Assembly (NCBI RefSeq): GCF_002266435.3
Contig: NZ_CP029426.2
Location: 682,001 to 746,000, forward strand
From: Bradyrhizobium amphicarpaeae
GTDB taxonomy: Bacteria > Pseudomonadota > Alphaproteobacteria > Rhizobiales > Xanthobacteraceae
DNA: 64,000 nt
Reading direction: 5' to 3'
Shown here: positions 1-64,000 of the stretch, one piece after another
Layout of the letters: the number at the start of each line of letters is the position of its first letter
How positions within the stretch are numbered: position 1 is the stretch's first letter
Program-made: the position numbers and the translations under genes
The notes under the pieces: model-generated
What the model saw: only the letters and a program-made list of their open reading frames with translations
What the model was told of the DNA's origin: nothing
Database searches by the model: none

Positions 1-160
1 GGCACCCTCCCAATCACCAAAACGGCAGCGTTTGTCGCGCCTTACCATCACATAAAGGGCGCATTCGCCGCCGAATAGTCCGGTGCAGTTCCCGGATCGA
101 CACGCTCCGACACATTGTTTGCCGCGGTTTTTGGCTTAAGTAACAACCGTCGCGCCCCGA

Positions 161-1057
161 TTGGATTGTTTCGTGCTGATATCGCCCCTTTTCGCGTCCA
201 AATCGCGCCCGGCCCGCCCGCGCTTTGCCGGCTGGCTGGCGGTGCTTTGCGGCGCGATCCTTCCCCTGGCGGTGGCGTGGGGCGCCGTGCCGGCGGCGGC
301 GCAGGGCAAGCTCGAGGCGCAATATGAGGCCTCGCTGGCCGGGATTCCCGTCGGCAAAGGCGGCTGGAACATCGACATCCAGGACGACGTGTTCTCGGCG
401 GCGGCCGCGGGCGGCACCTCCGGGCTGCTGAAATCGTTCACGGGCGGGTCCGGCACCGGCGCGAGCCAGGGGCGCGTCGTCAACGGCGCGCTGGTGGCGA
501 CCGGCTACCAGGCCTCCACCACCACCTCGAAGAAGACCGAAGAGATCCGCATCACGCTCGACAGGGGCAATGTGAAGGATTTCGCCATCCTGCCGGAGCC
601 GCCGGTCGATCCTGATCGTATCGTCGTCACCGATGCGCATCGCCGCGGCGTCTGGGACCCCATGACCGCCTCGCTGTTGCGCGTGCCCGGCACCGGCGAC
701 CCCGTCACGCCGGACGCCTGCCACAACTCGGCCCCGGTGTTCGACGGCCGCATGCGCTACGACCTCAAGCTCGATTTCAAGCGGATGGAGAGCGTGAAGG
801 CGGAGAAGGGCTATCACGGCCCGGTGGTGGTCTGTTCGCTCTATTTCGTGCCGGTCGCGGGCTACATCCCAGATCGCCCCGTGATCAAATACCTCGCCGC
901 CCAGCGCAACATCGAGATCGCCTTCGCGCCGGTGGCGGGCACGCGCATCCTGGTCCCGTTCTGGCTGAAAGTCCCGACGCCGCTCGGCCCGGCCATGCTG
1001 GAAGCCACCAGCTTCATCACCACGGCACAGCCGCCGAGGGTGGCGAAGACGCAGTAG
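161..1057 (+). CDS. DUF3108 domain exported protein
   Basis: 298 residues. A basic start is followed by a hydrophobic stretch (about residues 24-46, ending AVPAAAQ), which looks like a signal peptide with cleavage near residue 47. The mature part begins EAQYEASLAGIPVGKGGW, the usual opening of DUF3108 proteins (exported beta-rich proteins of unknown function, common in Rhizobiales). The C-terminal part carries the region around YHGPVVVCSLYFVPVAGY. No catalytic motif can be seen. The ATG at 161 is kept because it precedes the signal peptide, although its n-region is long and a later start is possible. It stands alone; the next gene begins about 900 bp downstream. Confidence 0.8.
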   Translation: MDCFVLISPLFASKSRPARPRFAGWLAVLCGAILPLAVAWGAVPAAAQGKLEAQYEASLAGIPVGKGGWNIDIQDDVFSAAAAGGTSGLLKSFTGGSGTGASQGRVVNGALVATGYQASTTTSKKTEEIRITLDRGNVKDFAILPEPPVDPDRIVVTDAHRRGVWDPMTASLLRVPGTGDPVTPDACHNSAPVFDGRMRYDLKLDFKRMESVKAEKGYHGPVVVCSLYFVPVAGYIPDRPVIKYLAAQRNIEIAFAPVAGTRILVPFWLKVPTPLGPAMLEATSFITTAQPPRVAKTQ

Positions 1058-1087
1058 GTCGGCTGGCCACGCATTCACCTCCGAGAC

Positions 1088-1250
1088 CGTCACCCTGAGG
1101 CGGCCGCCCCTTCGGCGGCCCTCGAAGGGCGACAGCCCGCCTCTCGCCGCGAGCCTTTAAGTGTCAGCCGCCCCAGCCGGGCCGTCCATCCTTCGAGGCT
1201 CCCGGCGCGGTGCTATTGCACCGCGCCACTCGCACCTCAGAATGACGGGA
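1088..1250. repeat. Palindromic intergenic repeat, family 1 copy A
   Basis: Outer ends are near-inverted (GTCACCCTGAGG at left, CACCTCAGAATGAC at right), with inner CTCGAAGGGCGAC and CCATCCTTCGAGG. Two hairpins lie inside. The left one is a GGCCGCC/GGCGGCC stem; the right one is a perfect 10-bp stem at 1204-1213/1218-1227. Related copies lie at 1733, 49230 and 61334. Confidence 0.85.
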
Positions 1251-1732
1251 GCTGCGCCGGGAGGCTATTTTGCCTTCGGAAAAGCGTTGTGATTTCAACG
1301 ACATCCCTACAGTGCATGGGGTTGTTTTCGCAAAAAATGGGTCAGGGCAGGCCGTCATGGCCGGGCTGGACCCGGCCATCCATCCCCTGGACGGACGCTC
1401 GTGTTGCGATGGATGCGCGGGTCAAGCCCGCCATGACGCGGTCACGGGAATCCATTTGACTCCTCCCCGATTCTGATTCGACTCCGCGCCGTCCCCAACT
1501 TAACGGTTTGCGCCATCGAAACGTCACTTGTACGGCGGCCGAAAACTCCATCTAGTTGCAGCCAACAAGACTCCCGCGACATGTTGCGTGAACGGAACAT
1601 GACTCCTAGGGGAGTCAGCGATTCGGCCGCGATTCGTTCTAGAGTCGTTCCGAAGCTTAAGGCCAAAGGGAAAAGCGTCGCAAGGTGAGACAGTTGCGCG
1701 GGGTTTGGGGAAGGCGTTCCTATGTTGCGTCC
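1251..1732. other. Intergenic stretch without a supported gene
   Basis: The open frames here read through repeat sequence and have no protein-like features. It contains a further palindromic repeat (1351-1439) and two adjacent inverted repeats at 1580-1601 (CATGTT...AACATG) and 1600-1617 (TGACTCC-TAGG-GGAGTCA). Confidence 0.6.
1351..1439. repeat. Palindromic intergenic repeat (GCCGTCATGGCCGGGC type)
   Basis: It starts CCGTCATGGCCGGGCT and ends GGTCAAGCCCGCCATGACG, so the ends are inverted copies. CCATCCAT/ATGGATG pairs occur internally. Single copy in this window; the structure resembles the other short interspersed palindromes here. Confidence 0.7.
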
Positions 1733-1890
1733 CGTCACCCTGAGGTGGCCGCCTCTTCGGCGGCCCTCGAAGGGCGACGGGCCCGGCGGGTGCCGCAGGC
1801 GCATCCTCGGCTGGCACCCGGGCCGTTCATCCTTCGAGGCTCCCCATGCGGCGCGATGCGCCGCCTGGCTCGCACCTCAGGATGACGGGA
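1733..1890. repeat. Palindromic intergenic repeat, family 1 copy B
   Basis: Same plan as copy A: GTCACCCTGAGG, a hairpin (GGCCGCC-TCTTC-GGCGGCC), CTCGAAGGGCGAC, spacer, CATCCTTCGAGGC, a second hairpin (GCGGCGC-GAT-GCGCCGC at 1848-1864), then CACCTCAGGATGAC. The second hairpin differs in sequence from that of copy A but is still perfectly paired. Confidence 0.85.
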
Positions 1891-1965
1891 TGATCAGTCC
1901 GCAGTCGCCGCTCCGCCCCAGACAGCACTGACATTCGCCCTCACAGGCACTACCTAATCCCCCAG

Positions 1966-4900
1966 ATGCCCTTTTCCTCCTCCCCCTTCGCCTCCGAGCG
2001 CGCGCTGTCCGATCGCGTGCCCGGCGCCGGCGTCACCGCGGTGCTCGGGCCGACCAATACCGGCAAGACCCATCTCGCCATCGAGCGGATGCTGGCGCAT
2101 CCCTCAGGGCTGATCGGCCTGCCGCTGCGCCTGCTCGCGCGCGAGGTCTACAACAAGATCGCCGCGCGGGTCGGCAGCGATGCGGTCGCGCTCGTCACCG
2201 GCGAGGAGAAGATCAAGCCGAAGAGCCCGCGCTATTGGGTGTCGACCGTCGAGGCGATGCCGCGCGACCTCGACGTCTCCTTCCTCGCCGTCGACGAGGT
2301 CCAGATCGCCAGCGATCTCGAACGCGGCCATGTCTTCACCGACCGCATCCTCAACCGCCGCGGCCGCGACGAGACGCTGCTGCTGGGCGCCGCGACGATG
2401 CGCCCGATCATCGAGCGGCTGCTGCCCGGCGTCTCCATGATCACGCGGCCCAGGCTGTCGCAGCTGGAATTCGCCGGCGACCGCAAGATCACGCGCCAGC
2501 CGCGCCGCACCGCTATCGTCGCGTTTTCGGCCGACGAGGTCTACGCCATCGCCGAGCTGATCCGCCGCCAGCATGGCGGCGCCGCCGTGGTGCTGGGCTC
2601 GCTCTCGCCCCGCACGCGCAACGCGCAGGTGGCGATGTTCCAGAACGGCGACGTCGATTATCTCGTCGCCACCGACGCCGTCGGCATGGGCCTCAATCTC
2701 GACGTCGACCACGTCGCCTTCGCCTCCGACCGCAAGTACGACGGCTATCAGTTCCGCCGGCTGACGCCGTCCGAATTCGCGCAGATCGCGGGACGCGCGG
2801 GGCGCGCGACGCGCAACGGCACCTTCGGCACCACCGGCCGCTGCGCGCCGTTCGAGCCCGAGCTCGTCAACGCGCTGCAGAACCACACTTTCGAACCCGT
2901 GAAGATGCTGCAATGGCGCAACGCCAGGCTGGATTTTGCCTCGCTCGGCGCGCTCCAGGTCTCGCTGAACCTCGCCCCCGGGCACGAGGCGCTGACGCGC
3001 GCGCCTGTTGCCGAGGACATGCGCGTGCTCGAGCACGTGTCCCGCGACGCCGAGGTGCGCGATGTCGCGCATGGCAAGGAGGCCGTGGAGCGGCTGTGGG
3101 AGGCCTGCCAGGTCCCCGACTATCGAAAACTGTCGCCGGCGGCCCATGCCGAGCTGGTCACCACGCTGTACGGCTTCCTGATGCGGAAGGGCTGCATCCC
3201 CGACGCCTGGTTCGAGGCCCAGATCACCCAGGCCGACCGGATCGACGGCGACATCGACACGCTGTCGGCCCGAATCGCGCAGATCCGCACCTGGACCTTC
3301 GTCGCCAACCGTCCGGACTGGCTGAAAGACCCCGAGCGCTGGCAGGGAATCGCCCGCGAGGTCGAAAATAAATTATCGGATGCGCTCCATGAACGCTTGA
3401 CTGAGCGTTTCGTTGATCGCCGGACCAGTGTATTGATGCGCCGCCTGCGGGAGAACACGAGCTTGAATACTGAAATCGGCAAGACCGGCGAAGTCATCGT
3501 CGAAGGCCATGTCATCGGCCGTCTCGATGGCTTCACCTTTGCACCGGATGCGGCGGAAGCCGGCTCCGATGCAAAAGCCTTGCAGGCTGCAGCGCAAGCG
3601 GTGCTCGCCGGCGAGATCAACACGCGCGCTGAAAAGCTCGGCAACGCGCCGGACGATCAGTTCGTGCTGACCTCGGAAGGCATCATCCGCTGGACCGGCG
3701 ACGCCGTGGCGCGACTGTCTGCCGCAGAGGACGCGCTGCATCCGCGCATCCGCATCATCTCCGACGAGCGCCTCACCGGCGCCCCCCGCGACAAGGTCCA
3801 GGCCCGGCTCGAGCTCTGGCTCAAGACCCATGTCGAGAAGCTGCTCGGGCCGATGTTCGAGCTGTCCAAGGCCGAGGACGTCACCGGCATCGCCCGCGGC
3901 ATCGCCTATCAGCTCGTCGAGGCGCTCGGCGTGCTCGAACGTCCGAAGATCGCCAACGAGCTGAAGGATCTCGACCAGCCCTCGCGCGCGGTGCTGCGCA
4001 AATACGGCGTCCGTTTCGGCGCCTATCACATCTATTTCCCCGGCCTGCTCAAGCCCGCCGGGCGTGCGCTGGCCGCGCTGCTGTGGGCGCTGAAGCAGGA
4101 CAATGTCGATCTGTCCTCGCTGTCCGGCGCGCAGCATCTGGCCTCCTCGGGGCGCACCTCGTTCCCGGTCGACAAGGCGCTGCCGCGCGATGCCTATCGC
4201 GTGCTCGGCTACAAGCAGGCCGGCGAGCGCGCCGTGCGCGTCGACATCCTGGAGCGCCTGGCCGATCTGATCCGTCCGGCGCTGGCCTGGCGCGAGAACG
4301 CGTCCGGCGAAAAGCCGGCCGGCGCCTTCGACGGCCGCAGTTTCGTGGTGACGCAGGCGATGACCTCGCTGACCGGCTCCGCAGGCGAGGATTTCGCCTC
4401 GGTGCTGCGTGCCCTCGGCTATCGCATGGAGAAGCGCCCGCCGCTGCCGGCAAAGCCCGTCGTGGCCGAGCAAGCCGTGCCTGAAACCGTCGCGGCTGAG
4501 ACGCCGCCGGCTGACGGCAGCGCCGAGTCCTCGACGGAGACCGCCGCCGAGGCCGTTGCCGGCCTGCCGGCGGAGGCCTCCACCGACGCTGCCGCCGAGC
4601 CGGTCACCGTCGAAGATGCGCCCGGCATGGAGCTGCAGGACGAGCCGGCTCAGCAGGCCGAGCCTGCGCTGGAAGCCTCCCCCGAGGCCCCCGTCACGCC
4701 CGAAGACGCCCCCGGCATTGCGCCGCCGGCGGAAGAACCCGCTGCGCCCACCGAGCCTGCCGGCCTCGAAGCCACTCCGGCCGAGACGGCGGCGGCCGAA
4801 GCTGCCGCGTCACCCGAAGCCGCGGCGCCTGAAACTGCGGCGACGCCCGCCGAGCCCGAGCTGATCGAGGTCTGGCGTCCCGGCGGCCGTCACGAGGACC

Positions 4901-5415
4901 GCAAGCCGCGCCACGAGCGCCATCGCCACCAGCGCCACCACAATCAGCGTCCGCAGGCCGGCGCTGAAGCCGGCGCCGCGCCCGCCGAAGGCGAAGCTGC
5001 GCAAGCGGCCGATGGTGAGAAGCGGGGCGAGCGACGTCATGGCGGTCATCGCAGAGATTCTGGCCGCGACGGCGGCAGAGACTTCCGCAAGCCGCGCGAA
5101 GGTGGCGAAGGCGCGCCGCGTCCCGAGGGGCGCGACGACAAGAACCGCCGCTTCGAGGGCAAGGATCGCGACAACAAGGATCGCGACAACAAGGGGCGCG
5201 ATCGCGACAAGGGCAAGTTCGGCGGCGATCGCGACAAGGGCCGTGACAATCGCGGCCGTGACCGCGACAAGGGCCGCGACCGCCAGGGCGGACCGTCGCT
5301 GCGTCCCTACGCCTCGAGCGCGAACCCGCGCGAGCGCGACCGTCCCGCCGATCCGAACTCGCCCTTCGCAAAACTCGCCGCGCTGAAGGAGCAGCTTTCC
5401 GGGCGCAAGGAGTAG
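1966..5415 (+). CDS. SUV3-like SF2 helicase with disordered basic tail
   Basis: 1149 residues. The N-terminal helicase core has Walker A GPTNTGKT (residues 28-35), a DEVQ box (110-113), the C-lobe motif VGMGLNLDVDHVAFAS and motif VI QIAGRAGRATRNG (from 273). These are typical of the mitochondrial SUV3/alphaproteobacterial helicase family, which unwinds RNA. After about residue 825 the chain becomes Ala/Glu/Pro-rich (to about 965). A His/Arg segment and an Arg/Asp/Lys/Gly-rich tail with repeated RDNKDRD/RDKG units follow (about 1025-1110), and the protein ends in a short helix-like KLAALKEQLSGRKE. The tail is likely disordered and RNA-binding (inference). The S4 RNA-binding gene follows 66 bp downstream, consistent with an RNA-metabolism unit. 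Confidence 0.92.
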   Translation: MPFSSSPFASERALSDRVPGAGVTAVLGPTNTGKTHLAIERMLAHPSGLIGLPLRLLAREVYNKIAARVGSDAVALVTGEEKIKPKSPRYWVSTVEAMPRDLDVSFLAVDEVQIASDLERGHVFTDRILNRRGRDETLLLGAATMRPIIERLLPGVSMITRPRLSQLEFAGDRKITRQPRRTAIVAFSADEVYAIAELIRRQHGGAAVVLGSLSPRTRNAQVAMFQNGDVDYLVATDAVGMGLNLDVDHVAFASDRKYDGYQFRRLTPSEFAQIAGRAGRATRNGTFGTTGRCAPFEPELVNALQNHTFEPVKMLQWRNARLDFASLGALQVSLNLAPGHEALTRAPVAEDMRVLEHVSRDAEVRDVAHGKEAVERLWEACQVPDYRKLSPAAHAELVTTLYGFLMRKGCIPDAWFEAQITQADRIDGDIDTLSARIAQIRTWTFVANRPDWLKDPERWQGIAREVENKLSDALHERLTERFVDRRTSVLMRRLRENTSLNTEIGKTGEVIVEGHVIGRLDGFTFAPDAAEAGSDAKALQAAAQAVLAGEINTRAEKLGNAPDDQFVLTSEGIIRWTGDAVARLSAAEDALHPRIRIISDERLTGAPRDKVQARLELWLKTHVEKLLGPMFELSKAEDVTGIARGIAYQLVEALGVLERPKIANELKDLDQPSRAVLRKYGVRFGAYHIYFPGLLKPAGRALAALLWALKQDNVDLSSLSGAQHLASSGRTSFPVDKALPRDAYRVLGYKQAGERAVRVDILERLADLIRPALAWRENASGEKPAGAFDGRSFVVTQAMTSLTGSAGEDFASVLRALGYRMEKRPPLPAKPVVAEQAVPETVAAETPPADGSAESSTETAAEAVAGLPAEASTDAAAEPVTVEDAPGMELQDEPAQQAEPALEASPEAPVTPEDAPGIAPPAEEPAAPTEPAGLEATPAETAAAEAAASPEAAAPETAATPAEPELIEVWRPGGRHEDRKPRHERHRHQRHHNQRPQAGAEAGAAPAEGEAAQAADGEKRGERRHGGHRRDSGRDGGRDFRKPREGGEGAPRPEGRDDKNRRFEGKDRDNKDRDNKGRDRDKGKFGGDRDKGRDNRGRDRDKGRDRQGGPSLRPYASSANPRERDRPADPNSPFAKLAALKEQLSGRKE

Positions 5416-5481
5416 CATAGCGTTTTCAAGCGAAGTGCCGAGCGGTTCGCGTGAAGAAAACGCGTCAGAAGGAGTAGTCCC

Positions 5482-5751
5482 ACGAGCGAGCGGCAGCGCC
5501 TCGACAAATGGCTGTGGCACGCGCGGGTGGTGAAGGCGCGGACCTCGGCGGCCGAACTCGTCGGATCCGGTCATGTCCGCGTCAACGGTGAGCGCGAAAG
5601 ATCGCCGGGCCACGCGATCAAGATCGGCGACGTCATCACCGTCGCGCTCGATCGCACCGTGCGCGTCCTGAAGGTGACGGGCTTTTGCGAACGCCGCGGC
5701 GATGCCGCCTCGGCGCGAATGCTCTACGAAGAGCTCGGGGTGCGCAATTAA
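5482..5751 (+). CDS. S4 domain RNA-binding protein (HSP15-like), apparent ACG start
   Basis: 89 residues if translation starts at ACG 5482. The S4 motif begins RLDKWLWHARVVKARTSA, as in heat-shock protein 15 and related rRNA-binding proteins. The family start therefore has to lie upstream of the first in-frame ATG/GTG/TTG codon, a GTG at 5527, which would cut off the first S4 helix. The frame is open only from 5455. No ATG, GTG or TTG occurs between there and 5527, but AAGGAG at 5469-5474 is correctly spaced for ACG at 5482. Either this is a non-standard start or the base was once ATG. It lies directly behind the helicase gene and ahead of fdxA. Confidence 0.75.
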   Translation, partial: TSERQRLDKWLWHARVVKARTSAAELVGSGHVRVNGERERSPGHAIKIGDVITVALDRTVRVLKVTGFCERRGDAASARMLYEELGVRN

Positions 5752-5883
5752 TTGCGCTTTGCATTCATTTCTTGGTCGATCAAACGCGCAAAGCCGTCAT
5801 GATCCGGCCTTCCCGACCTTGCGGCGCCCGGCCATCCGCGCTACGCAAGCCGCGACTTTTAAAAGAGCTTTTCGGAGCGTTGG

Positions 5884-6222
5884 ATGACTTACGTCGTCAC
5901 TGAAAACTGCATCAAGTGCAAGTATACCGACTGCGTCGAGGTCTGCCCGGTCGACTGTTTCTACGAGGGTGACAACATGCTCGTCATCCACCCTGACGAG
6001 TGCATCGATTGCGGCGTGTGCGAGCCGGAATGCCCCGCCGACGCCATCAAGCCGGACACGGAACCGGGCCTCGAAAAGTGGCTGGAAGTGAACACCCAGT
6101 ACGCCAAGAGCTGGCCGAACATCACCCAGAAGAAAGAATCACCTGCCGACGCCAAGGAATTCGACGGTCAGGAAGGCAAGTTCGAGAAGTATTTTTCTCC
6201 GAACCCCGGTTCAGGCGACTAA
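5884..6222 (+). CDS. fdxA: Ferredoxin FdxA (3Fe-4S/4Fe-4S)
   Basis: 112 residues. Two ferredoxin cysteine clusters are visible: [17 protein letters not shown] near the N-terminus and [15 protein letters not shown] at about residues 40-54. This is the seven-iron type ferredoxin layout, followed by the usual C-terminal extension ending in a region around [13 protein letters not shown]. It is a soluble electron carrier. GGAG lies just ahead of ATG 5884. The order S4 protein, fdxA, carD is common in Rhizobiales. Confidence 0.95.
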
Positions 6223-6290
6223 ATCGGGCCCAAACTTAACCCTAATAGCGTCGCTGCCGCCGAAAACCAGCCCTGAAGACCCCTAAATCA

Positions 6291-6325
6291 TTGATTTTTG
6301 CGGGAAATGTGCTATATTGGGCACA
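6291..6325 (+). promoter_or_regulatory. Sigma70-like promoter with overlapping palindrome upstream of carD
   Basis: TTGATT (6291-6296), a 16-bp spacer and TATATT (6313-6318) fit a housekeeping promoter. An inverted repeat TGTGC-N8-GCACA (6308-6325) encloses the -10 element, so a bound repressor would block it. No regulator is identified. The position fits transcription of carD. Confidence 0.55.
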
Positions 6326-6569
6326 TTAAGCCGAACCCTGTCAGCCCCGTTGGCCCCGCTGGGTTCCCGTGAAACCAAATGTCGAACAGGGGCGTGGCAG
6401 TTTCCGCGCGCAGGCTGTGTCACAGAAAACGCGTAAAAAGAGTACTTCAGCGAGGGCTTCCCATAAGGAGGCCAAAAAAGTCGCCGCGGCCAGCCGTAGC
6501 GCATCCAAGGGTCGGGCCGCTGCCAAGGCGCCGCCGGCTGCAAAGTCCTCGAAGAACAAAAGAAGCGCA

Positions 6570-7388
6570 ATGCCTAACAAGACTGCCAAACCGGCCGTGA
6601 AAGCGACCGTTGCAAAGCCTGCTGCCAAGCCTGTCGCTGCCAAGGCTCCTGCTGCCAAGGCTCCTGTTGCGAAGCCCGCCGCGTCGAAGGCTCCCGTTGC
6701 TGCTCCTGCCAAGGCTCCCGTCGCTGCCGCCAAGCCCGCTGTGAAGCCGGCGGCTGCTGCGCCGAAGGTCGAGGAAAAGAAGGTCGTGACCCAGCGCCAG
6801 GGCTTCAAGGCCAATGAATTCGTCGTCTATCCCGCTCACGGCGTCGGCCAGATCCTGGCCATCGAGGAGCAGGAGATCGCCGGCGCGAAGCTCGAGCTGT
6901 TCGTCATCAACTTCATCAAGGACAAGATGACGCTGCGCGTGCCGACCGCCAAGGTCGCCAATGTCGGCATGCGCAAGCTGTCCGAGCCGGCGCTGGTGAA
7001 GAAGGCGCTGGAGACGCTCAAGGGCCGCGCCCGCGTCAAGCGCACCATGTGGTCGCGCCGTGCCCAGGAATACGAAGCCAAGATCAATTCGGGCGACATC
7101 GTCGCGATCGCGGAAGTCGTGCGCGATCTCTATCGCTCGGAATCGCAGCCGGAGCAGTCCTACAGCGAACGCCAGCTCTATGAAGCGGCGCTCGATCGTC
7201 TGTCCCGCGAGATCGCGGTCGTGCAGCACTCGACCGAGACCGAAGCGGTCAAGGAGATCGAGGCCCAACTGGCCAAGAGCCCGCGCCGCGGTGCCAAGTC
7301 CGAAACCGCCGAAGGCGAAGCGGATGCCGAGGGCGATACCGACGACACCGATGGCGACGACACCACCGTCGCCGACGAGGCCGCGTAA
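6570..7388 (+). CDS. carD: CarD family transcriptional regulator
   Basis: 272 residues from ATG 6570. An Ala/Lys/Pro-rich N-terminal segment (about 70 residues, histone-H1-like composition) is followed by the CarD/TRCF RNA-polymerase-interacting domain beginning RQGFKANEFVVYPAHGVGQI. The helical DNA-binding part includes TMWSRRAQEYEAKINSGD. An acidic tail (EGEADAEGDTDDTDGDD) closes the protein. CarD proteins bind the RNA polymerase beta subunit and stabilise open promoters. The frame stays open upstream to GTG 6369, and that extra segment is equally Lys/Ala-rich, so a 339-residue form cannot be excluded; neither start has a strong Shine-Dalgarno sequence. Confidence 0.9.
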   Translation: MPNKTAKPAVKATVAKPAAKPVAAKAPAAKAPVAKPAASKAPVAAPAKAPVAAAKPAVKPAAAAPKVEEKKVVTQRQGFKANEFVVYPAHGVGQILAIEEQEIAGAKLELFVINFIKDKMTLRVPTAKVANVGMRKLSEPALVKKALETLKGRARVKRTMWSRRAQEYEAKINSGDIVAIAEVVRDLYRSESQPEQSYSERQLYEAALDRLSREIAVVQHSTETEAVKEIEAQLAKSPRRGAKSETAEGEADAEGDTDDTDGDDTTVADEAA

Positions 7389-7413
7389 GCCGCTTCGTTC
7401 TGCGCAAGCAATC

Positions 7414-7446
7414 AAAAGCCCGGCCGTTTTGGCCGGGCTTTTTGTT
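7414..7446. terminator. Bidirectional rho-independent terminator
   Basis: The stem AAAAGCCCGGCC / GGCCGGGCTTTTT has a 5-base loop and is followed by a T-rich run. It lies between convergent carD and regR; the opposite strand also ends in a T run after the stem, so it can serve both. Confidence 0.9.
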
Positions 7447-7466
7447 TGGATGGCAGGGTGGGTTCG

Positions 7467-8000
7467 TTACTTCACGGGCCGCTTCTCGAGCTTCCGCGCC
7501 AGCGTCCTGCGGTGCATGCCCAATCGCCGTGCCGCCTCCGAGATGTTGAAATCGGTCTCGATCAGGGTCTGGTGGATGCGCTCCCATTCCAGCGTCTTGA
7601 TCGAGGTCGGTCGCGCATCGAGTGCGACCTCGGTATTCCCGGCGGCCTTGTTGAAGGCGGCCTCGATGTCGTCGGTGTTCGATGGCTTTGCGAGATAGTG
7701 GCACGCGCCCAGCTTGATCGCCTCCACAGCGGTCGAGATGCTGGCAAAGCCGGTCAGCACTACGATCAGCATATCAGGGTCATGCGTGTGCAAGAGCTCG
7801 ACGCAGGCGAGCCCTGAGGCGCCGCCAAGCTTGAGGTCGACGACGGCTTGGCCGAACGTGCGCTCCTCCAGCACGTTCCGCACGTCCTCGATCGAGGCGG
7901 CGAGCACGACCTCGTAGCCTCGGCGCTCGAACGAGCGCTTCAGCGTGCGTGCAAAGCCGGCATCGTCCTCGACGACGATGAGCGAACGGTCAGTCGTCAA
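7467..8000 (-). CDS. regR: Redox response regulator RegR/RegA/ActR
   Basis: 177 residues. The receiver domain shows the acidic pair E11/D12-D13, phospho-acceptor D55 in VVDLKL and conserved K105 in LAKPS. The C-terminal Fis-type helix-turn-helix (NISEAARRLGMHRRTLARKLEKR) is almost invariant in the RegA/PrrA/ActR/RegR family. The family controls respiration, carbon and nitrogen fixation genes in response to redox state; in Bradyrhizobium RegR activates fixR-nifA. The start is TTG, supported by GGAGG five bases upstream on the coding strand. The gene overlaps the end of regS by 11 bp, implying coupled translation. Confidence 0.95.
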   Translation of the reverse strand: MTTDRSLIVVEDDAGFARTLKRSFERRGYEVVLAASIEDVRNVLEERTFGQAVVDLKLGGASGLACVELLHTHDPDMLIVVLTGFASISTAVEAIKLGACHYLAKPSNTDDIEAAFNKAAGNTEVALDARPTSIKTLEWERIHQTLIETDFNISEAARRLGMHRRTLARKLEKRPVK

Positions 8001-9393
8001 AATTTCCTCCGATCGCGAGCGTTGCGAGCGGCAGCGTCAGACGCACGGTGGCGCCGCGCTTCCTGTGGTTCTCGGCCGTGACGGTGCCGCCGAGCTTGCG
8101 CACGACGTTGACCACCAGGAACAAGCCGAGACCGCCGCCGGCGCGGCCCTTGCTCGACTGATAAGGCTTTCCGAGCTGCGCCAGCATCTCCGGCGCAAAC
8201 CCCGGGCCACGGTCGCTGATCGACAGGACGAGATTGTCGCCCTCGCGCTCGGCGACGAGCTCGACCCAGTCGCGCGACACCTCATAGGCGTTGTCGAGCA
8301 CGTTGAAGATCACCTGTTTCAGAGCAACATCCGAGACGATCGCGACGTCCGCGCCGAAGGTGTTGACGAAGTAGAGCGTCCGCGCCGAGCGTGCGTCGCG
8401 CCACTCATCGACCAGGGCGGTGACGAACGCCGTCACCGTCGTCGGCGACGAGCCTTCGCCGCGCGCTTCGCCGGCCGAGACCAGGATGCCCGTGACGATC
8501 GACTTGCAGCGTTGCAGCGAGGTCTCCATCTCCGCGAGGTCCTCGGCGAGCTCCTGATCGGCGGCAAGATCCGGCATGCGGCGCCAATCGCTGAGGATCA
8601 CCGAGAGCGAGGCGAGCGGCGTGCCGAGTTCGTGGGCTGCGCCGGAGGCAAGCAGGCCCATGCGCACGATGTGGTCTTGTTCGGCCGCATGCTGGCGGAG
8701 CGCGGCAAGATGCGCGTCGCGCTCGCGCAAATTCCTGTTGATGCGGGTGACGAACACCACCAGCAGCACGGCGTTGAGCACGAAGCCGAGCAGCATGCCG
8801 GCGACCGTGAGCGTGTAAGTTTCGCTCCACGGGTTCGGCGGCAGGTCGAGCGGCCGGTACGCCAGGGTCAGCCACACAAAACTCGCGCAGGTCAGTGCGA
8901 CCAGCGACCAGGTCGAGCGCGCATCGAGCAGCACTGCGCCGAGCGTCACCTGCAGCAGGAACAGCGACGTGAACGGATTGGTGGCGCCGCCGGAGAGGTA
9001 GAGCTGCGCGGTCAGCGCGGCGACGTCGAGCATCAAGGCGACCAGCAGTTCGTTGTTGGTGATCGCGGCGCGGTGGCGCACCCAGACCAGGCTGGAGACG
9101 TTGAGCAGCACCAGCGCGCCGATCACCGCGCCCATCCGCTCCAATGGCAAGGGAATGCCGAGCCCAAAATGCACGCCGCCGATGGTCACGATCTGGCCGA
9201 CCACCGCGGTCCAGCGCAGCTGGATCAGCAGTGCCATGTTCTTGCGGTTGGTCTCGTCGTCGGTCGGAGCGGTGCCGATCAGCTCGCTGCGTGCGTCCGC
9301 CTGCGATTGCAGCGTGACGGCCAGCCCGTCCTGCGCAAGCGTGTGGGAATGCGTCTTCCCGTCGTCAGGTCGGCTCGACGATCGTTCCAGCAT
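7990..9393 (-). CDS. regS: Redox sensor histidine kinase RegS/RegB/ActS
   Basis: 467 residues from ATG 9393. About six membrane segments precede the kinase core. The quinone-binding heptapeptide GGXXNPF of RegB proteins is present as GGATNPF between membrane segments. The H box is AAHELGTPLASLSVI, the N box KQVIFNVLDNAYEVS, and the G boxes are SDRGPGFAPEML and GGGLGLFLVV. A cysteine in LQRCKSIVTG, just after the H box region, may correspond to the family's redox-active Cys (inference). It phosphorylates RegR. The start overlaps the 3' end of the SURF1 gene by 29 bp; the frame is open further upstream, so the exact start is uncertain. Confidence 0.92.
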   Translation of the reverse strand: MLERSSSRPDDGKTHSHTLAQDGLAVTLQSQADARSELIGTAPTDDETNRKNMALLIQLRWTAVVGQIVTIGGVHFGLGIPLPLERMGAVIGALVLLNVSSLVWVRHRAAITNNELLVALMLDVAALTAQLYLSGGATNPFTSLFLLQVTLGAVLLDARSTWSLVALTCASFVWLTLAYRPLDLPPNPWSETYTLTVAGMLLGFVLNAVLLVVFVTRINRNLRERDAHLAALRQHAAEQDHIVRMGLLASGAAHELGTPLASLSVILSDWRRMPDLAADQELAEDLAEMETSLQRCKSIVTGILVSAGEARGEGSSPTTVTAFVTALVDEWRDARSARTLYFVNTFGADVAIVSDVALKQVIFNVLDNAYEVSRDWVELVAEREGDNLVLSISDRGPGFAPEMLAQLGKPYQSSKGRAGGGLGLFLVVNVVRKLGGTVTAENHRKRGATVRLTLPLATLAIGGNFDD

Positions 9394-10213
9394 CTGATCC
9401 CGTCCTGCGGGCGCCGGCATCGGAGCCGCCAGCCTGTTCGTGGACGAAGCGTTTGCGGCGGAACAACCCGCCGCCGAATGTGACGAAGATTCGACCCGCC
9501 AGCATGAAAGCCAGGGCAAACCACGTCAGGGCATAGATCAGGTGGTTATTGGGAAAGCTGACCACGGTCAATCCGCCGATTGGACCGCTGCCGGATTGTG
9601 ATCCGGCATCGGCATCGACGAAGAATGGCGCGACGTCGTGCAGACCCCGGGCCGCGGCGATCGCGGCGACATCGCGCGAATACCAGCGGTTGTGCTGGGG
9701 CACGTTGTTCCGGAGGAAGCCGCCATTCGGCTCCGTGATGCGGAGCAGGCCGGCGATCTCGACCCGGCCGTCCGGATTGCCGTCCCGGCGCGTCGATGCG
9801 TCACGCCGCTCCGATGGCACGAAGCCGCGGTTGATCAGGACCTGCGTGCCGTCATCGCGCTGCAGCGGCGTCAGCACCCAAAAGCCCGGGCCCTCCTCGG
9901 TGACGGCCTGCACCAGCGTCTCGCGGTCATGCAGGAAGCGGCCTTTGAGGCTGACATGCCTGTATTCGTCGCTTGCGGCGCTGACCGCAGGCCATGAAGC
10001 GGGCGAGGGGATCGGCTGGGCCGGGGCATGGACGCGCTGCTCGACGCGGTCGATCAGCGCCAGCTTCCAGGCGCGGCGCTCGATCTGCCAGATGCCGAGC
10101 GCGATGAGAAGAACGAAGGCTGTCAGCGAGAGGACCGTGAGCCACAGGGCGGGACGCGCAGCCTTGCCGCGCGCCCCGCTCGCCATGTCTGTCACGGTCC
10201 CTAATTCGCTCAC
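9365..10213 (-). CDS. SURF1 family oxidase assembly protein
   Basis: 282 residues from a GTG whose bases overlap the cyoD stop codon (GTGA), with ATG 10186 as an alternative (273 residues). The N-terminal membrane helix ends in GIWQIERRAWKLALIDR, the family signature. A periplasmic region includes LINRGFVPSERR, and a second helix (HLIYALTWFALAFMLAGRI) lies near the C-terminus. SURF1 proteins aid haem insertion into subunit I of haem-copper oxidases. Position directly behind cyoABCD suggests it serves this quinol oxidase, as described for the quinol-oxidase-linked Surf1 paralogue of Paracoccus. Its end overlaps regS. Confidence 0.9.
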   Translation of the reverse strand: MSELGTVTDMASGARGKAARPALWLTVLSLTAFVLLIALGIWQIERRAWKLALIDRVEQRVHAPAQPIPSPASWPAVSAASDEYRHVSLKGRFLHDRETLVQAVTEEGPGFWVLTPLQRDDGTQVLINRGFVPSERRDASTRRDGNPDGRVEIAGLLRITEPNGGFLRNNVPQHNRWYSRDVAAIAAARGLHDVAPFFVDADAGSQSGSGPIGGLTVVSFPNNHLIYALTWFALAFMLAGRIFVTFGGGLFRRKRFVHEQAGGSDAGARRTGSDAGTIVEPT

Positions 10214-10590
10214 TTCATTCCGCTCATCTGGTGCATCGGCATCATGTTGCTGTTGAGGTGGTTCATCACCCACAGCGAACCCGACAGCGCGATCACCACC
10301 ATGACGATGGTGAAGATCAGCGCCATCATGCTCCAGCCGTTCTCGGACGTTGTGTTCATGTGCAGGAAGTAGATCATGTGCACGACGATCTGCACGACCG
10401 CGAAGGCCATGATGACCAGCGCGGTGATCTGCTTGCTCGGCAGTGCGCCGCTCATCACCAGCCAGAACGGGATCGCGGTCAGCACGACCGAGAGCACGAA
10501 GCCGAGCATGTAGCCCGAGAACGTACTGTGGGCGTGGCCGCCTTCGTGGTGATGATCGTCCGCGTGGGCGGCGTGGGTATCGGTGTTCAT
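10210..10590 (-). CDS. cyoD: Cytochrome o ubiquinol oxidase subunit IV
   Basis: 126 residues from ATG 10590. A His-rich soluble N-terminus ([17 protein letters not shown]) is followed by three membrane helices including [16 protein letters not shown] and [15 protein letters not shown], as in CyoD. It stabilises the oxidase complex in the inner membrane. ATG overlaps the cyoC stop (ATGA) and its own stop overlaps the SURF1 start, so the operon is tightly coupled. Confidence 0.93.
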
Positions 10591-11216
10591 CGCAGAACTC
10601 CCAGGAGGTAGACGAAGGTGAAGACGCCGATCCAGACCACGTCGAGGAAGTGCCAGAACATCGACAGGCACATCAGGCGGCGGCGGTTGGCCTCGATCAG
10701 GCCGAATTTTCCGACCTGCACCATCAGCGTCACCAGCCAGATCAGGCCGCATGACACGTGCAGGCCGTGGGTGCCGACCAGGGTGAAGAAGGCCGAGAGG
10801 AAAGCGCTGCGCTGCGGCGTGGCGCCCTCATGGATCATGTGGGCGAATTCGGAGAGCTCGATGCCGATGAAGGCGAGGCCGAACAGGCCGGTGATCGCCA
10901 GCCAGATTTGCGTCTGCGCGACCTTGTTCTGCTGCATCGTCAGCATGGCAAAGCCGTACGTGATCGACGACAGCAGCAGCATCGACGTGTTCACCGCCAC
11001 CAGGGGCAGCTCGAACAGGTCCTTCGGCGCGGGGCCGGCGGCGTAGTTGCCGCCGAGCACGCCGAATGTGGCGAACAGGATCGCGAAGATGAGGCAGTCG
11101 CTCATCAGATAGATCCAGAAGCCGAGCGAGGTGCTGTAGCCTTCCGGATGCGGATGTTCGTCGGCGAGATAGAAGACCGGCTCGCCGGATTGGGTGGGAT
11201 GGACAGCGACAGTCAT
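10587..11216 (-). CDS. cyoC: Cytochrome o ubiquinol oxidase subunit III
   Basis: 209 residues with five predicted membrane helices. [26 protein letters not shown] and the C-terminal [25 protein letters not shown] are typical for CyoC. It belongs to the haem-copper oxidase subunit III family and does not itself carry redox centres. The ATG follows the cyoB TAA stop with no gap. Confidence 0.95.
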
Positions 11217-13214
11217 TTACTTGGCTCCGGCGAGCAGTTTGGTGCGCGCGTCCTCGGCCCGGACGACGTCGTCGGCCGGAATATCGAAGTCGCGGTGATA
11301 GTTGAAGGTGTGACCGATGCCGACGACGAGCAGCCCGGCGAAGCTCAATGCAGCCAACCACCACATGTACCAGATCAGGCCGAAACCCATTGCGGTGGCG
11401 AGGCCGGCAAGGATGATGCCGGTGCCGGTGCTGCTGGGCATGTGGATCGGCTTGAATCCGGTCAGCGGACGCTGGTAGCCGCGCTTCTTCATGTCCCACC
11501 ACGCGTCATTGTCGTGAACGACGGGGGTGAAGGCGAAGTTGTAGTCAGGCGGCGGCGAGGAGGTGGCCCATTCCAGCGTGCGTGCATCCCAGGGATCGCC
11601 GGTGACGTCCTTGAGCTGTTCGCGCTTGAGGAAGGAGACCGCGAACTGCATCAGCATCGAGAGGATGCCGAGGAACACCAGGAACGCGCCGATCCCGGCG
11701 ATGATGAACCATATCTGCAAGCTCGGATCGTCGAACACGCGCAGCCGGCGAGTCACGCCCATCAGGCCGAGCACGTAGAGCGGCATGAAGGCCAGGTAGA
11801 AGCCAGTCACCCAGAACCAGAACGACATCTTGCCCCAGAACGGGTCGAGCTTGAAGCCGAAGGCCTTCGGGAACCAGTAATTGATGCCGGCGAACGCGCC
11901 GAACACCACGCCGCCGATGATCACGTTGTGGAAGTGCGCGATCAGGAACAGGCTGTTGTGCAGCACGAAGTCGGCCGGCGGCACCGCGAGCAGCACGCCG
12001 GTCATGCCGCCGATTACGAAGGTCAGCATGAACGCGATCGTCCACAGCATCGGCAGCTCGTAGCGGATACGGCCCCGATACATCGTGAACAGCCAGTTGA
12101 ACATCTTCGCGCCCGTGGGGATCGAGATGATCATCGTGGTAATGCCGAAAAACGAGTTGACGCTGGCGCCCGAGCCCATCGTGAAGAAGTGGTGCAACCA
12201 GACCAGGTACGACAGGATGGTGATGACCACCGTGGCGTAGACCATCGAGGTGTAGCCGAACAGCCGCTTGCCGGAGAAGGTCGAGGTCACCTCGGAGAAG
12301 ATTCCGAACGCCGGGAGAACCAGGATGTAGACCTCGGGATGGCCCCAGATCCAGATCAGGTTCACGTACATCATCGGGCTGCCGCCGAAATCGTTCGTGA
12401 AGAAGTTGGTGCCGACGTAGCGGTCGAGCGTGAGCAGCGCGAGCACGACGGTCAGGACCGGGAAGGAGGCGACGATCAGGACGTTGGTGCAGAGCGAGGT
12501 CCAGGTGAACACCGGCATCTTCATCATGGTCATGCCGGGGCAGCGCAGCTTGACGATGGTGCAGATCAGGTTGATGCCGGACAGCGTCGTTCCGACGCCG
12601 GCGACCTGCAAACCCCATATGTAATAGTCGACGCCGACGTCGGGACTGTAGCCGATGTTGGACAGCGGCGGATAAGCCAGCCAGCCGGTGCGGGCGAATT
12701 CGCCGATGAACAGCGAGGCCATCACCAGCACCGCGCCGCCGACCGTCATCCAGAAGCTGAAATTGTTCAGGAACGGGAACGACACGTCGCGCGCGCCGAT
12801 CTGGAGCGGCACCACGTAGTTCATCAAGCCGGTCACCAGCGGCATCGCCACGAAGAAGATCATGATCACGCCGTGGGCGGTGAAGACCTGGTCGTAGTGA
12901 TGGGAGGGGAGGAAGCCCTCGGAGCCGCCGAACGCCATCGCCTGTTGCGCACGCATCATGAGGGCGTCGGCGAAGCCGCGCAGCAGCATCACGATGCCGA
13001 GGATCATGTACATGACGCCGATGCGCTTGTGGTCCACGCTGGTGAACCATTCGCGCCAGAGATAACCCCAAAGGCGGAAGTAAGTGAGGCCGCCCAGCAG
13101 CGCGGCACCGCCGAGCGCAACCACCACGAAAGTGCCGACGAGGATCGGCTCGTGCAGCGGCAGCGAATCGATGCTGAGACGGCCGAAGATGAGCTTGAGA
13201 AGATCAGGAGACAT
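11217..13214 (-). CDS. cyoB: Cytochrome o ubiquinol oxidase subunit I
   Basis: 665 residues, the usual CyoB length. CuB and haem ligands can be read: [15 protein letters not shown] (His-Tyr crosslink site), [13 protein letters not shown] with the His-His pair, and LIAHFHNVI with the haem ligands. The quinone-site residues known from E. coli (Arg71, Asp75, His98, Gln101) match [10 protein letters not shown] and HHYDQ. It catalyses four-electron reduction of O2 by ubiquinol with proton pumping. No cyoE (haem O synthase) gene follows in this operon. Confidence 0.97.
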
Positions 13215-13239
13215 GCGGGATCTCTTTAGGAGTCTGACT

Positions 13240-14400
13240 TCAGGAATCGGACTTGGGACGCAGTCCGAGGAAGAAGGACGAGGACTTGAGCGGTGTGAAG
13301 CCCGGCCGCTTCAGGCCGGCGCCGAGCAGCGGCGCCAAATCGAGGGGAGCCGTGATCGACGCCGTGGTCCTGCCTTGCGGCGCATCGGGCGTGCAGGTGC
13401 CGGCGACGAAGCTCGGCTCCGGCCCCAGCGCCGTGCCGCGACGGGCGTATTTGTCGTAGGCCAGCGGCAGCGTGTTGTTCAGGCCCTCAAGGCCGTTGCC
13501 GCCCTTGGCGTCGATCGCCATCATCTCGCTCTGGCACATCTTGCCGGTCTCGACGCACATGTTGAGGATCAGGCGGTAGAGATCGGCATCGACGGTGCCC
13601 CAGCGTCGCACCGGCTCGTTCTGGCTCGGCTTTTCGAGCTGGAGATATTCGGCGCGGCCGAGCGAGCCGCCCGCCGACTTGGCGCTGGCGACCCAGGCGT
13701 CGAAACCCTTGTCGTCGAGGCCCTGGAAGTTGAAGTGCATGCCGGAGAAGCCGGCACCGCTGTAGTTGGCCGAGAAGCCCTTGTAGCTGCCGGCGTGGTT
13801 CACCACCGCGTGGAGCTTGGTCTCCATGCCCGGCATCGCGTAGATCTGGCCGGCGAGCGCTGGGATGTAGAACGAGTTCATCACCGAGGACGCGGTGATG
13901 CGGAAGTTGATCGGACGATCGACCGGAGCTGCGAGCTCGTTGACGGTGGCGATGCCGTAGTCCGGATAGATGAAGAGCCATTTCCAGTCGAGCGCGACGA
14001 CGTCGACCTCGAGCGGAGCCTTGGACTGGTCCACGGCGCGGTCGGCATGGATGCGGCCAAGCGTGCGGTAGGGGTCGAGCAGATGCGTGCCCATCCAGGT
14101 CAGCGCGCCCAGACAGACGATGATCAGCAGGGGGGCCGACCAGATCACCAGTTCGAGCGCGGTCGAGTGATCCCATTCAGGCTCGTAGCGAGCGGCCGTG
14201 TTGGACTGGCGATAGCGCCAGGCGAACAGCACCGTCAGCGCCATCACGGGGACGACGATCAGCAGCATCAGGACGGTGGAGATAATGACGAGGTCGCGCT
14301 GTTGGGCTGCGATATCGCCGGCTGGCGCCAGCACGACATAGTCGCAGCCGCTGAGCGCAGCAGCCAGAGGTAGTAGCGCCAGGATCTTGAGACGAGACAC
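13240..14400 (-). CDS. cyoA: Cytochrome o ubiquinol oxidase subunit II
   Basis: 386 residues from a GTG start with AAAGG upstream. The signal peptide ends in the lipobox LSGC, so the mature protein is a lipoprotein. Two membrane helices (about residues 38-62 and 85-105) are followed by the cupredoxin-like domain ([40 protein letters not shown]). The CuA-binding cysteine motif of cytochrome c oxidases is missing, as expected for a quinol oxidase. The C-terminus is about 70 residues longer than the E. coli protein. First gene of the cyo operon. Confidence 0.96.
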
Positions 14401-14466
14401 GGGCCGAGCCTTTGAGAATGAGTTTCTTTTGCGGGGCCAACGGGTAGCTGCGGCGCAGCAATCCGG

Positions 14467-14489
14467 ACATTGGACAATTTGTCCAATGT
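14467..14489. promoter_or_regulatory. Perfect 23-bp palindrome between cyoA and MFS gene
   Basis: Arms ACATTGGACAA and TTGTCCAATGT flank a central T at 14478. It sits 67 bp from the cyoA start and 93 bp from the MFS start, so a dimeric regulator bound here could act on both divergent units. The regulator is not identifiable from sequence. Confidence 0.7.
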
Positions 14490-14581
14490 TGCAGTGCGGA
14501 ATGTTGGGTCAGACAAAGCCGGATTGCCTGGCGCCCCGCCGGGCGGTCGGCTTTGGTTTTCAGGACGTTAAGGGCGCACGC

Positions 14582-15910
14582 ATGGCGACGGCACAGACCC
14601 CCGCAATGGCAGACCTCCACTCGGGCGAGCACGGCCACGACCAGGCCAGTCCCGGCGAGATCGCCATCGGCGTCATCATCGGCCGTACCTCGGAATTCTT
14701 CGACTTCTTCGTCTTCGCGATCGCCTCGGTGATCGTGTTCCCGCGTCTGGTGTTCCCGTTCGCGAGCGAGCTGACCGGCACCTTTTATTCTTTCATGGTG
14801 TTCGCACTGGCCTTCATGGCCCGGCCGATCGGCACCGTCATTTTCATGACGGTCGACCGTGCCTACGGCAAGACCGCCAAGCTGATCTCCGCGCTGTTCC
14901 TGCTCGGCACCGCCACGGTCGCGCTGGCGTTCCTGCCCGGCTATCACGAGATCGGCGCCGCCGCGATCTGGCTGCTGGCGCTGGCGCGCATCGCGCAGGG
15001 TCTGGCCTGGGGCGGCGCCTGGGACGGCATGGCTTCGCTGCTGGCGCTGAACGCGCCGCCTTCCAAGCGCGGCTGGTACGCGATGGTGCCGCAGCTCGGC
15101 GCTCCGCTCGGGTTGATCGTGGCGAGCGCGCTGTTCGCCTATTTCGCCGGCAACCTCTCGGCCGACGATTTCTTCGACTGGGGCTGGCGCTATCCGTTCT
15201 TCGTCGCGTTCGCCATCAACGTGGTGGCGCTGTTCGCCCGCCTGCGCATGGTGACGACGGAGGAATACGCCTCGCTGTTCGAGACCCGCGAATTGCAGCC
15301 GGCGCGCATTTCCGAGACCGTCGCACGCGAAGGCCAGAACATCATGCTGGGCGCGTTCGCGCCGCTGGCGAGCTTTGCGCTGTTCCACATGGTCACGGTG
15401 TTTCCGCTGTCGTGGGTGTTCCTGTTCACCCGCGAAAGCCCGGTGCGCTTTTTGATCATCGAGATCGTCGCTGCCGTGTTCGGCGTCGGCGCGATCGTGG
15501 CGTCCGGCATCATCGCCGACCGCGTGGGGCGCAAATCGCTGCTGATGGGGTCAGCGATCGCGATCGCGATCTACAGCGGCTTTGCCCCGCAGCTGCTCGA
15601 CGCCGGCGCGTTCGGCGAGACCATCTACATGGTGATCGGCTTCATCCTGCTCGGCCTGTCGTTCGGCCAGTCCTCGGGCGCGATCGCCTCGAACTTCAAG
15701 CAGACCTATCGCTACACGGCGTCGGCACTGACCTCGGACATGGCCTGGCTGTTCGGCGCCGGCTTCGCGCCGCTGGTGGCGCTGCTGCTCGCCACCAATC
15801 TCGGCGTCATCGCCTCGGGTGCGTATCTGTTGTCCGGTGCGTTCTGGACCTTGCTCGCGCTCTGGCTCAGCGGCCAGCGCGAGGCCGGCGATATGGACGC
15901 GGGGCGCTGA
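14582..15910 (+). CDS. MFS transporter, metabolite:H+ symporter-like
   Basis: 442 residues from ATG 14582 (TAAGGG at 14569 upstream). About 12 membrane segments. The N-terminal region GRTSEFFDFFVFAIASVIVFPRL matches the MHS family pattern (GNxxEWYDF-like), and the second half carries ADRVGRKSLLMG, the loop 8-9 MFS motif. FMARPIGTVIFM and the WGGAWDG region also fit. The substrate is unknown; relatives move organic acids or osmolytes. It is divergent from cyoA and shares its intergenic region, which may mean joint control. The frame is open upstream, but that part overlaps the regulatory region. Confidence 0.85.
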   Translation: MATAQTPAMADLHSGEHGHDQASPGEIAIGVIIGRTSEFFDFFVFAIASVIVFPRLVFPFASELTGTFYSFMVFALAFMARPIGTVIFMTVDRAYGKTAKLISALFLLGTATVALAFLPGYHEIGAAAIWLLALARIAQGLAWGGAWDGMASLLALNAPPSKRGWYAMVPQLGAPLGLIVASALFAYFAGNLSADDFFDWGWRYPFFVAFAINVVALFARLRMVTTEEYASLFETRELQPARISETVAREGQNIMLGAFAPLASFALFHMVTVFPLSWVFLFTRESPVRFLIIEIVAAVFGVGAIVASGIIADRVGRKSLLMGSAIAIAIYSGFAPQLLDAGAFGETIYMVIGFILLGLSFGQSSGAIASNFKQTYRYTASALTSDMAWLFGAGFAPLVALLLATNLGVIASGAYLLSGAFWTLLALWLSGQREAGDMDAGR

Positions 15911-15941
15911 GGCCCAAGCGGTCGCCGCATCACAGGTGTCA

Positions 15942-16032
15942 TAGGGTGGGCAAAGGCACGTAAGCGCCGTGCCCACCGTTCTTCTCCACATGAGAGAAAG
16001 ACGTGGGCACGCTTGCGCTTTGCCCACCCTAC
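15942..16032. repeat. Palindromic repeat, family 2 copy (GTGGGCAAAG type)
   Basis: It begins TAGGGTGGGCAAAG and ends CTTTGCCCACCCTA, with inner GTGCCCACC and GTGGGCAC. It is located between two convergent genes, as are all four copies in the window (21565, 28328, 50993). Confidence 0.85.
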
Positions 16033-16048
16033 CGCACGAACCCCCTGG

Positions 16049-17548
16049 TCAATCCGCCACGATCTTCACGCGATCGCGCACCTTCACCTGCGCGGTGCGA
16101 TCGAGGCCGTTCAGCACGCGAAAGCGCTCGGCGGGATGATCGACGCCGGCCATGCGGTGGGACAGAGATTCCACGGTGTCGCCGGGCTGCACGGTGATGA
16201 CCTTGATGCGCAGCGGACGCGCGGCCTGGATCTCGTCCAGCGTCAGGCGGCGGAATGAATTGACGGTCTCGCGCGCGTTGCGCTCGCTCTCGGTCGATTT
16301 CTGCCGGGTTGCGAAGATGAAGCGGTAGACGTCGCTGCCGAAGCGCAGCGCGTAGACCTTGAACTGCCACTGGTCGCCCTTGGCGGTGGCGGACGCGGCC
16401 GGAAAGCCGTTGATGGTGATGTCTTCGGTGGACGCCTTCTCGACGCCCTCCATCCAGCCGGAATTGAGGTAGTCGCCGAGCGACTGCTCGGCCGGGACGC
16501 GCACCACGTCGAAACGCATCGCCTGTGCGCCGCCCTCGCGCACGCCGATTACGGCCTGGGCGGTGTTGTCGAGTGTGAAATTGTCCGGCGCCTGGAATGT
16601 GAAGCCGAGCTTCGGATGCAGGAAGCGGCGGCCGCGGACGAAACCTTCGCTGGGGTCTTCGCCGTAGACGAGGTTGTCGATCGCCGCGAGATAGGTCTCG
16701 CGGTCGCGCTCGGCGCCTTCGGGCGCAGTATATTGCCGCGCGATGGTCTGCGCGTTCTGCACGCGCTCGGGCGTTGCCGGATGCGACGAGGTGAAATCCT
16801 GCGCGCGCGGATCGAGCGAGCTCTTGCCCGCTTTCAGCTCGGCATTGCGCTCCATCGCCGAGAGGAAGCGCGCAGCACCGTAGGGGTCGAAATGCGCCTT
16901 GGCGGAAATGCCGACGCCGATGCCGTCGGCCTCGAACTCCTGCTTGCGCGAAAAACTCGCCATGGTGAGCTTGGTCTTGGCCAGCGCCAGCGCGGTGAGG
17001 TCCGGATCGTTGCTCATGTCGGTGACGACGCGGGTGACGATCGCGGCCTGGCGCGCCTGGTCCTCGCGCATCGCGGCGTGCTTGGACAGCACATGTGCCA
17101 TCTCGTGGCTGAGGACGGAGGACAATTCAGAGGTGTCGCTCGCGAGCGCAAGCAGGCCGCGGGTGACATAGAGCTGGCCGTTCGGCAGCGCGAAGGCGTT
17201 CACCGCGCCAGAATTGAGGATCGTGACCCTGTAGCCCTGGTCGGGGCGATCCGAGGCGGCAACCAGCCGGTCGACGGTCTTGCTGACGAGCGATTCGAGC
17301 CTGGGATCGTCGTAAGTGCCGCCATAGCTCGCCAGGATCCGCTCGTGCTCCTTCTCGGTGGCAGGGGTTTGGGCTACGGCCGGCTTCGGCTTCGGCATCG
17401 CGACGGTGGCCGGGACGGCGGCGGTCTGGAACCGGCCCATGTCGCCGCAGCCCGCCAGCGCCGTGCCCAGCACGAGGCATAGCACGGCCGGCGCCGCCCG
17501 CAGGCGGCGGCGTTCGTTCCGTACGTGCCGTTCTAGCACCCCATTCAC
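16049..17548 (-). CDS. M48 family metallopeptidase lipoprotein with LysM-like C-terminus
   Basis: 499 residues. The signal peptide ends in lipobox LAGC (lipid-attachment Cys34). The zinc site is HEMAH (148-152), with the downstream EFEAD giving the third ligand, as in BepA/YfgC and Oma1-type M48 peptidases. A region of about 150 residues follows, then a C-terminal LysM-like segment (ITVQPGDTVESLSHRM...RFRVLNGL) that could bind peptidoglycan. The likely role is outer-membrane protein quality control in the periplasm (inference from family). No operon partner. Confidence 0.9.
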   Translation of the reverse strand: MNGVLERHVRNERRRLRAAPAVLCLVLGTALAGCGDMGRFQTAAVPATVAMPKPKPAVAQTPATEKEHERILASYGGTYDDPRLESLVSKTVDRLVAASDRPDQGYRVTILNSGAVNAFALPNGQLYVTRGLLALASDTSELSSVLSHEMAHVLSKHAAMREDQARQAAIVTRVVTDMSNDPDLTALALAKTKLTMASFSRKQEFEADGIGVGISAKAHFDPYGAARFLSAMERNAELKAGKSSLDPRAQDFTSSHPATPERVQNAQTIARQYTAPEGAERDRETYLAAIDNLVYGEDPSEGFVRGRRFLHPKLGFTFQAPDNFTLDNTAQAVIGVREGGAQAMRFDVVRVPAEQSLGDYLNSGWMEGVEKASTEDITINGFPAASATAKGDQWQFKVYALRFGSDVYRFIFATRQKSTESERNARETVNSFRRLTLDEIQAARPLRIKVITVQPGDTVESLSHRMAGVDHPAERFRVLNGLDRTAQVKVRDRVKIVAD

Positions 17549-17573
17549 GTCGCTTAACCCGTGCCTGGCCCTC

Positions 17574-18344
17574 TTAGGGCCTTATCCCTGTCGGCTCGTT
17601 CGCGCCCAGCAACTCGATCTGCCCCACGAGCCGCACATCGATCCGCGGTCCTGTATTCCCCTCGACCCAGCCCCGGACTCGAACACGTTTATTTTCCAAG
17701 GACTTAAGGGTGATGCCGGCGCTTTCGAACGCCGGTAGCGTGCGCTTTGAAATAGTCGCGGCAAAGCCACGTGTCCAGTTCCGTCCGAAGTTGAGGTAGG
17801 TCATTGCCCCAGCTTGCCGGACTGACAGGATTTTACCCTCGACCACCACAAAGTGCCCCATCCCCGCCAAAATATCGTCCGGACTTTCCGCGTTTTTTAT
17901 GGCCGACGGGTCAGCCCAGCTGCCATTTTTTTGGCGCCGTGCCGCGGCCTCCGACGCCATCAGGGCGGCGGCGCAGTCCTTGTCGCTGATCTCGGCGGAA
18001 ACCAGGGCGTCGCCCTGGGCGAGCAGCATGGACTGCACCGGGGTGTCGCTCTCGCCGATGAAGACCAGCGCGCCCTGGCGGCCGTAGCGGTCGGGCGTGT
18101 CGTCAGTGCCGCGGAGTGTGACGTCGCGGCCGGCGAGCAACGAGGTCAGCGCCTGCTTCGTCGTCGCCGTGGGCTCGATGCCGGTGAGGCGGATTTCGCG
18201 GCCGTCATCGAGACGCACACTGCGCGCATCGACGATCGCGGCGACGCGGCCTTCGCCTTGGGATTCGAATTGGCATGGCGTCGCGAGCGCGGTGTGGCTC
18301 GCGAGGAGAAGGGTCGCCACGATAGAGTAAAGAAGTCGTGCCAC
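17574..18344 (-). CDS. SNase-like (thermonuclease-fold) exported protein
   Basis: About 256 residues from GTG 18344, chosen because it begins the signal-like segment ARLLYSIVATLLLASHTALA. The mature part shows a staphylococcal-nuclease-like beta barrel (GRVAAIVDARSVRLDDGREIRL, ALVFIGES, SMLLAQGDALVS) and a second OB-like region (VVEGKILSVRQAGAMTYLNFG). The catalytic Arg/Asp/Glu set of active nucleases is not clearly complete, so activity is unsure. The frame stays open to 18572, but that extension runs through the palindromic repeat at 18421-18504 and is probably not protein. No good Shine-Dalgarno supports any start. Confidence 0.65.
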   Translation of the reverse strand: MARLLYSIVATLLLASHTALATPCQFESQGEGRVAAIVDARSVRLDDGREIRLTGIEPTATTKQALTSLLAGRDVTLRGTDDTPDRYGRQGALVFIGESDTPVQSMLLAQGDALVSAEISDKDCAAALMASEAAARRQKNGSWADPSAIKNAESPDDILAGMGHFVVVEGKILSVRQAGAMTYLNFGRNWTRGFAATISKRTLPAFESAGITLKSLENKRVRVRGWVEGNTGPRIDVRLVGQIELLGANEPTGIRP

Positions 18345-18675
18345 GTGACCCGGAGAGGTTGCGTTGTGCTCCTGCTTTACCTCAAGTGTAGCGTTTCGCG
18401 AAGACGCTTCCTCATGTCCCGTCATTGCGACCAGCGGAGCGACGAAGCAATCCAGAGTCCCTGCGCGGAAAGAGTCTGGATTGCCTCGCTGCGCTCGCAA
18501 TGACGCGGAAACATTTTGCGTCGTCTCGCCATTCCGCTTTGCGGAAAGCGCGCAATGATCATTGATCTTCATCGCACCGCGCGCTTGCTGCCCTCTTGCG
18601 CATGCGGCATGATTGCGGCAACAGCAACAACCAAGCCGCCATCAGAGTACGGCGCGATAAGGGAGGTCTTTTTCC
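18345..18675. other. Divergent intergenic region
   Basis: Contains the repeat 18421-18504 and otherwise no gene. GGGAGG at 18660-18665 serves the next coding region. No clear promoter was recognised. Confidence 0.5.
18421..18504. repeat. Palindromic repeat, family 3 copy (GTCATTGCGA type)
   Basis: GTCATTGCGACC...GAAGCAATCCAGAG at left pairs with CTCTGGATTGCCTC...GGTCGCAATGAC-like sequence at right, making a long imperfect hairpin. Related copies at 19887 and 25894. Confidence 0.8.
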
Positions 18676-19881
18676 ATGAAGCAAATTTTGTCGGGCATTT
18701 TTGCCGCCGCGTTCGCCCTCAGTGCGAGCGCCGTACAGGCCCAGGACAAGCCCCCGCTCAAGATCGGCGGCATCCTCGACATGTCGAGCCTCTATGCCGA
18801 CATCACCGGCCCCGGCAGCGAGACCGCGGCCAAGATGGCGGTGGAGGATTTCGGCGGCGAAGTACTGGGGCGCAAGATCCAGGTGCTGGCGGCCGACCAT
18901 CAAAACAAGGCCGATCTCTCCGCCAACATCGCGCGCGACATGCTCGACAACCAGGGCGTCGAGATGATCTACGACGTCGCGGCCTCCGCGACCGCGCTTG
19001 CGGCCGGCGAGATCGCCAAGGCGCGCAACAAGATCATCATGTTCAACGGTCCGGGCTCGATCCGTCTCACCAACGAAGCCTGCGGTCCCTATACCATCCA
19101 TTACGTGTTCGACACCTACGGCCAGGCCAACGTGACCGGCCTTGCGGCCGTGAAGTCGGGCCTCGACACCTGGTTCTTCCTGACCGCCGATTACGCCTTC
19201 GGCCAGGACCTGGAGAAGGACACCAGCGCCGTCGTCACCAAGACCGGCGGCAAGGTGCTGGGCAGCGTGCGTCATCCGCTCAATACGTCGGATTTCTCGT
19301 CGTTCCTGCTGCAGGCCCAGGCCTCCAAGGCCAAGGTGATCGGGCTCGCCAATGCCGGCGGCGACACCGTAAACGCCATCAAGCAGGCGGCCGAGTTCGG
19401 CATCACCAAGGGCGGCCAGAAGGTCTCGCCGCTGCTCGCCTTCGTCTCCGACATCGATTCGATCGGCCTGGAGACCGCGCAGGGCCTGCTGTTGGCTGAA
19501 GCCTTTTATTGGGACCTCAACGACGACACGCGCGCGTTCTCGAAGCGCTTCATGGAGCGAACCAAGCGTGTGCCCACCTCGGCGCAGGCCGGCGTCTACT
19601 CCTCCGTCACGCATTACCTCAAGGCGGTAAAGGCGGCCGGCACGACCGATGCTGCGGCGGTGATGAAGGTGATGAAGGAAACGCCGATCAACGACTTCTT
19701 TGCAAAGAACGGCAAGATACGCGACGACGGCCGCATGATCCACGACATGTACCTGTTCGAGGTGAAGAAGCCGTCGGAATCGAAGGGCCGCTGGGACGAT
19801 TACAAGCTGCTCGCCACCGTGCCAGGCAGCGAGGCGTTCCAGTCGCTGGAGCAGTCGCGCTGCCCGCTGGTGAAGAAGTGA
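18676..19881 (+). CDS. ABC-type branched-chain amino acid/amide binding protein
   Basis: 401 residues. The signal peptide MKQILSGIFAAAFALSASAVQAQ is followed by a type I periplasmic binding fold (LKIGGILDMSSLYADITGPGS, VLAADHQNKADLSANIARDML, WFFLTADYAFGQDLEKD), as in LivK-like receptors. It binds an unknown ligand in the periplasm. GGGAGG precedes the ATG. No permease or ATPase gene is adjacent; the next genes are an enoyl-CoA hydratase and a VOC protein, suggesting an organic acid or aromatic substrate (inference). Confidence 0.88.
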   Translation: MKQILSGIFAAAFALSASAVQAQDKPPLKIGGILDMSSLYADITGPGSETAAKMAVEDFGGEVLGRKIQVLAADHQNKADLSANIARDMLDNQGVEMIYDVAASATALAAGEIAKARNKIIMFNGPGSIRLTNEACGPYTIHYVFDTYGQANVTGLAAVKSGLDTWFFLTADYAFGQDLEKDTSAVVTKTGGKVLGSVRHPLNTSDFSSFLLQAQASKAKVIGLANAGGDTVNAIKQAAEFGITKGGQKVSPLLAFVSDIDSIGLETAQGLLLAEAFYWDLNDDTRAFSKRFMERTKRVPTSAQAGVYSSVTHYLKAVKAAGTTDAAAVMKVMKETPINDFFAKNGKIRDDGRMIHDMYLFEVKKPSESKGRWDDYKLLATVPGSEAFQSLEQSRCPLVKK

Positions 19882-19886
19882 GCCTC

Positions 19887-19971
19887 GTCATTGCGAGCGA
19901 AGCGAAGCAATCCAGAGATGTTTCCGCAGAGACAGTCTGGATTGCTTCGTCGCTTCGCTCCTTGCGATGAC
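19887..19971. repeat. Palindromic repeat, family 3 copy
   Basis: GTCATTGCGAGCGAAGCGAA...AATCCAGAG at left is complementary to TCTGGATTGCTTCG...CTCCTTGCGATGAC at right. It lies between two genes on the same strand. Confidence 0.85.
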
Positions 19972-20015
19972 GGTGTGGTGATAGGTCGATCAAACAATAA
20001 CAAGGGAGACGCCCC

Positions 20016-20804
20016 ATGAACGACATGGTCCTGCAGAAGCTCGAAGGCGGGCTGCTCACCATCACCATGAACCGGCCCGAGCGGAAGAACGCGCTCAACC
20101 CCGAGATGGTGTCCGGTTTGGTCGAGGCGGCACGCCGCGCGGCTGACGATCCGGAGGTGCGGGCGGTGCTGTTCAAGGGCGCCGGTGGTTCGTTCTGCGT
20201 CGGCGGCGACGTCAAGTCGATGGCGGCGGGCCGGGCGCCGTTGCCGTTCGAGGTGAAGATGGCGAACCTCCGTCGCGGCATGGAGGTCTCGCGCATCCTG
20301 CACCAGATGCCGAAGCCCGTGGTGGCGCAGCTCGATGGCGCCGCGGCCGGCGCCGGTCTTTCGATGGCGCTGTCGTGTGATCTGCGCATCGCCTCCGAAT
20401 CCTGCAAGATCACCACCGCTTTCGCCAAGGTCGGGTTTTCCGGCGATTACGGCGGCACCTATTTCCTGACGCAGCTGCTCGGCAGCGCGCGGGCGCGCGA
20501 GCTCTATCTGATGTCGCCGGTGCTCACGGCGAAGGAGGCGCACGCGATCGGCATGGTGACCAAGGTCGTGCCCGATGCGGAGATCGAGACTGCGGCGCAC
20601 GAGCTTGCGCTGTCGCTGGCGCAGGGCCCGTCAATCGCGCTCGGCTTCATCAAGCGCAACATCAACAACGCCGAGCATCTGCCGCTGGAGGATTGCTTCG
20701 ACGGCGAGGCGATCCACCACACTCGCTGCAGCGATACCGAGGACCATAAGGAGGCCGCCAAGGCCTTTGTCGAGAAGCGCAAGCCGAGCTTCAAGGGCGC
20801 ATGA
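20016..20804 (+). CDS. Enoyl-CoA hydratase/isomerase family protein
   Basis: 262 residues of crotonase fold: NRPERKNALNPEM, the oxyanion-hole segment GAGGSFCVGGDVKSM and AAGAGLSMALSCDLRIAS are all present. At the place of the usual catalytic Pro-Glu the sequence is AFAKVGFSGDYGGTYF, so the first Glu is absent while an Asp follows. That pattern fits an isomerase or other crotonase activity better than plain hydration (inference). The stop overlaps the start of the next gene (ATGA), so both are one operon. Confidence 0.88.
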   Translation: MNDMVLQKLEGGLLTITMNRPERKNALNPEMVSGLVEAARRAADDPEVRAVLFKGAGGSFCVGGDVKSMAAGRAPLPFEVKMANLRRGMEVSRILHQMPKPVVAQLDGAAAGAGLSMALSCDLRIASESCKITTAFAKVGFSGDYGGTYFLTQLLGSARARELYLMSPVLTAKEAHAIGMVTKVVPDAEIETAAHELALSLAQGPSIALGFIKRNINNAEHLPLEDCFDGEAIHHTRCSDTEDHKEAAKAFVEKRKPSFKGA

Positions 20805-21553
20805 CCATGGCGCCCTATCTGCGGCTGCGGCAGATCTGCCTGGTCGCGCCGCAGCTCGCGCCCGTGATCTCCGACATCGCGGAGATCATGGGTCTCGTCG
20901 TCTGCTACCAGGACGGCAATGTCGCGAAATACGGCCTGGAGAATGCGCTGCTCCCGGTCGACACGATCATGCTGGAGGTGGTCGCGCCGTTCAAGGATGG
21001 CACCACGGCCGGCCGCTTCATCGAGAAGACCGGCGGCCGCGGCGGCTACATGGCGATATTCTGCTGCAACGATCCCGACGAGCGTGGCCGCAACGCCAAC
21101 GCGCTTGGCGTGCGCACCGCCAACGTGATCGACCATGCGCCCTATCACGGCGTGCAACTCCACCCCCGCGACTGCCGCGCCGCCTTCATCGAGTTCAACC
21201 ACACCAACGGCAGCGACGATATTCTGGGCGCTTATCCGCCGGCCGGGCCGGATTGGCAGAAATTCATCCGCAAGGATGTGACGCAGGCGCTGACGGCGGT
21301 GGAGATGCAGAGCCCGGATCCGCAGGGGCTGGCGGGGCATTGGGGCAGGATCCTCGGCATTGCGGCTGAAGGTGCTCAGTTGAATTTGCCCAACGCGACC
21401 TTCCGCTTCGTGAAGGGCGCCAGCGAAATCATGAGCGCGCTGGAGTTTCGTGTGACCGATGTGGCGCGCGTGCTGTCAACCGCCAAGGCCAGGGGGCTTG
21501 CGGTGGCGGGCAACGAGTTTCTGCTGGGTGGGGTGACGTTTCGGGTCAACTGA
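20801..21553 (+). CDS. VOC superfamily protein
   Basis: 250 residues starting 4 bp inside the end of the enoyl-CoA hydratase gene. Two vicinal-oxygen-chelate-like halves are suggested: the N-terminal LRLRQICLVAPQLAPVISDIAEIMGLVVCYQD and the C-terminal ALEFRVTDVARVLSTAKARGL. VOC enzymes include dioxygenases, glyoxalases and epimerases. Metal ligands cannot be assigned with confidence. Coupling to an enoyl-CoA hydratase suggests a shared catabolic pathway. Confidence 0.75.
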   Translation: MTMAPYLRLRQICLVAPQLAPVISDIAEIMGLVVCYQDGNVAKYGLENALLPVDTIMLEVVAPFKDGTTAGRFIEKTGGRGGYMAIFCCNDPDERGRNANALGVRTANVIDHAPYHGVQLHPRDCRAAFIEFNHTNGSDDILGAYPPAGPDWQKFIRKDVTQALTAVEMQSPDPQGLAGHWGRILGIAAEGAQLNLPNATFRFVKGASEIMSALEFRVTDVARVLSTAKARGLAVAGNEFLLGGVTFRVN

Positions 21554-21564
21554 GCGACGGAAGT

Positions 21565-21651
21565 GTAGGGTGGGCAAAGCGAAGCGTGCCCACCATCTCC
21601 ATCAATTGGAAAAGACGTGGGCACGGCGCTGCGCGCCTTTGCCCACCCTAC
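21565..21651. repeat. Palindromic repeat, family 2 copy
   Basis: GTAGGGTGGGCAAAG at left is the exact inverse of CTTTGCCCACCCTAC at right, with inner GTGCCCACC/GTGGGCAC. It sits between convergent genes. Confidence 0.9.
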
Positions 21652-21737
21652 GGCATCGCTGTTGCCCGCGTGGAAAGAGACCCCTCATCCGTCGCTTCGC
21701 GCCACCTTCTCCCACAAGGGAAGAAGGAAGAAAGCCC

Positions 21738-22553
21738 TTACCTTCCCTTGAAGTTCGCCGTGCGCCGTTCTTCCGTCGCCTTCACGCCCTCCTTGAAGTC
21801 TTCCGTCGCCCGCAATCTCGTCTGCTCGCCGAGCTCGTGATTGGTCGCGGCCATGACGCGGTCGGCCAATCCTGCGCGCATCGTGGCGCGGGTGGAGAGC
21901 AGGCCGAGCGGGGAGCATTCGGCGATCTCGCCGGCGAGTTTCATCGCGGCTGCCTTGACCTGGTCCTGCGGCACCAGCTCGTTGGCGAGGCCCCATTTGT
22001 ACGCCTCTTCGCCGGTGACGCGGCGGCTGGTGTAGAACATCAGCTCGGCGTTGCTCTTGCCGATCAGCTCGGGCAGCGTCGTCGTCAGGCCGAAGCCGGG
22101 ATGGAAGCCAAGCTTGGTGAAGTTGGCGGAGAAGCGCGCTTCGGGGCAGGTGACGCGGAAATCGGCCGACACCGCAAGGCCGAGCCCTCCGCCGATGGCG
22201 GCGCCCTGCACGGCGGCGACGATCGGCTTCTTGGCGCGGAAGATGCGAACGGCCTGGATGTAGAGATGGTTGATCGGGCCGAGATTGTCGGCGGGGTCAC
22301 CCTTCTTCTCGGCTTCACGCGCTTCCTGCGCCTGCCGCGCCGGATCGCCGAAATTTGCGCCGGCACAGAACGCCTTGCCCTGTGCCGACAGCACGGAAGC
22401 GCGGATCTCGATGTCGCGGTCGAATTCGTCGAGCGCATCCGCGATCTGGTTGATCAACGAAATGTCGAAGAAGTTCAGCGGCGGGCGGCGGATCTCGATG
22501 GTGCCGACATGCCCGACCTTCTCGACGCCGATGTCTTTATAAGTGCTCATCAT
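21738..22553 (-). CDS. Enoyl-CoA hydratase/isomerase family protein
   Basis: 271 residues, crotonase fold: GTIEIRRPPLNFFDISL, oxyanion segment AQGKAFCAGANFGDPA, and AAIGGGLGLAVSADFRV. At the catalytic position the sequence reads FTKLGFHPGFGLT; the usual Glu pair is missing, so the reaction is uncertain. Last gene of a minus-strand operon behind two acyl-CoA dehydrogenases (gap 37 bp), consistent with side-chain or fatty acid beta-oxidation. Confidence 0.87.
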   Translation of the reverse strand: MMSTYKDIGVEKVGHVGTIEIRRPPLNFFDISLINQIADALDEFDRDIEIRASVLSAQGKAFCAGANFGDPARQAQEAREAEKKGDPADNLGPINHLYIQAVRIFRAKKPIVAAVQGAAIGGGLGLAVSADFRVTCPEARFSANFTKLGFHPGFGLTTTLPELIGKSNAELMFYTSRRVTGEEAYKWGLANELVPQDQVKAAAMKLAGEIAECSPLGLLSTRATMRAGLADRVMAATNHELGEQTRLRATEDFKEGVKATEERRTANFKGR

Positions 22554-22590
22554 GTCCTCGATTGATTAGCGCAAACCAGGCCCTGCGCGG

Positions 22591-23751
22591 CTAGCGCAAA
22601 CCAAGTCCGCGGGCGATGATGCCGCGCAGCACCTCGGTGGTGCCGCCCTGGATGGTGAGTTTCGGTGCGGTCTTGATGGCGAAGTCGAGCTGCCGCTCCA
22701 GCGTCTCGCGGTTGGTCGCGGTCTCCTCGACGAAGGCAGCGAGATCCCGCACGCGATGCGGCAGCTGCTGCTCCCAGACCGTGCCGATGTCCTTGACGAT
22801 CGACGCCTCTACCACCGGCTCCTTGCCGGCCTGCAGCATGCCGGCCACCGAGACCGACATGCGCCGCATGGTGTGGAGCTGCGCCACCAGGCGCCCGATG
22901 CCTTCGGCGCTACGCGTGTCCGGATTGGGGCCGACCGCACGCACCAGCTCGGTCAGCACGTAATAGGTCTCGAGGAAGCGTTCGGGACCGGAACGCTCAT
23001 ACGCCAGCTCGCTCGTCGCCTGCTTCCAGGCGCCATCGACTTCGCCGAGCACGTGATCCTCGGGCACGAAGAAGTCGGTGAAGACGACTTCGTTGAACTC
23101 GTATTGGCCGGTGATCTGGCCGATCGGGTTCACCTGGATGCCCGGCTGCTTCATCTTGACCAGGAATTGGGTCAGGCCGTGACGGCGGTTTTCCTTGGTC
23201 GGCGGCGAGGTCCGGAAGATCGCGATCATGTAGTCGGCGATGTGCGCCGACGAGGTCCAGATCTTGGTGCCGTTGATGAGATAGCCGCCGTCGGTCTTGG
23301 TCGCGCGCGTCTTCGCCGCGAACAGGTCCGAGCCGGAGTTCGGTTCGCTCATGCCGATGGCAAAGCAGATTTCACCGCGGCAGATCCGCGGCAGGATATC
23401 CATCTTGATATGCTCAGGCGCGTATTTGATCAGCACCGGTCCGCTCTGGCGGTCGGCGACGAAGAAGCGCCGCGTCGGCGCGTTGGCGACGCGCATCTCC
23501 TCGGTCACGACGTAGCGTTCGAGGAAGGAGCGCTCCTGGCCGCCATATTTCTTCGGCCAGGTCATGCCGAGCCAGCCCTTGGCGCCGACCCGGCGGGAAA
23601 ATTCCGGCGCGTCGGTGTCTTCGCGGTTGGGCTTGTGCGGGTCGAACGTGCCGGCGGCGATCTCTTCGGCGAGGAAGGCGCGCACTTCCTTGCGCAATTG
23701 CTCGCACTTCTCGGGCAGGCGGATCGGGTCGAAACGGAGGGCAGCGGTCAT
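22591..23751 (-). CDS. Acyl-CoA dehydrogenase (FadE-like), first of a pair
   Basis: 386 residues from ATG 23751. FAD/acyl-CoA motifs: AIGMSEPNSGSDL, GTKIWTSSAHIADYM, and the C-terminal TIQGGTTEVLRGIIARGLGL. ELAYERSG carries a Glu at the position used as catalytic base in some ACADs (inference). It oxidises an acyl-CoA thioester at the alpha-beta bond. It is followed by an enoyl-CoA hydratase and preceded, 16 bp away, by a second, shorter ACAD, a layout like that of heteromeric steroid-side-chain ACADs. Confidence 0.92.
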   Translation of the reverse strand: MTAALRFDPIRLPEKCEQLRKEVRAFLAEEIAAGTFDPHKPNREDTDAPEFSRRVGAKGWLGMTWPKKYGGQERSFLERYVVTEEMRVANAPTRRFFVADRQSGPVLIKYAPEHIKMDILPRICRGEICFAIGMSEPNSGSDLFAAKTRATKTDGGYLINGTKIWTSSAHIADYMIAIFRTSPPTKENRRHGLTQFLVKMKQPGIQVNPIGQITGQYEFNEVVFTDFFVPEDHVLGEVDGAWKQATSELAYERSGPERFLETYYVLTELVRAVGPNPDTRSAEGIGRLVAQLHTMRRMSVSVAGMLQAGKEPVVEASIVKDIGTVWEQQLPHRVRDLAAFVEETATNRETLERQLDFAIKTAPKLTIQGGTTEVLRGIIARGLGLR

Positions 23752-23767
23752 GTGTTTCTCTCCCTGA

Positions 23768-24832
23768 TCAGCGCGACGCCACGAGCGGCCACAATTCGTC
23801 GGCGCCGCGGTTTGCGACCAGCTTGCCGAGCTCGACGGCCCAATGGCTCTCCGAGCCGAAATCGTCGCGCCATGCCAGCGCCCGCAGCGAATAGCGGTGC
23901 AGGATATGCTCGATGGTGAAGCCGATCGCCCCGTGCACCTGATGCGCGATGGCACCGCCTTTTTCCGCAGCTTCCGCGCAGCGGATCTTTGCCGAGGCCG
24001 CTTCGAGATAGACCTCGCCGTTGAACGAAGTGGCGTTCGCGATGGCGTCGGCCGCCGAAGTCGCAGCCGCAAGGGCCGCGGCGGATTCGCCGGCGAGGCG
24101 CGCCAGATTGTGCTGCACCGCCTGGAATTTCGAGATCTTCTTCTCGAAGGCGACGCGCTCGTTGGAATAGCGCACGGAGATGTCGAGCATCGATTCCAGC
24201 GCGCCGGCGATTTGCAGGCTGCGCGCAACGCCGCCCATCAGCATCAGCGTGGTCTGGTCGAGCTCCTTCGGCGCGGCCTTGCGCGTGACGGGCTGGACCT
24301 TGTCGAGCGTCACGGTGTCGCTGTGGTCGTAGCCGACATTGAGGCCGGACTCGATCCGGACCTTGCCGGCATCGACCAGCGCGATCGAGACGCCATCCTT
24401 CCCGTGTGCCAGCACCGCAAAATGCTTCGCCGCCTTGGCATAGGGCACGCCGCGGGCGCGGCCGGAGAGCGAACCGTCGGCATCGAGAGTGATGCGGTCC
24501 TTGGGCGACGCCGGCAGCACCGTCATCTCGCCCTCGGGCGATGCGATCTTCGCCTGCGCCAGCAGCCAGCCCGCGAGCATGGTCTCGGCCAGCGGAACCG
24601 CGACCGCGAAGCGGCCGGCGGCGTTCAGCAGCGCAAAGCCGTCGGCGAGACTCGCGCCGGAGCCGCCGAGATCATCGGGTACCCATGACAAGGGCAGGCC
24701 GGCCTCGCTCAGCGCCTGCCACAGCGGCGCCTGCCAAGCATTCTTCTTGTCGTTGTTGATGGTTTGCGGATCGGCGAGATCGGCGAAGATCTTCTCCGCG
24801 GTCTCGACGACGATGTTGTCACTCTCCGCCAC
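23768..24832 (-). CDS. Acyl-CoA dehydrogenase-like protein, second of the pair
   Basis: 354 residues, shorter and more divergent than its neighbour. The ACAD fold shows in LPLSWVPDDLGGSGASLADG, YSNERVAFEKKISKFQAVQHNLARL and HQVHGAIGFTIEHILHRYSLRAL. The N-terminal FAD motif TEPxxGSD is not recognisable. Such chains often form the non-catalytic or less active partner of a heteromeric ACAD. First gene of the minus-strand operon with 22591 and 21738. Confidence 0.85.
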   Translation of the reverse strand: MAESDNIVVETAEKIFADLADPQTINNDKKNAWQAPLWQALSEAGLPLSWVPDDLGGSGASLADGFALLNAAGRFAVAVPLAETMLAGWLLAQAKIASPEGEMTVLPASPKDRITLDADGSLSGRARGVPYAKAAKHFAVLAHGKDGVSIALVDAGKVRIESGLNVGYDHSDTVTLDKVQPVTRKAAPKELDQTTLMLMGGVARSLQIAGALESMLDISVRYSNERVAFEKKISKFQAVQHNLARLAGESAAALAAATSAADAIANATSFNGEVYLEAASAKIRCAEAAEKGGAIAHQVHGAIGFTIEHILHRYSLRALAWRDDFGSESHWAVELGKLVANRGADELWPLVASR

Positions 24833-25103
24833 AGCGTTCCCCGTGTTTTGCCGTTGGCGCGTCCCGCCTGGTGAGCGAGCCGCGCAAGTCTTCTTGGCAG
24901 GTCTTCTTGCGCCCGATGATCCGAAAAAGCCATGGCCCTGACAAGCGTTGATCGCAGGTCAACCTGCGGCTCAGGCATGGACAAGGATCAAGAGGAGGCT
25001 AATTCCGCTTAGCGGAGTTTGATCGATTTGCAGGGCGCGGCAAACTCGCTAAACAAGGCCAGCGGCTTAAGGCTCGCATCTGAACCAGGGGAAGGAAATC
25101 CGG

Positions 25104-25889
25104 ATGGCCAAAGACAATCTGTGCGCGATCGTGACGGGGTCGGCATCCGGCCTTGGCGCGGCAACCGCGGAAATCCTCGCGCGCAGCGGGGCGCGGCTCG
25201 TCATCAACTATTCGTCGAGTAAGACCGAGGCCGAGGCGACCGCGGAGGCTTGCCGCAAGGCCGGCTCTCCGGACGTTCTGGTCGCGCAGGGCGACGTTTC
25301 GAAGGATGACGATTGCCGCAGAATCGTTGCGGCCGCCAGCGCCTGGGGCCGGCTCGACATCCTCGTCAACAATGCCGGCACCACCAAACATGTTGCCCAT
25401 GCCGATCTCGACGGCCTGTCGGCTGAAGATTTCCAGCGCCTCTATGGCGTCAACACCATCGGCCCGTTCCAGATGGTGCGCGCCGCGCGCAGCCTGCTCG
25501 AGGCCGGCGCGAAGGCCTCGGGGCGTCCGTCCGCCGTGGTCAACGTCTCCTCGGTGGCCGGCATCAGCGGCGTCGGCTCGTCGATCGCCTACGCCGCGAG
25601 CAAGGGCGCGCTCAACACCATGACGCTGTCGCTGTCGCGCGCGCTGGCGCCGCTGATCCGCGTCAACACGGTTTGCCCGGGTTATATCGACACGCCATGG
25701 TTCACCAAGGGCCGCGGCGAAGCCGGCGCCAAGCAGGTGCGTGACAGCGTGGTGGCGAAGGTGCCGCTCAAGGTCGCGTCATCAGCCGAGGACATCGCGC
25801 AACTGGTCTGCTTCCTGGCGATGCCGGCCTCCAGCAACATGACCGGCGAAGTCGTGCGCATGGATGCGGGGATGCATTTGATTACGTGA
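25104..25889 (+). CDS. SDR family oxidoreductase
   Basis: 261 residues. The Rossmann motif TGSASGLGAATAEIL, the NNAG motif (NNAGTTK), catalytic Ser in NVSSVAGISG and YAASK (Tyr-x3-Lys) identify a classical short-chain dehydrogenase, probably NAD(P)-dependent 3-oxoacyl or alcohol dehydrogenase. The ATG has GGGGAAGGAAA upstream. Divergent from the ACAD operon across about 270 bp with no other feature seen, so it may belong to the same pathway. Confidence 0.9.
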   Translation: MAKDNLCAIVTGSASGLGAATAEILARSGARLVINYSSSKTEAEATAEACRKAGSPDVLVAQGDVSKDDDCRRIVAAASAWGRLDILVNNAGTTKHVAHADLDGLSAEDFQRLYGVNTIGPFQMVRAARSLLEAGAKASGRPSAVVNVSSVAGISGVGSSIAYAASKGALNTMTLSLSRALAPLIRVNTVCPGYIDTPWFTKGRGEAGAKQVRDSVVAKVPLKVASSAEDIAQLVCFLAMPASSNMTGEVVRMDAGMHLIT

Positions 25890-25893
25890 ACTC

Positions 25894-25977
25894 GTCATTG
25901 CGAGCGCAGCGAAGCAATCCAGACTGCCTCTGCGTAAAGACTCTGGATTGCTTCGTCGCTTCGCTCCTCGCAATGAC
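25894..25977. repeat. Palindromic repeat, family 3 copy
   Basis: GTCATTGCGAGCGCAGCGAAG at left is complementary to CTTCGTCGCTTCGCTCCTCGCAATGAC at right. Lies between convergent genes. Confidence 0.85.
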
Positions 25978-26019
25978 GGAGTGCGATGAGGCGGCGTAAC
26001 ACCTAACAGATGGCGGCCG

Positions 26020-26292
26020 CTACCCCTTGATCACGCCGCTCGCCACCAGCCGGTGCCAGATGAACAGCACCACCACTGCGCCGAGCGTGGCCATGATGAA
26101 GCCGGCGCCCTGGTCGGGGCTGTAATGGCCGATCGCCTGGCCGATGAAGGTGGCGAGAAACGCGCCGGCGATGCCGAGGATAGTGGTGAGGATGAAGCCG
26201 CTCGGGTTGTTCGGTCCCGGCGCCAGCCAGCGCGCGATGAGGCCGGCGATGAAGCCGACGACGATGATCCACAACAGGCCGCCCATGCTCAT
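26020..26292 (-). CDS. GlsB/YeaQ/YmgE family membrane protein
   Basis: 90 residues with three hydrophobic segments rich in Gly and Ala (GGLLWIIVVGFIAGLIARWL, FILTTILGIAGAFLATFIGQ, GFIMATLGAVVVLFIW), the pattern of transglycosylase-associated/stress-response proteins. Inner membrane; function unknown, often stress-induced. GGGGAG precedes the ATG. Confidence 0.9.
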   Translation of the reverse strand: MSMGGLLWIIVVGFIAGLIARWLAPGPNNPSGFILTTILGIAGAFLATFIGQAIGHYSPDQGAGFIMATLGAVVVLFIWHRLVASGVIKG

Positions 26293-26334
26293 GAGTATGC
26301 TCCCCTTCCCGAAAGCGCGTCGATCAAGGTCCGA

Positions 26335-26907
26335 TTAAAGTTTGCCCGAGAGCTCCTGCTCGGTCGGCAGCCGTCCGTCCGGCGTCAGATGATCGATCAC
26401 CTGCGGCAGATATTGGCTGAGGCCGTTGAGCAGTTCGTCGCGCGACAGGCCGCTCTGGGCGGACAGGCTTTCGATCTGGTCGGCGCCGAGTGCGTTGGCG
26501 AGATCGCCGGGTGCGATCGGCTTGTTCTGGCCCTTGCCAACCCAGGAATTCGCGGTGTCGCCGTGGCCGCCCTGCTGGAGCTGGTTGAGGAGGTCGCCAA
26601 GGCCGCCGCTCAGCACGGATCCGGCCGCGCCGCCCGCGAGCAGGCCGCCGAGCCCGCCTTTGAGCAGGCCTCCGAGACCGCCAAGACCGCCGCCGTCGGC
26701 GTTCACCGGCGGAGGGGCAGGCGTCGGCGACGGCTGCGGCGCCGTACCGGACTGGTTTGCGGTCATGTGCTTGAACGCCTTCCAGGCAAGCAGGCCGAGC
26801 AGCGCCATCGTCATCGGCGACATGCCGCCGGAGGATTTCTCGGAGCTCGGCGTAGAGGGGCCGCGCGGGCCGTTCTGCATGCCGTTGAGGACGTCGAGTA
26901 GACCCAT
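26335..26907 (-). CDS. YidB family protein (DUF937)
   Basis: 190 residues from ATG 26907. A Pro/Ser/Gly-rich N-terminal part with glycine repeats (GGGLGGLGGLLKGGLGG) precedes the DUF937 C-terminal domain: SWVGKGQNKPIAPGDLANALG and SRDELLNGLSQYLPQVIDHLTPDG. Function unknown. The frame remains open far upstream, but that sequence is antisense to the next gene. Confidence 0.88.
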   Translation of the reverse strand: MGLLDVLNGMQNGPRGPSTPSSEKSSGGMSPMTMALLGLLAWKAFKHMTANQSGTAPQPSPTPAPPPVNADGGGLGGLGGLLKGGLGGLLAGGAAGSVLSGGLGDLLNQLQQGGHGDTANSWVGKGQNKPIAPGDLANALGADQIESLSAQSGLSRDELLNGLSQYLPQVIDHLTPDGRLPTEQELSGKL

Positions 26908-27072
26908 GGTGCTCTCCTTTGGCGTCTCGTCCGGCGAGCGCTCGCCGCTGACTGCCCCCGGGGCGAAAACATATGGGGCGCTCATGACCGTTACAAGTCG
27001 GATGCGACGCGATTGGTTGCCGGCCTCCCCTCTGCTATCGAGGGCGGGTCGTTCAGGGAGCAAGGCGAGGTG

Positions 27073-28077
27073 ATGACGGATCGACCGATCGTGGTGGCCG
27101 GCGCGGGCGCCATCGGCTGTTTCGTCGGAGGCCAATTGGCCGCCTCGGGCCGCCGTGTCGCGCTGCTGGTGCGGCCGCGGGTGAAGACCGAGATCGAGCG
27201 GTTCGGCCTGCGGCTCACCGGCTTCGACGGTTCCGAGAAGAAGCTGGGTGCGGGCCAGCTCGCGCTGTCGGAGGATCCCGCGATCTTCCACAGCGCCGGC
27301 ATCGTGCTGGTCACCGTGAAGAGCGCCGACACCGCCGATGTCGCGGATCAGATCGCGCAGCACGCGCCTGAGGATGCCGTCATCGTCTCGCTCCAGAACG
27401 GTGTCGGCAATGTCGCGGTGCTGCGGGAGCGCCTTGGTAACCGCCGCGTGCTCGCCGGCATGGTGCCGTTCAACGTGATCGCGATGGGCGAGGGCCGTTT
27501 CCACCGCTCGACCTCCGGCGACATCCATATTGGAGAGGATGCCGGGAACACGGCCGCGGCGCTCTCGGTGGCCGGTCTCACGGTGCGCGCGAGCCGCGAC
27601 ATCGCCGGCGTGCAATGGGGCAAGCTGATTATCAATCTCAACAACGCGCTCAGCGCATTGTCCGACTTGCCGCTCGCCGCGCAACTGGCAAACCGCGACT
27701 GGCGCAGGCTGTTCGCCGATCAGATGGCCGAGGGGCTCGCTGTGCTGAAGGCCGCCGGCATCGCGCCGGTCTCGGCGACGCCGATTCCAATGAACTGGAC
27801 GCCGACGCTGCTGCGGCTGCCCGACGTGATCTTCAACGCGATCCTGGGGCGGACCATGAAGATCGATCCCGAGGCGCGCTCCTCGATGTGGCAGGATTTG
27901 AAACAGGGCCGCAAGACCGAGATCGACTATCTGCAAGGGGCGGTCATCGCGCTCGCCGAACAAAATCATGTCGAGGTGCCGCTGATGCGCCGCATTGTTG
28001 CGCTGATCAGGGAAGCCGAGGCGGCCGGCAACGGTCCGCCGCGTCTGACGCCGCAGCAGATCCGCGGCAGGACTTGA
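27073..28077 (+). CDS. 2-dehydropantoate 2-reductase-like protein
   Basis: 334 residues from ATG 27073. NADPH motif GAGAIGCFVGG, catalytic Lys in WGKLIINLNNALSAL, and the C-domain block SSMWQDLKQGRKTEIDYLQG match ketopantoate reductases. A second paralogue lies at 43440. Whether this one makes pantoate for CoA or acts on another 2-keto acid cannot be told; no other pantothenate genes are near. Confidence 0.88.
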   Translation: MTDRPIVVAGAGAIGCFVGGQLAASGRRVALLVRPRVKTEIERFGLRLTGFDGSEKKLGAGQLALSEDPAIFHSAGIVLVTVKSADTADVADQIAQHAPEDAVIVSLQNGVGNVAVLRERLGNRRVLAGMVPFNVIAMGEGRFHRSTSGDIHIGEDAGNTAAALSVAGLTVRASRDIAGVQWGKLIINLNNALSALSDLPLAAQLANRDWRRLFADQMAEGLAVLKAAGIAPVSATPIPMNWTPTLLRLPDVIFNAILGRTMKIDPEARSSMWQDLKQGRKTEIDYLQGAVIALAEQNHVEVPLMRRIVALIREAEAAGNGPPRLTPQQIRGRT

Positions 28078-28094
28078 GTAAGAGGAGATGTGCG

Positions 28095-28310
28095 ATGAGG
28101 CGTTGGCGAATGATGGGACTGGCGCTGACCGTGCTGTTAGGCGCATCGACACTCGCGCATGCCAGGCCGCCGACGGTCCAGACCTCTCCCGGCTATGACA
28201 GGCGACTGCAGGAGAGCCGGTCGCAATTGGGCGGCTCGCCGACAGTCACGGTGCCGGCGGATGTGCCGGTGGCCAAACCGAAACACGGCAAGAAGAAGTA
28301 CAAGAACTGA
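28095..28310 (+). CDS. Small exported protein of unknown function
   Basis: 71 residues. The signal peptide MRRWRMMGLALTVLLGASTLAHA is followed by a short polar mature part ending in a Lys-rich tail (KPKHGKKKYKN). GAGGAG lies upstream of ATG 28095, only 18 bp after the reductase stop. No domain recognised. Confidence 0.65.
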   Translation: MRRWRMMGLALTVLLGASTLAHARPPTVQTSPGYDRRLQESRSQLGGSPTVTVPADVPVAKPKHGKKKYKN

Positions 28311-28327
28311 GGCTCCAGGTCCCGCTC

Positions 28328-28415
28328 TAGGGTGGGCAAAGCGAAGCGTGCCCACCAACTCTCTCAATCATTGATGAATGGTCGGCACGGCGCTTTGCGC
28401 CTTTGCCCACCCTAC
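28328..28415. repeat. Palindromic repeat, family 2 copy
   Basis: TAGGGTGGGCAAAGCG at left, CGCCTTTGCCCACCCTA at right. Convergent-gene junction. Confidence 0.85.
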
Positions 28416-28432
28416 AGGTCAGTGCAAGAGAC

Positions 28433-29053
28433 TCAGCCCTTCTTCGCCGGCTTGCTCGGGGTCGGATTGAACAGCTTCTTCAGATCGTTCAAGCCTTCCG
28501 ACAGCCGCGGCCATTCGCACGAGAACGAGCCCTTGGCGCAGGGCGCGCCCTTCCGCTGGCCGATGGTCTGCTGCACCTTTGGCCGTTCGACCGGCATCGG
28601 CACGCGCTCGACGTCGGTTCGCAATGCGACCTGCTGGATTTGCCGCGCCTGTTGCTCCTGCTGCTCGCGCTGCTGACGCGCGGCAGCCTCGGCCGCTTCG
28701 TTGTTGCGGCGCTCCTTGGCGAGATAGGCGGTATAGGCTGCGTCGATCTTCTTCTGCTCCTCCGGCGTCGGATTGGGGCCGGCGATGTCGAAGGTGCGAT
28801 CCTGCAGGAAGTCGTAATAGGAATAGCCGCCGCCCGGCTTGCGGCGGCCGGCGAACTTGGCGTTGCAATCGGCGAGCGCGGCTGTCTTCTCGGATTTGGT
28901 CGCGGCTTTCTCGGCGGCGTCGGCGCATTCCTCGAAGTCGACGGGCGCGCGTTTCCACCATTGCGCCTGGGCATGCGCATGCGTCAGCAGAAGAAGCCCT
29001 GCTGCGGCAACGAGAAGCAGCGCCGCACGACGCAATGCAATCACGGACGACAT
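28433..29053 (-). CDS. Exported protein of unknown function
   Basis: 206 residues with a signal peptide (ALLLVAAAGLLLLTHAHAQA). The mature protein has a Cys pair (FEECADAAEKAA...ADCNAKF), a charged Glu/Gln/Arg-rich helix (about residues 112-140, coiled-coil-like) and a Lys/Pro tail. No known enzyme motif. Confidence 0.75.
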   Translation of the reverse strand: MSSVIALRRAALLLVAAAGLLLLTHAHAQAQWWKRAPVDFEECADAAEKAATKSEKTAALADCNAKFAGRRKPGGGYSYYDFLQDRTFDIAGPNPTPEEQKKIDAAYTAYLAKERRNNEAAEAAARQQREQQEQQARQIQQVALRTDVERVPMPVERPKVQQTIGQRKGAPCAKGSFSCEWPRLSEGLNDLKKLFNPTPSKPAKKG

Positions 29054-29285
29054 TCTACAAGAGCATTCCTTGCCAAACTCAACCCGAACTGAGTCGAGCC
29101 GGATTTTTGCCTCTTTATCGTCGGCTTGTCACCCGTGGAACCCGGGAATTTCATGGCTGGGATGCTGACATTTTGTGCTTGACGTGGCGCGGGAGTCACA
29201 GCGCCGCAGTCCGGCAAACTGCTACACTTCGACCTGCGAGCGCCTCACCTGAGGCGACGCCAAGAAGACGAAGTGGAAACGCCTG

Positions 29286-30803
29286 ATGCTGCTGCCCCTG
29301 TCCGACGTGCCGCGCTGGTACGCTGAACGCAAACCGCAAGGTACGATCGCGATCCGCCATGGGCAGGACACGCTGACATGGGACCAGCTCGAGCGCGGTG
29401 CCAACCGGCGCGCGCGGGCGTTCATGGCCAAGGGCGTCAAGCCTGGCGATTTCGTTGCGATCGGGTTGCCGAATGGCAATGCGTTCTTCGAGACCTCGTT
29501 CGCAGTTTGGAAGTGCGGGGCGACGCCGACCTCGCTGTCATGGCGGCTGCCGCGCGGCGAGGCCGCTGCCGTGCTCGACATTCTCAAGCCCGCGCTGGTG
29601 GTGGGCGGCGAGGCCGATTGGAACGCGCCGAACCGTCTGCCGGCGGATTTCGTTCCGGAAGGTTTTTCGGATGAGGCGCTCGATCCGCCGGTGGCGCGCT
29701 ACTGGAAGGCCATGACCTCCGGCGGCTCGACCGGCCGGCCGAAAGTGATCCTCGATCATCAGCCGGCGGTGACAGATACCGTGGCCGTGCCGCCGCTCAA
29801 TATCCCGATCGGGGTCTCGCTGCTCAATCCGGGGCCGCTCTATCACAATGCACCGTTCATCGTGTCGCATTACGCGCTGTTCACCGGCGGCCAGCTCACA
29901 GGCCTTGCCAAGTTCGACGCCGAGGAGACGTTGCGGCAGATCGAACGCGAGCGCGTGCAATGGATCAATTTCGTCCCGACCATGATGCACCGGATCTGGG
30001 CGCTGCCCGAGCAGGTGCGCAACGCCTATGATCTGTCGAGCCTGCAGACCGTGTTTCACATGGCCGCTCCGATGCCGCCCTGGCTGAAGGAGAACTGGAT
30101 CGCCTGGCTCGGCCCGGAGCGGATCTGGGAGCTCTATGGCGGCACCGAGCGGCAGGGCGCCTGCATCATCTCCGGCACGGAATGGCTGACGCACAGGGGC
30201 TCCGTCGGCAAGATCGGCGACATGGCGAAGCTTCGCATCATCGGCGAGGACGGCAGCGACGTTGCGCCGGGCGAGACCGGCGAGATCTATTTCCTCAACA
30301 ATGACGGCAGGGACGCCACTTATCACTATCTCGGCGCCGAGCCGAAGCGGCGCAGCGACGGCTGGGAATCGCTCGGCGATATCGGCCGTCTGGACGCGGA
30401 AGGCTATCTCTATCTCGGCGACCGTCTTGCCGACATGGTGCTGCGCGGCGGCGCCAACATCTATCCGGCCGAGGTCGAGGCTGCGGTCTCCGAGTGTCCG
30501 GGCGTGCGCTCCTGCGTGGTGGTGGGATTGCCCGACCCGGAGCTCGGCCAGCGCGTGCACGCCATCATCGAGCCGGAGGCCGACAGCGATGGCCAGGCGA
30601 TCGCCGACGGCATGGCGGAGTTCTTGAAGGACAGGCTCAGCCGTTACAAGCACCCTGAAAGCTTCGAGTTCGTCGGCGCCCCGCCGCGCGATGATTCCGG
30701 AAAAGTCCGCCGCACCCTGTTGCGCGACGAGCGCGCAGCGTGGATGAAGGAAGGGCGCGCCTTCCGGATATGGCCGGCGAAGGCGCGGGCGCAGGCCGAT
30801 TGA
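29286..30803 (+). CDS. AMP-dependent acyl-CoA ligase
   Basis: 505 residues. The AMP-binding P-loop is TSGGSTGRPKVILDH. The later motif ELYGGTERQGA and the ADP-forming hinge YLGDRLADMVLRGGANIYPAEVE confirm the ANL superfamily. It adenylates an unknown carboxylate and forms a CoA thioester. It heads a plus-strand group with an RraA-like aldolase (21 bp on), a cupin and a Bug receptor, suggesting uptake and breakdown of a carboxylic acid. Confidence 0.9.
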   Translation: MLLPLSDVPRWYAERKPQGTIAIRHGQDTLTWDQLERGANRRARAFMAKGVKPGDFVAIGLPNGNAFFETSFAVWKCGATPTSLSWRLPRGEAAAVLDILKPALVVGGEADWNAPNRLPADFVPEGFSDEALDPPVARYWKAMTSGGSTGRPKVILDHQPAVTDTVAVPPLNIPIGVSLLNPGPLYHNAPFIVSHYALFTGGQLTGLAKFDAEETLRQIERERVQWINFVPTMMHRIWALPEQVRNAYDLSSLQTVFHMAAPMPPWLKENWIAWLGPERIWELYGGTERQGACIISGTEWLTHRGSVGKIGDMAKLRIIGEDGSDVAPGETGEIYFLNNDGRDATYHYLGAEPKRRSDGWESLGDIGRLDAEGYLYLGDRLADMVLRGGANIYPAEVEAAVSECPGVRSCVVVGLPDPELGQRVHAIIEPEADSDGQAIADGMAEFLKDRLSRYKHPESFEFVGAPPRDDSGKVRRTLLRDERAAWMKEGRAFRIWPAKARAQAD

Positions 30804-30824
30804 TTGACGGAAGGAATCCAGGAC

Positions 30825-31463
30825 ATGACGATCACCATCGCAGCCAACAGCGTGCCCAAGCCGCCGGCCGGGATCATCGAAGGCTTTCGCGGGGCGCCGA
30901 CCTCGGTCATTTCAGACAATCTCGCCCGGCTCCCCGGCGCGGTCGGGCTGAAGCCGTATCATCGCGGGGCCAAGCTGGTGGGCACGGCCTTCACCGTGCG
31001 CACCCGTCCCGGCGACAATCTCGCCATCCACCGCGCGCTCGAGCTGGTCGGGCCCGGCGACGTCATCGTGGTCGACGGCGGTGGTGACGAGACGCGCGCG
31101 CTGGTCGGCGAGATCATGAAGAACATTGCACAATGGCGCAAAGCCGAAGGCTATGTGATCGACGGCGCGATCCGCGATGTCGCGGCGTTCGCAGGCGACG
31201 ACTTTCCATGTTACGCCCGCGCCGTGATCCACCGCGGCCCCTACAAGAACGGGCCCGGCGAGATCAACGTGCCCGTCACGATCGGCGGCAGCGTGATCTC
31301 GCCCGGCGACATCGTCGTCGGCGACGAGGATGGCGTGGTGTCGTTTCCCGCCGCGGGCGCGGCTGCGCTGCTGGAAGCCGTGCGCGCCCAGGTCGCTCGC
31401 GAGGAGGAGACCATGAAGGCGATCCGCGAGGGCCGCTATCAGGGCTCCTACGGCAAATCCTGA
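30825..31463 (+). CDS. RraA-like aldolase/dimethylmenaquinone methyltransferase fold protein
   Basis: 212 residues from ATG 30825 (GGAA upstream). It matches the RraA/HMG aldolase fold: SVISDNLARLPGAVG, VVDGGGDETRALVGE and the conserved VIDGAIRDVAAF with the Arg-Asp pair that binds substrate in 4-carboxy-4-hydroxy-2-oxoadipate aldolases. Likely a metal-dependent retro-aldol or decarboxylation of a keto acid, rather than RNase E control (inference). Part of the ligase operon. Confidence 0.85.
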   Translation: MTITIAANSVPKPPAGIIEGFRGAPTSVISDNLARLPGAVGLKPYHRGAKLVGTAFTVRTRPGDNLAIHRALELVGPGDVIVVDGGGDETRALVGEIMKNIAQWRKAEGYVIDGAIRDVAAFAGDDFPCYARAVIHRGPYKNGPGEINVPVTIGGSVISPGDIVVGDEDGVVSFPAAGAAALLEAVRAQVAREEETMKAIREGRYQGSYGKS

Positions 31464-31488
31464 TCACAAGAGCAAAAGGGAGGACGGC

Positions 31489-31860
31489 GTGAGCCAGAAG
31501 GAAGAATTCCACAATATCGACGATCCCAGCGACGGGCTGTTCCGTGAGCTCGCGGCGGGGGTGACCACGCGCATCTTCTCCGGCGAGCAGGCGATGCTGT
31601 CGGTGGTGACGCTGGCCCCGCATGCGCAGGGCACGCTGCACCATCATCCCGAGGAGCAATGGGGCGTGCTGCTCGACGGCTCCGCCATCCGCGTCCAGGG
31701 CGATGAGGAGATTGCGGTGAAGAAGGGCGATTTCTGGCGCACCCCGGGCAATGTGCCGCACACCATGCGCGCCGGCCCTGACGGCGCCCGGGTGCTGGAC
31801 ATCTTCAGTCCGCCTCGGCCAGAATACAAGAAAGCGGGATCGGGCTTCGGCACGACCTGA
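31489..31860 (+). CDS. Cupin domain protein
   Basis: 123 residues from GTG 31489 with AGGGAGG upstream. Single cupin barrel with metal ligands in HHHPEEQWGVLLDG (His cluster and Glu) and NVPHTMRAGPDGARVLDIF. May be a small dioxygenase, isomerase or sensor; the reaction is unknown. Co-directional with the ligase and aldolase. Confidence 0.85.
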   Translation: MSQKEEFHNIDDPSDGLFRELAAGVTTRIFSGEQAMLSVVTLAPHAQGTLHHHPEEQWGVLLDGSAIRVQGDEEIAVKKGDFWRTPGNVPHTMRAGPDGARVLDIFSPPRPEYKKAGSGFGTT

Positions 31861-31909
31861 AGCGCTTAAAAGCAAAAAGCAAAGCGCAAAATAAAACAGG
31901 GAGGGGACC

Positions 31910-32866
31910 ATGACGATCACACGACGGGCGCTGCTGGCCGCACCGGCCATTCTCGCATTGACGCCGGCAAACGCGCAGGCCGGCAAGATCACGCTGGTGG
32001 TGCCGTTTCCGCCGGGCGGCTCGACCGACGCGATGGCGCGGCTGCTGCAGGCCAGCCTGCAAACCAAACTCAACCGCATCGTCGTGGTCGAGAACAAGTC
32101 TGGTGCAGCCGGCGCGCTCGGCGCGGCGCAGGTCGCCAAGAGCCCGGCGGACGGCACCTCGTTCCTGGTCACCTTCGATTCCCACGCGGTGATTCCGTCG
32201 ATCCTCGACAAGCCGCCGGTCGACGTCGAGCGCGAGCTGATGCCGGTGCTGCTGATCGGCACCGCGCCCTATGTGATCGCCGCCGGCGCCGGCCGCCCTT
32301 ACAAGAGCTTCGCCGACGTGGTGGCGGCCTGCAAGGCGACGCCGGGCGCGGTGAAATATGCTTCCGTCGGCATCGGCACGCTCGGCCATCTCGCCATGAC
32401 CGTGCTCGGCAGCAAGGCCGGCGTCGAGATCATGCACGTGCCCTATCGCGGCGGCGGGCCTGCCATGAACGACGTGCTCGGCGGCCATGTCGATCTCATC
32501 GCGGGATCGGCGGCGCTGGTCGCCGCCCAGCTCGGCACCAACATGCTGCATCCGATCCTGCAGCTCGGCCGCGAGCGATTGCCGGCCCTGCCTGATACGC
32601 AGACCGCGATCGAGGCGGGCTTTCCGGATTTCGAGACGCTGGCCTGGTGGGGCATCTTCGCGCCCGCAGGCACGCCGCCCGATGTCGTCGCAGCCTTCGC
32701 GGCGGCGTCCAAGGAGATCCTCAGCGAGCCCGCGACCGCCGCCCAGCTCAAGGATACCCAGCAGATGACGCTGCTGCTCCAGGACGGCGCAGCCTTCAAG
32801 ACCTTCTTCGACAAGCAGGTCGCCACTTGGGGCAAGGTGGTGAAGGACAACAATATCAGGGCGTGA
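31910..32866 (+). CDS. Bug/TctC family periplasmic solute receptor
   Basis: 318 residues. A twin-arginine-like signal (TRRALLAAPAILALTPANAQA) is followed by the TctC/Bug signature ITLVVPFPPGGSTDAMARLL and VPYRGGGPAMNDVLGGHVDLI. It binds a carboxylate. No tctA/tctB membrane genes are in the window, so it may work with a distant transporter or as a sensor, as many Bug proteins in this family do. GGGAGGGG precedes the ATG. Confidence 0.9.
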   Translation: MTITRRALLAAPAILALTPANAQAGKITLVVPFPPGGSTDAMARLLQASLQTKLNRIVVVENKSGAAGALGAAQVAKSPADGTSFLVTFDSHAVIPSILDKPPVDVERELMPVLLIGTAPYVIAAGAGRPYKSFADVVAACKATPGAVKYASVGIGTLGHLAMTVLGSKAGVEIMHVPYRGGGPAMNDVLGGHVDLIAGSAALVAAQLGTNMLHPILQLGRERLPALPDTQTAIEAGFPDFETLAWWGIFAPAGTPPDVVAAFAAASKEILSEPATAAQLKDTQQMTLLLQDGAAFKTFFDKQVATWGKVVKDNNIRA

Positions 32867-32968
32867 CGGGCCCGCCGACGGCTGCATTGATCGCGGCGAG
32901 GGCTTCCGATTCCGCCCCCGCTTTGATATGAACACCTCCAGGCAACCCGCCTCGCTGGCGGGTTCCGC

Positions 32969-33045
<77 letters not shown>

Positions 33046-33170
33046 TTTTGTCATCGGTAACGGCCGCCATTGGCAGGCCCTCCGGCGCAGGAATTGCTAG
33101 AAGCAACAGACTTCCTTCCTGGCCTCGCCGGCCTGTCGGCCGCGCCTCACTGCCTCATCCGGAGACGACA

Positions 33171-34310
33171 ATGCCTTTCGACTTGATCCTGCGCGGCGGA
33201 CGCGTCGTCGACCCGTCCCAGAAGCTCGATGCCGTGACCGATGTCGCCTTTGCCGGCGGCAAGGTCGCTGCGGTCGGCAGCGGGCTCAAGGCCGATCCGG
33301 GCACTGACGTGCGCGACGTCTCGCAGTTCATCGTGACGCCTGGACTGATCGATCTCCACACCCATGTCTATTGGGGCGGCACTTCGCTCGGCATCGACGC
33401 CGAGGAATTCTGCCGGCTCTCCGGCGTCACCACCGCGGTCGACACCGGCAGCGCGGGCCCCGGCAATTTCGCCGGCTTTCGCAAGCATGTGATCGAGCCG
33501 AGCCAGGTCCGCATCCTCGCTTATCTGCACGTCTCGCATGCCGGCATCTTCGGTTTCTCGCACCGGATCATGGTCGGCGAGAGCGAGGAACTGCGGCTGA
33601 TGAATCCGATCGAGGCCGCGAAGGTGGCCGATGCCAACCGCGACCTCATCGTCGGCATCAAGGTGCGCGTCGGCTTGCACTCCTCGGGCACGTCGGGCGC
33701 CGTCCCGCTCGACATCGCGCTGGAGGTCGCCAACGAGGTCGGCATGCCCTTGATGGCGCATATCGACCATCCGCCGCCGAGCTATGAGGAGGTGCTGGCG
33801 CGTCTGCGTCCCGGTGACGTGCTCACCCATGCATTCCGCCCCTTCCCGAACACGCCGGCAACCGCGCAGGGCACGGTGAAGAAGGCGGTGCTGGACGCGC
33901 GCGAGCGCGGCGTGCTGTTCGACATCGGCCACGGCAAGGGCTCGTTCGCCTTCAAGACCGCGCGCGCGATGCTCGCCAACGGCTTCTATCCGGACACCAT
34001 CTCGTCCGACATCCATCAGCTCTGCATCGACGGCCCGGCCTACGACCAGGTCACGACCATGTCGAAGTTCCTGTGCATGGGCATGGAGCTGTCCGACGTG
34101 ATCGCGGCCTCGACCGTGAACGCGGCGATGGCGCTGCGCCGCCCCGAGCTCGGCAGCCTCAAGCCCGGCAGCGTCGGCGACGCCACGCTTGTTACGGTGA
34201 AGCAGGGCCAGTTCGACTATGAGGACGTCGTCGGCGAGCACCTGACCGGCGACCGCAAGATCGTCTCGGAAGGCGTCGTCATCGGCGGCCGCTGGTGGCA
34301 TCCGAACTGA
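33171..34310 (+). CDS. Amidohydrolase/deacetylase family metalloenzyme
   Basis: 379 residues from ATG 33171 (GGAG upstream). Amidohydrolase superfamily: the beta-sandwich start LILRGGRVVDPSQKLD, metal motif LIDLHTHVYWG, further His in MAHIDHPPPSYEEVL, and SSDIHQLCIDG near the C-terminal metal/substrate site. Family members deacetylate N-acyl amino acids or hydrolyse cyclic amides. The substrate is not known. The position after the cupin/receptor group suggests a link, though the tRNA lies between. Confidence 0.88.
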   Translation: MPFDLILRGGRVVDPSQKLDAVTDVAFAGGKVAAVGSGLKADPGTDVRDVSQFIVTPGLIDLHTHVYWGGTSLGIDAEEFCRLSGVTTAVDTGSAGPGNFAGFRKHVIEPSQVRILAYLHVSHAGIFGFSHRIMVGESEELRLMNPIEAAKVADANRDLIVGIKVRVGLHSSGTSGAVPLDIALEVANEVGMPLMAHIDHPPPSYEEVLARLRPGDVLTHAFRPFPNTPATAQGTVKKAVLDARERGVLFDIGHGKGSFAFKTARAMLANGFYPDTISSDIHQLCIDGPAYDQVTTMSKFLCMGMELSDVIAASTVNAAMALRRPELGSLKPGSVGDATLVTVKQGQFDYEDVVGEHLTGDRKIVSEGVVIGGRWWHPN

Positions 34311-34346
34311 CGACTGGCCGGAATTAGTGACGCGCGGGACACACGC

Positions 34347-35072
34347 TCAGTCGCGTCCTGCCTCCATGATGGCTTTGGCGAGCCGCGCCGGATCGGAGAA
34401 GCAGAGCTCGTGGCTTCCGGATACCTGAACAAGGCGGAAAAGGCCGAGCTTCTCCGACAACCGCGGATGCCAGGGATGGCTGTGCGGCATTGCGATGTCC
34501 TCTGTGCAGTTGATGTAGGATTTGGCCAGCGGCATCTCCGCCGGATTGGTCTTGAGCGTGATCTTGTCGGTGAAGGTCGCCATCGGATGCGGATTGAGGA
34601 TGTTATAGGCGCGCTGCGCCGTTTCCAGATCTGCATCGTTGATGAAAGCTTCCCGCCAGACCGGGAACGGCAGCACCACTGAGCCGTCGCCGCGTTCGGC
34701 CGCGATGGTGTCGAACAGTCCGATATAGTGCGGCGGCACCATGTCGTTGAGGCATTCGCCATTGTTGGGCACGAAGGCATTCCAGTAGACCAGGCGGCGG
34801 ATACGCTCCGGCGCGAGGTCGGCAACGCCCGTAATGATCATGCCGCCATAGGAATGGCCGAGCAGGATGACGTCCTTCAGATTATTTTCGGCAAGATAGT
34901 CGGCGATCGACTGAATCGCTTCCTTCAGTCCCGTCGTCTTGGCATCGCCCGGGCGGTTGCCCTTGATCGTAGGCGTGTAGACTTGGTGCCCGGCGGCACG
35001 GATCGGTGCCGCGACAGGCTCGAACTCGGCACCGGTGTGCCATGCCCCGTGAACGAGAACGTAGGTCGACAT
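34347..35072 (-). CDS. Alpha/beta fold hydrolase (esterase/hydroxynitrile lyase type)
   Basis: 241 residues from ATG 35072 (AGGAGGGG upstream). It opens YVLVHGAWHTGAEF, has the nucleophile elbow GHSYGGM and a C-terminal catalytic His in VSGSHELCFSDP. This resembles the small methylesterase/salicylic-acid-binding esterase group. Substrate unknown. It is divergent from an AraC regulator, a likely controller. Confidence 0.9.
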   Translation of the reverse strand: MSTYVLVHGAWHTGAEFEPVAAPIRAAGHQVYTPTIKGNRPGDAKTTGLKEAIQSIADYLAENNLKDVILLGHSYGGMIITGVADLAPERIRRLVYWNAFVPNNGECLNDMVPPHYIGLFDTIAAERGDGSVVLPFPVWREAFINDADLETAQRAYNILNPHPMATFTDKITLKTNPAEMPLAKSYINCTEDIAMPHSHPWHPRLSEKLGLFRLVQVSGSHELCFSDPARLAKAIMEAGRD

Positions 35073-35169
35073 GTTGTGGCCCCTCCTGAGGGTGTGGTTA
35101 GATCGACAGAGGTAGGCCCCCTTGCGGCTCGCGCGAGGCACGCAGCGGACAATTCTTGTTGTACGAAGT

Positions 35170-35232
35170 GTGAACCGGCTGGTTATTTGCCGCTTGGCTG
35201 GAAGTGAACCGGATTGGTCTCGGAGTGAACCG
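35170..35232. promoter_or_regulatory. Direct repeats GTGAACCG upstream of araC-type gene
   Basis: GTGAACCGG at 35170-35178 and 35204-35212, and GTGAACCG at 35225-35232, run in the same direction with spacings of 34 and 21 bp. AraC proteins typically bind such direct repeats; the last copy abuts the regulator's ATG, suggesting autoregulation. Inference only. Confidence 0.5.
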
Positions 35233-36213
35233 ATGCAGGAGATCGAGCGCGCCGTTCCGTCACGCCAATCGGCCTGGAACACCGCGGATATCAGGCTAAG
35301 CGAGCAATTTGCCTACTACCGCGAGGCAGTCTGCCAGGCCTTTATGAAGTTGACCCCGGAGCCGATGGCGGCCGCAGGCTTCCGCGCCAGTGTCGAGAAT
35401 GTCAGGCTCGGCGATGCCGCGATCAACCGCGTCAGCTTTCCCGAGCACGTGGTGCGTCGTTCCGCGGCCGACATCGCGGCGTCCGACCGCAGCTGCTTCT
35501 ATCTCAATCTGAAGCTGGCCGGCCGCTGCCGCATTCGGCAGGACGGTCGCGAGATCAGTCTGTCGTCAGGACAGGTCGGAATTTTCGACAGCGACCGGCA
35601 GTTCGCCCTTCTGCACGACCGTGGTCCGCAATTGCGGGTCGCCTCGTTCTGGGTGCCGGCGGAGGTCCTGCGCGAACGCTTGCCGGCGTCGTTCGACGTT
35701 ACCGCGTCCCGAGTCTCCGACGACCCCTTTGTCGGCCATCTCATCGTGGAGACGGCGCGCACGCTCAGCGACGGTGCGCTACGCATGACCGAGCAGGAGG
35801 GCGTGCGGTTGTTCCGGGCGCTGATCGAACTGGTCGCCGTGAGCCTGTCGCGGCGGAGCCGGGCAGGTGCTGCGGCGTCCGAGAGTCTTGCCGACGCAAC
35901 CACGCTGGCGCTGAAGCGCGCCATTCACCGGCGGCTCCGCGAGCCCGGCCTTGCGGTCGCCGATGTCGCCGAGGCCGTCGGCATCAGCGAGCGGTACGTC
36001 CACAAGCTGCTGGCACGATCGGGCTTCAGCTTCACCGATTATGTCATCGACCATCGGCTCGACGGAGCGGCCAGGGATCTCGGCGATCCCGAGATGGCAG
36101 GCCGTGCGATCGGCGCCATCGCGTTCGACTGGGGCTTTTCGGACCTCTCTCACTTCACGCGGCGCTTCAAGCAGCGCTTCGGCTGCCGGCCGCGCGACTG
36201 GCGTGCGCGTTGA
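35233..36213 (+). CDS. AraC family transcriptional regulator
   Basis: 326 residues from ATG 35233. An N-terminal ligand-binding part (AraC-binding-like, about residues 1-200) is followed by two helix-turn-helix units: VADVAEAVGISERYVHKLLAR and IAFDWGFSDLSHFTRRFKQRFGCRPRDWR. The second is the family signature. Likely controls the divergent hydrolase. The frame is open back to 35122, but the direct repeats there argue for regulatory DNA. Confidence 0.92.
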   Translation: MQEIERAVPSRQSAWNTADIRLSEQFAYYREAVCQAFMKLTPEPMAAAGFRASVENVRLGDAAINRVSFPEHVVRRSAADIAASDRSCFYLNLKLAGRCRIRQDGREISLSSGQVGIFDSDRQFALLHDRGPQLRVASFWVPAEVLRERLPASFDVTASRVSDDPFVGHLIVETARTLSDGALRMTEQEGVRLFRALIELVAVSLSRRSRAGAAASESLADATTLALKRAIHRRLREPGLAVADVAEAVGISERYVHKLLARSGFSFTDYVIDHRLDGAARDLGDPEMAGRAIGAIAFDWGFSDLSHFTRRFKQRFGCRPRDWRAR

Positions 36214-36214
36214 C

Positions 36215-37360
36215 CTACAGCGACCTCGCGATCAACAGCTTCATGATCTCGTTGGTACCGCCGTAGATCTTCTGGATGCGGGAATCGATGAAGATGCGCG
36301 AGATCGGGTATTCCTGCATGTAGCCGTAGCCGCCGAACAGCTGGAGGCATTCGTCGGCGGTCTGGACCTGCTTGTCCGAGCACCAGTATTTCGCCATCGA
36401 CGCCGTGACGGTGTCGAGGTCCTTGGCGACGAGCCGCTCGATGCACCAGTCGACGAAGACGCGCGCGATCATCGCTTCGGTCTTGCGCTCGGCAAGCGTA
36501 AAGGCGGTGTTCTGGAAATCCATCAGCGGCTTGCCGAACGCCTTGCGTTCCTTGGTGTAATCGACGGTGAGTTTGACGGCGCGCTCCATCGCGGCGACGG
36601 CGCCGACGGCGAGCGCGAGCCGTTCTTGCGGCAGTTGCTGCATCAACTGGACAAAGCCCTGGCCTTCCTCGTTGCCGAGCAGGTTTTCCGGCGCCACGGT
36701 CACATTGTCGAAGAACAGCTCCGACGTGTCGGAGGCATGCAGGCCGATCTTGTCGAGGTTGCGCCCGCGCTTGTAGCCGTCGGCGCCCTGGGTTTCGACC
36801 ACGATCAGCGAGAGGCCTTTTGCGCCGGCCTCGCCGGTACGCGCCACGACCACGACGAGATCGGCAGCCTGGCCGTTGGTGATGAACGTCTTCTGGCCGT
36901 TGATGACGTAGGAATTGCCCTGCTTCCTGGCCGTGGTCTTCACGGCCTGCAGATCCGAGCCGGTGCCGGGCTCGGTCATGGCGATGGCGCCGACCATCTC
37001 GCCCGAGGCCATCTTCGGCAGCCAGCGCTTCTTCTGCTCCTCCGAGCCGTAATTGAGGATGTAATGCGCGACGATGGCGCTGTGCACGGAGACGCCGGTG
37101 GTCAGCTCCGGCACCGTGCTTTCGAGGTCGTCAAGTACCGCCGCGTCATAGGCGAAAGTCGCGCCCAGGCCGCCATATTCCTCGGGCACGCTCGCCAGCA
37201 GCGCGCCCATCTCGCCGAGGCCGCGCCAGGCGAAGCGGTCGACCATCTTCTGCTCGCGCCATTTCTCGGCATGCGGCGCCAGATCCTTGGCGAGATATTT
37301 CCGGAACTGGTCGCGGAACGTGTCCAGCTCTTCGGTCATCCACGATGATCGGTAATGCAT
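36215..37360 (-). CDS. Acyl-CoA dehydrogenase
   Basis: 381 residues from ATG 37360. Signatures AIAMTEPGTGSDLQAVKT, NGQKTFITNGQAADLV, CLQLFGGYGYMQEYPISR and IYGGTNEIMKLLIARSL with the catalytic Glu in YGGTNEI place it with short/medium/long chain ACADs. Last gene of a five-gene minus-strand operon (thiolase, two MaoC-like halves, SDR, ACAD). Separated from the SDR by 14 bp. Confidence 0.94.
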   Translation of the reverse strand: MHYRSSWMTEELDTFRDQFRKYLAKDLAPHAEKWREQKMVDRFAWRGLGEMGALLASVPEEYGGLGATFAYDAAVLDDLESTVPELTTGVSVHSAIVAHYILNYGSEEQKKRWLPKMASGEMVGAIAMTEPGTGSDLQAVKTTARKQGNSYVINGQKTFITNGQAADLVVVVARTGEAGAKGLSLIVVETQGADGYKRGRNLDKIGLHASDTSELFFDNVTVAPENLLGNEEGQGFVQLMQQLPQERLALAVGAVAAMERAVKLTVDYTKERKAFGKPLMDFQNTAFTLAERKTEAMIARVFVDWCIERLVAKDLDTVTASMAKYWCSDKQVQTADECLQLFGGYGYMQEYPISRIFIDSRIQKIYGGTNEIMKLLIARSL

Positions 37361-37374
37361 CGGCGCCTCGCTTT

Positions 37375-38202
37375 TCAGACTATCAGGCCGCCACCGGCGA
37401 CGACCACCTGGCCGCTGATATAATTGGATTCCGGGCTGCAGAACAGATAGACGGCGTCGGCCGCCTCTTCCGGTGTGCCGCCGCGACCGAGCGGGATCAT
37501 GCGCGACATCGCTTCCAGCATCTGCGGCTGCACGCCCACCTTGATGTCGCGCCCGGCGACGTCGATGGTCTTCTGCTGCGCCTCGATCGGCTCGGTCAGG
37601 CGGGTGTTGATCAGGCCGAAGGCGACGCAATTGACGTTCACCTTGTAGCGGCCCCACTCCTTGCACATGGTTCGGGTCAAACCGATCAGCGAGGCCTTGG
37701 CCGAGGAATAGCTCGCCTGTCCGGCATTGCCGTAGAGGCCGGCGATCGAGGAGATGTTCACGACCTTGCGGAACACCTCGCGGCCCTGCTCGGCTTCCTT
37801 CCTGGCGAAGACGCGGATCGGCTCGGCCGCCGCGCGCAGGAGTCGGAACGGCGCGACGAGATGGACGTCGAGCATGGCCTGAAACTGCTCGTCCGTCATC
37901 TTCTGGATGGTGGAGTCCCAGGTGTAGCCGGCATTGTTGACGATGATGTCGAGCCCGCCGAACTTGTCCAGCGCGGCGCCGACAAAGCGATCGGCGAAGC
38001 CGGTGTCCGCGACGCTGCCGTTGACGGCGACGGCATCGCCGCCGAGCGCCTTGATCTCCGCGACCACGGCGTCGCCGGGCTCGGCATCGAGATCGTTGAC
38101 GACGACGCGAGCGCCTTCGCGCGCGAGCTTGAGCGCAATCGCGCGTCCGATGCCGCGGCCCGAGCCGGTGACGAGCGCGACTTTTCCTTGCAGCTTTGCC
38201 AT
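37375..38202 (-). CDS. SDR family dehydrogenase (3-hydroxyacyl-CoA type)
   Basis: 275 residues. TGSGRGIGRAIALKLAREGA, NDLDA (Asp after the second strand favours NAD), NNAGYTWD, NISSIAGLYGNAGQASYSSAK with the Ser-Tyr-Lys triad. The long C-terminal part resembles the dehydrogenase domain of peroxisomal multifunctional enzyme 2. With the MaoC-like pair next door it could give the hydratase and 3-hydroxyacyl-CoA dehydrogenase steps of one beta-oxidation spiral. Confidence 0.92.
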   Translation of the reverse strand: MAKLQGKVALVTGSGRGIGRAIALKLAREGARVVVNDLDAEPGDAVVAEIKALGGDAVAVNGSVADTGFADRFVGAALDKFGGLDIIVNNAGYTWDSTIQKMTDEQFQAMLDVHLVAPFRLLRAAAEPIRVFARKEAEQGREVFRKVVNISSIAGLYGNAGQASYSSAKASLIGLTRTMCKEWGRYKVNVNCVAFGLINTRLTEPIEAQQKTIDVAGRDIKVGVQPQMLEAMSRMIPLGRGGTPEEAADAVYLFCSPESNYISGQVVVAGGGLIV

Positions 38203-38221
38203 GTGGTCTCCCTGGATTCTG

Positions 38222-38632
38222 TTACAGCGCGATGACGGCGCTGCCGTCGAGCTTGACCTCGCCGCGTTCGTCCCTGGTGGTGAGCGCGAGCCTTGCGCGC
38301 CGCTCGCCGCTTTCGGTGAAGAGCTCGGTCACGGTGCCCTCGCATGTCAGCCTGGCGCCGAGCTGGGTCATGGCGACGAACCGGGTCGCGAAGGCGCGGA
38401 GCTTCGATGGCGGCACCGCATCGGTGAGCGCCTGGCCGAGGCAGGCCATCACCAGCATGCCGTGGGCGAACACATCAGGAAATCCCGCCGCCTTGGCGAA
38501 GTCGAGATCGACGTGGATCGGATTGTGATCGCCCGATGCGCCGCAATAGAGCGCGAGCGTGTGGCGGGTGATCGGCGGAAAGACCTTGTGGACGATGCGG
38601 TCGCCCGTCTTGATGTCTCCGGATGCGATCAC
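38222..38632 (-). CDS. MaoC-like (R)-enoyl-CoA hydratase subunit
   Basis: 136 residues from GTG 38632, which overlaps the stop of the preceding gene (GTGA). The hot-dog domain contains the hydratase 2 motif YCGASGDHNPIHVDLDFAK with catalytic Asp and His, then HGMLVMACLGQALTD. It probably forms a heterodimer with the FAS1-like partner encoded just upstream, as in MaoC-like hydratase pairs of steroid degraders. Confidence 0.9.
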   Translation of the reverse strand: MIASGDIKTGDRIVHKVFPPITRHTLALYCGASGDHNPIHVDLDFAKAAGFPDVFAHGMLVMACLGQALTDAVPPSKLRAFATRFVAMTQLGARLTCEGTVTELFTESGERRARLALTTRDERGEVKLDGSAVIAL

Positions 38633-39084
38633 GACGCCACCTCGTTGCGGACGACGATGGTGCGCGCGGTATCGGCGACATGCACGCCGTCCTGGTTGGT
38701 CACCGTGCACCGGATGCCGATCAGCGTCATCGCGCCGCCCTTCTTCTCCGCGACGCTGGTCACACTCGGACGAAACGTCAGGGTGTCGCCGACCAGAACC
38801 GGGGCGTGATAGACGAAGCTCTGCTCGCCGTGCAGTACGCGGGCGAGATCGATGTCGAGCGCGGTGAACATTTCGAAGGGATCGTCGACGTCCATCATCT
38901 CCAGGCAGAACAGATAGGTCGGCGGCACCGGCGTGCCGGCGAAACCGGATGCGCGCGCAGCATCGGCGTCGCGATAGACCGGGTTCTGTTCACCCAGCGT
39001 ATTGAGGAAGTAGCGAAGGCGGCCCGGCTCCACGCGCGCGGTGACGGGCGTGAAGCAACGCCCTACGGCGGACTGATCGACCAT
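38629..39084 (-). CDS. MaoC-like hydratase partner (FAS1-type dehydratase N-terminal domain)
   Basis: 151 residues. Hot-dog fold with GEQNPVYRDADAARASGFAGTPVPPTYLF, the pattern of the N-terminal MaoC_dehydratase domain which usually lacks the catalytic pair and pairs with a catalytic half. The VLHGEQSFVYHAPVLVGDTLTFRPSV segment also fits. Stop overlaps the next start; thiolase gene 8 bp upstream. Confidence 0.9.
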   Translation of the reverse strand: MVDQSAVGRCFTPVTARVEPGRLRYFLNTLGEQNPVYRDADAARASGFAGTPVPPTYLFCLEMMDVDDPFEMFTALDIDLARVLHGEQSFVYHAPVLVGDTLTFRPSVTSVAEKKGGAMTLIGIRCTVTNQDGVHVADTARTIVVRNEVAS

Positions 39085-39092
39085 GGCGGATA

Positions 39093-40274
39093 TCAGTGCC
39101 GCTTGTAGAGGGTGACGACGCAGGCGCCGCCGAGGCCCAGATTATGCTGGAGCGCGACCTTTGCACCCTCGACCTGGGTGGGGCCTGCCGTGCCGCGCAA
39201 TTGCCGCGTCAGCTCATAGCACTGCGCAAGCCCGGTGGCGCCGAGCGGATGCCCCTTCGAGAGCAATCCGCCGGACGGATTGGTCACGATCCGGCCGCCA
39301 TAGGTGTTGTCGCCGTCATTGATGAACTTGCCGGCTTCGCCCTCGCCGCAGAGGCCGAGCGCCTCGTAGGTGATCAGCTCGTTGTGGGCGAAGCAGTCGT
39401 GCAGCTCGACCACGTCGAGATCGCCGGGCCCGACGCCGGCGCTTTCATAGACTCGGCCGGCCGCCGCTTTGGCCATGTCGTAGCCGACCAGCTGCATCAT
39501 GTCGCCGGCCTTGAAGGTTGAGGGCGTGTCGGTGGTCATGGCCTGCGCCGCGATCCGCACCTCCTTGCCGATGCCGTGCTTGTCCGCAAACCGTTCGGAC
39601 ACCAGCACGGCGGCGGCGCCGCCGCAGGTCGGCGGGCACGCCATCAGGCGCGTCATCACGCCGGGCCAGATCACCTGGTCGTTCATGACGTCGTCCGCCG
39701 TGACCTCCTTGCGGAAGAGGGCGAGCGGATTGTTCTTGGCATGGCGGCTCGCCTTGGCGCGCACCTTGGCGAAGGCGTCCAATGGTGTGCCGTATTTCTT
39801 CATGTGGCTCAGTCCGGCGCCGCCGAAATAGCGCAGCGCCAGCGGAATGCCGGGCGCGTCGATCAGCTCGTCCGCGGCCGCGTCGAATTCCTCGAACGCG
39901 CTCGGGCGATCGGTGTAGACGCTGCCGAGCGCACCGGGCTTCATCTGCTCGAAGCCCACTGCCAGCACGCAATCCAGCGCGCCGCTCGCGATCATCTGCC
40001 GCGCCATGAACAGCGCGGTCGAGCCGGTCGAGCAATTGTTGTTGACGTTGACGATGGGGATGCCGGTCATCCCGACATGGTAGAGCGCGCGCTGCCCGCA
40101 AGTGGAATCGCCGTAGACGTAGCCGACATAGGCCTGCTCGACCTTCTCGTAGCCGAGGCCGGCGTCGGCGAGCGCGAGCCTGGTCGCCTCGGTCCCCATC
40201 GCGTGATAGGGCGCGCTGGCGCCCGGCTTGGCGAACGGGATCATGCCGACCCCTGCGACGATGACGTCAGACAT
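39093..40274 (-). CDS. Thiolase-like acetyl-CoA acetyltransferase (SCP-x type)
   Basis: 393 residues. Thiolase fold with the Cys in NNNCSTGSTALFMARQMI, the central ELHDCFAHNELITYEALGL (acidic/His motif of SCP-x thiolases) and GGLLSKGHPLGATGLAQCYEL with the C-terminal His. Family members cleave branched or steroid-side-chain 3-ketoacyl-CoA. First gene of the minus-strand operon, controlled from the region with the TetR-type inverted repeat. Confidence 0.92.
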   Translation of the reverse strand: MSDVIVAGVGMIPFAKPGASAPYHAMGTEATRLALADAGLGYEKVEQAYVGYVYGDSTCGQRALYHVGMTGIPIVNVNNNCSTGSTALFMARQMIASGALDCVLAVGFEQMKPGALGSVYTDRPSAFEEFDAAADELIDAPGIPLALRYFGGAGLSHMKKYGTPLDAFAKVRAKASRHAKNNPLALFRKEVTADDVMNDQVIWPGVMTRLMACPPTCGGAAAVLVSERFADKHGIGKEVRIAAQAMTTDTPSTFKAGDMMQLVGYDMAKAAAGRVYESAGVGPGDLDVVELHDCFAHNELITYEALGLCGEGEAGKFINDGDNTYGGRIVTNPSGGLLSKGHPLGATGLAQCYELTRQLRGTAGPTQVEGAKVALQHNLGLGGACVVTLYKRH

Positions 40275-40289
40275 CGTTCCTCCGATAAT

Positions 40290-40322
40290 TTACCCGTTGG
40301 ACTTTTTCTTACCAGCGGGTAA
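40290..40322. promoter_or_regulatory. Candidate TetR operator (33-bp inverted repeat)
   Basis: TTACCCGTTGG, an 11-bp spacer, CCAGCGGGTAA: 10 of 11 positions are complementary. It lies 16 bp upstream of the thiolase start and 40 bp upstream of the tetR start, well placed to repress both divergent units. The surrounding sequence is AT-rich and promoter-like (TAATATAT). Confidence 0.7.
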
Positions 40323-40361
40323 TATATCGGCCGGTATCCTCCGGAGTCAACGCAGTCGAGC

Positions 40362-41114
40362 ATGGATTCAGCGCCGCCCACTCCGCCGTCATCGCCGCCG
40401 TCTTCCTCCCCTTGGCTGCCGTTCGAGAGCCGGCGCCGGGCCCGGGACGAGAAGCGCGAGGCGGTGCTGCGCGCCGCCGTGCAGCTGTTCCTCGAGCAGG
40501 GTTATCATCGCGTCACGCTGAACGAGGTCGCCGAGCGGCTGAACATTACCAAGCCGGCGCTGTACAATTACTTCCGGGGCAAGGACGAGATCCTGTTCGA
40601 ATGCTGGTCGATGGGTGCCGAGCTCGTCGACAGCGTCATCACCGAGATCAATGCCGGCAGCGGCTCGGGCCTCGCCAGGCTGCGCAAGCTGGTGTATGCC
40701 TATGCCGCACTGATGGCGACCGATTTCGGTGCCAGCCTGGTGCGCTTCGACCTGCGCGACCTGACCGAGCGGAACGCCGCCGTCGCCCGCGCCGCCAAGA
40801 AGCGGATCGACGCCACGTTCCGGGACTATATCGCCGCAGGCATGGCCGACGGTTCGATCAATCCTTGCGATCCCAAGCTTGCCGCGTTCGCGATCGCGGG
40901 CTCGCTCAACTGGATCGGCCATTGGTATCGACGGGACGGCGGTTTGTCGCCGACCGCGATCGCCGACGAGTTCACGGCTCGGCTGACCGAAGGCCTGGCG
41001 GCTGCCGTACCGCAACACACGATAAAGAAAAACAAGACGCCGGGGGCGCCGCAACGGCGCAACCCAGGACGCAAGACAACAGGGAAGAAGCGAACAGGGG
41101 GAGGACCACGATGA
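40362..41114 (+). CDS. TetR family transcriptional regulator
   Basis: 250 residues. Pro/Ser-rich N-terminus (SAPPTPPSSPPSSSPW), then the TetR helix-turn-helix: AVQLFLEQGYHRVTLNEVAERLNITKPALYNYF. A helical ligand domain and a basic C-terminal tail (KKNKTPGAPQRRNPGRKT) follow. Its stop overlaps the acyl-CoA ligase start (ATGA). It likely senses an acyl-CoA and controls the divergent thiolase operon plus its own. Confidence 0.93.
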   Translation: MDSAPPTPPSSPPSSSPWLPFESRRRARDEKREAVLRAAVQLFLEQGYHRVTLNEVAERLNITKPALYNYFRGKDEILFECWSMGAELVDSVITEINAGSGSGLARLRKLVYAYAALMATDFGASLVRFDLRDLTERNAAVARAAKKRIDATFRDYIAAGMADGSINPCDPKLAAFAIAGSLNWIGHWYRRDGGLSPTAIADEFTARLTEGLAAAVPQHTIKKNKTPGAPQRRNPGRKTTGKKRTGGGPR

Positions 41115-42667
41115 ACATCACGCACGGCCTGCGGCGCGCGCTGCAGATCAACCCGAACGGGCTCGCCACCGTCTACGGCCAGCGGCGGCGAAACTGGGGC
41201 GAAGTCGGTGAACGCGTCGCCAGGCTGGCCGGCGGGCTGCGCACGCGCGGCGTCAGCGACGGCGACCGCGTCGCCGTGCTGTCGTTCAACTCAGACCGCT
41301 ATCTCGAGCTTTACCTTGCCACCGGCTGGGCCGGCGGCGTGATCGTGCCGCTCAACATCCGCTGGAGCGCGCTGGAAAACGAGGATGCGCTGCGCGACTG
41401 CCGTGCTTCCATTCTGGTCATGGACAAGGCCTTCGCGCCGATCGGCGCACAACTCGCGGGCGCCATTCCGGGGCTGAAGCTGATCTATGCCGACGACGGC
41501 GAGGTGCCGGCGGGGATGGAGAGTTACGAGGATCTGGTCGCAGGCAGCGCGCCGGTTGCCGACGCCATGCGCAAGGGCGACGATCTCGCCGGCATCTTCT
41601 ACACCGGCGGCACCACCGGACGTTCCAAGGGCGTGATGCTCAGCCACCGGAATTTGATGGCCAATGCGCTCAACGCACTCGGCGAAGGCCTGTTTCCGAC
41701 GAGCACGACCTATCTACACGCGGCGCCGATGTTCCACCTCGCCAACGGGGCGGCGATGTACTCGCTCCTGCTCTCCGGCGGCTCCAACGTGATCGTTCAG
41801 GGCTTCACGCCCGAAGGTGTGATGGCCGCGATGCAGAACGAGCGCGTCACCGACGTGCTGCTGGTGCCCACGATGATCCAGATGCTGGTCGATCACCCCG
41901 CGATCGGAAACTATGACCTGTCGGCGCTCGAACACATCATCTACGGGGCTTCGCCGATCAGCGAGGCGGTGCTCGATCGCGCCGCGCGCGCCCTGCCGCA
42001 TGTGCGCTTCACGCAGGCCTATGGCATGACCGAATTGTCGCCGATCGCGACGCTGCTGCACTCCGACGAGCATATCGGCGAGGGGCGCAGGAAGGGACGT
42101 CACCGCGGCGCCGGCCGTGCCACGCTCGGCTGCGAGGTGCGGATCGTCGACGAGAACGATCGGCCGGTGCCGGCCGGAAGCGTCGGCGAGATCGTGGTGC
42201 GCGGCGACACCGTGATGATGGGCTATTGGGAGCGGCCGGAAGAGACCGCGCGTGCCGTCGTCGACGGCTGGATGCACACCGGCGATGGCGGCTACATGGA
42301 CCAGGACGGGTTCATCTACGTCGTCGACCGCGTCAAGGACATGATCATCTCGGGCGGCGAGAATGTCTACTCGGTCGAGGTCGAGAACGCGCTGGCGCAA
42401 CACTCGTCCGTGCTGCAATGCGCCGTCATCGGGATTCCCAATGAGCAATGGGGCGAGCAGGTCCATGCCGTGGTGGTGCGGCGCAGCGGCAGCGAGGTCT
42501 CGGCCGGCGAGCTGATCGAGTTCACGAAGACGTTGATCGCGGGATACAAGTGCCCGCGCAGCATCGATATCACCGAGACACCGCTGCCGCTGTCCGGCGC
42601 CGGCAAGGTATTGAAGCGCGAGCTGCGCAGGCCGTTCTGGGAGGGCCGGGACCGGCGGGTGAGCTGA
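41111..42667 (+). CDS. Acyl-CoA synthetase (FadD/long-chain-type)
   Basis: 518 residues from ATG 41111. P-loop YTGGTTGRSKGVMLSHRNL, motif QAYGMTELSPIATLL, ADP hinge YVVDRVKDMIISGGENVYSVEVE, and the C-terminal catalytic Lys in LPLSGAGKVLKREL are all intact. It activates a fatty or aryl acid for the divergent beta-oxidation enzymes. Translationally coupled to tetR. Confidence 0.93.
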   Translation: MNITHGLRRALQINPNGLATVYGQRRRNWGEVGERVARLAGGLRTRGVSDGDRVAVLSFNSDRYLELYLATGWAGGVIVPLNIRWSALENEDALRDCRASILVMDKAFAPIGAQLAGAIPGLKLIYADDGEVPAGMESYEDLVAGSAPVADAMRKGDDLAGIFYTGGTTGRSKGVMLSHRNLMANALNALGEGLFPTSTTYLHAAPMFHLANGAAMYSLLLSGGSNVIVQGFTPEGVMAAMQNERVTDVLLVPTMIQMLVDHPAIGNYDLSALEHIIYGASPISEAVLDRAARALPHVRFTQAYGMTELSPIATLLHSDEHIGEGRRKGRHRGAGRATLGCEVRIVDENDRPVPAGSVGEIVVRGDTVMMGYWERPEETARAVVDGWMHTGDGGYMDQDGFIYVVDRVKDMIISGGENVYSVEVENALAQHSSVLQCAVIGIPNEQWGEQVHAVVVRRSGSEVSAGELIEFTKTLIAGYKCPRSIDITETPLPLSGAGKVLKRELRRPFWEGRDRRVS

Positions 42668-42731
42668 CGTCGCCGCACGCGGTCTGGCGCCCGAAGTTTC
42701 GTGTTTCCAGATCGCGGTCGCGCGGCTACCA

Positions 42732-43436
42732 ATGGCGGGATTCATCGGGAGATGTCGGGTCTTGATCGAGACGCGCGAGCTGAAGCTCGATATCGAAGTT
42801 GCGGACACGGTCTCGGCACTGCTGCAGCTGCCGGCGAACGCGCGCGCCTGTTACGTTCTCGCGCATGGCGCCGGCGCCGATATGCGGCATGCGTTCATGG
42901 AGAAAGTCGCGGTGGGCCTTGCCGAGCGCGGCATCGCGACGCTTCGTTTCAATTTCCCCTACATGGAGAAGAAGCAGGGACGCCCCGACCGGCCGGCCGT
43001 CGCGCACGCTGCCGTCCGCGCGGCGGTCGCGGAGGCGGGGCGGCTGTGTCCCGGGTTGAAGCTCGTCGCCGGCGGAAAGTCGTTCGGCGGGCGCATGACA
43101 TCGCAGGCGCAGTCCAAGGCGCCACTGCCGGGGGTGAAGGGGCTCGCCTTCCTCGGCTTTCCCCTGCATGCCGACAAGAAGCCGTCGTCAGAGCGGGCCG
43201 AGCATCTTGCCGGCATATCGGTTCCCATGCTGTTCCTGCAGGGAACACGGGATGGGCTTGCCGATCTCGGTTACCTCAAGCCTGTCGTCGAGAAGCTCGG
43301 CCCGAAGGCGACGCTGCACGAGGTCGCTGGCGGCGACCATTCCTTCGCGGTGCTGAAAAAGTCCGGCCGGACGAATGAAGAGGCGCTGACAGAGGTGCTC
43401 GACACGCTCGCGGCCTGGATTGACCGGCTCGCCTGA
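42732..43436 (+). CDS. Alpha/beta hydrolase (KANL3/Tex30-dienelactone-hydrolase-like)
   Basis: 234 residues. YVLAHGAGADMRHAFMEKVA start, nucleophile elbow GGKSFGGRM, Asp in FLQGTRDGLADLG and His in VAGGDHSFAVL make a complete triad. Substrate unknown; could be an acyl-CoA thioesterase or peptidase. A TTG at 42762 is an alternative start (RLIE...). Follows the ligase by 64 bp on the same strand. Confidence 0.85.
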   Translation: MAGFIGRCRVLIETRELKLDIEVADTVSALLQLPANARACYVLAHGAGADMRHAFMEKVAVGLAERGIATLRFNFPYMEKKQGRPDRPAVAHAAVRAAVAEAGRLCPGLKLVAGGKSFGGRMTSQAQSKAPLPGVKGLAFLGFPLHADKKPSSERAEHLAGISVPMLFLQGTRDGLADLGYLKPVVEKLGPKATLHEVAGGDHSFAVLKKSGRTNEEALTEVLDTLAAWIDRLA

Positions 43437-43439
43437 GCT

Positions 43440-44414
43440 TCACGCCGCATAAAGCCCCTTGTCGCGCGCCTTCTGGATCGCCAGCGCGGCGATCAGGTCG
43501 AGCGTCGGCGTCGATAGGCCGGCGGTACGTGCGAAGGCGGCGGGCGCTTTCACCAGCACGTCGATCTCCATGGCGCGGCCGAGCTCGTAATCCTGCAGCA
43601 GTGAAGGCTTGTGATTGGGAGCTGGGCCGCTGCGCGTCACGCGCTTGACCTCGGGGATGAAATGCTGGGCGATATCGTTGGCTTCGTTCAGCATGCGCGG
43701 AATGACGTCTGCAAAGGCAGGATCGTCGCGCACGCCGCGTGCGGTCTGGCCGGTGAGCAGGCACAACACCGACAGCGACATGTTGGTCAGCAGTTTTGAC
43801 CAGATCGCCTCGCGGATCTCGGCGACCGGCGGTGACTCCAGCCGCGCGTCGTTGAAGACGTTGCGCAGCCTGGTGATCCGTTCGCAATTGCGGTCGTCGC
43901 ACTCCCCGATCAGCAGACGGTTGCGGTCTGGCGTCAGGTTCTGCACCACGCCGGGTGCGGTCACCTCGTTGGAGGAGAAGACGACGCCGCCGATGATCCG
44001 CTCCTTCGGGATGCAGGCGCGCAGGCGTCCGCCGGGGTCGAGGAAGGAAATGTCCGGCGGTGTCGCGTGCCGCGGCGGCAGGCCGATCCCGTACCACCAG
44101 GGAATACCGTTCTGGGCGAAGACGATGGCGGTGTCATCCTGAAGCAGCGGCTTGATGCTGGCGACCAATCCCGGGAGCGCGGTGGCCTTCAAGGTCGAGA
44201 TCACGACGTCCTGCGGACCGAGTTGGGCCGGATCGCCCGAGGCGTTCACCTTGGCGGAGACCTCGGAATCGCCGACGCGCAATTTGAGGCCATTGGCCCG
44301 GACCGCCTCCAGATGCGCTCCCCGCATCACGCACGAAACGTCATGACCGGCGCGCGCCAGCCGGACCGCGATGTGGCTGCCGACGGCGCCCGCGCCGAAA
44401 ATGCAGATGCGCAT
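43440..44414 (-). CDS. 2-dehydropantoate 2-reductase-like protein
   Basis: 324 residues from ATG 44414 (AGGGA upstream). N-terminal Rossmann motif IFGAGAVGSHIAVRL, AQNGIPWWYG region, Lys in IWSKLLTNMSLSVLCLL, and SLLQDYELGRAMEIDVLV at the C-domain. It is closer to the PanE-like proteins in catabolic loci than to housekeeping PanE (inference). Convergent with the hydrolase, 3 bp apart. Confidence 0.88.
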   Translation of the reverse strand: MRICIFGAGAVGSHIAVRLARAGHDVSCVMRGAHLEAVRANGLKLRVGDSEVSAKVNASGDPAQLGPQDVVISTLKATALPGLVASIKPLLQDDTAIVFAQNGIPWWYGIGLPPRHATPPDISFLDPGGRLRACIPKERIIGGVVFSSNEVTAPGVVQNLTPDRNRLLIGECDDRNCERITRLRNVFNDARLESPPVAEIREAIWSKLLTNMSLSVLCLLTGQTARGVRDDPAFADVIPRMLNEANDIAQHFIPEVKRVTRSGPAPNHKPSLLQDYELGRAMEIDVLVKAPAAFARTAGLSTPTLDLIAALAIQKARDKGLYAA

Positions 44415-44563
44415 GATGATTCCCTGGTCCCGAACTGTCGCCCGGCGCCACCATGACACAAGCCGCCATGCGATGGGCGCGACCGCCCCACGCTGGAAAG
44501 ATATGGATCGGAATGCGTTGCCTCGGCCATAGTGGAGGGCAAACAACGACCGGAGGATCGCCG

Positions 44564-45367
44564 ATGACTGCCAGCCCCGTGCTGTGGACCCTTGACGAGC
44601 GTGGGGTTGCGACCGTCACGTTGAACCGGCCGGAGGTCAACAACGCCTATGACGGCGCGCTGATCGCGGGCGTGCTCGCGGCGATGGACGATCTCGGCAA
44701 GAAGCCCAACTTGCGCGTCGTCGTACTCAGGGGCAACGGCAAGCATTTCCAGGCCGGCGCCGACCTCAAATGGATCAACGGCGTGCGGCCGCAATCGGCC
44801 GAGGCGAACGAGGCGGCCTCGCGCGCGACCTTCGAGGCCGTGCAACGGCTGAACACGCTGCCGATCCCGACGGTGGCGCTGGTGCAGGGCGGCTGTTTCG
44901 GCGGCGGCACCGGCGTGATCGCGGCTTGCGACATCGTGATCGCCGCGGACAACGCCCTGTTCTCGATCACCGAGGTGCGCTGGGGCCTGACGGCGGCGAT
45001 CATCATCCCGCAGCTCTGCGACGCCATCGGCGTGCGGCAGGTCCGCCGCTATGCGCTGACCGGCGAACGCTTCGGTGCCGAAGATGCCCGCCGCATCGGT
45101 CTGGTCCACGAGGTGGTGCCGCTCGCCGAACTCGAAGCTGCCGGCGCCAAGGTGGTCGGGCAGCTGCTCGCCAACGGGCCGGATGCGATGGCCGAAACCA
45201 AGCGTCTCGCGCTGGAGAGCTCGTTCGGCGGCATGGCGGTGGACGATGCCGCATACACGCGGCTCGTGCACCTGCATTCGCTCAAGCGCCAGAGCGCGGA
45301 AGCGGCGGAAGGGCTGGCCTCGTTCGCGGAGAAGCGGGCGGGGAATTGGGGCGGCGGGAAAGGCTGA
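44564..45367 (+). CDS. Enoyl-CoA hydratase (methylglutaconyl/isohexenylglutaconyl-CoA hydratase-like)
   Basis: 267 residues from ATG 44564 (GGAGG upstream). TVTLNRPEVNNAYDG, oxyanion segment GNGKHFQAGADLKWI, GGCFGGGTGVIAACDIVIA, and the catalytic region FSITEVRWGLTAAIIIPQL with Glu. The FSITEVRWGL sequence resembles hydratases of branched-chain/terpene acid breakdown. It stands alone, divergent from the ketopantoate-reductase-like gene. Confidence 0.9.
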   Translation: MTASPVLWTLDERGVATVTLNRPEVNNAYDGALIAGVLAAMDDLGKKPNLRVVVLRGNGKHFQAGADLKWINGVRPQSAEANEAASRATFEAVQRLNTLPIPTVALVQGGCFGGGTGVIAACDIVIAADNALFSITEVRWGLTAAIIIPQLCDAIGVRQVRRYALTGERFGAEDARRIGLVHEVVPLAELEAAGAKVVGQLLANGPDAMAETKRLALESSFGGMAVDDAAYTRLVHLHSLKRQSAEAAEGLASFAEKRAGNWGGGKG

Positions 45368-45370
45368 GCG

Positions 45371-45643
45371 TCAGCAGCCGCGGCAGATGTTGTTGATGCT
45401 GCGATAGACGGCATCGTCATCCTGTCGCATCTGGCGCAGCGTGTCGAGCGCCTGGCCGTCATTGGCGGGGGCAACGGGCTTGCGCTTCGCCGCGAGTTCG
45501 TCCTCCTGCCGCTTGTAGCAGGCTTCGCGCTCGGCCTTGGCCTGGATGAAGCGGCAGCTTTGCTCCACGGCCGCGGCGGAAGAGGTTGAGATCGCGAAGG
45601 CGGCGAGGGCGGGCAGGGCGAATTTCAGGACTGTCGAATTCAT
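45371..45643 (-). CDS. Small exported Cys-containing protein
   Basis: 90 residues from ATG 45643 (AAGGA upstream). Signal peptide KFALPALAAFAISTSSAAA, then a mature part with four cysteines (EQSCRFI, EACYKRQ, NICRGC) likely disulphide-bonded. Unknown function. The open frame upstream runs into the repeat at 45703. Confidence 0.7.
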   Translation of the reverse strand: MNSTVLKFALPALAAFAISTSSAAAVEQSCRFIQAKAEREACYKRQEDELAAKRKPVAPANDGQALDTLRQMRQDDDAVYRSINNICRGC

Positions 45644-45702
45644 GGCGGTCCTTCTCTCAGGTTCGTTGATCGAGAGCAATTGCCAATTTGTTACGACGGC
45701 GT

Positions 45703-45777
45703 GTAGCCCGGATGAGCGAAGCGATATCCGGGAATGCCGCGAGAAGTCCCGCATGTCGCTTCGCTCATGCGGGCTAC
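45703..45777. repeat. Palindromic repeat (GTAGCCCGGATGAGCGAAGCG type)
   Basis: GTAGCCCGGATGAGCGAAGCG at left is mirrored by CGCTTCGCTCATGCGGGCTAC at right, with an inner ATCCGGGA. Between two minus-strand genes. Confidence 0.8.
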
Positions 45778-45805
45778 GGCTGTCATCTTGACGATGAGGC
45801 AAGGT

Positions 45806-46690
45806 CTACAGCGACGGCGCGAGTGACGCTTTCAACAGTGTCAGCAGCGCCTGCACCGCGGCGGCGTTGCGCCGCCGCTCGGGGATTGCGGCCTTCACCC
45901 ACAATTCCGGAATCGGAAAGTCGCGCAGCACCGGCTTGAGCGTGCCGTCCCGCAACGCGTCCGCGACGAGGTAATGCGAGAGCAGCGCGATCCCGTTGCC
46001 GGCGATGGCGCTGCGCGCCAGCACGTGTCCCTCGTTGGAGGAGAGCAGCGGGCTGACCTGGATGCTGATGCGGCCTCGCGGTCCGTCAAAAATCCATTCC
46101 GGGCCGGTCGGCAGAAAGCTGAGGCAGCGATGCTCGACGAGATCGCGCGGGTGCTTTGGCGTGCCGTGTTTCTTCAGATAGGCGGGTGAGGCGCACAGCA
46201 GCCGCTTCAGCGCGCAGAGCGGCTCGTCGACCACGCCGCCGAACGAATGCGGGAAGGCGCCGATGGCGATGTCGAATCCTTCGGTGACGGGATCGACCGG
46301 GCGATCGATCAGCACGATGTCGAGTTTCAGCTTCGGGTTCTGGGTCTGGAACGCGCTGAAAGCGTCCGCGAGCCGAGCCACGGTCAGCGAGGTCGGCGCC
46401 TTGATGCGTAGGTGATCGACGAGATCGTGGCCCTTCTCGCCCATGCGCGAGAGCAGGTCGGTGGCATCGGTCACCACGCCGCGTGCGCGATGCACATAGC
46501 GCTGTCCGGCCTCGGTCAGCCGCAACTGCCGGGTCGAGCGATGAAACAGCGGTGTGCCGATGCGCGTCTCCAGCTGCGTGACGCGCTTGGCCACGACCGA
46601 AGTCGAAACGTTGAGCTTTCGCGCGGCGGCTGAAAAGCCGGCCGCATCCGCGGTGGCAAGGAAGGCCTGGAGGTTCACGAGAATATCCAT
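45806..46690 (-). CDS. LysR family transcriptional regulator
   Basis: 294 residues. N-terminal winged helix: LQAFLATADAAGFSAAARKLNVSTSVVAKRVTQLE; C-terminal periplasmic-binding-like effector domain. Divergent from the FAD oxidoreductase/ABC transporter operon with 111 bp between starts, the usual layout for a LysR regulator and its target. Confidence 0.93.
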   Translation of the reverse strand: MDILVNLQAFLATADAAGFSAAARKLNVSTSVVAKRVTQLETRIGTPLFHRSTRQLRLTEAGQRYVHRARGVVTDATDLLSRMGEKGHDLVDHLRIKAPTSLTVARLADAFSAFQTQNPKLKLDIVLIDRPVDPVTEGFDIAIGAFPHSFGGVVDEPLCALKRLLCASPAYLKKHGTPKHPRDLVEHRCLSFLPTGPEWIFDGPRGRISIQVSPLLSSNEGHVLARSAIAGNGIALLSHYLVADALRDGTLKPVLRDFPIPELWVKAAIPERRRNAAAVQALLTLLKASLAPSL

Positions 46691-46801
46691 CTCGACCTTT
46701 CTCGATTCGCGACAACTGATCGCGTATTTTGGTGGATTGTAGCGTCTCTCGCATTAATTCATAGTCGAACCCAAGCAAGAGATTTTGGGAAGGAACGCGC
46801 C

Positions 46802-48166
46802 ATGCGGGCCATGACGATCGAAGAACCGGCACGACAGGTGCCGCTCTATGGCGAATATGAAGTCGTCGTGCTCGGCGGCGGCCCGGCCGGCATCGTCGCC
46901 GCGGCGTCAGCGGCGCGCGCGGGGCGAAAGACGCTTCTGATCGAGCGCTACGGCTTCCTCGGCGGCATGGGCACCGCTGCCGGTGTCACCAATTTCTGCG
47001 GCCTGCATGGCAATGTCCATGGCGAGCATCGGCGGCTGGTGCAGGGCATGGCGTCCGAGCTCTTGGCGCGGATCGATCGGTTGGGCGGCCTGAACACGCC
47101 GCATCTGATCCTCGGCAAGGTCTTTGCCCAGGCCTATGACACCGCGGCCTACAAGATCGCGGCCGACCAACTGCTGGCGAGCCACAATGTGCATATCCTC
47201 TTCCACGCGCTCGGCGCGGGCGTGGTGATGAATGGCGATCGCGGCATCGACGCGCTGATGGTCGAGACCAAAGCCGGCCGGCAGGCGGTGCGATCGGAGA
47301 TCTTCATCGACTGCTCCGGCGACGGCGACCTCGCGGTCTGGGCCGGTGCGCCGTTCGAGATCGGCGATGAGCACGGCCATCCGATGTATCCCTCGATGAT
47401 GCTCCGGCTCAACGGTATCGACCCTGACAGGGCCGGCGAGGCCTGGCGCACCATTCCGCAATTGATGGAAAAGGCGCTTGCCGCCGGCACCCACACATTC
47501 CCGCGCAAAAGCGCCATCGTGCGACCGCAGAAATCCGGCATCGAGTGGCGGGTGAACTTCACGCAAGTGGCGCGCGAGGACGGCCACGCCATCAACGGCG
47601 TCGAGCCCGACGATCTCACCCGCGGCGAGATCGAGGGCCGCAAGCAGGCGCTCGCGGCGTTCGAGTTCCTGCGCACCGTGCCGGGCTTCGAAAAATCCTA
47701 CATCGTGGACCTGCCGCCGCAGCTCGGCATCCGCGAGACCCGCCGCATCAGGGGCGGCTACCAGCTCAGTGGCGAGGACGTGCTCGGCTGCGCCTCCTTC
47801 GAGGACTCCATCGGCGTCAATGGCTGGCCGATCGAGGCTCACGTTCCCGGCGACGTCGTCTTCACTTTTCCGCCGATCCCGGAATCCCGCGGCTATAACG
47901 AGCTGCCGTATCGGATGCTGGTGCCCGAAGGTGTCGACAATCTGCTGGTCGCCGGCCGTTGCGCCTCGATGACCCATGAGGGCCAATCTGCGGCGCGGGT
48001 CTCCGGTGCCTGTTTCGTGATGGGGGAGGCGGCCGGTTCCGCCGCCGCGCTGGCGCTCTCCGGAAACCGGATTCCACGCGACATCCCCATTGAAAAGTTG
48101 CAGGAAACGTTGAAACAACAGGGCGCCTTCATCGGACGGGACCAGCCGGTGCCCGAAGGCCTGTAA
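46802..48166 (+). CDS. FAD-dependent oxidoreductase
   Basis: 454 residues. N-terminal dinucleotide motif VVVLGGGPAGIVAAASAARAG, then ERYGFLGGMGTAAGVTNF (FAD_oxidored type), and a C-terminal FAD contact VAGRCASMTHEGQSAARVSG. This family (PF12831) contains largely uncharacterised oxidoreductases. First gene of a unit with an NMT1-type transporter (36 bp gap), so it may act on the imported ligand. Confidence 0.9.
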   Translation: MRAMTIEEPARQVPLYGEYEVVVLGGGPAGIVAAASAARAGRKTLLIERYGFLGGMGTAAGVTNFCGLHGNVHGEHRRLVQGMASELLARIDRLGGLNTPHLILGKVFAQAYDTAAYKIAADQLLASHNVHILFHALGAGVVMNGDRGIDALMVETKAGRQAVRSEIFIDCSGDGDLAVWAGAPFEIGDEHGHPMYPSMMLRLNGIDPDRAGEAWRTIPQLMEKALAAGTHTFPRKSAIVRPQKSGIEWRVNFTQVAREDGHAINGVEPDDLTRGEIEGRKQALAAFEFLRTVPGFEKSYIVDLPPQLGIRETRRIRGGYQLSGEDVLGCASFEDSIGVNGWPIEAHVPGDVVFTFPPIPESRGYNELPYRMLVPEGVDNLLVAGRCASMTHEGQSAARVSGACFVMGEAAGSAAALALSGNRIPRDIPIEKLQETLKQQGAFIGRDQPVPEGL

Positions 48167-48201
48167 CGGACTGCAAGATAAACGACGGCGGAGGAAGCAG
48201 G

Positions 48202-49206
48202 ATGATCGGAATTGCGCGGCTTGCGGCAGCCAGTCTCTTGGCGATCGCGGCGATGGGGACGGCCCACGCCGAGGATGCGCTGAAGGCCAGGATCGGCGTG
48301 CTTCGCCTGTCGTCCTCCGCGCCGGTCTTCATCGCGCAGGACAAGGGCTATTTTCGCGAGGCAGGCCTTGAGGTCGAGCTGAAATTCTTCGACGCGGCGC
48401 AGCCGATCGCGGTCGCCACGACCTCGGGCGATGTCGATTTCGGCATCACGGCCTTCACCGCCGGCCTCTACAATCTCGCCGGCAAGGGCGTGCTGAAGGT
48501 GATCGGCGGCATGAGCCGCGAGAAGGCCGGCTATCCCCTGATCGGCTATTTTGCCAGCAACAACGCCTACGCGGCCGGATTGAAGACGCCGAAGGACCTC
48601 GCGGGCAAACGCGTGGCGATGACGCAGGTCGGCTCCTCCTTCCACTATTCGCTCGGACTGCTCGCCGACAAATACGGCTTCAAGCTCGCGGACGTGAAGA
48701 TCGTGCCGCTGCAATCGCTGTCCAATGCCGCCGCCGCGCTGAAGGGCGAGACCGTCGATGCGGCCCTGCTGCCGATCTCGACGGCGCGAAAGCTCACGGA
48801 TGAAGGCGGCGCGAAATTCCTGGGCTGGGTCGGCGACGAGACGCCGTGGCAGCTGGGTGCGGTGTTCGCCTCGCCGAAGACGCTGACCAACAAGGCGCTG
48901 GTGACGAAGCTGCTCGGCGCCCTGGCGAAGGCCGACCGCGAATATCACGACGTCATCCTCGCCGCGATGAAGGACGGTGTTGCGCCGATCAACGGGCAGA
49001 CGAAACCGCTGCTGGAGATCATCGCAAAGTACACCAACCTCCCGGTCGAGCAGGTGGTCGGCAATTGCGCCTATATCGATCCCGACGGCAAGCTCGACGT
49101 GAAGAACGTCGACAACCAGATCAAATGGCTGCAGGAGCAGGGCTTCGTCGACAAGGGTTTTGACGCGACCGCGATCGTCGCGAAGGACTATGTGAAGGCG
49201 GATTGA
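48202..49206 (+). CDS. NMT1/SsuA-type ABC transporter binding protein
   Basis: 334 residues. Signal peptide (LAAASLLAIAAMGTAHA), then LRLSSSAPVFIAQDKGYFREAGLEVEL, the hallmark of NMT1/SsuA/TauA receptors. Periplasmic; ligand may be an organosulphur, pyrimidine-like or aromatic compound (inference). ATPase and permease genes follow after a palindromic repeat. Confidence 0.92.
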   Translation: MIGIARLAAASLLAIAAMGTAHAEDALKARIGVLRLSSSAPVFIAQDKGYFREAGLEVELKFFDAAQPIAVATTSGDVDFGITAFTAGLYNLAGKGVLKVIGGMSREKAGYPLIGYFASNNAYAAGLKTPKDLAGKRVAMTQVGSSFHYSLGLLADKYGFKLADVKIVPLQSLSNAAAALKGETVDAALLPISTARKLTDEGGAKFLGWVGDETPWQLGAVFASPKTLTNKALVTKLLGALAKADREYHDVILAAMKDGVAPINGQTKPLLEIIAKYTNLPVEQVVGNCAYIDPDGKLDVKNVDNQIKWLQEQGFVDKGFDATAIVAKDYVKAD

Positions 49207-49229
49207 TGCGACGCGCACCACTCTCTCCC

Positions 49230-49365
49230 CGTCACCCTGAGGTGCCTGTCTTGCGGCTTGCCGCAAGACAGGCCTCGAAGGGCGAGCGGTCCGGATGCGG
49301 CGGGGCCGCCCATCCTTCGAGGCTCGACTTGCGGCAAGCCGCAAGCCGAGCACCTCAGGATGACG
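49230..49365. repeat. Palindromic repeat, family 1 copy C, inside an ABC operon
   Basis: GTCACCCTGAGG, then a perfect 13-bp stem with TT loop (arm CCTGTCTTGCGGC at 49245-49257), CTCGAAGGGCGA, CCATCCTTCGAGGCTC, an 8-bp stem (CTTGCGGC/GCCGCAAG), and CACCTCAGGATGAC. Both hairpins are perfectly paired but differ in sequence from the other copies. Confidence 0.85.
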
Positions 49366-49387
49366 AATCGAGAGTTGAAGGTGCCGC

Positions 49388-50161
49388 GTGGACCTGATCG
49401 CCAACCACATCTCCCACCGCTTCGGGGACCTCGCCGTGCTCGACGACGTCTCGTTCACCGTCAGCGCGGGCGAGGTGGTGGCGATTGTCGGGCCCTCCGG
49501 CTGCGGCAAGAGCACGCTGCTGTCGATCCTCGGCGGGCTGTTGCAGCCGACATCCGGCGCGCCCGAGCTGCGCGGCGCACCGCCGGCGGGCAGCCTCAAT
49601 CCGCTCACCTTCGTGTTCCAGGATTTCGCGCTGCTGCCCTGGGCGACGGTCGAGGAGAATGTCGAGTTTCCGCTGCTTCATGCGCAACTCTCCGCAACCC
49701 AGCGCCGCGCGCTGGTCGAGGACGCCCTCCGTCGCACCGGGCTGACCGATTTTCGCAAGACCTATCCCAAGCAGCTCTCCGGCGGCATGCGCCAGCGCGT
49801 CGGCATCTCGCGCGCGCTTGCGGTGAAGCCGGCCATTCTGCTGATGGACGAGCCGCTGTCGGCGCTGGATTCGCAAACCCGTGAGCTGCTGATGGAGGAC
49901 TTCATCCGCCTGCTCGCCGACGGCGGCATGGGCGCGGTCTATGTCACCCATAATCTCGAAGAGGCGGCGCGGCTCGCCGACCGCATCGTGGTGCTGTCGC
50001 GGCGCCCGGGGCGCATTCGCGAGGTCGTGACCGTGCCGCTGTCGCGCGCCGAACGTGGCGAGTCGGTGGCGCGTGAAAGGCTGCTGGCGCTGCAGAACCA
50101 GATCTGGTCGCTGATCCGCAACGAGGCGATCGATGCCGAGCGCGAGGTCCAGCATGCTTGA
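49388..50161 (+). CDS. ABC transporter ATPase (SsuB/TauB/NrtD-like)
   Basis: 257 residues from GTG 49388 (GAAGG upstream). Walker A GPSGCGKSTLL, signature LSGGMRQRVGISRALA, Walker B ILLMDEPLSALD, and an H-loop His in YVTHNLEEAARLADR. Energises uptake of the ligand bound by the receptor at 48202. Overlaps the permease gene by 8 bp. Confidence 0.94.
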   Translation: MDLIANHISHRFGDLAVLDDVSFTVSAGEVVAIVGPSGCGKSTLLSILGGLLQPTSGAPELRGAPPAGSLNPLTFVFQDFALLPWATVEENVEFPLLHAQLSATQRRALVEDALRRTGLTDFRKTYPKQLSGGMRQRVGISRALAVKPAILLMDEPLSALDSQTRELLMEDFIRLLADGGMGAVYVTHNLEEAARLADRIVVLSRRPGRIREVVTVPLSRAERGESVARERLLALQNQIWSLIRNEAIDAEREVQHA

Positions 50162-50975
50162 TCGCTCGGCGACTGACATTGCGAAGGACGGAGCGACGCG
50201 GCGCGTGCGGTTTCGAGGCGCCGGCTTCGTGCCCGCGAGCAGTCGCTATGGCGGCTGGCTCGCGCTCGCCCTGGTGATCGCGCTCTGGCAGGCGGCGGGC
50301 AGCACCGGCCTTGTCAATCCGCTGTTCCTGCCGGCGCCGTCAGCGATCGTGCGGGCGATCTACCAGCTCGCGATCTCAGGCGCGCTCTGGCAGCATCTCT
50401 CGGCGTCGCTGCTGCGCATCGGCGTCGGCTGGCTGCTCGGCACCGCAGCCGGTGTGGTGGTCGGCTTTGCCATCGGCCTGTCGCGGCTGGCGCGGAGTGT
50501 CGGCATCACCTTCATTTCAGCGCTGTTCCCGATCCCGAAGATCGCGCTGCTGCCGCTGCTCATCCTCTGGCTCGGCATCGGCGAAGAGCCGAAGATCGCG
50601 ACCATTGCGCTCGGGGTGTTCTTCTCCACGGCGATCTCGGTCTACAGCGGCGTCGACGCCGTGCCGCGTAACCTGATCCGCATGGCACAGAGTTTCAACG
50701 TTCCCTTCGCGACCATCGTGCGCAAGGTGATCTGGCCGGGCGCGCTGCCGGCGATCCTCGCCGGCTTCCGCATCACGGCCTCCGTGGCGCTGCTCCTCGT
50801 CGTCAGCGCCGAGATGATCGGCGCGCAATACGGCATCGGTGCCTTCGTGCTGCAGGCCGGAAACCTGATGCAGACGGACCAGCTCCTCGCAGGCGTGGTG
50901 ATCCTGTCGGTGTTCGGGTTGGCGGTCGGCAAGGTGATCAATCTTCTCGAAATCAGGCTGTTGCACTGGCGTTAG
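50154..50975 (+). CDS. ABC transporter permease (SsuC/TauC-like)
   Basis: 273 residues from ATG 50154. About six membrane segments and the BPD_transp_1 coupling loop (SFNVPFATIVRKVIWPGALPAILAGFRI, EAA-like). Inner-membrane channel of the transporter. Ends near a family 2 repeat. Start chosen at the ATG after GAGGTCC; an upstream in-frame ATG at 50133 would overlap the ATPase more. Confidence 0.93.
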   Translation: MLDRSATDIAKDGATRRVRFRGAGFVPASSRYGGWLALALVIALWQAAGSTGLVNPLFLPAPSAIVRAIYQLAISGALWQHLSASLLRIGVGWLLGTAAGVVVGFAIGLSRLARSVGITFISALFPIPKIALLPLLILWLGIGEEPKIATIALGVFFSTAISVYSGVDAVPRNLIRMAQSFNVPFATIVRKVIWPGALPAILAGFRITASVALLLVVSAEMIGAQYGIGAFVLQAGNLMQTDQLLAGVVILSVFGLAVGKVINLLEIRLLHWR

Positions 50976-50992
50976 CCGCAATCACCGCTGCC

Positions 50993-51081
50993 GTAGGGTG
51001 GGCAAAGCGCAAGCGTGCCCACCATTCCTTCATGAGACGCGAAGACGTGGGCACGGCGCTTTGCGCCTTTGCCCACCCTAC
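50993..51081. repeat. Palindromic repeat, family 2 copy
   Basis: GTAGGGTGGGCAAAGCGCAAG at left and CTTTGCGCCTTTGCCCACCCTAC at right. Convergent genes on both sides. Confidence 0.88.
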
Positions 51082-51088
51082 GAGACCC

Positions 51089-52129
51089 TCACGCATTCCC
51101 GCGATCTTCCCTGAATAGATCCAGCTTCTGCTGCACCGGGCGATCCGAGAAGCTGAACAGCACGGCATCCTCGTCCGCCTCGTGCGTCACCCATTGCCAG
51201 CTCGGCACCACGAACAGATCGCGCGGGCCCCATTCGAACACGGCGTCGCCGATCCGGCTGCGGCCACGGCCTTCGATCGGGCAGAACACGGTGGCGTCGG
51301 TCGAACGATAGCGCGCGGTCTTGAATCCTTTGGGCAAGAGCTGGATGAAGGTGCCGATGGTCGGCATCGCGAAGTCGCCGGTCTCGGGGTTGCTGAATTT
51401 CAGCTTCAGCCCGTGGCAGGCGTCCCACTCCTGGCTGGTGCGGGCCTTCTCCAGCGCTTCGCGCGTATAGGCGTAGGGATAACTGAAGATCGGCGAGGTC
51501 TTCGAACTCCGCTTGACGTCGACCGGCAGCAGATTGTGGCCGTAGCGCGCAAAGCTGTCGCCGACAGGCTTCGTGATCTTCTGCTGGTCGTCCTTCGAGC
51601 CTTCCGCAAAGGAGCAGTCGAAAAACTGCACCAGGGGAATGTCGAGGCCGTCGAGCCAGAACATCGGCTGATCGGTCTCGTTGGAATGATCGTGCCAGGT
51701 CATCGACGGCGTGATGATGAAGTCGCCTGGCTCCATCGCGGTGCGCTCGCCGTCCACCGCGGTATGGGCGCCCTTGCCCTCGAGCACGAAGCGCAGCGCA
51801 GACTGGCTGTGCCGGTGGGCGGGCGCGACGTCGCCGGGCACCACCATCTGCACGCCGGCATAGAGCGAGGTCGTGATTTTCGATTGCCCGCGCAGGCCGG
51901 GATTTTCCAGCACCAGCACGCGCCGCTCGGCTTCCTTGGCCGTGATCAGTCGGCCTGCCTCCGTCATGTAGTCGCGGATGACGTCGAATTTCCAGAGGTG
52001 CGGCCGGCAGGCGCTCTTCGGTTCCGGCGTGATCAGGTCGCTCATCACCGTCCACAGCGCGGTGAGATTCTCGCCGTCGATCTTCTTGTAGAAGGCCTCG
52101 CGTTCCGGCGTCTTGGTCACGGCTTCCAT
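51089..52129 (-). CDS. Gentisate 1,2-dioxygenase
   Basis: 346 residues from ATG 52129 (GGGAG upstream). Bicupin fold: the first barrel has HRHSQSALRFVLEGKGAHTAVDGE (Fe ligands His-x-His and Glu/His) with PSMTWHDHSN. A second barrel follows. LWTVMSDLITPEPKSACRPHLWKFDV at the N-terminus is characteristic of gentisate dioxygenases. It cleaves gentisate to maleylpyruvate. Divergent from the maiA-type isomerase, which would handle the product. A shared motif at 52155-52179 lies 26 bp upstream. Confidence 0.94.
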   Translation of the reverse strand: MEAVTKTPEREAFYKKIDGENLTALWTVMSDLITPEPKSACRPHLWKFDVIRDYMTEAGRLITAKEAERRVLVLENPGLRGQSKITTSLYAGVQMVVPGDVAPAHRHSQSALRFVLEGKGAHTAVDGERTAMEPGDFIITPSMTWHDHSNETDQPMFWLDGLDIPLVQFFDCSFAEGSKDDQQKITKPVGDSFARYGHNLLPVDVKRSSKTSPIFSYPYAYTREALEKARTSQEWDACHGLKLKFSNPETGDFAMPTIGTFIQLLPKGFKTARYRSTDATVFCPIEGRGRSRIGDAVFEWGPRDLFVVPSWQWVTHEADEDAVLFSFSDRPVQQKLDLFREDRGNA

Positions 52130-52154
52130 GGCGGCGCTCCCGTTCGTTTTGTTG

Positions 52155-52192
52155 ATTGACAGTATACTGACGATCTAGGTAGCGTCAATGTG
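52155..52192. promoter_or_regulatory. Candidate MarR operator, copy 1
   Basis: An imperfect 20-bp palindrome centred on AGTATACT (ATTGACAGTA with TACTGACGAT; 8 of 10 pairs) continues into ATCTAGG. The same 25 bases recur at 56303-56327 with two differences, and similarity extends over TAG...AATGTG. It lies between gentisate dioxygenase and the maiA-marR unit. TATACT could be the -10 of the minus-strand promoter. Confidence 0.75.
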
Positions 52193-52221
52193 ACGAACAA
52201 TAGCGAAAAGGGAGGGTTTCG

Positions 52222-52851
52222 ATGAAGCTGCACGGCTATTTCCGCTCCAGCGCCGCCTATCGGGTGCGGATCGCGCTGAACCTGAAGGGTCTCGGGGCCG
52301 AGCATCTGCCGCATCATTTGCGCAAGGGCGAGCAATGCGCGCCCGCCTATCTCGCCATCAACCCGCAAGGCCTTGTACCGGCGCTGGAAAACGGCGGTGC
52401 GGTGCTGACGCAATCGGTCGCGATCATCGAGTGGCTCGACGAGACCCACCCCAACCCGCCGCTGCTGCCGAAGGATCCGCTGCGGCGCGCCAAGGTGAGG
52501 GCGTTCGCGCTGGCGATCGCCTGCGACACCCATCCAGTGCAAAACCTGAAAGTGCTGGCGCGGCTGCGCGAGATCGGGCTGGCCGAAGAGAAGGTCCAGG
52601 ACTGGGCGGCGTGGGTCAACCGCGAGGGACTGTCGGCCTGCGAGACGCTGATCAGGGACGAGCCCGGGCCGTTCTGCTTCGGCGATGCGCCGACGCTGGC
52701 CGATCTCTGCCTGGTGCCGCAGCTCGCCAATGCCCGTCGTTTCGGCGTCGATGTCTCGGCCTATCCGCGCCTGCTCGCGGCGGAAGCTGCTGCCAAGGTA
52801 ATCGCCGCGTTTGCCGATGCCGCACCGGAGAAGCAGCCCGATGCCGAGTAA
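52222..52851 (+). CDS. maiA: Maleylacetoacetate/maleylpyruvate isomerase (zeta-class GST)
   Basis: 209 residues with AGGGAGGG upstream. N-terminal GST domain has the zeta motif SSAAYRVRIALNLKG and the glutathione contact LTQSVAIIEWLDE; C-terminal domain includes ALAIACDTHPVQNLKVL. Zeta GSTs isomerise maleylacetoacetate or maleylpyruvate to the fumaryl form using glutathione. Beside gentisate dioxygenase the natural substrate is maleylpyruvate (inference). Overlaps marR. Confidence 0.93.
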   Translation: MKLHGYFRSSAAYRVRIALNLKGLGAEHLPHHLRKGEQCAPAYLAINPQGLVPALENGGAVLTQSVAIIEWLDETHPNPPLLPKDPLRRAKVRAFALAIACDTHPVQNLKVLARLREIGLAEEKVQDWAAWVNREGLSACETLIRDEPGPFCFGDAPTLADLCLVPQLANARRFGVDVSAYPRLLAAEAAAKVIAAFADAAPEKQPDAE

Positions 52852-53353
52852 GGCTTCTCCACCCATCACGATCGACGCGGTCTATGCCGCGCCGGGCTAT
52901 CTGTTCCGGCGCATGCAGCAGATCGCGGTCTCGATCTTCATGGAGGAGTGCAAGGCATTCGATCTCACACCGGTGCAATATGCAGCGCTGATCGCGATCC
53001 ACACCCATCCCGGCATCGACGCGACACGGCTGTCGGCGGTGATCGCCTTCGACCGCTCCACGCTCGGCAGCGTGATCGAACGTCTCCAGGCCAAGGACTA
53101 TGTCGAACGCAAGCCGGCCCCCGAGGACAAGCGGATCAAGCTGCTCCATCTGACCAGATCGGGCGCCGCGATCCTGCGCGAGATCATCCCCGCGGTCGAA
53201 CGCGCCCAGGCGCGCATGCTGGAGCCGCTCAAGCCCGCCGACCGCAAGACGTTGATGGGGCTGATGTCGCAGCTCGTCGATCTCAACAACGAGGCGTCAC
53301 GTGTGCCGCTGCGGGCCGAGGACGCGCTGGAGCATCTGGGGAAGACGGGGTGA
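52841..53353 (+). CDS. MarR family transcriptional regulator
   Basis: 170 residues from ATG 52841, overlapping the end of the isomerase gene by 11 bp. Winged-helix: VQYAALIAIHTHPGIDATRLSAVIAFDRSTLGSVIERLQAKDYVER with the wing KPAPEDKRIKLLHLT. MarR repressors of aromatic loci are commonly released by aromatic acids or their CoA thioesters. The likely targets are the paired motifs at 52155 and 56303. Confidence 0.92.
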   Translation: MPSKASPPITIDAVYAAPGYLFRRMQQIAVSIFMEECKAFDLTPVQYAALIAIHTHPGIDATRLSAVIAFDRSTLGSVIERLQAKDYVERKPAPEDKRIKLLHLTRSGAAILREIIPAVERAQARMLEPLKPADRKTLMGLMSQLVDLNNEASRVPLRAEDALEHLGKTG

Positions 53354-53391
53354 GGGAGGTGAGGAAGGCGCCGCTGTTGCAAGAATTGTGG

Positions 53392-53492
53392 TGTCATTCC
53401 CCGCGGAGGCGGGGAATCCAGTACGCTGCGGCCTGTCAGTTCAATCACAACTGTCTCGGAGTACTGGATCGCCCGCCTTCGCGGGCGATGAC
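53392..53492. repeat. Palindromic repeat (TCATTCCCCGCGGAGGCGGGGAATCCAG type)
   Basis: Two hairpins: the CCCCGC/GCGGGG stem at left and GCCCGC/GCGGGC at right, with ATCCAGTAC and GTACTGGAT as inner inverted arms. Lies between convergent marR and the CoA ligase gene. Confidence 0.85.
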
Positions 53493-53538
53493 CGCGGTTG
53501 TGTGGCGGCGTGAGTTGCGCTACTCGCCGCGGCCGTCC

Positions 53539-55152
53539 TTACATCCGCAGCAACGCCTGTCGATCGATCTTCCCCGTGCCCGTCTTCGGCAGTTCGTCGG
53601 TGAAGATCACTTCGCGCGGATATTTGTAGGGCAGGAGCTTGCCCTTGACGTAATCCTGTAACCGCCGCGTCGCATCGTTGTGGTCGATCGCGCGGCTGTT
53701 CATCACCACCACCGCCTTCAGCGTCATCCGGCGGTCCGGCAGTTCGGCGGCGAATACCGCGCATTCGCGGATGTCGGGGTGGTCGGCAAGGCACAGCTCG
53801 ACTTCGAGCGGGTAGACCCACTGTCCCGAGATCTTGATGAGATCGTCGGCGCGGCCGCGGAAGAAGTGGAAGCCGTCGGCATCGCGGATGAAGCGGTCGC
53901 CGGTGTAGATCCAGCCGCCTTCGCGAATGGTCTCGGCAGACTTTTCGGGCCGGTTCCAGTACAGCGGCGTGTTGGAATCGCCGCGCACCCACAAGATGCC
54001 TTCCTCGTTGTCGCCGACGTTGCGACCATCCTTGTCGCGCAGCGCCAACTCATAGCCGGGCACGCGCAGGCCGGCGGCGCCGAGCTTCTTCTGCTCGGGC
54101 CTGTTGGAGAGATAGATGTGCAGCACCTCGGTCGAGCCGAGGCCCTCGACGATCTCCAGGTCCGTGAGCGTCTTCCAGCCGTTGAAGACCTCCGCCGACA
54201 GCACTTCCGCAGCCGAAAGCGACATGCGCAGCGACGAGAAATCGGTCTTGTTCGCCCCCTCGGCCTTGGTCAAGGACGTGTAGAGCGTCGGCAGACCGAA
54301 GAAGACCGTCGGCTTGTACTGTTCGATCGCCGAGAAGATCGTGGCGGGCTTCGGCTGGCCCGGCAGCAGCAGCGTTGCGGCACCGGCTGAGAACGGGAAG
54401 GTGACGGAGTTGCCGAAGCCGTAGGCGAAGAAGATCTTCGGCACGGAGAAGCAGATGTCATCGGGCGTCAGCTTCAGCACGTTCTGCGCAAAGGCGAGCT
54501 CACTATAGGCCATGTCGTGCTGGAGATGCACGATGCCCTTGGGGCGGCCGGTCGAGCCGGACGAGTACATCCAGAACGCCATCTCGTTGCGATGGGTGTC
54601 CGCTTCCGCCAGATCGGCCGGGAATTGCGCGAGCCAATCCGCCGCCGCAAACGCGCTCGGCGCGGCGTGATTGCCCGCCTCTCCATTGACGACGATCAGC
54701 GTCCGCAGGCGCGTGTCCTTGCAAGACTCTGCATTGAAGCGGCCACAGAACTCGGCCTCCGCCACCGCAATCTCAGCTCCGGAATCGGCGAGATAGAATT
54801 GCAGCAGGTCCGGCGGCGTCAGCGTGTTGATCAGCAGCGGCACGAAGCCGGCGCGCACCGCGCCGAAGAACGCGGCCGGGTAGGCCGGTGTGTCGTCGAG
54901 AAACAGCAGCACACGGTCGCCGCGCTTCAGGCCGAGTGACGCAAAGCCGTTGCCCCAGCGGCAAGCCTCGTCGCAGAGCTCGGCATAGGTCCGCGTGCCG
55001 GCCGGACCCATGAGCGCGATCCTGTCGCCACGGCCCTTGGCAAGATTGTCGAACAGCACGCGGCTGGCGTTGTAAGTTTCAGGAACGGCAAAGCCGATCT
55101 CGCGCGCGCCCCCGCTGTCGGCGGGCACCTGGTCGAAAATCTGGTTGCTCAT
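53539..55152 (-). CDS. Benzoate/salicylate-type aryl-CoA ligase
   Basis: 537 residues. ANL superfamily: YSSGSTGRPKGIVHLQHDM P-loop, EGLGSTEVLHIYLSNRP, FRGRADDLIKISGQWVYPLEVE hinge and catalytic Lys in LPKTGTGKIDRQAL. The STEVLHIYLSNRP and VPKIFFAYGFGNS features are typical of benzoate- and hydroxybenzoate-CoA ligases. The substrate is likely salicylate or another 2-substituted benzoate, since its ATG overlaps the stop of a salicylyl-CoA hydroxylase-like gene (inference). Confidence 0.9.
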   Translation of the reverse strand: MSNQIFDQVPADSGGAREIGFAVPETYNASRVLFDNLAKGRGDRIALMGPAGTRTYAELCDEACRWGNGFASLGLKRGDRVLLFLDDTPAYPAAFFGAVRAGFVPLLINTLTPPDLLQFYLADSGAEIAVAEAEFCGRFNAESCKDTRLRTLIVVNGEAGNHAAPSAFAAADWLAQFPADLAEADTHRNEMAFWMYSSGSTGRPKGIVHLQHDMAYSELAFAQNVLKLTPDDICFSVPKIFFAYGFGNSVTFPFSAGAATLLLPGQPKPATIFSAIEQYKPTVFFGLPTLYTSLTKAEGANKTDFSSLRMSLSAAEVLSAEVFNGWKTLTDLEIVEGLGSTEVLHIYLSNRPEQKKLGAAGLRVPGYELALRDKDGRNVGDNEEGILWVRGDSNTPLYWNRPEKSAETIREGGWIYTGDRFIRDADGFHFFRGRADDLIKISGQWVYPLEVELCLADHPDIRECAVFAAELPDRRMTLKAVVVMNSRAIDHNDATRRLQDYVKGKLLPYKYPREVIFTDELPKTGTGKIDRQALLRM

Positions 55153-56288
55153 GCCTCGTCTCCGCCGTTCCTGGCGGCCTCGTAACGCGCCATGAAGCCC
55201 GGCGACATGTGGCGCAGGCGTGCATCGTCGATGCGGCCGGAGCGAGTGATGTAGCTATAGGCGAAGTCCATCAGGCCCTGCTGCATGTGCTGGGCAAATT
55301 GCTCGTACCAGAAGGCGCTGGTGCGCGCCGCGTTGACCAGTTTCTGCACCACGGGCTTCCGCGCTGCCTGATAGCGGTGCAGCGCGGTCGCAAGATGTGC
55401 ATCCGATTCCAGTGCCTTGACCAGCGCAATAGCGTCCTCGATCGCGAGTCGGGTGCCCGAGCCGATCGAGAAATGCGCGGAATGCAGGGCATCGCCGATC
55501 AGCACCATGTTCTTGAACGACCAGTGCTCGTTCCAGACCCAGGGAAAGTTGCGCCAGACCGATTTGTTGGAGACGAGGCAATGGCCGCCGAGCGTGTCGG
55601 CAAACACCTCTTCGCAGACGCCCTTGGATTGCTCGACGTCCTTGTAGGCGAAACCATAGGCCTGCCAGGTCGCGTGGTCGCATTCGACCAGGAAGGTGCT
55701 CATGGCCGGCGAGTAGCGGTAGTGATGCGCGTTGAAGGCGCCGCGATCGGTCTTCACGAAGGTCTGCGACAGCGTGTCGAACCGCTTCGAGGTGCCGTAC
55801 CAGACGAACTTGTTGGAGGAGTAGGACAGCGAGGTGCCGAAATCACCTTCGAAGGTGCGGCGCACCAGCGAGTTCAAGCCGTCCGCGGCGACGATCAGAT
55901 CATATCCGTTGAGCTGGTCGACGGCCTGAATCTGCGTATCGAAGCGCGGCGTGACGCCGACGTCGAGCGCGCGCTGCTGCAGGAACCGCAGCAGCTCGAG
56001 CCGCCCGATCGAGGAGAAGCCGACCCCGTCGATGGCGACGCTGTCGCCGCCGAGGCTCAGCGTGATGTTCTCCCAGCTCTCCATGTGCGGCGCGATCGCG
56101 TCGACCGTCTCGGGGTCGTCGGCGCGCAGGAATTCCAGCGCCTGGTCGGAGAACACGACGCCAAAGCCCCAGGTCGCGTCGGCCGGGTTCTGCTCGAACA
56201 GGTCGACCTGATCCTCGGGATGACGCCTCTTCCAGAGATAGGCGAAGTAGAGCCCACCGGGCCCCCCGCCAATCACGGCGATCCGCAA
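55149..56288 (-). CDS. Salicylyl-CoA 5-hydroxylase-like FAD monooxygenase
   Basis: 379 residues from a TTG start with GGGAGG upstream. N-terminal FAD motif VIGGGPGGLYFAYLWKRRHP, the second FAD motif IGDALHSAHFSIGSGTRLAIEDA, and GRLELLRFLQQRA identify the aryl-CoA hydroxylase family. This family includes Streptomyces salicylyl-CoA 5-hydroxylase (SdgC) and the N-terminal half of 2-aminobenzoyl-CoA monooxygenase. It would hydroxylate a ring CoA thioester at C5. A stand-alone single domain, without the reductase half of the two-domain anthraniloyl-CoA enzyme. Confidence 0.88.
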   Translation of the reverse strand: MRIAVIGGGPGGLYFAYLWKRRHPEDQVDLFEQNPADATWGFGVVFSDQALEFLRADDPETVDAIAPHMESWENITLSLGGDSVAIDGVGFSSIGRLELLRFLQQRALDVGVTPRFDTQIQAVDQLNGYDLIVAADGLNSLVRRTFEGDFGTSLSYSSNKFVWYGTSKRFDTLSQTFVKTDRGAFNAHHYRYSPAMSTFLVECDHATWQAYGFAYKDVEQSKGVCEEVFADTLGGHCLVSNKSVWRNFPWVWNEHWSFKNMVLIGDALHSAHFSIGSGTRLAIEDAIALVKALESDAHLATALHRYQAARKPVVQKLVNAARTSAFWYEQFAQHMQQGLMDFAYSYITRSGRIDDARLRHMSPGFMARYEAARNGGDEA

Positions 56289-56302
56289 ATTCTGCCTCCC
56301 TA

Positions 56303-56341
56303 ATTGACAGTATACTTACTATCTAGGGGTAGACTAATGTG
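56303..56341. promoter_or_regulatory. Candidate MarR operator, copy 2
   Basis: ATTGACAGTATACT...ATCTAGG repeats the 52155 motif (23 of 25 positions), 15 bp upstream of the monooxygenase start. The minus-strand TATACT could be a -10 element, so binding would cover the promoter. Confidence 0.75.
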
Positions 56342-56475
56342 CTCCAGCGGCCCGCGCCAGTGGAATTATCGGTCGAGCGCAGGCGCGCCGACCGCATCTT
56401 CGGATACGCTTGCGCGTGTCCGAAACCGTCAGATCCGAATCATAGCCAAACCGCGCCGGCTTGGCCATCCTGCCG

Positions 56476-56691
56476 TCAGACGCAGCGCTTTACGTAGACC
56501 CCGTTCACCAGGACCCTGGTGCAGCGGACCACCGGAACCGGCTTGCGGACCACGACGGCCGCGTTCGGCCCGGCGCAGCCGGCGCGATAGACCCCGCGCG
56601 CGCACACCACCGCATTGGCGTCGGTGGCCTCGAACGTCATGGTGGTGCCGAAGGCGAGGAGGGCAGAGGCGATGAGCAGCAATGCACGCAT
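56476..56691 (-). CDS. Small exported protein of unknown function
   Basis: 71 residues from ATG 56691 (GGGAG upstream). Signal peptide (LLLIASALLAFGTTMTFEATDANA), then four cysteines (VVCARG, AGCAGP, VRCTRV, KRCV). Similar small proteins are common in Bradyrhizobium; no function known. Confidence 0.75.
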   Translation of the reverse strand: MRALLLIASALLAFGTTMTFEATDANAVVCARGVYRAGCAGPNAAVVVRKPVPVVRCTRVLVNGVYVKRCV

Positions 56692-56800
56692 GTCTTTCTC
56701 CCGGTTTGTCGCAATTGAAATCGGATACGGTAAAAGGCTTGTCGCAGCAGGCGCGCGAGACATCATGACGCGCGACGCAAGGTGTGTCGATGCGCGCCGC

Positions 56801-57676
56801 CTATCGCACAGTAAAGGGCGCCAGCACGTCCCTGCAGGCGGGTGACAGCGAGGCGGCATTGCTGGCAACGCATTGGATGATCCGGCCGCCACCTGGCGTC
56901 ACGCTGCCGCACAGCGTGCGGACGTCCTCGCGGCATGCGGACTGGACGATGAACAGCTCTTCGCGTGGCCGCAGCGGCCGCAACACGAGCACGGTGGGCG
57001 CTGCGGCAGGCGCTGCTGCTGCACCGGCCGCCGGCGTGGCTGTCGTTACTGCGCCGCCGGATGCCGCGCTCAGCGCACTCTGGCAGGACGGTGAGACCTT
57101 GGCCTTGTTCTTCTCCAGGCAGTCGAGCGCGGGGGCGCCGCCCGTCGGCACGCCGGCGCATACTTTGGGGTAGTCGCCACGACATGCACTCTTGATAGCA
57201 GCAACCTGCGCGCTGCTCGGCTGCTTGGCCGCCGCGGCTTTCGGCGCCGGTGCAGTTGCCGGCTTTGCCACGGGAGCGGGTTCAGCTTTCGGCGCCGCAG
57301 GCGCGGCCTTGGGAGCAGCTTCGGCCTTCGGCGCGGCCGGAGCGGTTTCGGTCTTCGCTGCGGGGGGAGCCGGTTCGGCCTTCGGCGCGGCGGGAGCAGC
57401 TTCAGTCTTCGGAGCGGCCGCAGGCTCGACCGCGCGAACCGCGGTCTGGCATCCGCCCGACAGGCTCGACATGTTCTTCTTCAGGCATTGATAGGCTTCG
57501 ACGCCGCCGGGCGTCACGCTGGCGCAGTGCGCCATGAAGTCCGAGCGGCATGCGGAGCGGATGGCGCTCTTCTGGGCGTCGGTCGGCGCTTGCGCGAATG
57601 CGCCTGTTGCAGTTGCGAAGAGCGTTGCCGCCAGCACCGCCGCGCGCGTTGACGCATGTTTCAACGTGTTGAACAT
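56801..57676 (-). CDS. Exported protein with three cysteine-rich repeats
   Basis: 291 residues from ATG 57676. Signal peptide ends at AFA-QAP (about residue 28). Three copies of a four-cysteine module follow the pattern SACR-x-D..C...TPGG...QCL..N...LSPAC: the first (Cys43, 51, 64, 76) near the N-terminus, the second in the middle and the third at the C-terminus. They resemble the eukaryotic Golgi GLG1-type cysteine-rich repeat. Between modules one and two lies a long Ala/Pro/Lys/Glu-rich linker. No catalytic function recognised; probably an envelope protein. Confidence 0.85.
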   Translation of the reverse strand: MFNTLKHASTRAAVLAATLFATATGAFAQAPTDAQKSAIRSACRSDFMAHCASVTPGGVEAYQCLKKNMSSLSGGCQTAVRAVEPAAAPKTEAAPAAPKAEPAPPAAKTETAPAAPKAEAAPKAAPAAPKAEPAPVAKPATAPAPKAAAAKQPSSAQVAAIKSACRGDYPKVCAGVPTGGAPALDCLEKNKAKVSPSCQSALSAASGGAVTTATPAAGAAAAPAAAPTVLVLRPLRPREELFIVQSACREDVRTLCGSVTPGGGRIIQCVASNAASLSPACRDVLAPFTVR

Positions 57677-57831
57677 CTGAGTGAATTTCTGCCCTGTCGG
57701 TAACGCCGAAGCCTTGTCAAAAGTGATGCAAACAATCGTCGCGCGTGGTGGCGCGTGAAGCGGCATCTTTGGCCGCTTCTGCTTCTGCCGCAAGTCAATA
57801 TTGCCCGCGCAATTGCGATGTAACGACGTCG

Positions 57832-58833
57832 CTAGAGCCTGACCATCCGCTTGCCGCGATTCTCGCCCGCAAGCAATCCGATCAGCGCCTTCGGCGTGTT
57901 CTCCAGGCCGTCGATGATGTCTTCCTGCACCTTCAGTCTGCCGGATCTGACCCAGCCCTGCAGCTCGGCGAGCGCGCGCTGGCTCTCCTTCATGTAATCC
58001 ATCACGATGAAGCCCTGCATCACCAGCCGCTTCACCACGATCAGACCCGGCACGCCGCGCGGACCGTGAGCGGAAGGCGCGCCGTCATATTGCGAGATCG
58101 CGCCGCAGCAGGCGATGCGGCCGTAATTGTTCATCTGCGGCAGGCAGGCCTCCAGAATGTTGCCGCCGACATTGTCGAAATAGACGTCGATGCCCTCAGG
58201 CGCCGCGGCGCGGAGCGCCTTGAAGACCGCGCCGTCCTTGTAGTCGACGGCGGCATCGAAGCCGAGCTCGGAGGTCAGCCAGTTGCATTTATCTGCGCCG
58301 CCGGCGATGCCGATCACGCGGCACCCCTTGATCCTGGCGATCTGGCCGACGATCGAGCCGACCGAGCCCGCAGCCGCGGAAACGACGACGGTCTCGCCCT
58401 CCCGGGGTTTGCCGATCTCCAGCAGGCCGAAATAAGCCGTGAGGCCGGCGATGCCGAACACGCTGAGCAGATGCGTCATCGGCTCGAGCTTCGGCATCTT
58501 GGTGAGATGCTTTGCCGGCACCGCGGCAAACTCCTGCCAGCCGGTGTCACCGAACACGATGTCGCCCGCCGCAAGCCCTTCTGCCTTCGAGCTGACGACC
58601 TCGGCGATGGCGCCGCCGGCCATCACGCTGTTCGCTTCGACGGCGGAGCGATAGGTCGCGCCATGCATCCAGGCCCGGTTGGCGGCGTCGAGCGAAATGT
58701 ATCGCACGCGCAGCAGGGCTTCGCCGTCGTTTGGCGCCGGCACTGTGCCTTCCACCATCTTGAAATGTTCGGGGCCAAGCTTGCCGCTGGGCTTTTCGAC
58801 CAGCAAGATCTGGCGATTGACGTTGCCGCTCAT
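57832..58833 (-). CDS. NADP-dependent medium-chain oxidoreductase (CurA-like)
   Basis: 333 residues from ATG 58833 (AGAGGGAAA upstream). GroES-like N-terminus, then VVVSAAAGSVGSIVGQIARIKGCRVIGIAGG, the NADPH-binding motif of the zinc-free MDR group. ALLRVRYISLDAANRAWMH and YFDNVGGNILEACLP match leukotriene B4 dehydrogenase/CurA-type alkenal reductases. Acts on alpha,beta-unsaturated carbonyls (family knowledge). Confidence 0.9.
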   Translation of the reverse strand: MSGNVNRQILLVEKPSGKLGPEHFKMVEGTVPAPNDGEALLRVRYISLDAANRAWMHGATYRSAVEANSVMAGGAIAEVVSSKAEGLAAGDIVFGDTGWQEFAAVPAKHLTKMPKLEPMTHLLSVFGIAGLTAYFGLLEIGKPREGETVVVSAAAGSVGSIVGQIARIKGCRVIGIAGGADKCNWLTSELGFDAAVDYKDGAVFKALRAAAPEGIDVYFDNVGGNILEACLPQMNNYGRIACCGAISQYDGAPSAHGPRGVPGLIVVKRLVMQGFIVMDYMKESQRALAELQGWVRSGRLKVQEDIIDGLENTPKALIGLLAGENRGKRMVRL

Positions 58834-59045
58834 GGCGTTTCCCTCTTTGATCGTCTTGACGATTATTGAAGCAGCCGCCGCAAACAAAACGTGCAGGCCG
58901 CGTGCGTTGTGCGCTGCATGAAGGCTAGAGCGCGGCGCTTCATTTCACAACGGGAACATCCTGAAAACGCGATCACACGCAAAGCGTGTTGCGTGGCTGT
59001 GATATCTGCGACATCATGAAGCGCCGGTGTACGTAGGGGTAAGCG

Positions 59046-60344
59046 ATGTCGAACAGGTTTACGCAATACATTCTGGCGGCGATGGTGCTCGGGATCGTCA
59101 TGGGGGCGGCGATCTACAACTTCCTGCCGGATACCCGCGGCGAGTGGGCCTCTGCCATCAACCTGATCGCCATGATGTTCCTGCGCCTGATCAAGATGAT
59201 CATCGCGCCGCTGGTGTTCGCGACCCTGGTCGGCGGCATCGCCCATATGGGATCGGGCTCCAAGCTCGGCCGCATCTTCGCCAAGACCATGGGTTGGTTC
59301 ATCAGCGCCTCCTTCATTTCGCTGCTGCTGGGCCTCATCATGGTCAATCTGCTGCAGCCCGGCGCGAATTTCCCCGGCACGCTGCCTGCGGCGGGCCAAT
59401 CGACCGGCCTGCCGGTCTCGGCCTTCTCGATCGAGAAGTTCCTGACCCATCTGATCCCGACCTCGATCGCGGACGCGATGGCGCAAAACGAGATCCTGCA
59501 GATCGTGATCTTTGCGGTGTTCTTCTCGGTGGCAATGGGCGCAATGCCCGAGCGGTCAAAGCCGATCCTGGCGCTGATCGACGACATCGGCCACATCATG
59601 CTCAAGGTGACGAGCTACGTGATGCTGTTCGCCCCGCTCGCGGTGTGGGCCGCCATCACCGCGACGGTGGCCAAGAACGGCCTCGCCGTGCTCTGGAAGC
59701 TCGTCGTCTTCATGGGCGGCTTCTATCTCTCGCTGATGATCCTGTGGGCCATCCTGGTCGTCGTCGGCTTCATCGTGATCGGGCCGCGCTACAGCCATCT
59801 CTTGAAGCTGATCCGCGAACCCCTGATGATCGCGTTCTCCACCGCAAGCTCGGAGGCGGCGTATCCGAAGACGCTGGAGGGGCTCAACCGCTTCGGCGCC
59901 TCGTCGCGGATATCGAGCTTCGTGCTGCCGCTCGGTTATTCCTTCAACCTCGACGGCACGATGATGTACTGCACCTTCGCCAGTATCTTCATCGCGCAGA
60001 GCTACCACATCGACATGCCGCTCGGCACCCAGCTCGCGATGCTGGCGACGCTGATGATCACCTCGAAGGGCGTCGCCGGCGTGCCGCGCGCCTCGCTGGT
60101 CGTGATCGCCTCGACGCTGTCGCAGTTCAACATCCCCGAGGCCGGCCTGTTGATGATCATGGGCATCGACACCTTCCTCGACATGGGCCGCAGCGCCACC
60201 AACGTGATCGGCAACACGCTGGCGACCTCGGTCGTGGCCAAGTGGGAAGGCGAGCTCGGGCCGGAGCATGCGATTGGCCCCGGCGACGCCGTGCCTGATG
60301 ACATGATTCCCGGCGAGGTGCCCGCGATGGCCGGCCATGGATAG
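59046..60344 (+). CDS. Dicarboxylate/amino acid:cation symporter (DctA/GltP-type)
   Basis: 432 residues, about eight membrane helices. The family motifs are present: a Ser-rich reentrant loop AFSTASSEAAYPKTL, SFNLDGTMMY (NMDGT-like), GVAGVPRAS, and GIDTFLDMGRSATNVIGN. It imports C4-dicarboxylates or acidic amino acids with Na+ or H+. Followed after 9 bp by a periplasmic binding protein on the same strand, an unusual pairing. Confidence 0.93.
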   Translation: MSNRFTQYILAAMVLGIVMGAAIYNFLPDTRGEWASAINLIAMMFLRLIKMIIAPLVFATLVGGIAHMGSGSKLGRIFAKTMGWFISASFISLLLGLIMVNLLQPGANFPGTLPAAGQSTGLPVSAFSIEKFLTHLIPTSIADAMAQNEILQIVIFAVFFSVAMGAMPERSKPILALIDDIGHIMLKVTSYVMLFAPLAVWAAITATVAKNGLAVLWKLVVFMGGFYLSLMILWAILVVVGFIVIGPRYSHLLKLIREPLMIAFSTASSEAAYPKTLEGLNRFGASSRISSFVLPLGYSFNLDGTMMYCTFASIFIAQSYHIDMPLGTQLAMLATLMITSKGVAGVPRASLVVIASTLSQFNIPEAGLLMIMGIDTFLDMGRSATNVIGNTLATSVVAKWEGELGPEHAIGPGDAVPDDMIPGEVPAMAGHG

Positions 60345-60353
60345 GAGCGAACC

Positions 60354-61295
60354 ATGGGCCAGATATCGGCGAGGTCACTGACCTCAGGCGGCTTGCTCCT
60401 TGCGGCATCGTTGCTCGCGACCTCCTTGTTCGCCACCTCGGCGTTCGCCCAGACCGGCGGCGAAGGGCTCAGCCCGACGCTGGCGGCCGTCAAGACAGCG
60501 CACACCGTGCGGCTCGGCTATCGCGAGAGCTCGCCGCCGTTCTCCTTCCTCGACCCGTCAGGCCGTCCGATCGGCTACAGCCTCGAGCTCTGCGAGGCCA
60601 TCGTCGAGGAGATCGGCGTCGAGGTCGACGATCCCAGTTTGAAAATCGACTACGTCAAGGTCACCTCGGATGACCGCATCGACGCCGTGCTCCAGAACAA
60701 GATCGACCTGGAATGCGGCTCGACCACCGCCAATGCCGAGCGCGGCAAGCGCGTCGCGTTCTCGCCGCTGATGTTCGTCGCCGGCACTAAGCTGATGGTG
60801 CCGAAAGCATCCAGCGTCCAGGCGCTGGCCGATCTGAAGGGCAAGACCATCGTGGTGACGAAAGGCACCACGAACGAGCAGGCGATCCAGGCGGCGGACA
60901 AGAAATTCTCGCTGGGCCTCAAGATCGTCACCTCTCCCGACCACGAGCAATCCTACCAGATGCTCGCCGACGGCAAGGCCGATGCGTTCGCGACCGACGA
61001 CATCCTGCTCTCCGGCCTGATCGCGCGTCACAAGGCGCAGGACAAGTTTCGCGTCACCGGCGATTATTTGTCCTACGACCCCTACGGCATCATGTTCAAA
61101 AAGGGCGAGCCGCAGCTCGCGGCCGTGGTCGAGCGCGCCTTCCGCAAGCTCGGCTCCAACCGCGACCTGGTCCCGCTCTACAACAAATGGTTCACCGCAC
61201 GGCTTCCCACCGGCGAACGTCTGAACGTTCCGATCTCGCTGCAGCTGGAAGAGGCGTTCAAGGCGATGGACGATTCAGCGGGGGCGAGTAATTGA
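60354..61295 (+). CDS. Amino acid-type periplasmic binding protein (GltI-like)
   Basis: 313 residues. N-terminal signal (SGGLLLAASLLATSLFATSAFAQ), then HTVRLGYRESSPPFSFLDPSGRPIGYSLELCEAIVEEI and LECGSTTANAERGKRVAFS, typical of polar amino acid receptors (SBP_bac_3). No ABC permease or ATPase is nearby. TAGGAG precedes the ATG, 9 bp after the symporter. Confidence 0.9.
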   Translation: MGQISARSLTSGGLLLAASLLATSLFATSAFAQTGGEGLSPTLAAVKTAHTVRLGYRESSPPFSFLDPSGRPIGYSLELCEAIVEEIGVEVDDPSLKIDYVKVTSDDRIDAVLQNKIDLECGSTTANAERGKRVAFSPLMFVAGTKLMVPKASSVQALADLKGKTIVVTKGTTNEQAIQAADKKFSLGLKIVTSPDHEQSYQMLADGKADAFATDDILLSGLIARHKAQDKFRVTGDYLSYDPYGIMFKKGEPQLAAVVERAFRKLGSNRDLVPLYNKWFTARLPTGERLNVPISLQLEEAFKAMDDSAGASN

Positions 61296-61333
61296 GCGGC
61301 GGCTGTTCGTCGAAGAGTCGGCGGTGTAAATCC

Positions 61334-61465
61334 CGTCATCCTGAGGTGCGAGGCCCGCGATGCGAATGCATCGCGGGAAGAGCCTCGAAGGATGTGCGGC
61401 CGCGCTGTTGCAGCCGGGCTGTCGCCCTTCGAGGTTCGCCGAAGAGGCGAGCACCTCAGGGTGAC
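61334..61465. repeat. Palindromic repeat, family 1 copy D
   Basis: CGTCATCCTGAGGTGCGAG, a perfect 10-bp hairpin (CCCGCGATGC/GCATCGCGGG with loop GAAT at 61354-61377), CCTCGAAGGATG, then CTGTCGCCCTTCGAGG, TCGCC/GGCGA hairpin and CACCTCAGGGTGACG. Reverse orientation of the ends relative to copies A-C. Between convergent genes. Confidence 0.8.
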
Positions 61466-61474
61466 GAAGATAGA

Positions 61475-62290
61475 TCAGCGCTCTGATTGAACCTCCCCAA
61501 ACACCCGATCCAGCGCCGCGTCATACGCTGCCTGCACCAGTTGCGGATACAGCTTCCCCAGCGCCTCCATCATCACGCCGGAGTTGATCTCGAGCACGCG
61601 CCACTCGCCATCGACGCGCACCACGTCGATCGACGCGAAGGCGATGCCGATGGCGCGCGCGGCATCGGCCGCGAGCTTGACGCAGGCCGCTCGAACTTCG
61701 CCGTCCTCCAGCAACACCGGCTTGGCGCCGGCATCGAGATTATGCCGCCAATCCGTGCCGCGCTGTTTGCTGTAGACGACGAGTGGCAGGCCATCGAGCA
61801 GCACGACGCGGACCTCGTCCTCGATCGCCACATAGGGCGAGATGACGAGCCCCGTGCTCATCGAAAACACCTCGCCGGCCGCGTGGTCGAGCTCCGCCTC
61901 CGTCGTCGCCTTGAACACCGCGCGCCCCGACGTTCCCTCGTTCGGCTTCACCACCACGCCTTGAAGATTTTCGTGAAGCAGCGCGATCATCGCCTGACGC
62001 CAGCCGGCGCCAACGACCTTCTCGCCAAGCTTCGGGTTGAGAAAGAGATGATGCGGAATGCAGGGCACGCCGTCCAGCGCCAGCGCCTCTGATGTCGCCG
62101 ATTTGTCGTTGGCGAGGCGGTGGGCGATGGCGCTGTTGAGGCCGATGTCGTAGCCGAAGGCGAAGCGCCGCTCGTCGCCGCGGCGCATCGCGATCAGCCA
62201 GCCACCGGCGCGGACCTCGACCGCGATGCCATGCTCCGCGCCATAGCGCCTGATCGCCTGGACGAAGATTCGCTCGTCGCTTGTCGCCAT
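61475..62290 (-). CDS. ATP-grasp family protein (RimK-like)
   Basis: 271 residues from ATG 62290 (start weakly supported). ATP-grasp elements: GVVVKPNEGTSGRAVFKATTEAELD (Lys and Gly loop), LVISPYVAIEDEVRVVLLDG, and DVVRVDGEWRVLEINSGV with metal-binding Glu and Asn. It ligates a carboxylate to an amine or thiol using ATP; partners are not encoded nearby, so the substrate is unknown. Confidence 0.85.
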   Translation of the reverse strand: MATSDERIFVQAIRRYGAEHGIAVEVRAGGWLIAMRRGDERRFAFGYDIGLNSAIAHRLANDKSATSEALALDGVPCIPHHLFLNPKLGEKVVGAGWRQAMIALLHENLQGVVVKPNEGTSGRAVFKATTEAELDHAAGEVFSMSTGLVISPYVAIEDEVRVVLLDGLPLVVYSKQRGTDWRHNLDAGAKPVLLEDGEVRAACVKLAADAARAIGIAFASIDVVRVDGEWRVLEINSGVMMEALGKLYPQLVQAAYDAALDRVFGEVQSER

Positions 62291-62675
62291 ACGCGTCTGT
62301 CGGGTTTCAGGCGTTCCTGGCGCTAAAAGCCGCAAAAATGCGGGAATCGGCGCCAAACCGAGGTGAAAGTCAGAGCTATTCTTAATGAAATTATCGCGAG
62401 CGCGACGGAAATTAAGTGCTGCATTCGAACGCCGCAGGGAAAAGAAATTGCCCGCCGCGCGCGCCCGGCAGCAAATTCATTAACAATATGACCAATTCCG
62501 CCGCAAATGCCGATTTGACCGGCATCAATTGCATCTGGAACGAGGTTGATTATTGGTCTCAATCGCGTAGATCACACACGCGAAATCCTCCGCCATGGCA
62601 ATGGTGTCCGCCCGGTTTACAGGGCCGGGCAACGCTTTTGCCCTAAAACCGCAATTATTCGGAATATCGAAAATC
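62291..62675. other. AT-richer intergenic region upstream of fpr
   Basis: About 385 bp without a gene, with more A and T than its surroundings. No repeat or convincing promoter was identified, but it must contain the start of the fpr transcript and of the divergent ATP-grasp gene. Confidence 0.5.
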
Positions 62676-63449
62676 ATGAGCGCGTTTTACCGAGAGAAGG
62701 TTCTTTCCGTCCAGCACTGGACCGACACGCTGTTCAGCTTCCGCGCCACGCGCGATACCGGCTTCCGTTTCCAGAACGGCCAGTTCGCGATGATCGGCCT
62801 CGAGATCGACGGCCGTCCGCTGCTGCGCGCCTACAGCATGGCGAGCGCCAACCACGAGGAAGAGCTCGAGTTCTTCTCGATCAAGGTGCAGGACGGCCCG
62901 CTGACCTCGCGCCTGCAGAAGATCAAGGAAGGCGACACCATCCTGGTCGGCCGCAAGGCGACCGGTACGCTGATCACCGACAATCTGCTTCCCGGCAAGC
63001 GGCTGATGCTGCTCTCGACCGGGACCGGCCTCGCGCCGTTCGCGAGCCTGATCAAGGACCCCGAGGTCTATGACCAGTTCGAGTCCATCGTGCTGGTGCA
63101 CGGCTGCCGCCAGGTCTCCGAGCTCGCCTATGGCGAGAAGCTGGTCGCTTCCTTGCGCGAAGACGAACTGTTCGGCGAACTGCTCGCGGACAAGCTGATC
63201 TACTACCCGACCGTGACCCGCGAGCCGTTCAGGAATCGCGGCCGCATCACCGACCTCATCAACTCCGAGCAGATCTTCAACGATATCGGGCAATCGCCCC
63301 TCGACATCGCCACCGACCGCATCATGATGTGCGGCAGCCCGGGCATGCTCGAAGAGCTGAAGGTGATGTTCGAAGGCCGCGACTTCATCGAAGGCAGCGG
63401 CAACAAGCCCGGCCATTTCGTGATCGAGAAGGCGTTCGTCGAGCGGTAA
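62676..63449 (+). CDS. fpr: Ferredoxin-NADP reductase
   Basis: 257 residues from ATG 62676, the usual Fpr length. FAD motif RAYSMASANHEEELEFFS, phosphate loop LLSTGTGLAPFASLI, NADP-binding CGSPGMLEEL and the C-terminal aromatic/short tail GHFVIEKAFVER. Transfers electrons between NADPH and ferredoxin or flavodoxin, relevant to oxidative stress and Fe-S metabolism. An upstream in-frame ATG (62595) would add residues without homology. Confidence 0.95.
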   Translation: MSAFYREKVLSVQHWTDTLFSFRATRDTGFRFQNGQFAMIGLEIDGRPLLRAYSMASANHEEELEFFSIKVQDGPLTSRLQKIKEGDTILVGRKATGTLITDNLLPGKRLMLLSTGTGLAPFASLIKDPEVYDQFESIVLVHGCRQVSELAYGEKLVASLREDELFGELLADKLIYYPTVTREPFRNRGRITDLINSEQIFNDIGQSPLDIATDRIMMCGSPGMLEELKVMFEGRDFIEGSGNKPGHFVIEKAFVER

Positions 63450-63838
63450 GCATCGCTGTCCCGCTCGCGCGGGACGGCTTCGCCGCACACTCTCTCGTCG
63501 TCCCGGACAAGCGCGCCTCGAGCGCGCGCCGATCCGGGATTCACACTCCCAGGACGTGGTTGGGCGAAGACCAGCCGTTCGGTATTGCCACCAACTGCGA
63601 CCGATATATCACGCGGTCTGGATTCCGGGTCTGCGCTTACGCTTGCCCGGGACGACACCGTTCGTGTGTGGCGACAGCTGATCCTTCCTCCCCGCCTCTT
63701 TGCTGCACCGCACCCCACCCATCGGGCTGATTGATTTATCCCGGCCGAATTCGCTAGCCTGAAACAAGGGCCGCGTCATATCCGTATGACAGGCGAAGGC
63801 GTATCGTACCGCCTCATGCTGGCGAGAGGATGGGAATC
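63450..63838. other. Intergenic region with a repeat and a hairpin
   Basis: Holds a long palindromic repeat (63496-63656) and, closer to the next gene, a perfect inverted repeat GTCATA-TCCG-TATGAC (63775-63790). No gene is supported. Confidence 0.6.
63496..63656. repeat. Palindromic repeat (CGTCGTCCCGGACAAGCG type)
   Basis: Ends GTCGTCCCGGACAAGCGC at left and GCTTACGCTTGCCCGGGACGAC at right are inverted copies; inner GATCCGGGATTCA and GGATTCCGGGTC also pair. Typical Bradyrhizobium-like interspersed palindrome; no mobile gene. Confidence 0.75.
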
Positions 63839-64000
63839 GTGGCCGACGACACCAAGACGCAGGACTCCTCCCAACACGCGTCCCACAAGCGCCTGCCGCT
63901 GGCGGAGGAGGGGATCATGGAAACCCTGCTACTGCCATTCTCGCCGCGCTTCATCGTGCTGACGATCTGCGCGGTCGTCACCGCGCTCCTGATCGGCATC
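63839..64000 (+). CDS. Start of a membrane protein, cut by window end
   Basis: Only 54 residues visible, from GTG 63839 (GAGAGG upstream; ATG 63830 is an in-frame alternative). A polar start (ADDTKTQDSSQHASHKRLPLAEEG) is followed by a hydrophobic stretch FIVLTICAVVTALLIGI, a membrane anchor. Too short to assign a family. Confidence 0.6.
   Translation, partial: MADDTKTQDSSQHASHKRLPLAEEGIMETLLLPFSPRFIVLTICAVVTALLIGI

Follow-up and report, generated by a model that had tools for sequence, protein, structure and literature searches.

A MarR-linked gene cluster, close to genus-wide in Bradyrhizobium, that probably converts salicylate to gentisate via CoA thioesters

The five-gene block at positions 51089–56288 of the window (the whole 64,000-nt stretch of Bradyrhizobium amphicarpaeae DNA analyzed here) is probably a MarR-controlled module that converts salicylate to gentisate. 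In the proposed pathway, an aryl-CoA ligase would form salicylyl-CoA from salicylate, ATP, and CoA, and a single-component FAD monooxygenase would hydroxylate this product at C5 to gentisyl-CoA, from which a thioesterase encoded elsewhere would release gentisate. The dioxygenase would then open the ring to maleylpyruvate, a zeta-class glutathione S-transferase (GST) would isomerize this to fumarylpyruvate, and an FAH-family hydrolase, also encoded elsewhere, would yield fumarate and pyruvate. We infer both salicylate as the substrate and C5 as the hydroxylated position from the sequences. An earlier note on this DNA had described the clustering of ligase, monooxygenase, dioxygenase, isomerase, and MarR genes, with genes for a gentisyl-CoA thioesterase and a fumarylpyruvate hydrolase missing from the block; both observations were borne out, and the family matches of all five genes fit.

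The monooxygenase gene (55149–56288, minus strand) starts with TTG and overlaps the ligase gene (53539–55152, minus strand) by 4 nt. The monooxygenase shared 53% amino acid identity with an Agrobacterium tumefaciens protein annotated as CehH (salicylyl-CoA hydroxylase), and the ligase 54% with one annotated as CehG (salicylyl-CoA ligase). In the phylogenetic trees, the monooxygenase fell within a 21-row clade holding CehH (98/96), and the ligase within a 13-row clade shared with CehG (97/97); a sister relationship of the monooxygenase to that of A. vitis, seen in the first tree, was lost with more rows. The ligase scored 476 bits on TIGR02262 (benz_CoA_lig, cut-off 375) and probably acts on salicylate, although its AYG and LHI motifs, common to CehG and benzoate-CoA ligase, would not prove this substrate. 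The salicylyl-CoA 5-hydroxylase-like monooxygenase carries the FAD motifs GGGPGG, D136, and D266, and its best PDB matches were VioD. The similarity to CehG and CehH and the trees support the CoA-thioester route to gentisate that had been proposed. Meanwhile, in two related clusters (L133 and L148), a monooxygenase with 52% identity was paired with an unrelated ligase type, suggesting that the wider family may use more than one substrate.

These comparisons also bear on anthranilate (2-aminobenzoate), which would be degraded via 5-hydroxyanthraniloyl-CoA. The same genome encodes a separate fused enzyme of the 2-aminobenzoyl-CoA monooxygenase/reductase type (PRK08255; 1140 bits, cut-off 1078), and its N-terminal flavoprotein half is 39% identical to the window monooxygenase, a resemblance that speaks for anthranilate. 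However, the window monooxygenase (379 aa) matched only the N-terminal half of PRK08255 (positions 1–382 of 768; 402 bits against the full-length cut-off of 1078) and lacks the C-terminal reductase domain, the old-yellow-enzyme-type second half of the fused enzyme. In the trees, it belonged to a different clade from the fused anthraniloyl-type enzymes, and its ligase was likewise apart from their ligases. The fused enzyme is encoded in its usual context, near genes for a ligase, an enoyl-CoA hydratase, an SDR, and an acyl-CoA dehydrogenase; none of the last three families occurred among the ten proteins neighboring the window monooxygenase (Pfam scan). Furthermore, the dioxygenase of the block scored 630 bits on the gentisate model (TIGR02272 gentisate_1_2, cut-off 442), compared with 260 bits against a cut-off of 650 for the model of the 5-aminosalicylate enzyme. 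Since the genome has a fused enzyme at another site, we rejected anthranilate as the principal substrate and consider this route very unlikely. The preference for salicylate over anthranilate expressed in the earlier note is therefore supported by the CehG/CehH similarity, the trees, and the separate fused enzyme. The argument it gave, that a single-domain hydroxylase indicates salicylate, is weak by itself because the NCBI name “salicylyl-CoA 5-hydroxylase” is also given to the fused enzyme; the tree and the gene context carry the point. No salicylate 1-hydroxylase scored above the cut-off in the genome.

The gentisate 1,2-dioxygenase (51089–52129, minus strand) belongs to the TIGR02272 lineage and was the single match to its family in the genome. 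It aligned with PDB 2d40 with an E-value of 3e−117 and retains the Fe ligands H105, H107, and H146, D160, and all four counterparts of the SDO residues that contact the free carboxylate of gentisate (R69, Q94, R113, and H148). Its Tyr90 occupies the position of Trp104 in SDO, which is reported as important for gentisate; this counts against the gentisate reading, although 2d40, the E. coli enzyme, likewise has Tyr there. The isomerase (52222–52851, plus strand), a glutathione-dependent, zeta-class GST, scored 262 bits on TIGR01262 (maiA, cut-off 171), and its best PDB match was the maleylpyruvate isomerase 2jl4 (E-value 2e−55).

The MarR-family gene (52811–53353, plus strand, start not fixed) overlaps the isomerase gene, and its product matched PF12802 and PF01047. 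A 23-bp element, probably the MarR operator, was found in both promoters of the cluster: between the dioxygenase gene and the isomerase-marR pair (52155–52177, plus strand, ATTGACAGTATACTGACGATCTA) and 14 bp upstream of the monooxygenase start (56303–56325, plus strand, ATTGACAGTATACTTACTATCTA). It occurred in none of 100 shuffles, and the first 21 bp of the element, with up to three mismatches, had only two sites in the 7.03-Mb genome, both in the cluster. Across related loci, the first copy was present with at most four mismatches in all 75 loci having the region, and the second with at most five in 80/80 (zero or one in 74). With the element in the two cluster promoters and, at that stringency, nowhere else in the genome, the operons probably make up a single MarR regulon. 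MarR bound to the two sites would jointly control the monooxygenase-ligase operon, the dioxygenase gene, and its own isomerase-marR operon, with an aromatic acid or the corresponding CoA ester as the probable inducer. The element and the one-regulon reading are probably new here. A promoter scan gave two sigma-70-like sites, no more than chance (0.9 in shuffles, sd 1.1).

The cluster is close to genus-wide: among 48 genomes of the same genus searched, the monooxygenase was found in 46 (at least 76% identity) and the dioxygenase in 47. The partner genes were kept in most of the 80 related loci (ligase, 76; MarR, 76; dioxygenase, 75; isomerase, 75), and the clustering is therefore not due to chance. 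The monooxygenase occurred without the ligase in four loci; MarR comes directly after it in three of these (L035, L069, and L077), and unrelated DNA follows to the contig end 1.56 kb on in the fourth (L064). In most loci, the cluster is flanked by a LysR-flavoprotein-ABC block, at 45806–50975 in the window (binding protein, 71/80; flavoprotein, 70/80; LysR, 56/80, counts affected by several loci that end early). This block was considered as the uptake system but is not put forward as such, as it lacks the 23-bp element and its binding protein bears only a distant resemblance to SsuA/taurine-type proteins. In the literature searched (titles and the starts of abstracts), we found neither a description of the cluster in Bradyrhizobium nor an assay of its enzymes there.

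Neither an orthologue of the CehI gentisyl-CoA thioesterase nor a fumarylpyruvate hydrolase was found in the 80 related loci. The CehI-like thioesterase, with only a 30% identical relative in the genome, would be dispensable if gentisyl-CoA itself were the substrate of ring cleavage. However, the dioxygenase was identical at all ten compared positions, which include the carboxylate-binding residues, to those of three Bradyrhizobium clusters that do carry a thioesterase. In addition, one Bradyrhizobium genome (G024) holds a 3-hydroxybenzoate 6-monooxygenase inside the same cluster (569 bits, cut-off 459); this enzyme yields free gentisate, so this cluster counts for free gentisate as the dioxygenase substrate. 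Direct cleavage of the thioester is thus disfavored by the carboxylate-binding residues, and we give it very little weight.

If gentisate is released by a thioesterase, as we favor, that enzyme would be encoded outside the cluster. The genome search suggested in the earlier note returned a hydrolase candidate and a weak thioesterase candidate. The latter, the 30% relative of CehI (gene at genome position 6378467–6378898), is one of 23 genome matches to the hotdog family PF03061 and most resembles 4-hydroxybenzoyl-CoA thioesterase. The former (gene at 4968576–4969277) is an FAH-family protein 56% identical to the Ceh-cluster FAH, with a “putative fumarylpyruvate hydrolase” as its best PDB match. 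It is encoded next to UDP-glucose epimerase, MsbA-like, and LpxO-like genes and also occurs in G041, a genome without the cluster; therefore, it need not belong to the route. A second FAH in the genome (50%, L127) adjoins IclR, binding-protein, and flavoprotein genes. In the genome-wide scan (first 21 bp, up to three mismatches), the 23-bp element pointed to no co-regulated thioesterase or hydrolase and was found at neither candidate. The enzymes acting at these two steps are thus proposed from similarity.

The identity of the hotdog protein also favors a different starting compound, 4-hydroxybenzoate, whose CoA ester would be 1-hydroxylated by the monooxygenase with migration of the carboxyl group (NIH shift) to gentisyl-CoA. 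PhgABC of Brevibacillus carries out this conversion of 4-hydroxybenzoyl-CoA, and the reaction logic and enzyme classes would be the same here. In contrast, the ligase and the monooxygenase group with CehG and CehH (in a tree without PhgB), and two PobA proteins above the cut-off indicate that 4-hydroxybenzoate already has its own route in this genome. We regard the NIH-shift route as improbable and retain salicylate as the likely substrate. A broader proposal, that the cluster is a core MarR-controlled salicylate sink in nearly all Bradyrhizobium that borrows a 4-hydroxybenzoyl-CoA-type thioesterase from a hydroxycinnamate pathway, is speculative and rather doubtful.

Salicylate is a plant defense hormone that serves as a signal in limiting infection, and rhizobia encounter it on entering roots. 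If the cluster degrades salicylate, nearly all Bradyrhizobium, a group of legume symbionts, would have this capacity, governed by a single regulator and open to a single-deletion test. The cluster also allows one to ask cleanly, by genetics, if the thioesterase of a CoA-thioester route can be supplied by a second pathway; were the thioesterase indeed borrowed, breakdown of a defense hormone would hinge on an enzyme that also serves the catabolism of plant phenolics.

The earlier statement that few alphaproteobacterial examples are established is out of date. CoA-mediated salicylate catabolism is reported in Rhizobium sp. X9 (Zhou et al. 2021, Mol Microbiol 116:783), plasmid pAt1 of A. tumefaciens Sta004 (NZ_CP048525) carries genes annotated as cehG, cehH, and cehI (names from the annotation), and similar clusters occur on plasmids of Agrobacterium, Sinorhizobium, Rhizobium, Phaeobacter, and Pseudosulfitobacter. 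Among ten plasmid loci in the monooxygenase clade, a gentisate-type dioxygenase was present in nine, FAH in nine, and a zeta-type isomerase in seven within the stretch fetched; one (L114) had none of the three there. No CehI was seen in the plasmid loci L113 and L134 of this clade. The Bradyrhizobium block resembles the A. tumefaciens CehGHI system in its ligase, its single-domain hydroxylase, and the presence together of gentisate dioxygenase and zeta-GST isomerase. Unlike that system, it has no CehI thioesterase, FAH, or DinB-type isomerase, its regulator is MarR instead of IclR, its dioxygenase is of another lineage (36%), and its monooxygenase and ligase genes overlap. The three second clusters in Bradyrhizobium (G017, G018, and G034) carry both a divergent CehI-like thioesterase (53–54% to that of A. 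vitis) and an FAH (69%); their monooxygenases (67–69%), ligases (60–61%), and dioxygenases (69–70%) are related to those of the window, and nothing in the stretch matched the window MarR or isomerase. In G017, an MFS transporter gene lies between ligase and dioxygenase, and in G018 an IclR gene adjoins the thioesterase. Further afield, SdgC of Streptomyces sp. WA46 is reported to catalyze the same step, from salicylyl-CoA to gentisyl-CoA (PMC13215587), and an actinobacterial relative from Streptantibioticus (L138), 40% identical to the monooxygenase, fell in the other half of the tree. The CoA route to gentisate was thus already known, and the Bradyrhizobium form is probably a genus-wide variant of it that lacks two of the usual enzymes in the cluster.

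The five genes lie where the earlier note had placed them: the dioxygenase gene (51089–52129, minus strand), the isomerase gene (52222–52851, plus strand), the MarR gene (52811–53353, plus strand), the ligase gene (53539–55152, minus strand), and the monooxygenase gene (55149–56288, minus strand). The last two overlap by 4 nt (55149–55152) and are read as a single minus-strand operon; the isomerase and MarR genes also overlap and are divergent from the dioxygenase gene. Alignment of the dioxygenase–isomerase gap (76 rows) and of the region upstream of the monooxygenase gene (81 rows) showed a conserved block common to both, ATTGACAGTATACT[G/T]AC[G/T]ATCTA. This 23-bp element lies at 52155–52177 in the gap and at 56303–56325 upstream of the monooxygenase gene. 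With up to three mismatches, it occurred twice in the window versus never in 100 shuffles; at the same tolerance, its first 21 bases matched only these two sites in the whole genome (one contig of 7,025,930 bases), and a reversed control pattern had no genome match. Of the 80 closest loci (7.5 to 21.1 kb, at least 21 kb in 63), 78 came from Bradyrhizobium-titled records and the other two from records titled Bradyrhizobiaceae and "Frankia sp. RB7"; the cluster proteins of the latter are 90–96% identical to those of the window, and the record is probably mislabelled or contaminated. The monooxygenase-side site was found within five mismatches in all 80 loci (exact in 54, one mismatch in 20, two in 1, four in 3, and five in 2), and the other site within four mismatches in all 75 loci with placeable isomerase and dioxygenase starts (exact in 35, one in 18, two in 6, three in 14, and four in 2), with no third copy at up to five mismatches in any of the 80. 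These patterns suggest that the two promoters probably form one regulon, with the MarR protein, from its gene position, as the putative binder of both elements. A −10-like TATACT lies within the first site; the promoter scan overall gave no improvement over shuffles. The block at 45806–50975, which encodes a LysR protein, an FAD-dependent oxidoreductase, and an SsuABC-like transporter, mostly adjoins the cluster in Bradyrhizobium and contains no copy of the element.

The earlier note's preference for salicylate over anthranilate is supported by tree placement. The monooxygenase and ligase share 53% and 54% identity with CehH (salicylyl-CoA hydroxylase) and CehG (salicylyl-CoA ligase), respectively, as annotated in Agrobacterium tumefaciens. 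In a 30-row tree, the monooxygenase and CehH fell in one 21-row clade (support 98/96; internal branching order poorly supported), and the fused anthraniloyl-type enzymes, including that of B. amphicarpaeae itself, fell outside a 24-row group (100/99) containing the window enzyme; anthranilate probably has a separate route elsewhere in the genome. The ligase grouped with CehG in a 13-row clade (97/97), away from the ligases of anthraniloyl-type clusters, in a tree with long branches and a program warning; its motifs are common to benzoate-CoA ligase too and do not discriminate the substrate. Two PobA proteins provide another route for 4-hydroxybenzoate, and no salicylate 1-hydroxylase scored above the cut-off in the genome (at best 169 versus 446 bits). 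The cluster's function is a similarity-based assignment.

The dioxygenase is the sole TIGR02272 match in the genome. In salicylate dioxygenase, the substrate carboxylate is bound by Arg83, Gln108, Arg127, and His162, according to PMC10306065. These correspond to R69, Q94, R113, and H148 in the window enzyme, and Asp174 to D160; at the Trp104 position it has Y90, a tyrosine that it shares with 2d40 from E. coli. Because the carboxylate-binding residues are kept, free gentisate is the likely substrate, which would require gentisyl-CoA hydrolysis. As the earlier note stated, the thioesterase and fumarylpyruvate hydrolase are missing from the block, and four queries each for thioesterase and FAH-family hydrolase proteins matched none of the 80 loci at E 1e−5. 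The proposed genome search yielded a hydrolase candidate and only a distant thioesterase candidate. In the genome, which has 23 PF03061 matches in all, the CehI (gentisyl-CoA thioesterase) query found only a 33% tol-pal YbgC and a 30% hotdog protein at 6378491, whose nearest solved structure is 4-hydroxybenzoyl-CoA thioesterase (E 3e−15). The latter is the best, unproven, candidate for a borrowed thioesterase. Its gene comes after TRAP-transporter, acyl-CoA-synthetase (PRK12582, 738 bits, under the cut-off of 777), and SDR genes, with a PobA gene ~7.5 kb away, a neighbourhood we take to be a hydroxycinnamate cluster. The Ceh-cluster FAH query found a 56% relative at 4968588, neighboured by epimerase, MsbA-like, and LpxO-like genes, with a "putative fumarylpyruvate hydrolase" as its top solved-structure match.

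Among 48 genus genomes, B. amphicarpaeae included, the monooxygenase occurred at at least 76% identity in 46, as two pieces in G024, and with no close match in G041; the dioxygenase was missing only in G041. CehI-like hotdogs (30–33%; matched by similarity, perhaps not one gene) were likewise found in all but G041, a weak co-occurrence because that genome is small (4.3 Mb). The hydrolase candidate (at least 83% in 47 genomes, two pieces in G043) is present also in G041 and is therefore not tied to the cluster. In three genomes (G017, G018, and G034), an additional cluster encodes divergent forms of the thioesterase, monooxygenase, ligase, dioxygenase, and hydrolase, so that a core version without the thioesterase exists beside an accessory version with it. 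In G024, a 3-hydroxybenzoate 6-monooxygenase gene (L150:4547–5728; 569 bits, cut-off 459) lies inside the cluster, making it a gentisate hub there. Three loci (L035, L069, and L077) lack the ligase gene between the monooxygenase and marR genes, with no remnant by blastn at E 1e−3 and the other four genes 90–96% identical; in another (L064), unrelated DNA follows the monooxygenase gene.

In the monooxygenase clade, 8 of 10 plasmid loci had a CehI-like match (a fragment only in L114, 26% in L133), and L113 and L134 had none; clusters lacking CehI are therefore also found outside Bradyrhizobium. Among three other loci from the order, L151 had thioesterase and hydrolase genes and no dioxygenase within the stretch, L153 only monooxygenase, ligase, and dioxygenase genes, and L152 only the first two of these. 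Hydroxylase–ligase fusions of ~915 aa occur at L113:8983–11727, L114:8986–11727, L151:5798–8551, and probably L141:7926–10727; in L113, an alpha/beta hydrolase gene follows the fusion in a stretch without a CehI-like gene. L133 and L148 encode a 52% monooxygenase, a dioxygenase 49–50% identical to the window's, a 26% thioesterase-like protein, and an unrelated type of ligase (47–49% to a Variovorax ligase), possibly for another entry acid.

The earlier view that few alphaproteobacterial examples are established is out of date: cehG, cehH, and cehI are annotated on an A. tumefaciens plasmid, and the literature cites Zhou et al. (2021) for such a route in Rhizobium sp. X9. By homology, the Bradyrhizobium cluster is a genus-wide variant of this known pathway type, from which it differs in its MarR gene, its paired promoter element, and the location of two enzymes outside the block.
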